This document shows positions 1-36,765 of a stretch of 36,765 bases of DNA, in pieces. Position 1 is the first letter of the stretch. Each line of letters starts with the position of its first letter. Below the pieces are notes generated by a model. That model saw only the letters and a program-made list of their open reading frames with translations. It was not told the DNA's origin and did no database searches. The stretch comes from Chlorobiota bacterium (GTDB lineage Bacteria; Bacteroidota; Ignavibacteria; Tepidaquicellales; OLB5), in the NCBI GenBank assembly GCA_022616535.1, contig JAKEEM010000005.1:1-36765 (forward strand), written 5' to 3'. The position numbers and the translations under genes are program-made.

Positions 1-1
1 A

Positions 2-160
2 ACGCATCTGTCATCGCTTGAAAAAAGTAAATACATAAAAATAAATAAATCATTTATTGGCAAGAAACCGAACACTTCGTATTCGGTTACCGCCGCGGGA
101 AGGAAGGCGTTTAACGAACACCTTGACGCTTTGGAACAACTAATTAACCGCACAATCTAA
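2..160 (+). CDS. Winged-helix transcriptional regulator, 3' fragment
   Basis: An open frame enters from the left edge and stops at TAA 158-160, giving the last 53 residues of a protein. The fragment reads HLSSLEKSKYIKI, then KPNTSYSVTAAGRKAF, then a helix ending in LINRTI. This is the recognition-helix/wing pattern of the HTH_34 (MarR-like winged-helix) regulators, where the 'Y-x-V/L-T-x-x-G-R-x-A-F' wing is typical. The stop lies one base before the ATG of the membrane protein at 162, so the two are almost certainly co-transcribed. A regulator of this kind next to a DUF4173/DUF4153 membrane protein is, as I recall, a recurrent pair in Bacteroidota; this is established knowledge, not tested here. 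Ligand and targets are unknown. The N-terminal part lies outside the window. Confidence 0.8.
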   Translation, partial: THLSSLEKSKYIKINKSFIGKKPNTSYSVTAAGRKAFNEHLDALEQLINRTI

Positions 161-161
161 T

Positions 162-1727
162 ATGAACAGACAAAACATAACTTATCTATTTTTATTAATA
201 CTTCTTGCAATTTACAATTTCTTTTTCTGGCGGGAAAAGCTTGGTATTAACCTGCTTATTTTTCTTTTTCTTAGTTCATTTGCAGTTTTGATTTTAAATG
301 AAGAAAACTTGAAAAGCAGAAATGTTATAGTAAGCCTTCTTGCTTTTTTGTATGCTTCTGCAATGGTTTTAGTAATCAATTCGGATTTCAGCAAGTTTGC
401 TTCAATGACCGTATTTGCTGTCTTTGTTGGCTTTGCACATCAAAAGGAGCTAAAAACCGTTTTTAATGCTTTCTTCACAACTGCATCAAGCGTAATAATT
501 TTCCCTTACAATATAATTGAAGAGCTGAAGCAATCCTCGGGGAAATACAAGCCCGTAAGAGTTATTTTAAGATTTACAAAACTTGCGCTTATACCGGTTA
601 TATTCTTCACCGTGTTTTATTCGATATATGCTTATTCAAACCCCGTATTTAATTCATACTCCGTTACGTTTTGGGATACCATCGGGGAATATGTTTATGA
701 AGTGTTCAAAGATTATCCCCCTTTAAGGTTTATGTTTTTATTTCTTGGTTTAATATTAATAATGGGAATGCTGTATAACAGAAATATTAAAATCTTTGCA
801 GTTATTGATAAGAATTTTCTCGACACTTTAAGCAGGGATAAAATATTTAAAACTTACGGTGTTTTAAACCCTTCGGTTAAAAAAAACCTATTATATGATT
901 TATTTGGCTATAAGCATAAAATGAACACGCTTAAGTTTGAGTATAAAATGGGCGTTACATTTATTGTAATGATTAACCTGCTTTTGCTGATACTTAATAT
1001 TATCGATTTTCAGTTTACATGGCTTGGTTTTGACTCAAAAATGGTGGATAACCTTGCGTTTTACGTTCATAACGGCACATACCTGCTTATTTTCAGCATA
1101 CTGCTTTCAATGGCAATTTTGCTTTATTTTTTCCGCGGCAACCAGAATTTCTATAACGGCAGGATGCTATTAAAATTAGATGCGTATCTATGGATAATTC
1201 AGAATGCATTTATGGCTCTTTCAGTAGGATTAAGGAACCTGTACTATATAGATTACTACTACGCTTTATCATATAAACGAATCGGTGTAATGGTATACCT
1301 GCTTTTAACACTCATCGGACTTACCACAATGTTTATCAAAATTTACAGTAAACGAACTGTATATCATCTTTTAAAAGTAAACAGCACTGCCGCGCTTATA
1401 GTATTGCTCTTAATTTCCAGTTTTAGCTGGGATAAGCTTATTGCAGAATTCAACCTTTCTTATCCCGATAAGGATTCTATCGATGTTGAGTATTTGCTTC
1501 GGCTTTCTGATGACACTCTGCCGGTACTTGATAAACACCAAAATGTTTTGGACAAACAGTATTATAACAAAGGTTTCTTTTTCGGTGATCATGAGAACGG
1601 ACTGAAAATGTATCATCGCAAAGTAGAAAGCTATCTTTATCAGCAGAAAAATTATTCATGGCTTTCGTGGAATCTTGCTGATTACAATACACTGAAATAT
1701 TACAATTATGAGGAGGAAAGGAAATAG
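162..1727 (+). CDS. DUF4173/DUF4153-type multi-pass membrane protein
   Basis: This 521-residue protein has about ten hydrophobic segments, including residues near 5-30, 50-65, 130-155, 190-205, 265-285, 305-325, 345-360 and 370-390. A charged soluble tail follows from about residue 430. The central stretch LALIPVIFFTVFYSIYAYSNPVF matches the pattern I associate with the DUF4173 (PF13777) membrane proteins of Bacteroidota, whose function is not known. The ATG follows the regulator's stop by a single base, so the start is set by the gene junction and the two genes form one operon. The C-terminal tail is Tyr- and Asp-rich and ends in YNYEEERK. Likely inner-membrane location. The family name rests on pattern recall; the membrane topology is visible directly. 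Confidence 0.68.
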   Translation: MNRQNITYLFLLILLAIYNFFFWREKLGINLLIFLFLSSFAVLILNEENLKSRNVIVSLLAFLYASAMVLVINSDFSKFASMTVFAVFVGFAHQKELKTVFNAFFTTASSVIIFPYNIIEELKQSSGKYKPVRVILRFTKLALIPVIFFTVFYSIYAYSNPVFNSYSVTFWDTIGEYVYEVFKDYPPLRFMFLFLGLILIMGMLYNRNIKIFAVIDKNFLDTLSRDKIFKTYGVLNPSVKKNLLYDLFGYKHKMNTLKFEYKMGVTFIVMINLLLLILNIIDFQFTWLGFDSKMVDNLAFYVHNGTYLLIFSILLSMAILLYFFRGNQNFYNGRMLLKLDAYLWIIQNAFMALSVGLRNLYYIDYYYALSYKRIGVMVYLLLTLIGLTTMFIKIYSKRTVYHLLKVNSTAALIVLLLISSFSWDKLIAEFNLSYPDKDSIDVEYLLRLSDDTLPVLDKHQNVLDKQYYNKGFFFGDHENGLKMYHRKVESYLYQQKNYSWLSWNLADYNTLKYYNYEEERK

Positions 1728-1808
1728 ATAAATAATGTTGATTTGTTTGACGCCGGACAATTTAAAAATACGAAAGTGAAGCTATTTTAATAAATCCGAA
1801 TTAAATTC

Positions 1809-2543
1809 CTACAGTTTTGAATCAATAAAATACGGTAGCATTTTTCTCCACGAGGGCCAGTCATGAGGTATATCATGCCCCCATAAATCAAGCTGGTGGT
1901 TGATTTTCTTTTGGTTCAGTATAGAAGATAGATTTTTCGATGCTTCGGGATTTTCATAGCTGCCTTGTCCCGTTGTAATATAAATGTGCTTTTTGTCACG
2001 AATCAAATTGAGAACATTTTCATCACTTAGGTTTGAAAGGTAATCAACAGGGGAGTTGAAATAAACGTTATCATCATAATATCCTTTTGAGTAATCTTTT
2101 AAATCATAAGAGCCGCTCATAGCGATTGTGCCTGCAAACAAATCCGGTCTGCGGAAGAAAGTGTTTGCAGCGTGCAGAGCACCGAAGGATGCTCCGGTTG
2201 TTATTATCTGCACATTTTCTCCGCAAACTTGTCTAATAAACGGAACAACCTCGTTTGCAACGTATTCGTTGAACTGCCTGTGGCGCTCCGATTTATATTC
2301 AGGATGGCTCGTATCATTCAGCCAGCTTTCGCTGTTAATGCTGTTTATGGAAAATGCCCTTATTTTTCCGTTATTAATATAAGGAGCGATTGAATCGATT
2401 AAATAAAACCTTTCATACTCCAAAAAATCAGCAGCAGCGGTTGGAAACATTAATAGGGCATAGTTCCCGGCTGACCCGTAGACCGCAATTTCCATTTCTT
2501 TATTAAGGTTAGGGCTCCACCATTTGTGAATTTCTCTTTGCAT
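1809..2543 (-). CDS. Esterase-family alpha/beta hydrolase
   Basis: The 244-residue protein resembles the putative esterase family (PF00756, esterase D-like). A strand-turn region near residues 15-35 (YGSAGNYALLMFPTAAAD) leads to the nucleophile elbow ITTGASFGA around residues 110-118 (G-x-S-x-G). Near the C-terminus WGHDIPHDWPSWR supplies the likely catalytic His. An Asp within the preceding third would complete the triad. There is no signal peptide, so it is probably cytoplasmic. It is transcribed toward the DUF4173 gene (81-base convergent gap) and away from the VOC gene. The substrate cannot be read from sequence; esters, acyl thioesters or carbohydrate esters are all known for this family. 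The ATG start is the only one upstream of the conserved core. Confidence 0.85.
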   Translation of the reverse strand: MQREIHKWWSPNLNKEMEIAVYGSAGNYALLMFPTAAADFLEYERFYLIDSIAPYINNGKIRAFSINSINSESWLNDTSHPEYKSERHRQFNEYVANEVVPFIRQVCGENVQIITTGASFGALHAANTFFRRPDLFAGTIAMSGSYDLKDYSKGYYDDNVYFNSPVDYLSNLSDENVLNLIRDKKHIYITTGQGSYENPEASKNLSSILNQKKINHQLDLWGHDIPHDWPSWRKMLPYFIDSKL

Positions 2544-2705
2544 AAAACTGGTAAAAATTATTTAAATTGGGAAGTTCTGCAAAATTAATAATTTCTAGCT
2601 TGAGTTAAAAGTCACTTAACAATAATTTGTATAGGATAATTGGTATAGTTTTATCGAGAACTTATTTTTATAATTATATAAATCCTGTTAAAATCGGGCT
2701 GAATT

Positions 2706-3077
2706 ATGAAAAATACCATTTGCTGGTTTGAAATACCTGTCTATAATTTTGACCAGGCAGAGTCATTTTACAATCATATTTTCGGCATTGAGCTTCACAG
2801 AGGTGAATCAAACGGTTGTTTAATGGGTGTGTTTACCGGGGGCGATGATGAAGGGGTTCACGGAGCCATTGTTAAGGGGGAGGGTTATATTCCATGCGAC
2901 CACGGACCTTTAATTTACTTAAACGGCGGCTACGATTTAAATACTGTTCTTTCAAAGGTTGAGGAAGCCGGGGGGAGCATTATTTTGCAAAAAACTTTCG
3001 TAAGTGAATCTGTCGGCTATGTTGCAATGTTCTACGATACTGAGGGAAACAGAATCGGTTTATATTCGGGAAAATAG
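2706..3077 (+). CDS. VOC (glyoxalase/bleomycin-resistance) family protein
   Basis: A single-domain 123-residue vicinal-oxygen-chelate protein. The first beta-alpha-beta unit reads ICWFEIPVYNFDQAESFYNHIFG (residues 5-27). The second half has GGYDLNTVLSKVEEAGGSI and then the closing strand pattern VGYVAMFYDTEGNRIGLYS. The C-terminal 'D-x-E-G-N-x-I-G' is a hallmark of the short VOC proteins often annotated as glyoxalase-like. Such proteins generally work as dimers with a metal site, but the substrate is not predictable. Two short genes (DUF899, DinB-like) follow on the same strand with small gaps, suggesting one transcript of accessory or stress-type functions. It is divergent from the esterase gene, and the 162-base gap between them must hold both promoters. 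Confidence 0.86.
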   Translation: MKNTICWFEIPVYNFDQAESFYNHIFGIELHRGESNGCLMGVFTGGDDEGVHGAIVKGEGYIPCDHGPLIYLNGGYDLNTVLSKVEEAGGSIILQKTFVSESVGYVAMFYDTEGNRIGLYSGK

Positions 3078-3103
3078 TTTTTTAAAATATTTTTTAAATT
3101 ACA

Positions 3104-3709
3104 ATGGGTAAAAAAAATAAAAAACAGAAGAAAGCAAAAAACTCTTCGAACGGAAAACTTGAGAAGAAGTTAAGGAAGCTTGAAGAGGAAATCCAAAGTG
3201 CAAGAAGGAAAATGATAAAGCTTCATTCCAAGCAGGCGCGCATGGATGTTCAGGACTATGTTTTTAAAGATAAAAACGGCAATGATGTTAAACTTTCGGA
3301 GACGTTTGGCGATAAGGAAAATTTGGTTTTAATTCACAATATGGGGAAATTCTGCTCATACTGCACGCTTTGGGCCGATGGTTTCAATGGGGTAACTTAC
3401 TTCGTTGAAACCAAAGCCGCATTCGCTCTTGTCTCGCCTGATCCGCCCGATGTTCAGAAACAATTTGCCGAAGAACGAGGGTGGAAGTTTAATATGTATT
3501 CAGCTTACGATTCGACCTTTATTTCAGATATGGGTTACAAGACTGAGACCGGCTCATACTGGCCCGGTGTTTCAGTTTTCCATAAAGATGGGGACGGTAA
3601 CATAACAAGAGTTGCAAAGGATTATTTCGGGCCGGGTGATTTTTACTCGAGTCCCTGGCACTTCTTTGACCTTCTGCCTAAGAACGGGAAGGTAGAATCG
3701 GAGGATTAA
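3104..3709 (+). CDS. DUF899-type thioredoxin-like protein with basic N-terminus
   Basis: The 201-residue protein has a very Lys-rich, coiled-coil-prone N-terminus (residues 1-47, with repeated K/E heptad-like spacing). A DUF899 (thioredoxin-fold) domain follows from about residue 50. Visible family signs are VQDYVFKDKNGNDVKLSETFG, then LVLIHNMGKFCSYCTLWADG with a C84-x-x-C87 pair, and later YWPGVSVFHKDGDG and SSPWHFFDLLP. DUF899 proteins are uncharacterised predicted thiol-disulfide or peroxide-related proteins. The CxxC pair suggests redox activity here, which is inference. There is no signal peptide. It lies 26 bases after the VOC gene and its stop is 2 bases before the DinB-like start, so translation may be coupled. 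Confidence 0.82.
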   Translation: MGKKNKKQKKAKNSSNGKLEKKLRKLEEEIQSARRKMIKLHSKQARMDVQDYVFKDKNGNDVKLSETFGDKENLVLIHNMGKFCSYCTLWADGFNGVTYFVETKAAFALVSPDPPDVQKQFAEERGWKFNMYSAYDSTFISDMGYKTETGSYWPGVSVFHKDGDGNITRVAKDYFGPGDFYSSPWHFFDLLPKNGKVESED

Positions 3710-3711
3710 TT

Positions 3712-4266
3712 ATGACGGTCTTGCCTAAAGAGCTTGAACAGCTTGCTAGTGAGTTTCGTTCAATGAAAAAAATTGCGGGGGATTTTCTTACTAAGGTAAG
3801 GGAAAACGAGTTCAACAAAAGACCGCCTGATAACGGCTGGTCAATAGCTGAGTGTATCGACCATCTTATTGTGACAGGCGATGATTACTGCAATAAATTT
3901 GAGGAAGCATTGGCAATTCTTGAACAAAAAAATCGCAGATATACCAAAGAAATGAAATACAATTGGTTTGTGCGGAAGTTTATTACAAATGTCGAACCTC
4001 CTGTAAAGCGAAAGCTTAAAGCGCCCGCAAAATGGAGGCCTGCTACAAACATTGATAAAGCAAAAGCTACAGCTGCATATCTCCAGCTTCAGGACAGGTG
4101 GGTTGATTTGATTAACCAGTCCGCTGAGTGGGACACAACCAAAACCCGTCTTCTTTCACCCGCAGTTGACTGGATAAAATTTACCGCTTTTGAGATTCTC
4201 GGCGTTAACTCTGCGCATCAGAGACGCCATTTTGACCAGGCAAAAAGAGTAAAAAACAGTATATAA
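3712..4266 (+). CDS. DinB-superfamily protein (putative metal-dependent hydrolase/transferase)
   Basis: At 184 residues this fits the DinB/YfiT four-helix-bundle superfamily. NGWSIAECIDHLIVTGDDY near residues 41-59 contains the first metal-ligand His (about H51). The C-terminal NSAHQRRHFDQ supplies the H-x-x-x-H pair (about H169 and H173), giving the usual three-His nickel or zinc site. Family members include bacillithiol transferases and many proteins of unknown role. It is the third gene of the VOC-DUF899-DinB run and starts 2 bases after DUF899. No RNA-binding or membrane features are seen. Its substrate is unknown. Confidence 0.85.
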   Translation: MTVLPKELEQLASEFRSMKKIAGDFLTKVRENEFNKRPPDNGWSIAECIDHLIVTGDDYCNKFEEALAILEQKNRRYTKEMKYNWFVRKFITNVEPPVKRKLKAPAKWRPATNIDKAKATAAYLQLQDRWVDLINQSAEWDTTKTRLLSPAVDWIKFTAFEILGVNSAHQRRHFDQAKRVKNSI

Positions 4267-4274
4267 TTTTTATT

Positions 4275-4306
4275 TAAGGAGATTAAAAATTAAGGAGATT
4301 AAAAAT
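4275..4306 (+). promoter_or_regulatory. Tandemly duplicated ribosome-binding segment before HAAO
   Basis: The 16-base segment TAAGGAGATTAAAAAT occurs twice in direct, perfect tandem (4275-4290 and 4291-4306). Each copy carries AAGGAG. The second copy overlaps the ATG at 4305 and places its AAGGAG 7 bases before the start. The first copy lies too far upstream to serve this start directly. Confidence 0.9.
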
Positions 4307-4820
4307 GGCACTTTCATCATTTAACTTTAAAAAATGGATTGACGAAAACCGTCACCTGCTCAAACCCCCTGTAGGCAATAAATGTATGGTTGACGGCGAT
4401 TTAATTGTTATGGTGGTCGGCGGTCCAAACGCAAGGAAAGACTACCACTATGAAGACGGGGCTGAGTTCTTTTACCAGGTGGAAGGAGATATAGTTTTGA
4501 AGGTCATAGATGACGGAAAACCCAAGGACATTCACATTAAAGAGGGAGAAATGTTTTACCTTCCTCCGAACGTTCCGCATTCACCGCAGAGACCCGCCAA
4601 TACAATTGGACTGGTAATTGAAAGGAAAAGAGATGAAAAGGAATTTGACGGCTTCCAGTGGTACTGCGAAAATTGCGGCAACAAGCTCCATGAGAAATTT
4701 TTCAAGCTTGAAAATATTGTAACGCAGCTTCCGCCCATACTTCAGGAGTTTTATGATTCCAAAGAGCTTAGAACCTGCAAGAAATGCGGAACGGTAATGG
4801 AACCGCCTCAGAAGAAATGA
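4305..4820 (+). CDS. nbaC: 3-hydroxyanthranilate 3,4-dioxygenase
   Basis: This enzyme opens the ring of 3-hydroxyanthranilate with O2 to give 2-amino-3-carboxymuconate 6-semialdehyde. The 171 residues match the bacterial enzyme in length and layout. The cupin core has R44, H48 and E54 (ARKDYHYEDGAEFF), then H92 in PHSPQRP with R96, reproducing the His-Glu-His iron site and the two substrate-binding arginines. The C-terminal rubredoxin-like site C121/C124 (CENC) with C158/C161 (CKKC) is intact, as in bacterial and not animal enzymes. The gene is preceded by an unusual tandem duplication of its ribosome-binding segment. Its stop overlaps the ATG of the decarboxylase gene (ATGA), so product and next enzyme are translationally coupled. 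I am very confident of the function. Confidence 0.96.
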   Translation: MALSSFNFKKWIDENRHLLKPPVGNKCMVDGDLIVMVVGGPNARKDYHYEDGAEFFYQVEGDIVLKVIDDGKPKDIHIKEGEMFYLPPNVPHSPQRPANTIGLVIERKRDEKEFDGFQWYCENCGNKLHEKFFKLENIVTQLPPILQEFYDSKELRTCKKCGTVMEPPQKK

Positions 4821-5848
4821 AAATAGACGTTCACACTCACATACTGCCTGAAAACTGGCCGGATTTAAACAAAAAATATAATACCCAGGGGTTTGTAACA
4901 ATTGACCATAATAAACCCTGCTGTGCTAGGCTTATAATAGGCGATAAAGTTTTCAGGGAAATTAAGGACAATACATGGGACGAAAAAGTCAGGATTGAAG
5001 AGTGTGATAAACACGGCGTAAGCATTCAGGTTTTATCAACGGTTCCGGTGATGTTTAATTACTGGGCAAAGCCTGAGCAGACTTACGACCTTTCACGGTA
5101 TTTAAATGACCACATTACTGAGGTTGTAAAAAAAAATCCCGAACGATTCATCGGACTTGGCACGCTGCCAATGCAGGATGCAAAGCTTGCAATTAAGGAG
5201 CTTGAAAGATGCATTAATGAGCTTGGGCTGGCTGGAATTGAAATAGGTACCCACATACACGGTAAAAACCTTGATGATGAAGAAATTTTCGATATATTCC
5301 GCGCATGCGAGGAAATTGGTGCTGCAGTTTTCGTTCACCCGTGGGATATGCTTGGCAGAGACAGGATGGACAAGTACTGGCTTCCCTGGCTGGTAGGAAT
5401 GCCAGCAGAAACGTCTCTTGCAATTTGCTCAATGATTTTTGGCGGTGTTTTTGAACGGCTTAAAAAAATCAGAGTTTGCTTTGCGCACGGAGGAGGCTCG
5501 TTCCCGTTTTCAATCGGCAGAATTGAGCACGGCTTTAATGTCCGCCCGGACTTAGTTGCAACTAAGAATAATATTAATCCACGCAAGTATCTCGGCAGGT
5601 TTTACCTTGATTCACTTGTGCTGGATGAAATTGCACTCAAGTTCTTAATTGATTTAATCGGAGAAGACAGCATTGTAATGGGTTCGGATTATCCTTTCCC
5701 TTTGGGTGAGCATATACCGGGCAAGCTTATTGAATCAATGGCGGAGCTGAATAACGTGGTTAGGGAAAAGCTTTTGTGGAGAAACGCAGTGGAATTTTTG
5801 GGCGTTAACGAGCTTGTTGCTAAAATGTTTGGCGAGAAAACTTTATAG
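4817..5848 (+). CDS. 2-amino-3-carboxymuconate-6-semialdehyde decarboxylase (ACMSD)
   Basis: This zinc-dependent amidohydrolase-fold decarboxylase removes CO2 from the HAAO product. It steers carbon toward the glutaryl-CoA route and away from spontaneous quinolinate formation. The 343-residue protein begins MKIDVHTHILPENWPDL with the metal ligands H6 and H8. FVHPWDM supplies the next metal His, FAHGGGSFPF the catalytic-region His, and VMGSDYPFPLG the metal Asp. All are standard ACMSD motifs. I chose the ATG at 4817 and not the in-frame ATG at 4784. The shorter form begins exactly at the conserved N-terminus and overlaps the HAAO stop as ATGA, whereas the longer one would start inside HAAO. 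Length agrees with known ACMSD (about 330-340). Confidence 0.94.
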   Translation: MKIDVHTHILPENWPDLNKKYNTQGFVTIDHNKPCCARLIIGDKVFREIKDNTWDEKVRIEECDKHGVSIQVLSTVPVMFNYWAKPEQTYDLSRYLNDHITEVVKKNPERFIGLGTLPMQDAKLAIKELERCINELGLAGIEIGTHIHGKNLDDEEIFDIFRACEEIGAAVFVHPWDMLGRDRMDKYWLPWLVGMPAETSLAICSMIFGGVFERLKKIRVCFAHGGGSFPFSIGRIEHGFNVRPDLVATKNNINPRKYLGRFYLDSLVLDEIALKFLIDLIGEDSIVMGSDYPFPLGEHIPGKLIESMAELNNVVREKLLWRNAVEFLGVNELVAKMFGEKTL

Positions 5849-5894
5849 TTCAATTTTATTAATATCAAAAAAAAATCTTCCAATCTGAAAAATT

Positions 5895-5979
5895 ATGAAA
5901 AAACTTCTATTATTGTCCCTGATTTTTGTTCTTAACCTTTACACATATCCGGCGATACCGTTGCAACTTCGTCCGGTTT
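5895..5979 (+). other. Out-of-frame signal-peptide segment of the FKBP gene
   Basis: An ATG at 5895 opens a frame reading MKKLLLLSLIFVLNLYTY and ends at TGA 5979-5981. This is a textbook Sec signal peptide with nothing behind it. The FKBP frame, offset by one base, is open from 5936 and reads HISGDTVATSSGLKYIVLKK, the usual spacer and start of a mature FKBP. One extra base in the TTT run at 5938-5940 would fuse the two into a single exported protein. Either the gene is truly frameshifted or the assembly lost a base. Confidence 0.75.
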
Positions 5980-6655
5980 GAAATATATTGTTTTAAAAAA
6001 GGGGAGCGGTAAAAAAGCAAAGTCCGGCTATGCTGCAGAAGTACACTACACTGGCTGGCTTGCTGGCGGTAAAAAATTCGATTCATCACTTGACAGGAAC
6101 GAAACTTTTGAGTTTACTTTAGGAGAAAAGCAGGTAATAAAAGGGTGGGATGAAGGCATAGCTCTTATGAGAATTGGAGACAAATTCCGCCTGGTTATTC
6201 CGCCTGACTTGGCTTACGGTGAAAACGGTGCGGGCGAGATTATTCCGCCTAATGCCACATTAATTTTTGATGTCGAGCTGATTAGCGTTCATAAGCCCAA
6301 AAAACCAGTCGTTGATACCCTTCTTGCTTTGTATCTTGAAAAAGATATTAAAACAGTTATTGAAGCCTACTACAATTTGAAAGATGAATTCGAAGATAAG
6401 TATAATTTCAAAGAGAGCCAGCTTAATATACTTGGTTACAGAGTTATGGAGCTTGGCAAGGCAAAAGATGCAATAAAAATATTCAAGCTAAACGTTGAAG
6501 AGTTTCCCGATTCATATAATGTTTATGACTCTTTAGGCGAGGGATATTTTATGGACGGAAATATGAAGCTTGCTGAGAAATATTACAAAAAATCGCTGGA
6601 GTTATATCCAAATAATGACAATGCTAAGAAAATGCTCGAAAGGATAAAGCAATAG
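5978..6655 (+). CDS. FKBP-type peptidyl-prolyl isomerase with C-terminal TPR (5' frame break)
   Basis: The first ~100 residues form an FKBP domain: GYAAEVHYTGWLAGGKKFDSS, then VIKGWDEGIALMRIGDKFRL, then PPDLAYGENGAGEIIPPNATLIFDVELI. These include the usual aromatic and Asp pocket residues, so prolyl isomerase activity is expected. A TPR-like tail follows (about residues 125-225, with YDSLGEGYFMDGNMKLAEKYY). The only in-frame start nearby is TTG 5978, which falls inside the conserved SGLKYIV segment and is therefore unlikely to be the natural start. The upstream signal peptide lies in another frame (5895-5979), suggesting an exported protein broken by one base. It sits between ACMSD and kynU, although a role in kynurenine metabolism is not evident. 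If the break is real, the protein would lose export or expression. Confidence 0.8.
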   Translation: MKYIVLKKGSGKKAKSGYAAEVHYTGWLAGGKKFDSSLDRNETFEFTLGEKQVIKGWDEGIALMRIGDKFRLVIPPDLAYGENGAGEIIPPNATLIFDVELISVHKPKKPVVDTLLALYLEKDIKTVIEAYYNLKDEFEDKYNFKESQLNILGYRVMELGKAKDAIKIFKLNVEEFPDSYNVYDSLGEGYFMDGNMKLAEKYYKKSLELYPNNDNAKKMLERIKQ

Positions 6656-6662
6656 TTCCCAA

Positions 6663-7919
6663 ATGAATTTTAAGCCTGATAGAGATTATGCAAGTATTTT
6701 AGACTCACAGGACCCTTTAAAATCATACAGGGATAAATTTTACATTCCCCAAAAGCCAAATGGAGAAGAGGTAATTTACTTTGCAGGAAATTCTCTTGGC
6801 CTTCAGCCAAAATCGGTTGGAGCAAATGTTGAGCAGGAGCTTAAGGATTGGGGAACAATGGGCGTGGAGGGGCACATGCATGCCAAAAATCCGTGGCTGC
6901 CGTATCATGAGTTTTTAACCAAGGAGACTGCAAAACTCGTCGGCGCAAAACTGGAAGAAGTGGTTAACATGAACTCCCTTACCGTAAATCTTCATTTAAT
7001 GATGGTTTCGTTTTACAGACCGACTCCCCAGAGGCACAAAATATTAATCGAAGCAAACGCATTTCCGTCTGACCATTACGCAGTTCAGTCGCAGATTAAA
7101 TTTCACGGATACAATCCCGCAGAAGCTCTAATTGAAATGAAACCCCGCGAGGGTGAAGCAATAATCAGGACAGAAGATATTGAATCATTAATCAAAAAAG
7201 AAGGGGACTCTATTGCATTAATAATGTTTGCAGGGGTTAACTACTACACAGGACAGGCGTTTGATTTTGAAAGTATAACCAAAGCAGGGCATGAAAAATG
7301 GTGCGTAGTTGGGTTTGATTTAGCTCATGCTGCCGGGAATCTAATACTAAACCTGCACGATTGGGATGTTGATTTTGCCGTCTGGTGCAACTACAAATAT
7401 TTAAACGGGGGACCCGGAGCCATTGGCGGAGCGTTTGTTCACAAAAAGCATTTGCTTGATATGAACATACCTAAATTTTGGGGATGGTGGGGGCAAGATA
7501 AAGCAACACGGTTTTTAATGCGCCATAACTTTCAGCCAATTCCGACAGTTGAAAGCTGGCAGTTAAGCAATCCTCCAATTTTACAGCTTGCCGCTTTGAA
7601 AGCATCACTCGATATTTTTGATGAAGCGGGAATGGATGCGTTAAGGGGAAAAAGCGAAAAGCTTACAGGATATATGGAATATCTAATTGATGAAAAAAAT
7701 GACGGCAATATTGAGATTATTACTCCAAAAGGCGTGAAGCAAAGGGGTTGTCAGCTTTCGCTGAGAGCAAAGACAAACGGGAAATCAATTCATAAAAAGC
7801 TTAATCGTGCCGGAGTAGTTTGTGACTGGCGGGAGCCGGATGTAATTCGTGTGGCACCTGTACCAATGTATAATACCTTTACGGATGTTTGGAAGTTTGT
7901 GGAAAATCTTTTTAAATAA
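6663..7919 (+). CDS. kynU: Kynureninase
   Basis: This PLP enzyme cleaves kynurenine or 3-hydroxykynurenine to (3-hydroxy)anthranilate and alanine. The 418 residues are the normal size. Family signs are the N-terminal VIYFAGNSLGLQP (about residues 37-49), the PLP-contacting FDLAHAAGN (D219, H222), and WCNYKYLNGGPGA with the PLP-binding lysine at about K245. C-terminal RAGVVCDWREPDVIRVAPVPMYN contains the carboxylate-binding region. It starts 7 bases after the FKBP gene and its TAA overlaps the ATG of kmo by one base (TAATG), so the two are translationally coupled. The order kynU-kmo with HAAO and ACMSD upstream makes 3-hydroxykynurenine the natural substrate. That last point is inference from context. 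Confidence 0.96.
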   Translation: MNFKPDRDYASILDSQDPLKSYRDKFYIPQKPNGEEVIYFAGNSLGLQPKSVGANVEQELKDWGTMGVEGHMHAKNPWLPYHEFLTKETAKLVGAKLEEVVNMNSLTVNLHLMMVSFYRPTPQRHKILIEANAFPSDHYAVQSQIKFHGYNPAEALIEMKPREGEAIIRTEDIESLIKKEGDSIALIMFAGVNYYTGQAFDFESITKAGHEKWCVVGFDLAHAAGNLILNLHDWDVDFAVWCNYKYLNGGPGAIGGAFVHKKHLLDMNIPKFWGWWGQDKATRFLMRHNFQPIPTVESWQLSNPPILQLAALKASLDIFDEAGMDALRGKSEKLTGYMEYLIDEKNDGNIEIITPKGVKQRGCQLSLRAKTNGKSIHKKLNRAGVVCDWREPDVIRVAPVPMYNTFTDVWKFVENLFK

Positions 7920-9307
7920 TGGCTAAAAAAATTACAATTGTAGGGGCTGGACTCGCCGGTTCGCTTTTATCGGTCTACCTTGCTCAAAAAGGTTTTGCAG
8001 TCGATATTTATGAACGGCGGGGGGATATGCGTAAATATGATATTGGCGGCGGACGCTCGATAAATCTTGCTTTATCCACAAGAGGAATTTATGCTTTAAA
8101 AGAGGTAGGCTTGTATGATGAGATTAAAAAAATAGCAATTCCCATGTACGGCAGGATGATTCATTCACTTGACGGCAAGACCCAGCTGCAGCCGTATGGA
8201 AAAGATATGAGCGAGTATATCAATTCCGTTTCAAGGGCTGAGCTGAATAAAAAACTAATGGATTTAGCCGAACAATACCCTAGCGTCAAGTTTTATTTCA
8301 ACATGAGATGCCTTGGAATGGATTTCGACAGAGGAGAAATTTATTTTCATAATGAGGAAACTCTGCAAAACACGGCGATTCGTTCTGAAATTATGATTGC
8401 AACAGACGGGGCAACCTCACCGGTAAGAATGGAAATGCTGAAGCTGCCGAGATTTAACTTTTCTCAAGTTTACGAAAATTACGGATATAAAGAGCTTGCA
8501 ATCCCACCGGATACTGGCGGAAAGCACAAAATGGAAATAAATGCTCTTCATATCTGGCCAAGGGGTTCATATATGCTTATTGCTCTGCCCAATATGGACG
8601 GAAGTTATACGTGCACTTTGTTTCTTGCTTACGATAAATCACTGGGGCAAGAAAACAGCTTCGAGCGTTTAATATCCGAAGATACAGTTAAAAATTTCTT
8701 TAATAAAAATTTTCCCGATGCTGCAGCTTTAATGCCCGGTTTGCCTAAGGATTTCTTTCAAAATCCAACCGGAAGTCTGATTACCATTAAATGCTACCCC
8801 TGGTGCATCGGCGGTAAAGCTGCACTGCTTGGCGATTCATGCCATGCCATAGTGCCGTTCTTCGGGCAGGGAATGAATGCAGCTTTTGAGGACTGCACTT
8901 ATTTAAATGAATGCATTGATAAGCATAATGATGACTGGGAGAAAATATTCAGCGAGTATCAGCAATTAAGAAAAGCTAACACGGATGCGATAGCAGATTT
9001 GGCACAGGAGAATTTTATTGAAATGCGGGATTTGGTGGCTGATGAAAGATTTCAGCTCAAGAAAAAAATTGAATCGGAGCTGTTCAAAAGATTCCCGGAC
9101 AGATTTATACCAAAATATTCAATGGTTACATTTCACAGGTTCCACTATAAAGTTGCACTTGAAAGGGGGCATATACAAGAGAAGATTTTAAATGGGTTAA
9201 GTGATGGAATTAGCAGGATTGACGAGGTAAATTGGGATAAAGGGGAAAAATTAGTTGAAGCAAATTTAGAACCGCTTGATATTGTTCAAGACCTGACAGG
9301 TTTTTAA
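7919..9307 (+). CDS. kmo: Kynurenine 3-monooxygenase
   Basis: This FAD-dependent aromatic hydroxylase converts L-kynurenine to 3-hydroxykynurenine using NADPH and O2. The 462-residue protein begins with the FAD dinucleotide fold ITIVGAGLAGSLLSVYLAQKG (residues 5-25). It has the GGRSINLALSTRG segment typical of KMO near residues 42-54, and the second FAD motif LLGDSCHAIVPFFGQGMNAAFEDC near residues 300-323. The C-terminal part is moderately hydrophobic but lacks a clear membrane anchor of the eukaryotic kind. It shares a one-base overlap with kynU. The last residues (DLTGF) and stop codon are encoded inside a 12-bp perfect inverted repeat that also acts as a possible transcript end. Bacterial KMO with HAAO and ACMSD nearby is a coherent pathway set. 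Confidence 0.95.
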   Translation: MAKKITIVGAGLAGSLLSVYLAQKGFAVDIYERRGDMRKYDIGGGRSINLALSTRGIYALKEVGLYDEIKKIAIPMYGRMIHSLDGKTQLQPYGKDMSEYINSVSRAELNKKLMDLAEQYPSVKFYFNMRCLGMDFDRGEIYFHNEETLQNTAIRSEIMIATDGATSPVRMEMLKLPRFNFSQVYENYGYKELAIPPDTGGKHKMEINALHIWPRGSYMLIALPNMDGSYTCTLFLAYDKSLGQENSFERLISEDTVKNFFNKNFPDAAALMPGLPKDFFQNPTGSLITIKCYPWCIGGKAALLGDSCHAIVPFFGQGMNAAFEDCTYLNECIDKHNDDWEKIFSEYQQLRKANTDAIADLAQENFIEMRDLVADERFQLKKKIESELFKRFPDRFIPKYSMVTFHRFHYKVALERGHIQEKILNGLSDGISRIDEVNWDKGEKLVEANLEPLDIVQDLTGF

Positions 9308-9317
9308 AACCTGTCAG
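9293..9317. repeat. Palindromic repeat overlapping the kmo stop; possible terminator
   Basis: CTGACAGGTTTT (9293-9304) and AAAACCTGTCAG (9306-9317) are perfect inverted arms around one base. With a single-base bulge the pairing extends outward through CAAGAC/GTCTTG. It contains the kmo stop codon and lies between kmo (plus) and the T9SS protein (minus). It may end transcription in both directions, though the run of T typical of a terminator is weak. Confidence 0.7.
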
Positions 9318-9334
9318 TCTTGTTAAGCTAACAA

Positions 9335-10711
9335 TCATTTTGCCAAAACCATTTTCTTTGCCTGACTGAACTCATCCGTTGCTAAGCTGTAAAAATAAAT
9401 CCCGCTTGAAAGTGCCGAAGCATCAAAGTCCGTTGAAAACTTGCCTGCCGATAAATAGCCGTCATAAATTGTACTTACAAGTCTTCCTGCTGCGTCATAA
9501 ACATTTAATGTTATATAAGATGTTTTGGGCAGCTCAAAGTTAATCTTTGTTGCGGGATTAAACGGGTTCGGATAATTTTGCCCAAGATTGTAATCAGCCG
9601 GAATTCCGCTTCCATTGTTATTTATTGCACTTGGATTGCCGAATCTAAAAACATAAAGTCCCGTTTTAATATCTGAAACAATAAACCTGCCTGAATTAAA
9701 GTATGGATAAACGTTCCATGCACCCTGGTATGCTGTGCCTGAGCCGATGTAAGTATCATAATAACCGATTACCGTCGGCTGAGCGGGTAAGTTGGAAACA
9801 TCGAGTGCAACAACTCCCGCCCTATAATGCGCCATAAAGATTGTATCACCCTTAAAATAGGCGTTATGAACCATCGCTAATTCATAAGGTATATATTCAT
9901 ATACAAAAGTAATGTTGTTTAAATTCTCAATGTTCCAGATTTTCATGTGATTTGAGCCGCCCTCATCGGTTGTCAATAGCCACCGCCTATTATTTGATGT
10001 CCATACATTGTGGCAGACAGCGTTTGAATAGACATGCTGGGTAACCAGAGTAGGAGCATCTTTATTAGTAGCATTAATTATGGACATTCTGCTTGGAGTG
10101 TAAATATTAGCGGCGTAAACGGTATCGTTTTTTATAAAGCAATCATGCACATATGGTGCGGGTCCCACACCTCTTGCTACGGGGTTTTCCCGGTTTGTTA
10201 TATCAAGAATCTGGAGCTGACCTTGGTTCGTGTTAGCGCCGTTTAAGTATAAATAATTTCCGGAGCTTTTAATCGTATGTGTTCTGTTATAACTCCCGAA
10301 TGTCCAGTTCCTGACGTGCCTTACAGAATCAGGCAAATACTGGAGATTTACAATCTGCAAGCCGGCATTGTTATTTGTGCCTTCGGAAACGATATAAAGA
10401 TAATTATCAACCACCGTAAATTCCCTGTAATTGTAAAATGAAGTCGGTCCGGGAACAGTATCGCACTGAACAACGTTCTGCGGGTCTGTGATGTCATAAA
10501 TAGCAGTTCCGTTCCAATAGCCGATTATTGCATATTCCCTGCCGCTTGGTGAAGTCCATCCCCAGCATGATGCGTAGTGCCAGTCAGCAGGTGTGCCGCC
10601 TGCATTGTGCTCATCTTTTTGTGCAAGCAGGGTCATATTGCTGCTTCCCTGAGAGAAAATAAATTGAAAATTGAGAGCTGCAGAAAGAATAATTATTAAA
10701 AAATTTTTCAT
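9335..10711 (-). CDS. Choice-of-anchor B/LVIVD propeller protein with T9SS sorting domain
   Basis: A secreted 458-residue protein. Residues 1-20 are a Sec signal peptide (FLIIILSAALNFQFIFS, then Q). The body (about 25-360) is made of repeated strands such as GTAIYDITDPQNVVQCDT, GLQIVNLQYLPDS and LQILDITNRENPV, the LVIVD-like beta-propeller pattern of the 'choice-of-anchor B' proteins. The tail from about residue 370 reads LGQNYPNPFNPATKINFELP and ends GIYFYSLATDEFSQAKKMVLAK. This is a type IX secretion type-A sorting domain, cleaved on export through the outer membrane in Bacteroidota and Ignavibacteria. Metal- or ligand-related residues are not evident. It is the last gene of a three-gene minus-strand set (gap 12 bases from the lipoprotein gene). 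A surface or released role is likely. Confidence 0.85.
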   Translation of the reverse strand: MKNFLIIILSAALNFQFIFSQGSSNMTLLAQKDEHNAGGTPADWHYASCWGWTSPSGREYAIIGYWNGTAIYDITDPQNVVQCDTVPGPTSFYNYREFTVVDNYLYIVSEGTNNNAGLQIVNLQYLPDSVRHVRNWTFGSYNRTHTIKSSGNYLYLNGANTNQGQLQILDITNRENPVARGVGPAPYVHDCFIKNDTVYAANIYTPSRMSIINATNKDAPTLVTQHVYSNAVCHNVWTSNNRRWLLTTDEGGSNHMKIWNIENLNNITFVYEYIPYELAMVHNAYFKGDTIFMAHYRAGVVALDVSNLPAQPTVIGYYDTYIGSGTAYQGAWNVYPYFNSGRFIVSDIKTGLYVFRFGNPSAINNNGSGIPADYNLGQNYPNPFNPATKINFELPKTSYITLNVYDAAGRLVSTIYDGYLSAGKFSTDFDASALSSGIYFYSLATDEFSQAKKMVLAK

Positions 10712-10723
10712 GGATGAAGTATT

Positions 10724-11722
10724 TTAATTTGAAACTGAAAGTCTTATTACTGCCGAAGGCATTGTGCCTGCCGATACATTTGGCAGACTTAAAACGGTGC
10801 CGTATGTGCTGGGCGGCAAGTTACCATAAAATAATTGAATATAAAATGGTTTTGAAAGTGCAGTGCCTTGTTCGAATCTCGGTTCTAAGGTGATTAACAA
10901 GCGGTATATTCCTGAATTCAAATTCGTAATGTCCGGCAGCACGCCTCCGGGACAGTTTGGCTGTATCCAGTCATTTCCCGGAACAGGCCAAGTCTGAACA
11001 GGCGGTGTATGCTGGCAAAGCTGGTAATCATCAACCTCCAGTGAAGCGTTAAATCTTCCTATATTGTAAATTCCCCCGTTAACTGTTGAATCAATTACCC
11101 ACGCCTGGTATGTCCAGTCAAGGGTATCAGGTATCGTCGGAAGTGTCAGCCCGGAGACAGTGGGCGGGTTTTTAGTTTTAGAAAACCAAATTCCCCTGTT
11201 AAACTGAGTAGTGTCTCCAGTTGAGGGAGAGGCTAGTAAGTATTCAGCAGAAGCGCTTGAAAACTGTGAAGAGATGTTCCCTAGAATTTCACCATAGCCC
11301 ATAGTTAAGTTAAAAACCAAAGTGTTTCCCTGCTGGTTTTTTGCACCGCCGAGAAATTTAATATTTCCCGGCAGAGTGTCATTATCTCCCGGCGGTTCAA
11401 TTGTAATTAAGGCATCTTCGGTTAAGTTAATGTTTCCTATTCTGCCAATATTTAGATTGAACGCCCCGCCTGAGGTATCGACTATTGAGCCCGATGAGGA
11501 CATGTTAAATCTTCCAAGACTTCTGTATGCTTCATCGTCATGGTCAAAGCTTGTTTCAATGCTAACCCATGCCTCATATACACCTTCGATTTGAGAATTT
11601 AACGGCTTTAGATTTGAAACAGAAATATCGGCTGTGTTTACCGGCTGTGTTGTGTTTGAATCGCCGCAACTCAGTAAAAGGAAGCTGATTGTTAAAAAGA
11701 GTAGAAAAAAAATTATTTTCAT
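10724..11722 (-). CDS. Lipoprotein with two copies of an anti-sigma-K-like/Ig-like domain
   Basis: The 332-residue protein starts with a lipoprotein signal peptide whose lipobox FLLLSC puts the lipidated Cys at C19. The rest holds two related halves. VYEAWVSIETSFDHDD...SLGRFN (about residues 48-73) is mirrored by TYQAWVIDSTVNGG...NIGRFN (about 205-227). ITIEPPGDND in the first half is mirrored by ITLEPRFEQG in the second. The 'Y-x-A-W-V...GRF' core recalls the anti-sigma-K-factor-type fold seen in cell-surface lipoproteins of this group; that comparison is by eye. It lies between the cytochrome/propeller lipoprotein and the T9SS propeller protein with short gaps of 12-15 bases, so co-expression is likely. 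No enzymatic motif is seen. Function unknown. Confidence 0.7.
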   Translation of the reverse strand: MKIIFFLLFLTISFLLLSCGDSNTTQPVNTADISVSNLKPLNSQIEGVYEAWVSIETSFDHDDEAYRSLGRFNMSSSGSIVDTSGGAFNLNIGRIGNINLTEDALITIEPPGDNDTLPGNIKFLGGAKNQQGNTLVFNLTMGYGEILGNISSQFSSASAEYLLASPSTGDTTQFNRGIWFSKTKNPPTVSGLTLPTIPDTLDWTYQAWVIDSTVNGGIYNIGRFNASLEVDDYQLCQHTPPVQTWPVPGNDWIQPNCPGGVLPDITNLNSGIYRLLITLEPRFEQGTALSKPFYIQLFYGNLPPSTYGTVLSLPNVSAGTMPSAVIRLSVSN

Positions 11723-11737
11723 TTCGGAAGAATTATT

Positions 11738-13231
11738 TTAATTTCCCTTTCCGGGGGTTATGGAAATCCCTGCGGGGAATGAAGCCATTTCAATATCTTT
11801 AATTTTATTATGCCCGCCCCATACATCTATTACGCAGGTTGTTCCGGGCCTGCTTGAGCCGACAGGCGGGTGATGAACAAAAGTTCCGCTTGTTGACTCA
11901 CACGTAACGTATGCATAATGCCCGTCATCGGTAAAATCTATTTTGTGGGGCTGAGCGCCTATATTCGAGATAGTTTTAACAACTGTTCTTGACTGGACAT
12001 CAATTACCGTTACTGAGTTTGAATTCCTGTTCGGGACGTAGCACCATCTGCCATCAGGGGATATTTCGTTGGCTAAGGGATTGAGTCCAACAGCTATATT
12101 TTGTATAAACGCCTTGGTTTGAATATCGAATATCCTCACATCGTTTGATTTAACACAAGTTACATAGGCATACCTGTCGTCTGGAGTAACTGCAACCTGG
12201 TACGGAACAAAATTGGCGGTTCCATTGCCGTTTGGCGGAACGGAAATGTCAACAGGCACAACGTTTTCGATTTCATTATCGGATGTTCTTATAACATAAA
12301 TAAACTCGCTTCCCTGCGTTGCTCCAAGCAAAAGTGCGCCGTTATGAGTCAGCCTTAAGCCGTGGGGTTTATTCATTCTGAATTCAAATATCGTCTGGGT
12401 TATTGTCATCGTCTGGGTATCGAATTCCTTTATGTTTTTTTCGGTTAATGTTGCATCAAAGTTTGTAAACCAGCCCCTTGAACCGTCGTTAGAAATCACA
12501 ATATGTGCAGGCGAAAGCCCTGCAAACATTCTTCCTACTTTCTCATAAGTTGCTGCGTCATATTTTTCGATGTAGCCCTCAGCTATCAGACTGACGTAAA
12601 AATATCTTCCCTGGTTATCCGTTATTATAACATGCGGTGCGTCAAGCGGGGCTGTTTGGTTGTTCCTTCCTCCAACGTCAATCAATCTTATCAGATGATT
12701 GTTATCAAGGTTTACTACTGCAACATAATCTGATGCCTGGTTGGTAATAAAAGCTTTTCTCGTAATATTTGAAAATGCCACCTGACTGTAATCGTCCCTT
12801 GCTCCCTGGTTAATCCAATTTGCGATAAGCTCAATTAAATTTCTTTGAAGCGGCTGTCCGTTTGTGTAAGGAACAAGCATTTGTGGCATCAATGGCTCTG
12901 AAAATGGAGAAATATTAGTATCGACCCTGTTAATATGCTGCATCACATGGCTCCATTTGGCATTGTAGGGAACAATTTCGGCTCCAAAGGTAGAACCGTT
13001 CAGCATTATCGAGCCCCAGCTTGTTAAGTCAATACCGGCCTGTTTATCTGTTGGATTATGGCACCCCGGGAATGAGCAATTGTTTGCAAAAATAGGGAGA
13101 ATATCCTGTGAAAACCTCACGGTTTCCCTCGGTGCAACAGGACTATCTGAGCTGCATCCTGTAAAGTTTATTGAGTTAATTGTAAGAATTGCAAATAAAG
13201 TAAAAGCGAAGAATATAAGTCTTTTAGCCAA
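11738..13231 (-). CDS. Lipoprotein with CX4CH cytochrome-like domain and YVTN beta-propeller
   Basis: The 497-residue protein starts at TTG (13231-13229). No in-frame ATG precedes the mature part, and the TTG gives a clean lipoprotein signal (FAILTINSINFTGC, lipidated C26). Residues about 40-115 resemble a cytochrome-c-type domain: FSQDILPIFANNC, then SFPGCH (C52, C57, H58), then PLMPQMLVPY with possible Met ligand, then LIANWINQGARDD. The heme motif is CX4CH instead of CXXCH. Residues about 120-490 are a YVTN/YncE-like seven-bladed propeller with repeats such as RYAYVTCVKSNDVRIFDIQTKAF and RWCYVPNRNSNSVTVIDVQSRTVV. It is first in the three-gene secreted set. An electron-transfer or surface-sensing role is inference. 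Confidence 0.8.
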   Translation of the reverse strand: MAKRLIFFAFTLFAILTINSINFTGCSSDSPVAPRETVRFSQDILPIFANNCSFPGCHNPTDKQAGIDLTSWGSIMLNGSTFGAEIVPYNAKWSHVMQHINRVDTNISPFSEPLMPQMLVPYTNGQPLQRNLIELIANWINQGARDDYSQVAFSNITRKAFITNQASDYVAVVNLDNNHLIRLIDVGGRNNQTAPLDAPHVIITDNQGRYFYVSLIAEGYIEKYDAATYEKVGRMFAGLSPAHIVISNDGSRGWFTNFDATLTEKNIKEFDTQTMTITQTIFEFRMNKPHGLRLTHNGALLLGATQGSEFIYVIRTSDNEIENVVPVDISVPPNGNGTANFVPYQVAVTPDDRYAYVTCVKSNDVRIFDIQTKAFIQNIAVGLNPLANEISPDGRWCYVPNRNSNSVTVIDVQSRTVVKTISNIGAQPHKIDFTDDGHYAYVTCESTSGTFVHHPPVGSSRPGTTCVIDVWGGHNKIKDIEMASFPAGISITPGKGN

Positions 13232-13404
13232 TTTTCCGTTAAATTTTAAAGTGCAAATCTATCTTTTTTGAAAAACAAATACAATGATTTTAATTTAATT
13301 CACGTTAACCGATAACGCTATAAAATCATTAAAAATTTCATAAAAATAATGTTTTTTTAATATTTTTGAATACAATTTGTATATTATGTTTTATAAAATA
13401 GAGT

Positions 13405-13412
13405 TAACTTTG
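13405..13412 (+). promoter_or_regulatory. Candidate Bacteroidota-type -7 box upstream of dxr
   Basis: TAACTTTG matches the TAnnTTTG -7 consensus of the Bacteroidota primary sigma factor and lies 17 bases before the dxr ATG. A TTTG at 13376-13379 is 25 bases upstream, longer than the usual 19-21, so the -33 element is not convincing. The flanking intergenic region (13232-13429) is very AT-rich and also must contain the promoter of the divergent cytochrome lipoprotein. Confidence 0.42.
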
Positions 13413-13429
13413 CATTTTGTGATTTTGAA

Positions 13430-14596
13430 ATGAAAAATATTGCCGTTTTAGGTTCAACCGGCTCAATAGGCAGAAATACTCTTGAAGTTGTAAGGAATTT
13501 AAACAGGAATAACTATCCTGTTACGGTAAATTATATCTCGGCAAATTCTAATGTTGATTTGCTTTGCGAGCAGATAAAAGAGTTTAAACCAAAAGCAGCG
13601 GTAATTTTCCGCGAGGACTGCTATAAAAGGCTCAAGGAGTGTTCTTTGAATTTAGGCTGCGAAGTTCTCTCGGGGCAGGAAGGAATCAACGATATTTCAT
13701 CACGTGATGATTTTGAGCTCGTTGTTAATGCACTTGTCGGATTCAGCGGGCTTATCCCGACTGTTAAAGCGATTAAAAACGGTAAGGATGTGGCTTTGGC
13801 AAATAAGGAATCGCTTGTTGCAGCTGGTCAGCTGATAAATTTTCTGCTCAAAGGAAGCAAAACCCGCCTGCTGCCGATTGACAGCGAGCACAGCGCAATT
13901 TTACAGTGTATTCAGGGCGAGCCGTTAAATAAAATAAGAAAGTTAACCTTAACGGCTTCGGGGGGACCGTTTAGGGAGTATTCAAAAGACTTATTTGAAC
14001 ACGTAACGCTTGAGGAAGCGTTAAAACATCCGAATTGGAAAATGGGAAATAAGATTACGATTGATTCCGCCACTTTAATGAATAAAGGATTTGAAATTAT
14101 TGAGGCGAAATGGCTGTTTGGAATTGAAGTGAAAAATATAGAGGTTTTGATACACCCGCAGTCAGTTATTCATTCATTGGTTGAGTTCACTGACGGCTCT
14201 GTTAAAGCACAGCTGGGCGTTCCTGATATGAAGGTACCGATTCAGTATGCATTAACATATCCCGAAAGGGTTGAATCGGATTTTCCGCGTCTTGATTTGG
14301 CTCTTTTAAAACATTTGACTTTCGAAGAACCTGATTTCGATAAATTTGAATGCCTGAAGCTGGCTTATGAAGTAATCAAGCTAGGAGGGTCGTATCCTGT
14401 CGTTTTAAACGGTTCGAATGAAGCGGCAGTTGATTTGTTTTTAAACAGAAAAATAAAGTTTACCGATATTCCGTATTTAATAAAATCTGCTTTGGAAAAG
14501 CATGATAACCATAATAAACTTGATTTAGAAAATATAATTGAAGCCGATACGTGGTCAAGGCGGTTTGTATATGAATCTGCATCGGTAGCAACTTAA
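13430..14596 (+). CDS. dxr: 1-deoxy-D-xylulose 5-phosphate reductoisomerase
   Basis: This is the second enzyme of the MEP isoprenoid pathway: it rearranges and reduces DXP to MEP with NADPH and a divalent metal. At 388 residues it is the normal length. The NADPH site VLGSTGSIGRNTLEV is at residues 6-20. LANKESLVAAG and LLPIDSEHSAI supply metal and substrate ligands. TASGGPFRE is the flexible active-site loop region, with HPNWKMGNKITIDSATLMNKG next. C-terminal EADTWSRRF closes the family pattern. It is 17 bases upstream of rseP, a pairing common in many bacteria with dxr next to the RseP protease gene. Confident. Confidence 0.97.
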   Translation: MKNIAVLGSTGSIGRNTLEVVRNLNRNNYPVTVNYISANSNVDLLCEQIKEFKPKAAVIFREDCYKRLKECSLNLGCEVLSGQEGINDISSRDDFELVVNALVGFSGLIPTVKAIKNGKDVALANKESLVAAGQLINFLLKGSKTRLLPIDSEHSAILQCIQGEPLNKIRKLTLTASGGPFREYSKDLFEHVTLEEALKHPNWKMGNKITIDSATLMNKGFEIIEAKWLFGIEVKNIEVLIHPQSVIHSLVEFTDGSVKAQLGVPDMKVPIQYALTYPERVESDFPRLDLALLKHLTFEEPDFDKFECLKLAYEVIKLGGSYPVVLNGSNEAAVDLFLNRKIKFTDIPYLIKSALEKHDNHNKLDLENIIEADTWSRRFVYESASVAT

Positions 14597-14613
14597 GGAG
14601 AAATTAAATTTTT

Positions 14614-15939
14614 ATGAGCGTAGTAACCACAATACTTTACTTTTTGATAACCATAGTTATACTAGTTTTTGTGCACGAGTTTGGGCACTTTATTGCAGCC
14701 AAGCTGTGCAGGATGAGAGTGGATAAATTTTATCTTTTCTTTGATTTCTTTAACCTTCGTTTTTTTAAATTCGTAAAAGGCGATACCGAGTACGGTATAG
14801 GGGTATTTCCTCTTGGCGGCTATGTTAAAGTCGCAGGAATGATTGACGAAAGTATGGACAAGGATTTTATCGATAAACCGCCTCAGCCGTGGGAGTTCCG
14901 CTCAAAGCCTGTATGGCAAAGAATGTTTGTCATAACGGCAGGGGTAATAATGAACACCCTGCTGGCTTTTCTGATTTTTTACACCATTAACCTTATGCAG
15001 GGAAGAACGAGAATTGAAACGACAACGCTCGGTTACGTATCCCAGAATTCAGTTGCACAAAAGTACGGAATTGCTCACGGCGATAAAATAATTTCGATTA
15101 ACTCCAAACTTATTGAATATTGGGACGAAGTAAGAGGAAACATCTTCATTGAAAGTATGGGCGAGGATGTAAACCTTGAAATCCAAAGAGACGGTTCAAA
15201 AAGAGAAATATTTATTCCCAAAGATGATTTAAGGGATATTGGAGAAAGAACATTCGGAATATTTCCTCCCGATATGCTGCCTGAAATTCAGCAGGTTCTT
15301 CCCGATAAGCCCGCATCAAAAAGCGGCTTGCAAAATGGTGACATAATTATTGAAGCTGCAGGGCAAAAAATCAATCATTCACAGCAGTTCGTAGATATTA
15401 TTAAAGCGAATCCCGAAAAAGAAATAAGCTTTAAGTGGATGAGAAACGGCACCGAGATGAGCGGAGTTGTTAAGCCTGAGGCGGATAGCACCATTGGCAT
15501 TGGTATCGGTAAATATGTCGGGGCAGTTAAAAATATTAATTATAATGTAATAACTGCTGTACCGCAGGGATTTAATGATTTATGGCATTACGGGGTGGTA
15601 CTGTTTATGAAATCGATGTGGAAGATAATAAAGGGTGATATAGCGTTTTCCAAAGCTGTCGGGGGTCCGATTAAGATTGCTCAATATGCCGGTCAGTCAG
15701 CCGAAGGAGGATTTTTATCATTCCTTGGATTTATGGCGATGCTATCTATTACACTCGCTATAATTAATATTCTCCCCTTCCCCGCACTTGACGGCGGTCA
15801 TTTTGTGTTTCTGCTTTACGAGGGGATATTCAGAAAGCCGGTTTCCCATAAAGTGCAGATTGTGGTGCAGAATCTCGGCTTCATAATACTGATGCTTTTT
15901 ATGGCTTTTGTGGTTTATAACGATATAATACACATTTAA
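14614..15939 (+). CDS. rseP: RIP metalloprotease RseP (site-2 protease)
   Basis: A 441-residue intramembrane zinc protease that cleaves anti-sigma factors or signal-peptide remnants within the inner membrane. The zinc motif H21-E22-F-G-H25 lies in the first transmembrane helix (FVHEFGHFIAA). The second metal and helix motif NILPFPALDGGHFVF lies near residues 388-402. Between them are two PDZ-like segments, about residues 125-205 (YGIAHGDKIISINSK) and 215-290 (SGLQNGDIIIEAAGQK). Three further hydrophobic segments complete the topology. An AAGGAG at 14595-14600 overlaps the dxr stop and probably serves as ribosome-binding site at a longer than usual spacing. A clear hairpin terminator follows at 15963-15994. 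Confidence 0.95.
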   Translation: MSVVTTILYFLITIVILVFVHEFGHFIAAKLCRMRVDKFYLFFDFFNLRFFKFVKGDTEYGIGVFPLGGYVKVAGMIDESMDKDFIDKPPQPWEFRSKPVWQRMFVITAGVIMNTLLAFLIFYTINLMQGRTRIETTTLGYVSQNSVAQKYGIAHGDKIISINSKLIEYWDEVRGNIFIESMGEDVNLEIQRDGSKREIFIPKDDLRDIGERTFGIFPPDMLPEIQQVLPDKPASKSGLQNGDIIIEAAGQKINHSQQFVDIIKANPEKEISFKWMRNGTEMSGVVKPEADSTIGIGIGKYVGAVKNINYNVITAVPQGFNDLWHYGVVLFMKSMWKIIKGDIAFSKAVGGPIKIAQYAGQSAEGGFLSFLGFMAMLSITLAIINILPFPALDGGHFVFLLYEGIFRKPVSHKVQIVVQNLGFIILMLFMAFVVYNDIIHI

Positions 15940-15962
15940 ATTATTTATTAAGTATTGTATAC

Positions 15963-15994
15963 GACCAATTAATTTTTATTGATTGGTCTTTTTT
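15963..15994 (+). terminator. Rho-independent terminator after rseP
   Basis: GACCAAT (15963-15969) pairs with ATTGGTC (15982-15988) across a 12-base loop and is followed by six T (15989-15994). It ends the dxr-rseP transcript and lies just before the serB-serA ATG at 16001. The TTG at 15983 falls within this hairpin and is therefore not a credible start. Confidence 0.85.
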
Positions 15995-16000
15995 ATTTTT

Positions 16001-17890
16001 ATGTATAAAAAGTATTTTATTATTGATTTCGACAGCACTTTCATAAAAGTGGAAGCGCTTGAAGAACTAGCCGAGATTTCTTTGAAAAAAGATAAGGGGA
16101 AGGAAACCAAAATCGCAAAGGTAAGAGAACTTACCCTCGGAGCAATGAACGGTGAGGTTTCTTTCACAAAGTCACTTAAGGAAAGAATAAGGCTTTTAAA
16201 TGCAAACAAGTCACATTTGGTTGCTCTTTCAAGAAAATTAAACAGCAAAATATCCCGTTCAATTATAAGCAATAAAAAGTTTTTTAAGGATTTTTCCAAA
16301 AATATAATAATTATCTCAGGCGGGTTTAAAGAATACATTTTGCCGGTTGTAAGTAAATTTCACATTTCGGAAAAACAGGTATATGCCAATACTTTTACGT
16401 TTGATAAGAAAGGCAATGTTACGGGCTTTGATTCAGCTAATCTGCTTGCAAAGAAAAACGGCAAGGCAAAATTAATCAAAAAATTAAATCTTAACGGGGA
16501 ACTGATTGCAATAGGCGACGGCCACACCGATTATGAATTAAAAAAATCAGGTCTTGTGCATAAGTTTTATGCTTTTACCGAAAATGTTGAAAGAGAAGTC
16601 GTTGCCCAAAAAGCCGACTATGTTACACCAAGTTTTGACGAGTTTTTGTATGTTTCAAAGCTCCCAATGTCAATTTCATATCCTAAAAACAGGATAAAGG
16701 TTCTGCTTCTTGAAAACATTCATAAAGATGCAGTGAGCTTATTTATAAATGAGGGCTATCGAACAGAGACTGTTTCCAAGAGTTTGAGTGAAAGAGAGCT
16801 TGCTGAGAGGATAAAAGATATATCCATACTTGGAATTCGCTCAAAAACTCATATTACGCAAAATGTTCTTAAGGAAGCAAAGAAACTTTTAGCCATCGGA
16901 GCTTTCTGCATTGGAACGAATCAAATTGATTTGGACGGCTGTTCAAATAGGGGAGTAATTGTCTTCAATGCACCTTTCAGCAACACTCGAAGCGTTGTGG
17001 AGCTGGTTATAGGGGAAATCATTATGCTTATGCGGGGGATTTTCGATAAAAGCTCCAAACTTCATAAGGGAGTTTGGAACAAGTCATCGGCTAACAGCTT
17101 CGAAGTCAGAGGCAAAAAGCTCGGAATTGTAGGCTATGGCAAAATCGGCTCACAGCTTTCTGTTCTTGCTGAAGATATGGGTATGGAGGTATATTATTAC
17201 GATATTCTCGAAAAGCTTGCACTGGGGAATGCTAAGAAATGCAGCTCTTTAAAAGAACTGATTAAAAAAGCGGATATAATAACAGTCCATATTGATGGCA
17301 ATGAGCAAAATCACAACTTAATTGGAGAGGGTGAATTTAAGCTAATGAAAGAAGGTGTTGTATTTTTAAACTTAAGCAGGGGATTTGTTGTTGATATAAA
17401 GTCACTTGTAAATAATATAAAGTCAGGAAAAATAAGAGGAGCCGCAATTGATGTGTTTCCACATGAACCTGAGAGCAACGATGAAAAGTTTATTTCCGAG
17501 CTTCAGTCTCTGCCGAATGTCATTTTAACACCGCATATCGGAGGCAGCACCAATGAGGCGCAGAAAGATATAGCGGGTTTTGTCCCTTCAAAGGTTATTG
17601 ATTTTATTAACAGCGGGAACTCATATTACAGCGTTAACTTTCCAAATATACAGCTCCCCTCATTTGAAAAGGCGCACAGGTTAATTCATATTCATCATAA
17701 TGTTCCGGGAGTGCTTGCAAACATAAACTCTATTTTCGCGAAGCACAATATAAATATTATCGGGCAGTATTTGAAAACTAATGAACTTATTGGATATGTA
17801 ATTACAGATATAAGTAAAAAATATAATCCTGAACTGATAAGTGAGCTGAAAAAGGTCGCCCACACGATAAAGTTCAGAATTTTATATTAA
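16001..17890 (+). CDS. Phosphoserine phosphatase-phosphoglycerate dehydrogenase fusion
   Basis: A 629-residue bifunctional enzyme for serine synthesis. Residues about 1-215 are a HAD-type SerB-like phosphatase. D9-F-D11-S-T with E18 (DFDSTFIKVEALEELA) is motif I, IIISGGFKEYI is motif II, and IGDGHTDYE is motif III. Residues about 225-629 are an E. coli-type SerA. GAFCIGTNQIDLDGC, FNAPFSNTRSVVELVIGE, the NAD fold LGIVGYGKIGSQL, LSRG(F)VVD with the catalytic Arg, AAIDVFPHEP and LTPHIGGST are all present, and a C-terminal ACT domain (HIHHNVPGVLANINSIF) may bind serine for feedback control. I start at ATG 16001 because earlier in-frame TTG 15983 is inside the terminator hairpin. The phosphoserine aminotransferase SerC is not in the window. 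Confidence 0.9.
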   Translation: MYKKYFIIDFDSTFIKVEALEELAEISLKKDKGKETKIAKVRELTLGAMNGEVSFTKSLKERIRLLNANKSHLVALSRKLNSKISRSIISNKKFFKDFSKNIIIISGGFKEYILPVVSKFHISEKQVYANTFTFDKKGNVTGFDSANLLAKKNGKAKLIKKLNLNGELIAIGDGHTDYELKKSGLVHKFYAFTENVEREVVAQKADYVTPSFDEFLYVSKLPMSISYPKNRIKVLLLENIHKDAVSLFINEGYRTETVSKSLSERELAERIKDISILGIRSKTHITQNVLKEAKKLLAIGAFCIGTNQIDLDGCSNRGVIVFNAPFSNTRSVVELVIGEIIMLMRGIFDKSSKLHKGVWNKSSANSFEVRGKKLGIVGYGKIGSQLSVLAEDMGMEVYYYDILEKLALGNAKKCSSLKELIKKADIITVHIDGNEQNHNLIGEGEFKLMKEGVVFLNLSRGFVVDIKSLVNNIKSGKIRGAAIDVFPHEPESNDEKFISELQSLPNVILTPHIGGSTNEAQKDIAGFVPSKVIDFINSGNSYYSVNFPNIQLPSFEKAHRLIHIHHNVPGVLANINSIFAKHNINIIGQYLKTNELIGYVITDISKKYNPELISELKKVAHTIKFRILY

Positions 17891-17900
17891 ATATTTCTGA

Positions 17901-18443
17901 ATGCATAGGAATATTAAAATACTTTTAACTGCATCGATACTGATTCACTCCGGGACAAACCTCCTTGCGCCTGTATTTGCTATTTATATTAAAGATATCG
18001 GGGGAACGATGATAGATGCAGGGGTAGCGGTCGGGGTTTATGCGATTTTAAAAGGTATTTTATATTTCGCTTTCAACAGGCTTAGCAAAGATAAGCTAAG
18101 CCACAAAGCAATGATTAGCGGGGGTTATTTTATTATGTTTGTTGGATACGTTTTGTATTTATTTGCTTACATTCCGTTTCATGTTTATTTAATACAGGCA
18201 GTGCTATCGATAGGTGAAACGATAATCACACCCTCGTGGAGCTCGGTTATAGCCGTATCATTGGAAAAGGGAAAGGAAAGGCACATTTACTCCCACTTTT
18301 ACGGATACAGGTCCTTTTTCGAAGGTCTTGGGGCAATCGCTGGCGGTTTGTTTGCGGTTGGATTCGGATTTAATATGCTATTTTTTTTGATGGCTGTGTT
18401 AGCTTTAACGTCATCGGCAATTTCGCTTTTTCTGAAAGAATAA
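17901..18443 (+). CDS. Half-size MFS-like membrane protein (six transmembrane segments)
   Basis: The 180-residue protein has about six hydrophobic segments (near residues 7-28, 40-58, 70-90, 94-112, 140-160 and 160-178). It shows the N-half signature of major facilitator transporters: an opening LLAPVFAIYIKDIGGTMIDAGVAVG loop-helix and a later RSFFEGLGAIAGGLFAVGFG. A standard MFS transporter has 12 segments and about 400 residues, so this is one half. The frame ends with a normal stop (18441) and a hairpin terminator immediately follows, so I see no sign of a broken second half downstream. It is 10 bases after the serB-serA stop and likely co-transcribed. It could dimerise or be a degraded transporter. 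Substrate unknown. Confidence 0.75.
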   Translation: MHRNIKILLTASILIHSGTNLLAPVFAIYIKDIGGTMIDAGVAVGVYAILKGILYFAFNRLSKDKLSHKAMISGGYFIMFVGYVLYLFAYIPFHVYLIQAVLSIGETIITPSWSSVIAVSLEKGKERHIYSHFYGYRSFFEGLGAIAGGLFAVGFGFNMLFFLMAVLALTSSAISLFLKE

Positions 18444-18478
18444 AACGGCTTTGACATTTGAGTTAAAAACCGTTTTTT
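18442..18478 (+). terminator. Hairpin terminator after the half-MFS gene
   Basis: AAAACGG (18442-18448) pairs with CCGTTTT (18470-18476) with a 21-base loop and a T-rich tail (18473-18478). Its first arm overlaps the stop codon. It also faces the 3' end of the minus-strand repeat protein gene at 18498, so it may act as a bidirectional barrier. Confidence 0.6.
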
Positions 18479-18497
18479 CTTAAACCAAAATTTGTAA

Positions 18498-18872
18498 TTA
18501 TTTAATCTTTACAGGCAATTCACCGCCAACAATAAACTGACCGTTTATACCCTGTATATCGACAGGAATCTTATCACCCCATACGCTTCTGCCGTTAATC
18601 GATTTTAAATCAACAGAAAGGTTCCTGCCCGAGCTGCCTTCTATTTTTTGTATGTCAACAGGCATATTGCTTCCTGAGATTGAATAACCGTTTATGGATT
18701 TAAGATTAACATCCTGAACCTGCTGGAGCGCGTTGGCATCGTTTGGTGAAAAGTAAATATTTGTAACAATCAAAACCAGGCACGATGCAATTAACGAAAG
18801 CAGGATTTTTGAGTATTTATCAAGGTGAATTATGATTTTTTCATTTGCTCCGTTATTTGAAATTTTAAGCAT
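18498..18872 (-). CDS. Small single-pass membrane protein with tandem V-[DN]-[IL]-[QK] repeats
   Basis: A 124-residue protein that I do not recognise. Residues 1-21 are hydrophilic and basic, 22-41 form one transmembrane helix (KILLSLIASCLVLIVTNIYF), and the rest is probably periplasmic. From residue 55 four tandem units follow: VNLKSINGYSISGSNMP (55-71), VDIQKIEGSSGRNLS (72-86), VDLKSINGRSVWGDKIP (87-103), VDIQGINGQFIVGGELP (104-120), and a stub VKIK. The period of 15-17 with alternating V-x-[IL]-x and conserved Gly suggests a small beta-rich repeat stack. Monocistronic, with its own upstream gap, between a terminator and the divergent CorC-type gene. No known domain is obvious. Function unknown. 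Confidence 0.72.
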   Translation of the reverse strand: MLKISNNGANEKIIIHLDKYSKILLSLIASCLVLIVTNIYFSPNDANALQQVQDVNLKSINGYSISGSNMPVDIQKIEGSSGRNLSVDLKSINGRSVWGDKIPVDIQGINGQFIVGGELPVKIK

Positions 18873-19013
18873 TTTTCAAGATTCCTTTCTATTTTTAACA
18901 GGATTAATTTTAATTACTATAATTGTTATATTTACTCATAAAATAACATTTTTGTTTCTAAAAAATTAAGCAAAAGCTGGGTTTTTGAAAGAAAGAGGTC
19001 TACTTAATACCCG

Positions 19014-20312
19014 ATGTGGATTGAAAGTGTTTTATTTGAGGTCATTGTTGTAATCTTGCTTGTTCTTGCAAATGCTTTTTTTGTTGCAGCTGAGTTTGCA
19101 ATAGTAAAAGTCCGCACAACGCAGATACAGCCGCTTGCGGAAAAACAAAACAAGGCAAAGATAGCGATGAAGCTCATTTCTCACCTTGATGAATATTTAT
19201 CCGCTACTCAGCTTGGGATTACGATGACCTCACTCGGTCTCGGATGGATAGGCGAGCCGGTTACCGCAAAAATTTTAGAGCCGATTTTTATTTTGTTCGG
19301 AATTTCCAATCCTGCAGTTGTTCACACCATTTCACTGACGGTAGGTTTTATTATAATAACTATATTACATATTGTTTTGGGTGAGCTTGCCCCGAAATCA
19401 CTTGCGATAAGGTTTGCGAAATCCACCACCTTATTTGTAGCTTTGCCGCTTCAGCTTTTTTATGTAGTGTTTAAGCTGCCAATATGGCTTTTAAACGGCT
19501 TTGCCAATTTCATTCTGCGTTCGATCGGCATTCAGCCGGTAACGGAGTCTGAACGCTTTCACTCGGAAGAAGAGCTTCGTTTGCTCTTATCCGAGGGAAG
19601 GAAATCCGGCGCTATTGACCAGACCGAGCACCAGCTTATTGAAAAGATTTTCGAATTCAACGACAAGATGGCGAAGGAAATTATGGTTCCGAGAAACTAT
19701 ATCGTAGCATTGAGTATTGACGACTCCCGTGATAAGATATTTCAAACGGTAACGGAAGAAGGTTTTTCCCGCCTCCCTGTTTATAAAGATACTATTGATA
19801 ATATAATAGGAGTTATTTACACCAAGGATTTAATTTCTGCTTCCGAGCATCGCGAACTTATTACTATTCAGGATATAATCCGCCCCGCATACTTTACGTC
19901 ATCAACCAAGCAGATTGGCAATCTTTTGAAGGATATGCAAAGAAGCAAAGCACATATGTCAATTGTTGTGGATGAATACGGGGGAGTGGAAGGTTTAATA
20001 ACAATTGAGGATATTATAGAAGAAATTGTTGGTGAAATCCAGGATGAGTATGATGTGGAATCGCAGGAAGTTATTGCTGAAAAAAGCGGTGTTTACCTTG
20101 TTAATCCCATTATTTCAGTTGAGGAATTCAACAAGCGCTTTAAAGCTAATATACCGCTTGACCCCGATTACCAGACATTAAGCGGTTTTCTGCAGAAAGT
20201 AACAGGTCATATTCCGGAAATTTATGAGAGAATCGATTACAAAGGATTAAGCTTGGTAATTACAAAGAAAACAGGAAACCAGATTCTGCAGGTCAGAGTC
20301 CAGAAGATTTAG
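19014..20312 (+). CDS. CNNM/CorC-type membrane protein with CBS pair (TlyC/hemolysin family)
   Basis: The 432-residue protein has an N-terminal DUF21/CNNM transmembrane domain (about residues 1-190), with FFVAAEFAIVKVRTTQI near residue 20 and LSATQLGITMTSLGLGWIGEP near residue 61. A CBS-domain pair follows (about 205-330), with EIMVPRNYIVALSIDD, EGFSRLPVYKDTIDNIIGVIY and MSIVVDEYGGVEGLITIEDIIEEIVGEI. The CorC_HlyC domain is last (about 345-430). Proteins of this build are usually linked to magnesium/cobalt efflux; the old 'hemolysin' label is not evidence of toxicity. Its end overlaps the convergent flippase gene by 20 bases (20293-20312). ATG start; no clear terminator. Confidence 0.92.
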   Translation: MWIESVLFEVIVVILLVLANAFFVAAEFAIVKVRTTQIQPLAEKQNKAKIAMKLISHLDEYLSATQLGITMTSLGLGWIGEPVTAKILEPIFILFGISNPAVVHTISLTVGFIIITILHIVLGELAPKSLAIRFAKSTTLFVALPLQLFYVVFKLPIWLLNGFANFILRSIGIQPVTESERFHSEEELRLLLSEGRKSGAIDQTEHQLIEKIFEFNDKMAKEIMVPRNYIVALSIDDSRDKIFQTVTEEGFSRLPVYKDTIDNIIGVIYTKDLISASEHRELITIQDIIRPAYFTSSTKQIGNLLKDMQRSKAHMSIVVDEYGGVEGLITIEDIIEEIVGEIQDEYDVESQEVIAEKSGVYLVNPIISVEEFNKRFKANIPLDPDYQTLSGFLQKVTGHIPEIYERIDYKGLSLVITKKTGNQILQVRVQKI

Positions 20313-21777
20313 AGATTTCATCTCTTGACTTTTCTGCTTCTTCTTTGGATTTTAATTTTTTTATCTTGTTAACGATTTTTAAGAATTCTTCGCTGTCCTT
20401 ATATTTAAAATAAATATAAATTGAAGAGAGAACCAAATACAAACCTGAAATTATTATCCTTGGCATTAGCTTTAAATTCATATAGTAGGCGGCGAATATT
20501 ATTGCTGATGCCGGAACCAGCATAATCAGAATATTACGGTATTTGTAATTTATTTTATAATATTTCTGGGAAATTATGTATGTTAAGAGAAATATCATGA
20601 AATTAGCAGACATTATGCAAAATGCTGCGCCGACTGGTCCGAAAGTTGGGGTTAAGAGGAAATTCAAACCGATATTTACAAGTGCAGAAGTAATAGTTAT
20701 CCATATAGTATGCTGAATTTTTTTTGTAATGTTAATTCCAACAGTAACAATAAAATAGGCATTAGTAAAAAAAACACTTACACAGAGAAACGGAACTACC
20801 GCCTTTGCCGAATAAAAATCCGGCTGTGTAAATACTTTAAGAATATCGATGCTGAACATTGATATTACAAAGATTAAAACAATATTAATGTAAGAGTAAA
20901 GCTGGAAAACTTTTGAATAAATTTCTTTTGCATTTTTTTCATATTGTATATCCAAAGAGTAAGGACTCCATGCCATTTGCAATGCCCCTCCTATTATTCC
21001 CACAATGCTTGCCAGCTTTGCCCCAACTGCATAAATTCCAACTGAAGATAGGTCAGCGTAATGGGCAAGGAAATACCTGTCCGTTGAACCTAAAACCCAA
21101 ACAGCTACTCCCGTTCCGATTAATGGGTAGCCGTAACTTAATATTTTTTTTATCCAATCGAATGAATAACTTCTGCCGTATCTTTTAAAAACGTAAATTA
21201 TTGTGAATAAAAATATCATCCCATACGCTATTGACTGGGCAATGAGCGCTCCATAAACACCCATTTGTTCTATTAAGACGTAATATACAGTTAGTAAAAT
21301 GCTTATCAATACATATACCGAGGAGAGTATTGTATAAAGCCAGACCCTGAATTCAAGGCGGAGCAGATTGAATAAAAACGAATGAAGAACCTGAAACACA
21401 ATTGTGAACCCGGTTATCATCACAAAAAGACTTAAATCTCTTCCAAAAAGAAGCAGTGAGATTTGTAATGAAAAAAAAGAAATTATTATAAATCCTGCAG
21501 CAGAAAATAAAAGCCTTACGTACATCGAGGAAATTATAATAACCGGTCTTTCTTCGAAGTGCTCTTTCCTGAAGTAATAATAACCAACAGAGGTATCCGT
21601 TCCTGAAACAATTAAAAAAGTGCTTACGGTTATGATTGTTCCTAGTAAATCAAGAATACCGTAATCTTCGGTTGTTAAAACGGCTGTATAAAGCGGAAGC
21701 AGTAATAATGATATTGATTTGCTTAAATATCCGCTTAATCCGTAAACAAAAGATTCTTTTGCTAGTCTTTTTAACAA
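20293..21777 (-). CDS. Wzx-type polysaccharide flippase (oligosaccharide transporter)
   Basis: A 494-residue inner-membrane protein with about 12-14 hydrophobic segments. It opens LAKESFVYGLSGYLSKSISLLLLPLYTAVLTTEDYG, the standard N-terminus of MOP/Wzx flippases that move lipid-linked repeat units across the membrane. Further family-like features are GTDTSVGYYYFRKEHFEER (about residue 60) and DRYFLAHYADLSSVGIYAVGAKLASI (about residue 230). The start is TTG at 21777: an in-frame stop lies 9 bases upstream of it, and no ATG precedes the conserved start region. The final 40 residues are charged (KLKSKEEAEKSRDE). It is the most distal gene of the minus-strand polysaccharide run and converges with the CorC-type gene. 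Confidence 0.9.
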   Translation of the reverse strand: MLKRLAKESFVYGLSGYLSKSISLLLLPLYTAVLTTEDYGILDLLGTIITVSTFLIVSGTDTSVGYYYFRKEHFEERPVIIISSMYVRLLFSAAGFIIISFFSLQISLLLFGRDLSLFVMITGFTIVFQVLHSFLFNLLRLEFRVWLYTILSSVYVLISILLTVYYVLIEQMGVYGALIAQSIAYGMIFLFTIIYVFKRYGRSYSFDWIKKILSYGYPLIGTGVAVWVLGSTDRYFLAHYADLSSVGIYAVGAKLASIVGIIGGALQMAWSPYSLDIQYEKNAKEIYSKVFQLYSYINIVLIFVISMFSIDILKVFTQPDFYSAKAVVPFLCVSVFFTNAYFIVTVGINITKKIQHTIWITITSALVNIGLNFLLTPTFGPVGAAFCIMSANFMIFLLTYIISQKYYKINYKYRNILIMLVPASAIIFAAYYMNLKLMPRIIISGLYLVLSSIYIYFKYKDSEEFLKIVNKIKKLKSKEEAEKSRDEISKSSGL

Positions 21778-21797
21778 AATTAATTAATTTCCTGAAT

Positions 21798-22970
21798 TCA
21801 GTTAATTAAACCAATTTCTTTCCAAATCCGCTTATATTTTTTAATGGTGGATTCAAAGCCCCAGTTTCTGATGATATGTTCTCGTATTTTGTCTTTATCG
21901 AAAATAATTTCATTCCGAATTCTTTTGTTCATGGCATCAGCTAACTGAAATTCATTTCGGGATTCAATTAAAATCCCGGTTTCATCAGTAATTATAGTTT
22001 CCGAACCGCCGTTTATTGTAGCTATGGTAGGGATTCCGCAAGCCATTGCCTCTGCTACAACCAGCCCAAAAGTTTCATTTAAGCTTGGAAAAACAAAGGT
22101 ATCGGTTTTTAAGAAATATTCCTTTACCTGCTTTTTCTGGAGAAGTCCAAGAAATATAACATAACGTGTCAAATTGTTTTGGTTTACAAAACTAATTAAA
22201 TCATTTTTTTCCGGCCCGTCTCCTCCTATCCAAACTTCAAAATTATTAACCCGTTTTTCAAGCAGTGCCTTCACAGCTTTTAGCAGGTAAATGAGTCCTT
22301 TATATTTATGAATCATAGATACATTCAAAAAGATATGTTTGCCTGAATTCCTTTGATTCTCAGTTTTCATTTCAAAGTAATCGGTATCAACTACACTACC
22401 CACAATGTATTTTTTATTTATTTTAAATTTATAACTCTCAATATTTTTTAATAAATCCTCTGACACAGTTATTAGCGCGTCCGCACGCTTAAGAGTTTTA
22501 CCGGCTAATTTATATTCTGTTTTATTATTTATTTTAAATGGATTTGTGTGTTCGGTAATAATAAACGGAATACTGAATATTTTCTTCAGAACAGCAGCTG
22601 AATATCCCGATAGAAAGATTATATGAGCATGAATCAAATCAATTTTTTGTTTTAATACAAAATATCTTATTATAATGAAGCCAATTATACAGATAATATT
22701 GAAAGATAAATAATATCCAATATGGATTTTTGGCACGAGTTTAGGAAATGTAAATTCAACTTGTGTGAATTCTGTTTTTTTTACAATTTTTAACTTAATT
22801 TTATCTAGTCTCATAAATTTAGTCATTGTTGGCAGAAAAACACATATATTGTTGTTTTTGCGCAATAACTTTATTTGGTCATGAATGAAAACTCCATGTA
22901 AGGGGCTCCCTTTGTAATTATCTGTTTGAACGTAAAACGGATACCATGAAGGCATTAGTAATATATTCAT
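21798..22970 (-). CDS. Glycosyltransferase family 4 (GT-B fold)
   Basis: A 390-residue cytoplasmic glycosyltransferase. The N-domain begins MNILLMPSWYPFYVQTDNYKGSPLHGVFIHDQ, typical of GT4 enzymes, and includes IDLIHAHIIFLSGYSAAVLKK. The C-domain has VSMIHKYKGLIYLLKAV, WIGGDGPEKNDLI and the E-x7-E donor-site region TFGLVVAEAMACGIPTIAT, followed by GGSETI. It transfers a nucleotide-activated sugar to a growing lipid-linked or protein-linked glycan. The specific sugar cannot be deduced. Its ATG overlaps the stop of the preceding Methyltransf_24 gene by 4 bases (22967-22970). This is the only glycosyltransferase I could recognise in the locus. Confidence 0.93.
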   Translation of the reverse strand: MNILLMPSWYPFYVQTDNYKGSPLHGVFIHDQIKLLRKNNNICVFLPTMTKFMRLDKIKLKIVKKTEFTQVEFTFPKLVPKIHIGYYLSFNIICIIGFIIIRYFVLKQKIDLIHAHIIFLSGYSAAVLKKIFSIPFIITEHTNPFKINNKTEYKLAGKTLKRADALITVSEDLLKNIESYKFKINKKYIVGSVVDTDYFEMKTENQRNSGKHIFLNVSMIHKYKGLIYLLKAVKALLEKRVNNFEVWIGGDGPEKNDLISFVNQNNLTRYVIFLGLLQKKQVKEYFLKTDTFVFPSLNETFGLVVAEAMACGIPTIATINGGSETIITDETGILIESRNEFQLADAMNKRIRNEIIFDKDKIREHIIRNWGFESTIKKYKRIWKEIGLIN

Positions 22971-23773
22971 TTATCCGTAATATTTTTAACAAAGAGTGAA
23001 TTTGAAAAAATTGCAAGAGTGGTTCGGTTAATCCTGTATAAGGGTTTTACACTGCTCAGTTCATTCAAATATTTAATAACATCTATAATGTTTCCATAGT
23101 CGTGCCAAATAATAATTCCGTTTTCATTTAAAGTATAAAATGCATTTTCGGTATCAGTTTTAACATAATCATATGAATGGGCACCATCAATGAAAAAAAT
23201 ATCAACTTTTTCCTTAAATTCTGAATAGTCAAACAAAGCAGAATCAGCAAACAACTGGGTTATTTTTTGAGATTCTTTCCTGTCTAAAAATTTTTCTCCA
23301 GTTCGAAACCCTTTTTTATTAATTAGCTGTGGGTCCCCGGAATCGACAGAGAACTTAATGTTTTTAGTGTTCTCGGTAGGCAGGTCAAGTGTGTATATTT
23401 TTGCATTTTCAGGTGAATTAAGCGCCAAGTGAAGCGTTGTTTCTCCGTCATAGGTTCCGATTTCGAATATTGAGCTTGCACGGAAACTTTTAGCGATTGC
23501 ACAGATACAATATAATTCGTAAAGTGTTACATTCCCCTGTCTGTAAGAATAATCGCTTATTAAAACATTGCCTTCTAAATTTGGTTTTATGATATCGGTC
23601 AGTTCTATTGTCTTTAAATATTCAGACTTATCATAGATGTCATAATTTGTTCTAAAATCATTAACAGCAACAGAAAATTTCTTGAATTTTTTTCTGTTAA
23701 AAAATATATTAAAGAGCCCCAGGTTCATAAGATTTTTGAAATAAAAAAAATAGTATTTTAATGTTCCGGCCAA
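22967..23773 (-). CDS. Methyltransf_24-type SAM-dependent methyltransferase (copy 1)
   Basis: A 268-residue Rossmann-type protein. The SAM-site strand SSIFEIGTYDGETTLHLALN (about residues 98-117) and the FFIDGAHSYDYVKTDTENAF segment (about 192-211) match the class I Methyltransf_24 family (PF13578), common in surface-polysaccharide clusters. The frame opens with TTG at 23773; ATG at 23728 (residue 16) is an alternative start that would remove a hydrophobic, basic N-terminus. The adjacent gene at 23810-24631 has the same build, so this looks like a tandem pair. The acceptor is not known; sugar hydroxyl or carboxyl methylation is usual for such neighbours. It is translationally coupled to the GT4 gene. 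Confidence 0.8.
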   Translation of the reverse strand: MAGTLKYYFFYFKNLMNLGLFNIFFNRKKFKKFSVAVNDFRTNYDIYDKSEYLKTIELTDIIKPNLEGNVLISDYSYRQGNVTLYELYCICAIAKSFRASSIFEIGTYDGETTLHLALNSPENAKIYTLDLPTENTKNIKFSVDSGDPQLINKKGFRTGEKFLDRKESQKITQLFADSALFDYSEFKEKVDIFFIDGAHSYDYVKTDTENAFYTLNENGIIIWHDYGNIIDVIKYLNELSSVKPLYRINRTTLAIFSNSLFVKNITDK

Positions 23774-23809
23774 CTTTTTCCCCGCATCTTTACACTGCTT
23801 TTCATTTTA

Positions 23810-24631
23810 TTATTTTTTTAGAATGTTAATATCCAATTTGTAAATGTTTTCGGGGATTTCCCACTTGGGAGTTTCCCTTTCCTTGAAGTCGAATGATTTT
23901 GAAAATATTGCCATATTTGACTGCTGCAGGTGATAAAGGTGCTTATGTTCGCTCTGCGGAACTGCTTTTAAAATTCCGCAAAGTACTTCTTTGTTAACCT
24001 CACCAAGCACAGTGTAATCATGCCATGCAATAACTGAATCATCATTTTTCAAAAGCTTCAAGCCGTTTCTTGAATCGCTTTCCACATATTCAGCGGAATG
24101 GTTGCCGTCGATAAATACAAAATCCGCTGTTCCATAATACTTTGAAAAATCAAATTCTTTGCTATCGGATTTCAAAAAATGTACATTCGGATAGTCTTTT
24201 GAATAATGCCCAAAAATTTCTTTTGGTATTTTGAATATTTCGATTTCCGGATGGTCAAAAGGAATGTCAAGAGAAAATATTTGTGTTCCGGCCCCCATAG
24301 CATCAGCAATGTTCCTTGCAGAAAGGCCAAGCCAGGTTCCTATTTCAAAATATGTTTTTGTTTTTAAAACTTTCGCAATTCTGCATAGAAAATAGTAGTC
24401 ATTAATTGGTGAGATTCCGTCGGAAAAATCGGATACAACTGCTAAGTTTAAATCGGGGTTCCCGTAGAAAGCGAAAAACTCGCTGACAGAAACTTCCGGG
24501 AGTTTTTGAATATTAAAAGATTTCAGTTTATTTTCAACTTGTTTTGTATATAATAATGAATTTAGCTGTGACCAAAGCTCCTTTCTGTACTTAAAAAAAT
24601 TTTTAATTTTTTCTATTCTCTTCAAAACCAA
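23810..24631 (-). CDS. Methyltransf_24-type SAM-dependent methyltransferase (copy 2)
   Basis: A 273-residue paralogue of the next gene. The SAM-site strand KTYFEIGTWLGLSARNIADA begins near residue 92, TQIFSLDIPFDHPEIE gives the second acidic turn, and FVFIDGNHSAEYVESDSRNG (about residue 168) matches the acidic/His motif of Methyltransf_24. DSVIAWHDY parallels GIIIWHDYG in copy 1. Start is TTG at 24631, and the first Met lies beyond the SAM motif, so TTG is forced. N-terminal 40 residues are basic and helical. Likely cytoplasmic glycan or lipid methylation, inferred from context. Divergence from copy 1 is high apart from the motifs, so the duplication is not recent. Confidence 0.8.
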   Translation of the reverse strand: MVLKRIEKIKNFFKYRKELWSQLNSLLYTKQVENKLKSFNIQKLPEVSVSEFFAFYGNPDLNLAVVSDFSDGISPINDYYFLCRIAKVLKTKTYFEIGTWLGLSARNIADAMGAGTQIFSLDIPFDHPEIEIFKIPKEIFGHYSKDYPNVHFLKSDSKEFDFSKYYGTADFVFIDGNHSAEYVESDSRNGLKLLKNDDSVIAWHDYTVLGEVNKEVLCGILKAVPQSEHKHLYHLQQSNMAIFSKSFDFKERETPKWEIPENIYKLDINILKK

Positions 24632-24673
24632 TTATATTTTTTTTCTTTTGTGAAAGCTCAAAATTAATAAAAA

Positions 24674-25387
24674 TTATTTATTATTTTTAAGAAAATCTTC
24701 TGCGATATCAATTAACGTGTATGTTTTGATACTATTTTGTTTGCAATGTTTCAAAAGATTTATGAATAAATCTCTTGTTCCGGGAACTTCTTTATTTCTC
24801 AGCTCTAAAAGCTTTTGGGGGTCTTTGTAATGTTTTTTTGCTTCATTATATCGGTACTTATTTTCAGTATTTATAAAAACGTGAATCGGGTGAAAATCAA
24901 ATACTGTTAAACTATTTGAATCGAGGCTTACCCTGGCGTCGTCAAAACTGTAACCGTAATTCCAGTGAACGTCATCTTCCCAGTTGTAGGGAATCCTCAC
25001 AAGACCGTTCCACAGCTTGAATGGTTTTAAATCAGTGTGATACGGCAAAAAGTTATTAGATTCGTAAATAAATCCTTTGTCGGCAAACTTCTGAAGTATC
25101 GGAATGCTTTGCATCAAAGTATGTGTTCTGATTCCTTTGGCATAGGGATGAATATCCATTATTTCATCAAGAATATTATCAAATGAATTATTTAAGTTGC
25201 CGTTAAATAAGTCATTAAAGTTAGGGTGGAGAGCAATCTCAAATAAATTTTTATTTGCTTTGGAAATTATGCTTGAATTGTGAGTGGAAAATATTGTGCA
25301 TTTGATTTTGAACAACTCAAATAAATTTAATGTATCTTCAATAACTTCCTCAGGTGCCCAGTCGATGTCACAGCTAAAAGCAATCAA
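24674..25387 (-). CDS. Polysaccharide-deacetylase-like protein (WbmS-like)
   Basis: The 237-residue protein starts directly at the conserved FSCDIDWAPEEVIEDTLNLFE, followed by IKCTIFSTHNSSII, FEIALHPNF (residues about 49-57), KGIRTHTL and FDFHPIHVF. These are the strands and metal-binding Asp/His positions of an NodB-like TIM-barrel deacetylase. The WbmS-type members are found in O-antigen clusters, a comparison from memory. It starts at TTG 25387: an in-frame stop lies six codons upstream and there is no ATG before the catalytic Asp. Divergent from the FkbM gene. Likely de-N-acetylation or hydrolysis on a sugar, but whether the active site is complete cannot be decided by eye. Confidence 0.78.
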   Translation of the reverse strand: MIAFSCDIDWAPEEVIEDTLNLFELFKIKCTIFSTHNSSIISKANKNLFEIALHPNFNDLFNGNLNNSFDNILDEIMDIHPYAKGIRTHTLMQSIPILQKFADKGFIYESNNFLPYHTDLKPFKLWNGLVRIPYNWEDDVHWNYGYSFDDARVSLDSNSLTVFDFHPIHVFINTENKYRYNEAKKHYKDPQKLLELRNKEVPGTRDLFINLLKHCKQNSIKTYTLIDIAEDFLKNNK

Positions 25388-25475
25388 TATGCAAAATACC
25401 TGTTAATTATTTTAAATTTTAAGTAAATTTACAAAATTTTGTGTAATATTTAAGCGTATATATTAATCTTATTAT

Positions 25476-26246
25476 TTGAAGACCAAGTTAAAAAATTTAC
25501 TTCTGATGCTCAGGACCTTTAAGCCAGTCAGTTTAATCAAATTTTACTACCTAAAGTATTTAAGAAAAAAAAGTAAATCAACCAGTCTCTTTTTTTTGAA
25601 GAACGGGCTAAAACTAAGTGTAAACAGAAATTCGGGCGATTTAACCACATTATTCGAGATTTTCGTCAACTCTGATTATAATTTTAAAGGGGATCCGAAA
25701 ATAAGTTTTAACATTCTCGATATCGGAGCAAATGTCGGCTACTTCTCATTATATATCGCCAAAAGATTTCCCAAATCAAGCATATTTTGCTTTGAGCCCT
25801 TTACAGAAACTTACGGGAGATTAACCGATAATTTAATGAGGAACAATTCCGCCAATATAAAAGCATACCGGCTTGCAGTAAGCGATTTCAACGGAACCTC
25901 ACAGTTTTATTCGCTTGACTGGGCTGGCTGCAATACACTGATTAAGGGTAAATTTGACGAGGGACATTACAAAACAACAAACGTAGAATGTATATCTTTT
26001 GATGATATTTTTAAGCTAACTGGAGTAAACGAGTTTATGTTCGGCAAGATTGACTGCGAAGGCAGTGAATATCAGATTTTTTTAAACTCCAGAGATGAAT
26101 CCATTCGTTCTGTCAGAAATTACATAATCGAAGTTCATAATGATAAAAAGTTCACAAGTCAAGACTTGATAACAAGATTTCAGAGTCTCGGGTATATTGT
26201 TAAATATAAAAAAAATTTAATGGAGGCAAACCTAATCCAGGGTTAA
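25476..26246 (+). CDS. FkbM-family methyltransferase
   Basis: A 256-residue class I methyltransferase with the FkbM motif FNILDIGANVGYFSLYIAKRFP (about residues 77-98) and FCFEPFTETYGRLTDNL. The core ends with MFGKIDCEGSEYQIFLNS, typical of the family. These enzymes O-methylate sugars or similar acceptors. The start is uncertain: TTG at 25476 gives the longer protein, ATG at 25506 removes ten residues before LRTFKPVSLIK. It is the only plus-strand gene inside the polysaccharide locus and overlaps the WbqC stop by 4 bases in convergent orientation (26243-26246). Its promoter would lie in the 88-base divergent gap before it, which shows only AT-rich sequence to me. Confidence 0.88.
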   Translation: MKTKLKNLLLMLRTFKPVSLIKFYYLKYLRKKSKSTSLFFLKNGLKLSVNRNSGDLTTLFEIFVNSDYNFKGDPKISFNILDIGANVGYFSLYIAKRFPKSSIFCFEPFTETYGRLTDNLMRNNSANIKAYRLAVSDFNGTSQFYSLDWAGCNTLIKGKFDEGHYKTTNVECISFDDIFKLTGVNEFMFGKIDCEGSEYQIFLNSRDESIRSVRNYIIEVHNDKKFTSQDLITRFQSLGYIVKYKKNLMEANLIQG

Positions 26247-26935
26247 TATTGCTGTCCCTTTGTCAGAGTCTCAAGACTTTCATCTCCGCAGTTAAAGAGT
26301 AAATCAAAAATATTCATGTACGGCTGGAAAGTTGGTGAATTAAACTGCCTGTAAACAGGATGCGAATAGTTTTGGAATAAAATTTTCAGTCCGGAATTTT
26401 TCAATATTTCCATATCAATATAATTTTTTCCTTCGCCTCCGGAAATATATGTGTCGGCTTTAACAAGATTGCACATATCTATAAGTGCCTGAGTGCTGGT
26501 AGTTTCAATTTTTGGCAGCTCTGAGCTTTTAATAAATTTTGTTTTTAAATCCAGAAATTTCGCTGCTGCTAAAATTAATTTGCAGTTCAGTTCATTTAAA
26601 TGCTCAATATCTGTGTGATAAATTTCTTCGAGTACTGAGCCATACTTTTTAAAAAAGGGTGCTTTTCCGTAAATTACTTCTATTGAACGCCAGTTTTTTT
26701 TTAGAGATTTCTTTGGGTCTTTTATTTTTACTTCGTAAATCTTCTGCCCGAAATCATGAAGTATGGGAACGGAAATCCACTGCCACCCGCCGGATGTGCA
26801 TAGCTTGTTCCTGTTTTGCCAGTCGTTTTTTTTAAACTGGGTCGTATCATAAAGAATGAATATTTCGCTTCTTGCAGCTTTTTCAAAAAAACCCAGATAA
26901 GGAAGATAGTTAGGCTGATGAATTGTACATATCAT
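26243..26935 (-). CDS. WbqC-family protein
   Basis: The 230-residue protein begins MICTIHQPNYLPYLGFFEKAARSEIFILYDTTQFKKNDWQNRNKL, the standard opening of the WbqC family (PF08889). A WISVPI strand and a C-terminal SGGEGKNYIDMEIL follow. WbqC genes recur in lipopolysaccharide and glycan clusters of Bacteroidota and Proteobacteria. The biochemical activity is not established with certainty; a link to acyl or amino-acyl modification of sugars has been suggested, and I do not extend it. Its start is 2 bases after the PIG-L deacetylase stop, so the two are coupled. ATG start. Confidence 0.88.
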   Translation of the reverse strand: MICTIHQPNYLPYLGFFEKAARSEIFILYDTTQFKKNDWQNRNKLCTSGGWQWISVPILHDFGQKIYEVKIKDPKKSLKKNWRSIEVIYGKAPFFKKYGSVLEEIYHTDIEHLNELNCKLILAAAKFLDLKTKFIKSSELPKIETTSTQALIDMCNLVKADTYISGGEGKNYIDMEILKNSGLKILFQNYSHPVYRQFNSPTFQPYMNIFDLLFNCGDESLETLTKGQQY

Positions 26936-26937
26936 TT

Positions 26938-27543
26938 TTAAACCACTACCTTAATAATGTCAAATCCTTCAACATACCTGTCATTAAGTAAAATATCAAA
27001 TGCTCTGTATTCAGCTAGACCTTTCACTGCTCTGTCAGCCATATATCCCTTTCCTCCCTGCGATGAATGAATTTTTACAGCTTTAACCTTCAGCTCTATA
27101 TAATCAGTAATATCTACAAAAAAGTTAGGAGCAAAATTTCTTGAAGTGCTGGGTGTTTCGTATGCATATATTTCTTTCACTGTCCGGCAGGCAACCATGC
27201 TGGCGTGGAAAGTCGCCCTATGGTCCTGGTGGGTATCGGTTGCCGATGGGATGAAAACTTTGTCCGGCTTAATCATATCGATATATTTTTCTAAAACACT
27301 TATAGTTTCGGGACCTTCGCTGATGAACCTGTCTTTTAGGTTTTCCATAAAGAATTTTGCTTTGATTAAAGCTGCGGATTTAATCGCTTCTTTGTTTCTG
27401 TTTCCGTCCCCTGTTCCTCCCTCTCCGGTGGTAAGAACGAGAAAATTTACTTCGTTGCCTTCTTTAGCATATCTTGCCATTGTTCCGAAGCACCCGAGCT
27501 CGATATCGTCGGGGTGAGGTCCAACTGCTAAAATTTTATTCAT
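26938..27543 (-). CDS. PIG-L/LmbE-family deacetylase (copy 1)
   Basis: A 201-residue metal-dependent deacetylase. AVGPHPDDIELGCFGTMARYAKEG supplies the H-P-D-D metal motif near residues 9-12, and DTHQDHRATFHASMVACR supplies the second metal-ligand His pair near residue 105. The ending GYMADRAVKGLAEYRAFDIL with YVEGFDI is typical of the N-acetylglucosamine-type or other amide deacetylases of this family. Substrates are acylated amino sugars or similar amides. A second PIG-L gene lies immediately upstream with the same closing layout, so this is a tandem pair. It is 2 bases before WbqC. Cytoplasmic; no signal. Confidence 0.9.
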   Translation of the reverse strand: MNKILAVGPHPDDIELGCFGTMARYAKEGNEVNFLVLTTGEGGTGDGNRNKEAIKSAALIKAKFFMENLKDRFISEGPETISVLEKYIDMIKPDKVFIPSATDTHQDHRATFHASMVACRTVKEIYAYETPSTSRNFAPNFFVDITDYIELKVKAVKIHSSQGGKGYMADRAVKGLAEYRAFDILLNDRYVEGFDIIKVVV

Positions 27544-27571
27544 TTGTTTAATAAAGTATTTATAAAAGAAA

Positions 27572-28234
27572 TTATAATTTTAACTGATAAATCTCAAAGG
27601 CTTCTGCATATTCTAATCCGAATTGCGCGCCGCGTGCTCTCATCAGTCCGCTCATCACGTCTTTTGAGAAGTAATAGCCCCCGCTCTTTGTAGTTGACCA
27701 TTGTGACCTGTAACACTGCGAAGCTTTAATTTTTAAGTCAACAATTCTTTTGGTAAGCTTAACATGCATATTGGGCATAAAATCATACCCGCTTCTAATG
27801 ACTTCGTAGCCGAAGATAGTTTTTTCCCTGAAAAGCCTTAAAACTTCATCGGCAAGCACTATGTGGTCCTGGTGAATATCATGGATGGGGGGAGTGAAAA
27901 CAATGTCAACTTCTGTATTTATAGCAATATCGTATAGTATGTTTCTTATTTTCGAGCGGTAGTCGTGGAATATTCTGGTCGGAATATCGAAAATTTCAAA
28001 AGGGACTTTTTGAAAACCCAGTATTTTGAACGACTTGTCTATTTCCTTGAGATTTCTGGTTTTGCCGTCTTCGTATCTGTCTGATAAAATATAGATTTTC
28101 AGGTTAATTTGTTTAAAATATTTCAAAATAGTACCTGAGCATCCGACTTCGAAATCATCCGGGTGTGCCCCGAATATAATTACGTTTCTTTTTTTTCCCT
28201 TATCACTGACTGAAGATAGAATATTTTCTGTCAT
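27572..28234 (-). CDS. PIG-L/LmbE-family deacetylase (copy 2)
   Basis: A 220-residue relative of the next gene. IIFGAHPDDFEVGCSGTILKYF gives the H-P-D-D motif near residues 22-25, and PPIHDIHQDHIVLADEVLRL gives the metal His region near residue 120. The end GLMRARGAQFGLEYAEAFEIY parallels copy 1. The first 17 residues are hydrophilic and may be an extension. Two adjacent deacetylases with the same fold suggest two different acyl groups or positions on a glycan are acted on; this is inference. Start is ATG at 28234 and the gene lies 6 bases after the transglutaminase-like stop. Confidence 0.88.
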   Translation of the reverse strand: MTENILSSVSDKGKKRNVIIFGAHPDDFEVGCSGTILKYFKQINLKIYILSDRYEDGKTRNLKEIDKSFKILGFQKVPFEIFDIPTRIFHDYRSKIRNILYDIAINTEVDIVFTPPIHDIHQDHIVLADEVLRLFREKTIFGYEVIRSGYDFMPNMHVKLTKRIVDLKIKASQCYRSQWSTTKSGGYYFSKDVMSGLMRARGAQFGLEYAEAFEIYQLKL

Positions 28235-28240
28235 TTTAAT

Positions 28241-29419
28241 CTATTTAGGTTTTTTTACTAGTAAAAGCCTTTTAATTAAAACTATAATACTGGAATTTAT
28301 GTAAAGAATCAGAACAATCAAATACATAAATGATTTTGATGCTACATAGTAATTTCCGTCTCTTTTGACCGGATATTGATTTGAATAATGGTATGTATGA
28401 TAGTTAAATTTTCCATAAAGGAATTTATAGAGCCTCTGTATAAAAGGGTTATCGTATTTTACCCTATAATAGATGTTTTCGTAAAATTTAAAATAATCTT
28501 TTCCAACAAGACTTCTTTTTGTAATCAAAATCGAATCTTGTATTATTTCATACTCCCTGGAAAATGTATGTTTATTGCTTACTTCCACAGCATTTAAGAA
28601 GCCCGTGCCCGACTTAACTCTGTACCTGAATCCGTATGAAGGGTCAACAATAAACCATTTTTTTTGTTTGCTTGAGTATATTTCGCAAAGTGCGTGCAAC
28701 GGATAACCGATATTATAAAAGTAACCTGTTTGGTCAGCGTCACCTCCCTGAAGCCCTACGATACGGCAGGGAACGTTAAACAGTGAACAGAAGGTTTTAA
28801 ACAATTCGCTGTTTCTTCCGCAGTCCGACGCTTCAAGTTTCCCCGCGTTTTTGTTGAAATATTTATATACTTCGGAGATTAGAGAGTCATTATCTTCAAG
28901 AATACCTGTATTAACAAGTTTATCGTTATTTATTCTGAATTCTTCAATGTTTTCGCTGAAGCGGTTAATCTTATGAACTATTACCGAGCTGTAAAAAATT
29001 TGCTTCCAGTATAAATTTTCATCAGTTGATTTTGATACTACAAGAAATAAAGAATCTAAATAATTTGACTGCTCAAACTGCATAAATATTTTGTTCGTAT
29101 AAGAAAATTCAGTTTCTGGATATAATATAGAAACGGTATCGTAATATTCAAAATTTTTTCGGCTATTTATCGTCTTAAATCTCTTATTGCCCTCGATTGC
29201 AACTCTATCTTTGGTAATAAGTTTTATGTTTATTTTCGTATAATTATTATAACCTTCCGGGGGTTTGTATATGTCATCAAGATTAACTATAGGAATTGAA
29301 CTGCTGCTTCCCCATACATAATCAAAAATTTTATTGGATATCCAGAAAATTACGATGAATGCCGCTGAAATAACTAATATCCTTTTAAACGAATATGATT
29401 TGAGTATAAATCTAAGCAT
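28241..29419 (-). CDS. Membrane-anchored transglutaminase-like protein
   Basis: A 392-residue protein with an N-terminal transmembrane segment (about residues 14-31), a long extracytoplasmic region and a C-terminal hydrophobic helix (about 365-385). The region 195-265 has the cysteine-protease-like transglutaminase core. SDCGRNSELFKTF carries the Cys (near residue 198), GYPLHALCEIYS the His (near 241), and WFIVDPSYGFRY the Asp (near 259). Such domains cleave or transfer acyl bonds in periplasmic proteins. Its place within a polysaccharide locus, between asparagine synthase and the PIG-L pair, is unusual. It might modify a peptide or amide on a surface glycan (speculation). ATG start at 29419. 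Confidence 0.75.
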   Translation of the reverse strand: MLRFILKSYSFKRILVISAAFIVIFWISNKIFDYVWGSSSSIPIVNLDDIYKPPEGYNNYTKINIKLITKDRVAIEGNKRFKTINSRKNFEYYDTVSILYPETEFSYTNKIFMQFEQSNYLDSLFLVVSKSTDENLYWKQIFYSSVIVHKINRFSENIEEFRINNDKLVNTGILEDNDSLISEVYKYFNKNAGKLEASDCGRNSELFKTFCSLFNVPCRIVGLQGGDADQTGYFYNIGYPLHALCEIYSSKQKKWFIVDPSYGFRYRVKSGTGFLNAVEVSNKHTFSREYEIIQDSILITKRSLVGKDYFKFYENIYYRVKYDNPFIQRLYKFLYGKFNYHTYHYSNQYPVKRDGNYYVASKSFMYLIVLILYINSSIIVLIKRLLLVKKPK

Positions 29420-29477
29420 CGTTTTCTAATCCGCCAAATTAAAGGTTTTTAATGGAATTTGGTATGAATTTCATCAT

Positions 29478-31427
29478 CTATACTTCAATTCCGGATTTAT
29501 ATAATTTCAATGAGTTCTCAAGGCTTAAAAGCCGCCATATTTCCCAGCTGAAGTCTTTTTTCATTTCAAAATGCTTTGTCAAATTCTGTTCAAGGCTGGA
29601 CCTATCAACGAACTCAGAGATTAAAGCAGTATCTGAAAGAAGACAATCTGTAATATAGTTTTTTAATATTGTTCTGCTCCATTTTGAAAAGGGTGTTGGA
29701 AAACCGAGCTTGTCTTTTCTGTTGACGATTTCCTCCGGAAGATATGGTATGAGTGCTTTTCGATAAAGCGGCCGTGATGTGTCTTTATAAGAAAGATGGT
29801 TCGGCGCTAAATTCATACCTAGTTCAACAAGCCTGTAGTCCAGAAAGGGGACCCGGCTTTCTATAGAATGTGCCATTGATGAACGGTCTTCGTAATGAAG
29901 CAAAGAAGGTATTGTTAAATTGGTTATGAAGTGATATGAAAGGTTATTGATATAATTCCGGAATTTTTTAGGGGGTTCAAGGTTATTATATAATTTTTCT
30001 TTGTCAATTTCACCTAAAAGGTCACGCTTAATTATTTTAAATTTTTCCGATAAGCCTGTTCCTGCTATTTTATTATACTGCTGCGGAAAAAGCCAGCTTG
30101 AAAAAGAGTGAACCCCCTGTTTATTAAAAAATTTCAGGAAGTTTCCCGCCTCAGAAACCATCCCGCTGAAATTCAGGTCCTTAATAAGTCCTCTCAGGTA
30201 AGCTCCCATTAAAAAATATCCGCCGAAAACTTCATCTCCGCCCTGTCCGTCCAATAAAACTTTTACGATACCTTTTGCTCTCTGCATAACATACCATTGG
30301 GGATATATACCGGGCCCCTCGGTCGGTATCTCCTGATAATAGTTAATCTTATTAAATATGGATTCAAATTCTTCTGCCTTGGGTGTGACTTTATTTTCAA
30401 TACAGCCGTATTTATGGTTCACTATATCAATATATTTTGATTCGTTGCATTCCTGCTCCAGCCATACGGCCGAAAAGGTATGTATGCCCCTCTTATCAAT
30501 TAAGTTTGAAAGCGAAACTATCGTTGATGAGTCGAAACCTCCGCTCAAACACGAACCTACTGGAACATCGCTTCTGTACCGCAGCCTAATGGAGTCGCTT
30601 AATATATCAACAATTTTTTGACACGCTCGCTTTTCATCATAGTTATTTTTATCAAAGACTTTTATGTCGTAATATCTTTTAAAAGTAATTTTGTTATTTT
30701 TATAAACCAGGTAATGGGAAGCCGGAAGTGAATGAATATTTTTAAAGTATGTATCTTCGCCGCTTAATCTGTTTCCGTAAAGGATGAAAAAAGGGATTTT
30801 TTCCCTGTTCATCTCGAACAAATTAGGCTGAAGGTATAGCAGGGGCTTAATTTCCGATGAAAATGCAAAAACAGACCCCGAGTGAATGAAGTACAAAGGT
30901 TTAACACCGAATCTGTCTCTTGCAATAAAAAGCTGGCCGCTGCGGCTGTCCCATATTGCAAATGCCCACATTCCGTTGAATTTGTTCAGACAGTCCGCTC
31001 CCCATTGCACATATGAATTGACTATTACTTCCGTATCGGATTTTGTCTGAAATTTATATCCGTAACCTTGAAGTTCCTCTCTTAATTCAATGTAATTATA
31101 AATTTCCCCGTTATATGTGAGCCATATAGTGCCGCTTAAACCTGACATCGGTCCGTGTCCCTTTTCGCTTAAATCGATAATCGCAAGCCGCCTGTTTGCC
31201 AGCAAAACATTGAAGGTGTTAAATTTCGCTTTTGAAATATGAGGGAATCTTGATTTAATTTCGTTGATTGAATCGTCACCTGAATATTGTTCATAATCAC
31301 CGCTTTGTGAATTTATAAAAACATAACCTTCGTCGTCAGGTCCCCTGTGTCTGAGAAGTCTGTTTAGGTTTGGGATTTTTTGCTTTGTATCGTTTAGTTC
31401 GGTGACTATACCGTTTATTCCGCACAT
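29478..31427 (-). CDS. asnB: Asparagine synthase-type glutamine amidotransferase
   Basis: A 649-residue class II amidotransferase plus ATP-binding synthase. The N-terminus is processed to expose C2 (MCGINGIV), and LLRHRGPDDEGYV follows. ANRRLAIIDLSEKGHGPM and WLTYNGEIYNYIELREEL are the glutaminase motifs. The synthase P-loop VGSCLSGGFDSSTIV is near residues 284-298, and QGGDEVFGGYF and ESRVPFLDYRLVELG follow. It hydrolyses glutamine and amidates a carboxylate activated with ATP. It may be true AsnB, but its location among glycan-modifying genes suggests it may amidate a uronic acid, as WbpS-type amidotransferases do. This is inference. The stop is 58 bases before the transglutaminase-like gene. 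Confidence 0.88.
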   Translation of the reverse strand: MCGINGIVTELNDTKQKIPNLNRLLRHRGPDDEGYVFINSQSGDYEQYSGDDSINEIKSRFPHISKAKFNTFNVLLANRRLAIIDLSEKGHGPMSGLSGTIWLTYNGEIYNYIELREELQGYGYKFQTKSDTEVIVNSYVQWGADCLNKFNGMWAFAIWDSRSGQLFIARDRFGVKPLYFIHSGSVFAFSSEIKPLLYLQPNLFEMNREKIPFFILYGNRLSGEDTYFKNIHSLPASHYLVYKNNKITFKRYYDIKVFDKNNYDEKRACQKIVDILSDSIRLRYRSDVPVGSCLSGGFDSSTIVSLSNLIDKRGIHTFSAVWLEQECNESKYIDIVNHKYGCIENKVTPKAEEFESIFNKINYYQEIPTEGPGIYPQWYVMQRAKGIVKVLLDGQGGDEVFGGYFLMGAYLRGLIKDLNFSGMVSEAGNFLKFFNKQGVHSFSSWLFPQQYNKIAGTGLSEKFKIIKRDLLGEIDKEKLYNNLEPPKKFRNYINNLSYHFITNLTIPSLLHYEDRSSMAHSIESRVPFLDYRLVELGMNLAPNHLSYKDTSRPLYRKALIPYLPEEIVNRKDKLGFPTPFSKWSRTILKNYITDCLLSDTALISEFVDRSSLEQNLTKHFEMKKDFSWEIWRLLSLENSLKLYKSGIEV

Positions 31428-31430
31428 TTG

Positions 31431-32168
31431 CTAATATAAGCCGCCGTTAAGATTTATTATCTGGCCTGTGATATAGCTTGAGTTATTACTGCATAGATAC
31501 AAAATGCACTCGACTACCTCTTTTGGGTCTCCGAACTCTTTTTTGGGAATACTTTCTTTAATTTGACTGCGAATATCCTCCGGAATCTGAAATAAAAGCC
31601 CTGCTTCAAAATAGCCCAGCGAAATTACATTAGCCGTAATACCGTTTTTAACGACTTCTTTCGATATAGTTTTGCAAAGACCAGCGAGCCCTGCTTTTGT
31701 GGCAGCGTATGCTGAAGTTCCTGCAACTCCGGTTTGTGCAACTACAGACGACATATAAATTACCCTTCCCCAGCCGCGTTCTTTCATCACAGGCAGTACA
31801 TGCTTTGTACACAAAAAAGGACCTGTTAGGTTTACAGATAGAACTTTATTCCAATCATCTGTTTTCATTTTCCAGCTCACTGCATTTATTGAAATTCCTG
31901 CATTATTTATTAAAATGTCAATTCCTCCAAAATCATTCTTTATATCGGCGGCCATTTTTTCCACTTCTTTTTCGATTGTAATATCGGCTTTATATGCTTT
32001 ATATTTTATGTTTAAACCATTCAATGAATCCAGAATTTGATTAAGTTTAATTTCGCTATTATTATAATGTAAAGCGAGATTATACCCTGCCTTAGCAAGC
32101 CCATTTGTTAAATGGTTTCCAAGACCGCCGGATGCTCCGATAAGCAAAACTGTTTTTTCTGTATTCAT
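31431..32168 (-). CDS. SDR-family oxidoreductase (FabG-like)
   Basis: A 245-residue NAD(P)-dependent short-chain dehydrogenase. VLLIGASGGLGNHLTNGLAKAGYN is the cofactor site (residues 7-30), ILINNAGIS the stabilising motif near residue 85, and YMSSVVAQTGVAGTSAYAATKAGLAGL holds the Ser-Tyr-Lys active residues (about S140, Y153, K157). NGGLY ends the protein. This is close to the FabG pattern (3-oxoacyl-carrier-protein reductase). In this locus it might act on a sugar or an acyl chain. The start ATG overlaps the GNAT stop by 4 bases. It is 3 bases from the asparagine synthase start, so these genes look like one coupled block. Confidence 0.9.
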   Translation of the reverse strand: MNTEKTVLLIGASGGLGNHLTNGLAKAGYNLALHYNNSEIKLNQILDSLNGLNIKYKAYKADITIEKEVEKMAADIKNDFGGIDILINNAGISINAVSWKMKTDDWNKVLSVNLTGPFLCTKHVLPVMKERGWGRVIYMSSVVAQTGVAGTSAYAATKAGLAGLCKTISKEVVKNGITANVISLGYFEAGLLFQIPEDIRSQIKESIPKKEFGDPKEVVECILYLCSNNSSYITGQIINLNGGLY

Positions 32169-32749
32169 TTGTCTGAAATTACCAATTCGTAAGTTTGGTT
32201 TCTTACTTTTTCCAGGTCTGCCTTCATAAAGAGCTGTTCATTGTTTCTTATACTTTCTATCTGCCAGCCCATTTTAAGAAATAATATGATTGACCGGTTG
32301 TTATTTTTGGGCCAGTAACCCTCCTGATATTTAAAACCGTTATCAAGTCCGGTTTGACACAGCTTTATGATGTGAAGTTTTGCAAAGTTAAAGTTTCTGG
32401 TGTCTTTTCTGCCATATGTGCAGTGGTTATGAATGATATCGCCGTAAACTGAAGAAAAATTAACGAAGCAAATTTCATCCGAGGAATTTAGTATTGAGAA
32501 GCTGTATTTCCATTTATCAACCAGCCCGTTTAGAAAATATTCTTCCGTTTCACTGTTCCAGCCGTATATATCCTTGTATTCGGCTCTTATTCCGTTTACA
32601 AACTTCATGAAATCATCGACCCTTTTATCCATCAGCTCTTTGGATATTGTCAGAATTTTAAAGCCGTTTTTAGCAAGTTCCATATCAACGAACTTGTGAA
32701 TATCAAGTGAAGAATAATTTTCACTGCGAGTTGAATTGACCACAGACAT
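32165..32749 (-). CDS. GNAT-like acyltransferase (tentative)
   Basis: The 194-residue protein has a C-terminal pattern that fits the GNAT acetyltransferase fold: FNFAKLHIIKLCQTGLDNGFKYQEGYWPKNNNRSIILFLKMGWQIE (residues about 118-163), where 'N-x-x-S-x-x-x-F-x-K-x-G' is the usual acetyl-CoA-side helix followed by a Gly strand. The N-terminal 50 residues are helical. An acyl group might be moved to an amino sugar. The classic acetyl-CoA pyrophosphate-binding Q/R-x-x-G-x-G/A is not obvious, so I am less sure of catalysis. Its ATG is 21 bases after the zinc-ribbon stop, and its stop overlaps the SDR start. Confidence 0.6.
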   Translation of the reverse strand: MSVVNSTRSENYSSLDIHKFVDMELAKNGFKILTISKELMDKRVDDFMKFVNGIRAEYKDIYGWNSETEEYFLNGLVDKWKYSFSILNSSDEICFVNFSSVYGDIIHNHCTYGRKDTRNFNFAKLHIIKLCQTGLDNGFKYQEGYWPKNNNRSIILFLKMGWQIESIRNNEQLFMKADLEKVRNQTYELVISDK

Positions 32750-32770
32750 TATACGGGAGAGTTTTTTGTT

Positions 32771-33058
32771 TTATGTTCCGAAGTTTTTCTTTAATATTTG
32801 AGTGATGATATATGCAACCGATAGAATCAATATGCCGTAGAAAATTACAGTAATAAATGAGTAACGGTTTATCATATATTTTTTAAGGTATCCTCTCCAC
32901 CCGCATTCCCTGCATTTATATAAGCTGACTACTCCGGTTGATTTAGCCGCCGTTTCAATAAAGTTTCTGGTTCTGCTTCTTCTAATCGTGCCAATCTTAC
33001 CGCATGACGGGCATTTGCTTGTTTCGGGGAAAGCTTTAAAAAATATTTTGAGCTGCAA
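32771..33058 (-). CDS. Small zinc-ribbon membrane protein
   Basis: A 95-residue protein I do not recognise. KCPSCGKIG (C16, C19) and YKCRECGWRG (C49, C52) are paired CxxC knuckles, the likely zinc ribbon. RRSRTRNF (about residues 26-33) is basic. Residues about 67-88 (SFITVIFYGILILSVAYIITQIL) form one transmembrane helix near the C-terminus. The start is TTG at 33058, because the next in-frame Met is residue 62, beyond the CxxC pairs. The gap to the Wzc stop is 2 bases. Its place directly after the tyrosine autokinase suggests a partner or regulator of the export complex (inference). Confidence 0.7.
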   Translation of the reverse strand: MQLKIFFKAFPETSKCPSCGKIGTIRRSRTRNFIETAAKSTGVVSLYKCRECGWRGYLKKYMINRYSFITVIFYGILILSVAYIITQILKKNFGT

Positions 33059-33060
33059 GC

Positions 33061-35376
33061 TTAGCTTGGTTTAGTTGCGGGCTTCGTCTTTAAGTTTCCG
33101 TTCCCTGAACTGTTGCCATTAGTACTTGCCGGTGTTTTTTCCTTCCCCTTTTCCGAACCATAGTAATAGTAATAGTATTTATAATAACTTCCGTAAGTTG
33201 CCTGGTAATCGAAGTTATTCAATACAACACCGATAAAAGTGTCATTTATTTTATTTAATGTATCGATAGTGTTGACAAGCAAATCAAGGCGTGTTTTGTT
33301 AGCCAAGCTAACCACAACCGTTCCGTCAACGTAAGAGGAAAGAAGCTCTGCATCGGTTACTGTGGCAAGAGGCGGGGAGTCAATGATGATATAATCGTAT
33401 TTCGGCTTCATCTGGTTCAAGAAAATCTGCATGTGCTTTGATGCTATGAGCTCCGCCGGATTTGTCGGAATTGTTCCGCATGTAATTAAATCCAGATTTG
33501 GAAATTGTGTTTGCCTTATGGTTTCCTCAAGCGTAACCGTTCCGAAAAGATTATCACATAAGCCGGGGTATCTTTTCATATTAAACACGTTATGCAAGCG
33601 CGGTTTTCTGAAGTCGCAGTCAAGCAGCAAAACTTTTGCCGATAAGGAAAAACTTGCGGCAAGATTCGATGAAATAATGGTTTTCCCTTCTCTGGGGATT
33701 GAACTTGTTATCAATATGGTTTTAATCGGCTCAGGTTCAAGCTTCGAAAACTGGAGCCTGGTTCTGAGCGTTCTGAATGATTCGGCAGGGGCCGAGTCTG
33801 AATTGTATGCAAGTATTAGCTCCTGTTCTGAGTGGGAGTGCCTTCCTGATTTTGATTCACGCATAAATGTGGGTACCCAGCCAATAAGCGATATTCCTAT
33901 GTTTTCCAGGTCCTCCGGTGATTTCACTGTGACATCCAGTATATTTCTCAAGAGCGCAAATCCGTACCCTAAACCTAAACCTATCAAAAGCCCAATGGTT
34001 ATGATTAAAAACCTGTTTGGTTTGGCAGGTGAACGGGGTACTTTGCCATAATCAATTATTTTTACATTATTTGGCTGAGATTCCTCGTTGATTAAAGCTT
34101 CCTGGTATTTTTCAAGAAGCATTAAATATACCTTCTCGTTTGACCTTCTTTCACGCTCAAGGTTCGCATATTCGATAGTCTGAGCAGGAAGCTTATTAAA
34201 TCTTTCCTGGTATTTTGCCAAATAATTCTTCAGCAGGTTTTCCTTAATCTTGTTTTGTTCGTAATGTATCTTGGTTTCAAAGTATTGGTTTGATAATCCT
34301 CTCAGGTCTTCCGGCGTTTTTGATGAGGCACCGTCTTTGAGGATTTGAAGCTTCTCGTTTAAGTTACGCTTCAATTCACCTATTTTTTTGTCCAAATCCT
34401 TAAGGTATTTGGACTCCTTTATTAAATCTTCATTACCTGTTTTTGCCAAATCTCTTTGTATTTCAAGCTTTGCTATTTCACCCTGAAGCTCGCCTAAATA
34501 TGGGTCTGTTATCCTGCTTTCGAAATATTGTGTCGCTTTCGGGTCAACTCTTTCAAGTTCGCTCTTGTAATTTTCCAGTGCTTTGGAGGTCGACTGGAAT
34601 TCCATCGATGAGCGGTTATACTCGGTTTCAATATCAGATAAAGCATTAATTATGGTGTGAGCCTGGGTTCCCAGCTCAACTACATTTTCGGTTCTTAGAA
34701 AATGAGTCATTTTGTCTTCGGTTTGAAGCAAAGAGTTATATTTCTCCTGAACCTGCTTTTCAAGAAATTCGCGGTTCAAGGTTAAGTGGCCGCGATTGAA
34801 TTTCAGTGAATAATCGGTATACGATTCTGCATAGCAGTTCGATATCAAGGCGGCTTCTACAGGCGAGGGGCTTTCGGCTTTAATCGAAACTATATCCAGC
34901 CCCCTTTTTTGGGAAATCTCGGTAACGCTTTGAAGCAGCGATGCAATCTGGTTCACGCTTTTCGGCTCTGTGCAGTTTTCGGGGTTCTGGCACAGCAGCG
35001 AAAAGCGAACTTTGCCGCTTAAGACCTTAAACGAATCAAGAAGGGACTTTGCCGTTATTTCACGGATTGCGAATGACCTTAATATTTCAACTTCATTGTT
35101 TATGTATCTTTCCGGAAGCTCACCTTCAAAATCGGCAAACAATTTATTTTCAAGCACATTCTCCTTCGGCTTTGTAAGGCGCATCGATGATGCTGATGCG
35201 TATATATCGACCTGTGAGTATGCGTAAAAATAAGAAACAATAAATCCGACAGCCAGACTTAATAGTATAGGGACTTTGTTTCTTAAAATCAGGTTAAAAT
35301 AAAACCGGATGCTGTGTGAGGACTTTATATTAGCATCAACGGAATTAAAATTTTTGCCGCTAGACTGTGATTCCAT
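33061..35376 (-). CDS. Wzc-type polysaccharide copolymerase and tyrosine autokinase
   Basis: A 771-residue inner-membrane protein that sets chain length and export of a surface polysaccharide. A Wzz domain (about residues 20-110) starts with one transmembrane helix (PILLSLAVGFIVSYFYAY). A long coiled-coil periplasmic region (about 190-420) comes next, then the conserved IIDYGKVPRSPAKPNR and a second helix (about 449-470). The cytosolic BY-kinase has Walker A SSIPREGKT (about residue 556), A' LLLDCDFRKPR (about 584) and Walker B DYIIIDSPPL (about 660). The tail has a tyrosine cluster YGSYYKYYYYYYGSEKGKE, the usual autophosphorylation region, then a Lys/Ser/Asn-rich end. Seven bases separate it from the SLBB gene, its expected partner. 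Confidence 0.94.
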   Translation of the reverse strand: MESQSSGKNFNSVDANIKSSHSIRFYFNLILRNKVPILLSLAVGFIVSYFYAYSQVDIYASASSMRLTKPKENVLENKLFADFEGELPERYINNEVEILRSFAIREITAKSLLDSFKVLSGKVRFSLLCQNPENCTEPKSVNQIASLLQSVTEISQKRGLDIVSIKAESPSPVEAALISNCYAESYTDYSLKFNRGHLTLNREFLEKQVQEKYNSLLQTEDKMTHFLRTENVVELGTQAHTIINALSDIETEYNRSSMEFQSTSKALENYKSELERVDPKATQYFESRITDPYLGELQGEIAKLEIQRDLAKTGNEDLIKESKYLKDLDKKIGELKRNLNEKLQILKDGASSKTPEDLRGLSNQYFETKIHYEQNKIKENLLKNYLAKYQERFNKLPAQTIEYANLERERRSNEKVYLMLLEKYQEALINEESQPNNVKIIDYGKVPRSPAKPNRFLIITIGLLIGLGLGYGFALLRNILDVTVKSPEDLENIGISLIGWVPTFMRESKSGRHSHSEQELILAYNSDSAPAESFRTLRTRLQFSKLEPEPIKTILITSSIPREGKTIISSNLAASFSLSAKVLLLDCDFRKPRLHNVFNMKRYPGLCDNLFGTVTLEETIRQTQFPNLDLITCGTIPTNPAELIASKHMQIFLNQMKPKYDYIIIDSPPLATVTDAELLSSYVDGTVVVSLANKTRLDLLVNTIDTLNKINDTFIGVVLNNFDYQATYGSYYKYYYYYYGSEKGKEKTPASTNGNSSGNGNLKTKPATKPS

Positions 35377-35382
35377 ATTCTT

Positions 35383-35904
35383 TTATTTGCTTGTTAAAGT
35401 TACTATTAGTGTTACAATGCTTATTAACGAGGTAGCAATAGGAAGATAAAAACTCATATTTTCTCTGAATGTATATCTTCTTTCCTCCTTTATGACTATT
35501 ACGTCTCCGGGCTTAAGCAATGGATTAAGCTTCGGCTTTGACGAAATGTTTTTTTCCCAAAGCAGGTCGTCGTAGTTAAGTACAATCATTTCGGGCTTTC
35601 CCTCGGGGTTCGATGAGTTTCTTAAAATTCTTATTTCCTCAAGATTCGATTCTGTTATCGGACCGCCTGCAAAGGTAATTAAATCCATAAATGTGGTGTT
35701 AACCGGAACTCGGTATCTGCCCGGGTATCTTACAAAGCCCCATAAATTTACTTCCATGTTAACACCTGTTGCATCGCTTAAATCATATACAGCAGCCTGA
35801 GTTTCTTTTTTAGTCTTTCCCAGGAATAAATCGTCGTCATCCTGGGAGTACACATAATCTACAGTAACAATTACAACAACAACTAAACTGATTATAAATT
35901 TCAT
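35383..35904 (-). CDS. SLBB-domain polysaccharide export protein
   Basis: I take ATG 35904 as start, not the upstream TTG at 35955, because the shorter protein opens with a signal peptide (MKFIISLVVVVIVTVDYVYSQ). The 173-residue protein has one SLBB domain (about residues 48-140), with VNLWGFVRYPGRYRVPVNTTFMDLITFAGGP and LLKPGDVIVIKEERRYT. The C-terminal hydrophobic stretch (about residues 150-170) is probably a membrane helix. Typical Wza/OPX proteins also have an N-terminal Poly_export domain, and none is visible here, so it is a short or accessory form. It is the first gene of the minus-strand locus and precedes the Wzc-type kinase, giving the expected export pair. Confidence 0.85.
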   Translation of the reverse strand: MKFIISLVVVVIVTVDYVYSQDDDDLFLGKTKKETQAAVYDLSDATGVNMEVNLWGFVRYPGRYRVPVNTTFMDLITFAGGPITESNLEEIRILRNSSNPEGKPEMIVLNYDDLLWEKNISSKPKLNPLLKPGDVIVIKEERRYTFRENMSFYLPIATSLISIVTLIVTLTSK

Positions 35905-35940
35905 CAAAAATTCGTCAAATTTAATAAAGATGAATAAATG

Positions 35941-35957
35941 TATTGATATAATCAATA
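35941..35957. promoter_or_regulatory. Perfect palindrome upstream of the polysaccharide operon
   Basis: TATTGAT-ATA-ATCAATA is a perfect 7-bp inverted repeat with a 3-base centre, 37 bases upstream of the SLBB start. It lies between the candidate promoter (35970-36001) and the gene, a place suited to an operator or to the 5' leader. Confidence 0.5.
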
Positions 35958-35969
35958 CTCTATATCGTC

Positions 35970-36001
35970 ATAAAATAACGAATTTTCTGTGATTTTCCAA
36001 A
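35970..36001 (-). promoter_or_regulatory. Candidate promoter for the polysaccharide operon
   Basis: On the minus strand, TTTG (36001-35998) is followed after 20 bases by TATTTTAT (35977-35970). This approximates the Bacteroidota -33/-7 pattern TTTG-N19-21-TAnnTTTG with two mismatches. The position, about 70 bases before the SLBB ATG, is appropriate. Confidence 0.4.
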
Positions 36002-36025
36002 GCAATACTTTAAGGTGATAATTAA

Positions 36026-36069
36026 GGGTAGTGTTACAGTGTAGACCTCGTTTTTGGTGAGCACTACCC
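36026..36069. repeat. Inverted repeat with 8-bp arms in the operon leader region
   Basis: GGGTAGTG (36026-36033) and CACTACCC (36062-36069) are perfect inverted arms with a 28-base loop. It is upstream of the polysaccharide operon promoter on the right flank. Role unknown. Confidence 0.55.
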
Positions 36070-36181
36070 CATTTGGATAATCAGGTATTTTGGAAGATAC
36101 AATTTCTCGTTTCAGAAAGAGCTGTCTGCTGCAGGTATATATATGACGCTGCGCAATATTTCAGCCGTAGGGGCGATTCGT

Positions 36182-36210
36182 GTAGGGGCGACCCGCCGGG
36201 TCGCCCTTAC
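36182..36210. repeat. GC-rich palindromic repeat
   Basis: GTAGGGGCGACCC (36182-36194) and GGGTCGCCCTTAC (36198-36210) are inverted 13-base arms with one mismatch and a 3-base loop. This very GC-rich element stands out from the AT-rich surroundings and resembles dispersed palindromes seen in many environmental genomes. A partial sister copy, GTAGGGGCGATTCG, lies just before it (about 36167). Confidence 0.8.
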
Positions 36211-36227
36211 AGTTCCGGTTTTATCCA

Positions 36228-36255
36228 GTAGAGACTTGCTATGGCAAGTCTCTAC
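36228..36255. repeat. 12-bp-arm perfect palindrome at the head of a tandem repeat
   Basis: GTAGAGACTTGC (36228-36239) and GCAAGTCTCTAC (36244-36255) are perfect inverted arms with a 4-base loop (TATG). Its right arm is the first copy of the tandem unit that follows. Confidence 0.85.
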
Positions 36256-36305
36256 ATTGGCAAGTCTCTACATTGGCAAGTCCTACACCGGCAAGTCTCT
36301 ACAAT
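36243..36305. repeat. Tandem repeat, about four 14-16-base units
   Basis: GGCAAGTCTCTACATT occurs at 36243-36258 and 36259-36274 identically. It is followed by a shortened copy (36275-36288, lacking a TC pair) and a fourth copy (36290-36305, ending AAT). The units continue the right arm of the preceding palindrome. No unique spacers separate them, so this is not a CRISPR array. Confidence 0.8.
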
Positions 36306-36324
36306 GAACACCATTTGTCCGCGA

Positions 36325-36342
36325 ATCCGCCACCTGGCGGAT
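36325..36342. repeat. Short palindrome ATCCGCC-ACCT-GGCGGAT
   Basis: Perfect 7-bp arms with a 4-base loop, followed by a T-rich stretch (36349-36360). It could form a terminator-like hairpin, but no gene ends just before it. Confidence 0.65.
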
Positions 36343-36363
36343 GCCGAATTTTTTATTTTTTAT

Positions 36364-36492
36364 TAGCCACGACCTTTAGGTCGTGGACGGAAAACCCTCC
36401 ATAGATTAAGGACTTTAGTCCTGAATACAAAGCATCAGGGCTAAAGCCCGAGTTATTCTTTACTGTTGTCCACGGCTTAAAAGCCGTGGCTA
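36364..36492. repeat. Composite of four palindromes (REP/BIME-like)
   Basis: In order: CCACGACCT-TT-AGGTCGTGG (36367-36386), AGGAC-TTTA-GTCCT (36409-36422), GGGCT-AA-AGCCC (36438-36449) and CCACGGCTT-AA-AAGCCGTGG (36470-36489). TAGCCAC at 36364 and GTGGCTA at 36486 form an outer inverted pair. The organisation resembles REP/BIME elements mobilised by TnpA_REP-type transposases. No transposase is nearby. Confidence 0.7.
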
Positions 36493-36632
36493 TAATAAAA
36501 TTTTTTTCCTGTCCGCAAATTTTACGAATTGCTGAAATTTTTATTTTTTGAGCAATTCTCCACTCTTAACAAACTTTCCTCAAAATTTTTTTGTAATCAT
36601 ATTTTTTTACAGATTTATGTTGATTTTCCACT

Positions 36633-36658
36633 GGATTCCCGCTTTCGCGGGAATGACA
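36633..36658. repeat. 'ATTCCCGC...GCGGGAAT' dispersed palindrome
   Basis: ATTCCCGC (36635-36642) and GCGGGAAT (36647-36654) flank TTTC, within GGATTCCCGCTTTCGCGGGA and followed by ATGACA. This matches a very widespread bacterial palindromic element. The plus-strand frame through it reads 'SRFRGND', a common spurious translation. Confidence 0.8.
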
Positions 36659-36700
36659 ATCAGACTAGTAACTCAATGAACTTAATAAACTTTATGAACT

Positions 36701-36729
36701 TTCACCTCATATATGCCTAATGAGGTGAA
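36701..36729. repeat. 10-bp-arm inverted repeat near the right edge
   Basis: TTCACCTCAT (36701-36710) and ATGAGGTGAA (36720-36729) are perfect inverted arms with a 9-base loop. There is no T-run after it. It may be a protein-binding site or another dispersed repeat. Confidence 0.6.
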
Positions 36730-36765
36730 TTGTGCCACCACTGACTTGACATTTTAAAATTGATA

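Follow-up and report, generated by a model that had tools for sequence, protein, structure and literature searches.

A SerB-like phosphatase fused to a complete type II SerA in Ignavibacteria and Bacteroidota, a candidate bifunctional enzyme of serine synthesis with shortened relatives

Why should a phosphatase resembling SerB, which would act at the last step of serine synthesis, be joined in one chain to the phosphoglycerate dehydrogenase (PGDH) SerA, which acts at the first, and could the single ACT domain at the end of that chain serve both? The question is raised by one gene in a stretch of 36,765 nucleotides (the window), which is an entire contig (C55) of a 2.89-Mb assembly that is 98% complete; the named relatives at 68 to 75% identity are Ignavibacteria MAGs. 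The gene is a single frame on the forward strand, in which a SerB-like HAD phosphatase is followed by a complete SerA of the E. coli type (type II), ACT domain included. The first-pass annotation had proposed this order, phosphatase first, dehydrogenase after it and a complete ACT domain last in one polypeptide, and the matches to Pfam and NCBIfam profiles agree with it. The parts of the locus are as follows.

14614-15939, forward: rseP (site-2 protease), the upstream neighbour (Pfam M50/PDZ; tblastn)
15963-16000, forward: terminator-like hairpin (15963-15988) and T-rich run reaching the fusion ATG (folding)
16001-17890, forward: serB-serA fusion gene, 629 aa, stop at 17888-17890 (ORF, Pfam and NCBIfam profiles, genome comparison)
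16001-16648, forward: HAD-IB phosphoserine-phosphatase-like half, residues 1-216, with D9, D11, E18, R62, S106, G108, K155, D173 and D177 (TIGR00338, E 2.5e-23; PDB 3kd3 and human phosphoserine phosphatase; 108/108 family rows)
16649-16693, forward: junction, residues 217-231 (alignment)
16694-16993, forward: SerA substrate-binding domain, N-terminal part, residues 232-331 (PF00389; 1yba alignment)
16994-17572, forward: SerA NAD-binding domain, residues 332-524, with GxGxxG at 378-383, D401, R460, D484, E489 and H512 (PF02826 at 338-514)
17573-17668, forward: substrate-binding domain, C-terminal helix and linker, residues 525-556 (1yba alignment; structure model)
17669-17887, forward: ACT domain, residues 557-629, with serine-site residues H565, N567 and N585 (PF22629; equivalents of E. 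coli H344/N346/N364)

The fused protein and its surroundings

The frame is open from a TTG at 15983, and its 629 residues are counted from the ATG at 16001. The hairpin at 15963-15988 (11 pairs; fold z score of -4.65) may terminate transcription of rseP or serve as a leader, and no Shine-Dalgarno sequence is in view before the fusion ATG. rseP lies upstream of the fusion gene in 15/15 genomes of the window's own family (f1), two of the matches being partial at locus ends, and it was not found by tblastn within the available flanks of the other compared fusion copies outside f1. Ten bases past the fusion gene, a 180-aa frame (17901-18443) matches the first half only of an MFS transporter model and is possibly a truncated transporter; its tblastn homologues in the compared loci are copies of the same locus only. 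Elsewhere in the window, a 124-aa frame on the reverse strand (18498-18872) contains repeats of a KSING/PVDI motif and matches no Pfam model, and a kynureninase-like gene (KYNU_C domain) lies at 6663-7919.

The assignment of the C-terminal half is straightforward. Residues 224-629 match the whole of the PRK11790 (NF008759) phosphoglycerate dehydrogenase model (639.9 bits, cut-off 404; model positions 4-410 of 410), and Pfam recognizes the catalytic and NAD-binding domains of 2-hydroxyacid dehydrogenases and a complete ACT_AHAS_ss domain at 561-624. The SerA motifs, reported as intact in the first-pass annotation, are indeed kept: R460, E489, H512 and the glycines G378, G380 and G383 are found in 72/72 full-fusion rows (68 of them distinct), as are all 23 of the catalytic, NAD cofactor and serine-site positions that were counted. 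In the alignment with 1yba, H565, N567 and N585 are the equivalents of E. coli H344, N346 and N364. The E. coli enzyme is a tetramer formed through contacts of its NAD domains and of its ACT domains, and its H344, N346 and N364' bind serine at the interface between ACT domains (PMC6300728). A Gly-Gly hinge is also known before its ACT domain (PMC6300728); this pair, at E. coli residues 336-337, is absent at the aligned place in the window protein, and it is not known to define type II enzymes. Among full fusions, dN/dS is 0.150 for the HAD half, 0.130 for the substrate domain, 0.114 for the NAD domain and 0.101 for the ACT domain.

The N-terminal half is more distant from its models. Residues 3-195 match the SerB model TIGR00338 with an E value of 2.5e-23 and 82.8 bits, which is below the curated cut-off of 144.15, and all fused frames in the 59 genomes compared and in 15 named Bacteroidota genomes likewise score under it; the HAD-IB subfamily cut-off is exceeded (TIGR01488, 52.5 bits versus 45). 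The closest PDB entries by sequence are the Francisella phosphoserine phosphatase-like protein 3kd3 (E 4.5e-25) and human phosphoserine phosphatase (PSP), and the alignment with human PSP extends across active-site and substrate residues. The HAD motifs are present as originally listed (D9, D11, S106-G107-G108 and G172-D173-G174-x-x-D177), and nine residues (D9, D11, E18, R62, S106, G108, K155, D173 and D177) are kept in 108/108 family rows. Two of the nine, E18 and R62, align with the Glu and Arg of human PSP that we take to hold phosphoserine. The middle Gly of SGG is variable, being Ser in 13/16 and Ser, Ala or Asn in 15/16 of the Cytophagales-side rows that have the position, and T176 is Ser in 18/18 Pedobacter-type rows of the compared alignment.

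A single-chain model of the window protein (mean pLDDT 89.6, pTM 0.80) led Foldseek to Ser33/SerA structures, the E. coli SerA match being at 48% identity. The SYPK-type stretch of the junction (residues 217-231) also occurs at the N terminus of several unfused Bacteroidota SerAs, and a reading of locus L074 as a split fusion, given that such SerAs start in this way, is not supported.

Distribution, origin and the shortened form

Fusions of this kind had been described as scattered; what emerges instead is one coherent family across the Ignavibacteria and several Bacteroidota families. Among the 59 genomes, that of the window included, the full fusion occurs in one frame in 26, comprising 13/15 in family f1, 13/29 in f2 and 0/15 in the other families of the class. 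Three more genomes (G011, G012 and G033) have copies that are cut or broken. One of these copies (L048; G011:C127:3254-5136) consists of three overlapping pieces with stops, which reflects either sequencing error or decay. The phylum was surveyed by an even draw of 392 genomes, again including that of the window, with the HAD family called at an E value of at most 1e-25 and its forms sorted by length. The family was present in 49/392 genomes, as 31 full fusions, 12 shortened forms and 6 HADs alone, and E. coli-type SerA exceeded its cut-off in 81/392, the listed frames being 31 fused and 50 unfused. Because the full-length fused frame recurs in 26/59 and 31/392 genomes, an assembly chimera is ruled out.

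Named carriers of the full fusion include Emticicia, Lacihabitans, Persicitalea, Jiulongibacter and Cytophaga aurantiaca. The 18 named carriers of the shortened form comprise 17 titled Pedobacter, Nubsella or Sphingobacteriaceae and one Flavobacteriaceae, and the 12 shortened-form survey genomes, 11 in family f27 and one in f30, fall in the same clade as these; f27 would thus be the Sphingobacteriaceae, judging by this shared clade. The odd Flavobacteriaceae title belongs to 'Flavobacteriaceae bacterium PS02338' (L083, 5001-6287), whose HAD half lies next to that of Pedobacter xixiisoli and which is possibly mislabelled. A possible case of spread beyond the phylum is a MAG named Neisseriaceae (L071, 4980-6887), which carries a full fusion on a long branch inside the family, through transfer or mis-binning; it may be mis-binned.

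The trees of both halves are compatible with one fusion event. The HAD tree, of 102 rows and with a bootstrap that had not fully converged, separates the solo HADs of families f21 and f24 from all fused rows (99/96) and unites the shortened forms in one clade (99/100). The solo HADs of family f37 branch at an unresolved fork and are possibly secondary losses. The SerA tree, built from 92 rows and rooted at the midpoint, places unfused SerAs of f21, f24, f13 and f20 next to the fused rows and 16 other unfused SerAs at the opposite end (100/99). For the fused SerAs, a single origin is weakly supported: the clade has support of 50/81 and occurs in 44% of bootstrap trees, and some long rows and two Planosporangium sequences, both unfused, are not placed. 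Sister lineages encode the halves separately. At locus L153 of family f24, the stop codon of the HAD gene overlaps the likely start codon of serA as ATGA, and in three f21 genomes the HAD and SerA genes are on different contigs. The simplest order would run from separate genes to an overlapping pair, to the fusion and then to excision, with its direction read from the rooting.

The shortened homologues show what such an excision leaves. In 30/30 rows there is a gap from window residue 332 to 524 (29 rows) or 525 (1 row), so that the missing block is the NAD-binding domain that is inserted in the substrate-binding domain (Pfam 338-514), and with it went the catalytic Arg, Glu and His of SerA. 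The nine phosphatase residues and H565, N567 and N585 of the ACT domain are retained in all 30. Mean identity between shortened and full forms (65/72 full rows taken in) is 0.51 to 0.52 for the HAD half, 0.26 for the N-terminal part of the substrate domain, 0.40 to 0.47 for its C-terminal helix and 0.58 to 0.62 for the ACT domain; between two groups of full fusions the corresponding values are 0.49, 0.62, 0.54 and 0.63. The HAD and ACT domains are therefore about as conserved in the shortened forms as between intact fusions, whereas the remnant of the substrate domain has diverged (26% versus 62%). Within the shortened group, dN/dS is 0.025 for the HAD half, 0.040 for the remnant and 0.022 for the ACT domain, values that are rough because the usable pairs number 21, 18 and 17 and their dS is about 0.9 to 1.2; taken with its identity of 0.26, the value for the remnant indicates a segment that has diverged and is still constrained. 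The boundary common to 30/30 rows and dN/dS values of 0.02 to 0.04 rule out sequencing error or a pseudogene. A single-chain model of a Pedobacter example (L080; mean pLDDT 92.1, pTM 0.84) led Foldseek to both PSP and SerA chains. Since the excision removes the NAD-domain contact and leaves that of the ACT domain, the shortened protein could be expected, by analogy with E. coli SerA, to be an ACT-linked dimer of phosphatases for which serine binding would still be possible, a route by which an ACT domain might act on the phosphatase. E. coli-type SerA was over its cut-off in 0/12 shortened-form survey genomes, and other 2-hydroxyacid dehydrogenase genes were present in the eight named shortened-form genomes searched.

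What the fusion may do

We put at roughly 70% the probability that this family is a bifunctional PGDH/PSP with one serine sensor, reduced in Sphingobacteriaceae to an ACT-bearing phosphatase. The C-terminal type II SerA would convert 3-phosphoglycerate to phosphohydroxypyruvate, a separate aminotransferase would turn this into O-phosphoserine, and the N-terminal HAD half, as the best SerB candidate of the genome, would take off the phosphate. The C-terminal ACT domains would pair between subunits and bind serine; as in E. coli SerA, this would inhibit the dehydrogenase, and within the shared assembly it would probably modulate the phosphatase too. In Sphingobacteriaceae, the NAD-binding domain would have been excised, presumably once another PGDH sufficed, and an ACT-bearing phosphatase would have been left. 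The architecture, the conserved residues, the lack of a comparable second SerB-like gene, a single clean excision and the unequal divergence of the domains are direct observations, from which we infer both activities, the binding of serine, the control of the phosphatase and the order of evolutionary events.

The fused HAD half is the only good SerB candidate of the window's genome. A search for a second serB, which the first-pass annotation had suggested, found no comparable gene: the fused frame scores 86.5 bits against TIGR00338, and the next matches, an MtnX-like HAD and an 812-aa frame, score 39.5 and 39. Across the 59 genomes, the fused frame and its cut or broken copies account for all 28 TIGR00338 matches above 65 bits, the next match being at 50 bits, and in 15/15 named Bacteroidota genomes (seven full, eight shortened) the fused or shortened frame is the sole SerB-like match at an E value of at most 1e-8. 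Several points count against the bifunctional reading: the HAD half scores under the SerB cut-off, a second PGDH-like gene could carry out the first step, the hinge is absent, the middle Gly of SGG is variable, the ACT domain may serve dimerization alone and the fused SerAs do not form a well-supported clade (50/81).

The stronger proposition, that the serine-sensing ACT domain is a common brake on the first and last steps and that excision in Sphingobacteriaceae made a serine-regulated phosphatase out of a bifunctional enzyme, falls a little short of an even chance in our estimate. A single ACT domain could serve both activities, and the relatives that kept phosphatase and ACT and lost the dehydrogenase core lend this indirect support; equally, the domain may have been kept for dimerization alone. 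The latter possibility belongs to a wider account, to which we give a substantial minority of the probability, in which the fusion serves co-expression or assembly only: the ACT domain would regulate the dehydrogenase or nothing and would dimerize the shortened phosphatase, or the two halves would hold the aminotransferase between them. The ATGA overlap of the L153 gene pair at the likely start fits co-translation, the ACT domain is one of two dimer contacts in E. coli SerA and hence a possible dimer handle (PMC6300728), and the human serine enzymes have been proposed to form a 'serinosome' (PMC12318971). What speaks against assembly alone is that the residues contacting serine, and not just the interface, are kept in 30/30 shortened proteins.

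It is rather unlikely that the SerA half is not the main PGDH, this role falling to a PGDH-like gene beside an aminotransferase and the fused SerA being redundant or having another role. Such a gene exists: at C10 of the same genome, a PGDH-like gene cut by the contig end (best NCBIfam model TIGR01327 PGDH, 192 bits on the part present, under the cut-off) adjoins a class V aminotransferase (best model the BhcA-type aspartate-glyoxylate aminotransferase, 269 bits, under the cut-off), so the fused SerA need not be the sole PGDH. The rest of this C10 dehydrogenase may lie on C20, where a fragment matches residues 435-538 of the fusion. A canonical serC (TIGR01364) had no match over the cut-off in this genome, and a role as phosphoserine aminotransferase ('SerC3') has been proposed for some class V aminotransferases encoded next to serA (PMC9026213). 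The same account gains from the absence of a full-length fused frame in 16/29 genomes of f2, a family of the same order (15 with none and one with a partial frame, some genomes being incomplete), and from the loss of the dehydrogenase core in the Sphingobacteriaceae type. It fits poorly with the retention of the catalytic and NAD positions of SerA in 72/72 full rows and with the dN/dS of 0.114 in the NAD-binding domain.

An improbable alternative is that the HAD half acts on another phosphate ester, such as histidinol phosphate or glycerol phosphate, either in place of phosphoserine or in addition to it. E18 and R62, whose human counterparts presumably hold phosphoserine, are invariant in 108/108 rows, and the domain is fused to SerA or, in L153, encoded by a gene that overlaps serA, all of which argues for phosphoserine. 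The low score against the SerB model nevertheless leaves room for other substrates, and precedents exist: some Proteobacteria use SerB-like HADs as histidinol phosphatases (PMC5764234), and in algae glycerol is made by a PSP-like domain (PMC7468427). The only match in the window's genome over a histidinol-phosphatase-family cut-off is a 199-aa HAD-IIIA protein adjoining a starch-synthase-like gene (L209, 1381-1980, reverse strand, on C25). We dropped this protein as the histidinol phosphatase that would spare the fused HAD from histidine synthesis: it scores 128 and 120 bits against heptose-bisphosphate phosphatases versus 60 to 64 against HisB models, none over its own cut-off, so that the search yielded no histidinol phosphatase for this genome. 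That the HAD half is a dead remnant is unlikely, given nine active-site residues in 108/108 rows.

Annotation of this family is likely to show one half only. The window protein exceeds the NCBIfam cut-off for PGDH and not that for SerB, and the one model whose cut-off Pedobacter L080 exceeds is the general HAD-IB model, with the result that serB will seem to be absent. Table 1 of GapMind gives no SerB gap for Pedobacter or Echinicola (PMC7311316), and Data Set S2 of that work may hold genetic data on a member of the fusion family. Were serine to act through the ACT domain on both halves, one allosteric domain would be common to two nonconsecutive enzymes, and the excised form in culturable Pedobacter would be a natural domain-deletion experiment and a ready-made evolutionary control.

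Relation to known systems

No description of a SerB-SerA fusion or of its excised form was found in the open-licence PMC literature, among the matches listed, and the nearest systems each share a part of the architecture. The E. coli type II PGDH (SerA; 1psd/1yba) has the same substrate, NAD-binding and ACT domains and the same catalytic and serine-site residues, but it lacks the N-terminal phosphatase and has the Gly-Gly hinge that the fusion lacks. The HAD-IB phosphoserine phosphatases (human 1nnl/6hyy and Francisella 3kd3) share with the HAD half the fold, the nucleophile and acid residues and the positions of the substrate-binding Glu and Arg; they are free-standing, whereas the HAD half is fused and falls below the TIGR00338 cut-off.

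Other bifunctional enzymes combine related parts differently. The algal PSP-GPDH bidomain enzyme (Dunaliella 6iuy) also has an N-terminal PSP-like HAD and a C-terminal NAD dehydrogenase, but the dehydrogenase is a different one, the steps are consecutive and lead to glycerol, and no ACT domain is mentioned in the excerpted account (PMC7468427). The PGDH-PSAT proteins of oomycetes and brown algae likewise join two enzymes of the serine pathway, PGDH among them, but their steps are the consecutive 1 and 2, in contrast to steps 1 and 3 in the window fusion (PMC5715807, PMC2705460). Closest to the shortened form is mycobacterial SerB2 (ACT-ACT-PSP), an ACT-bearing phosphoserine phosphatase under serine control (PMC10564941, PMC4270767). 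Its ACT domains are N terminal and, in the excerpted accounts, it carries no SerA remnant, unlike the Pedobacter protein (PMC10564941, PMC4270767); SerB2 is likely the functional analogue of the shortened Pedobacter form.
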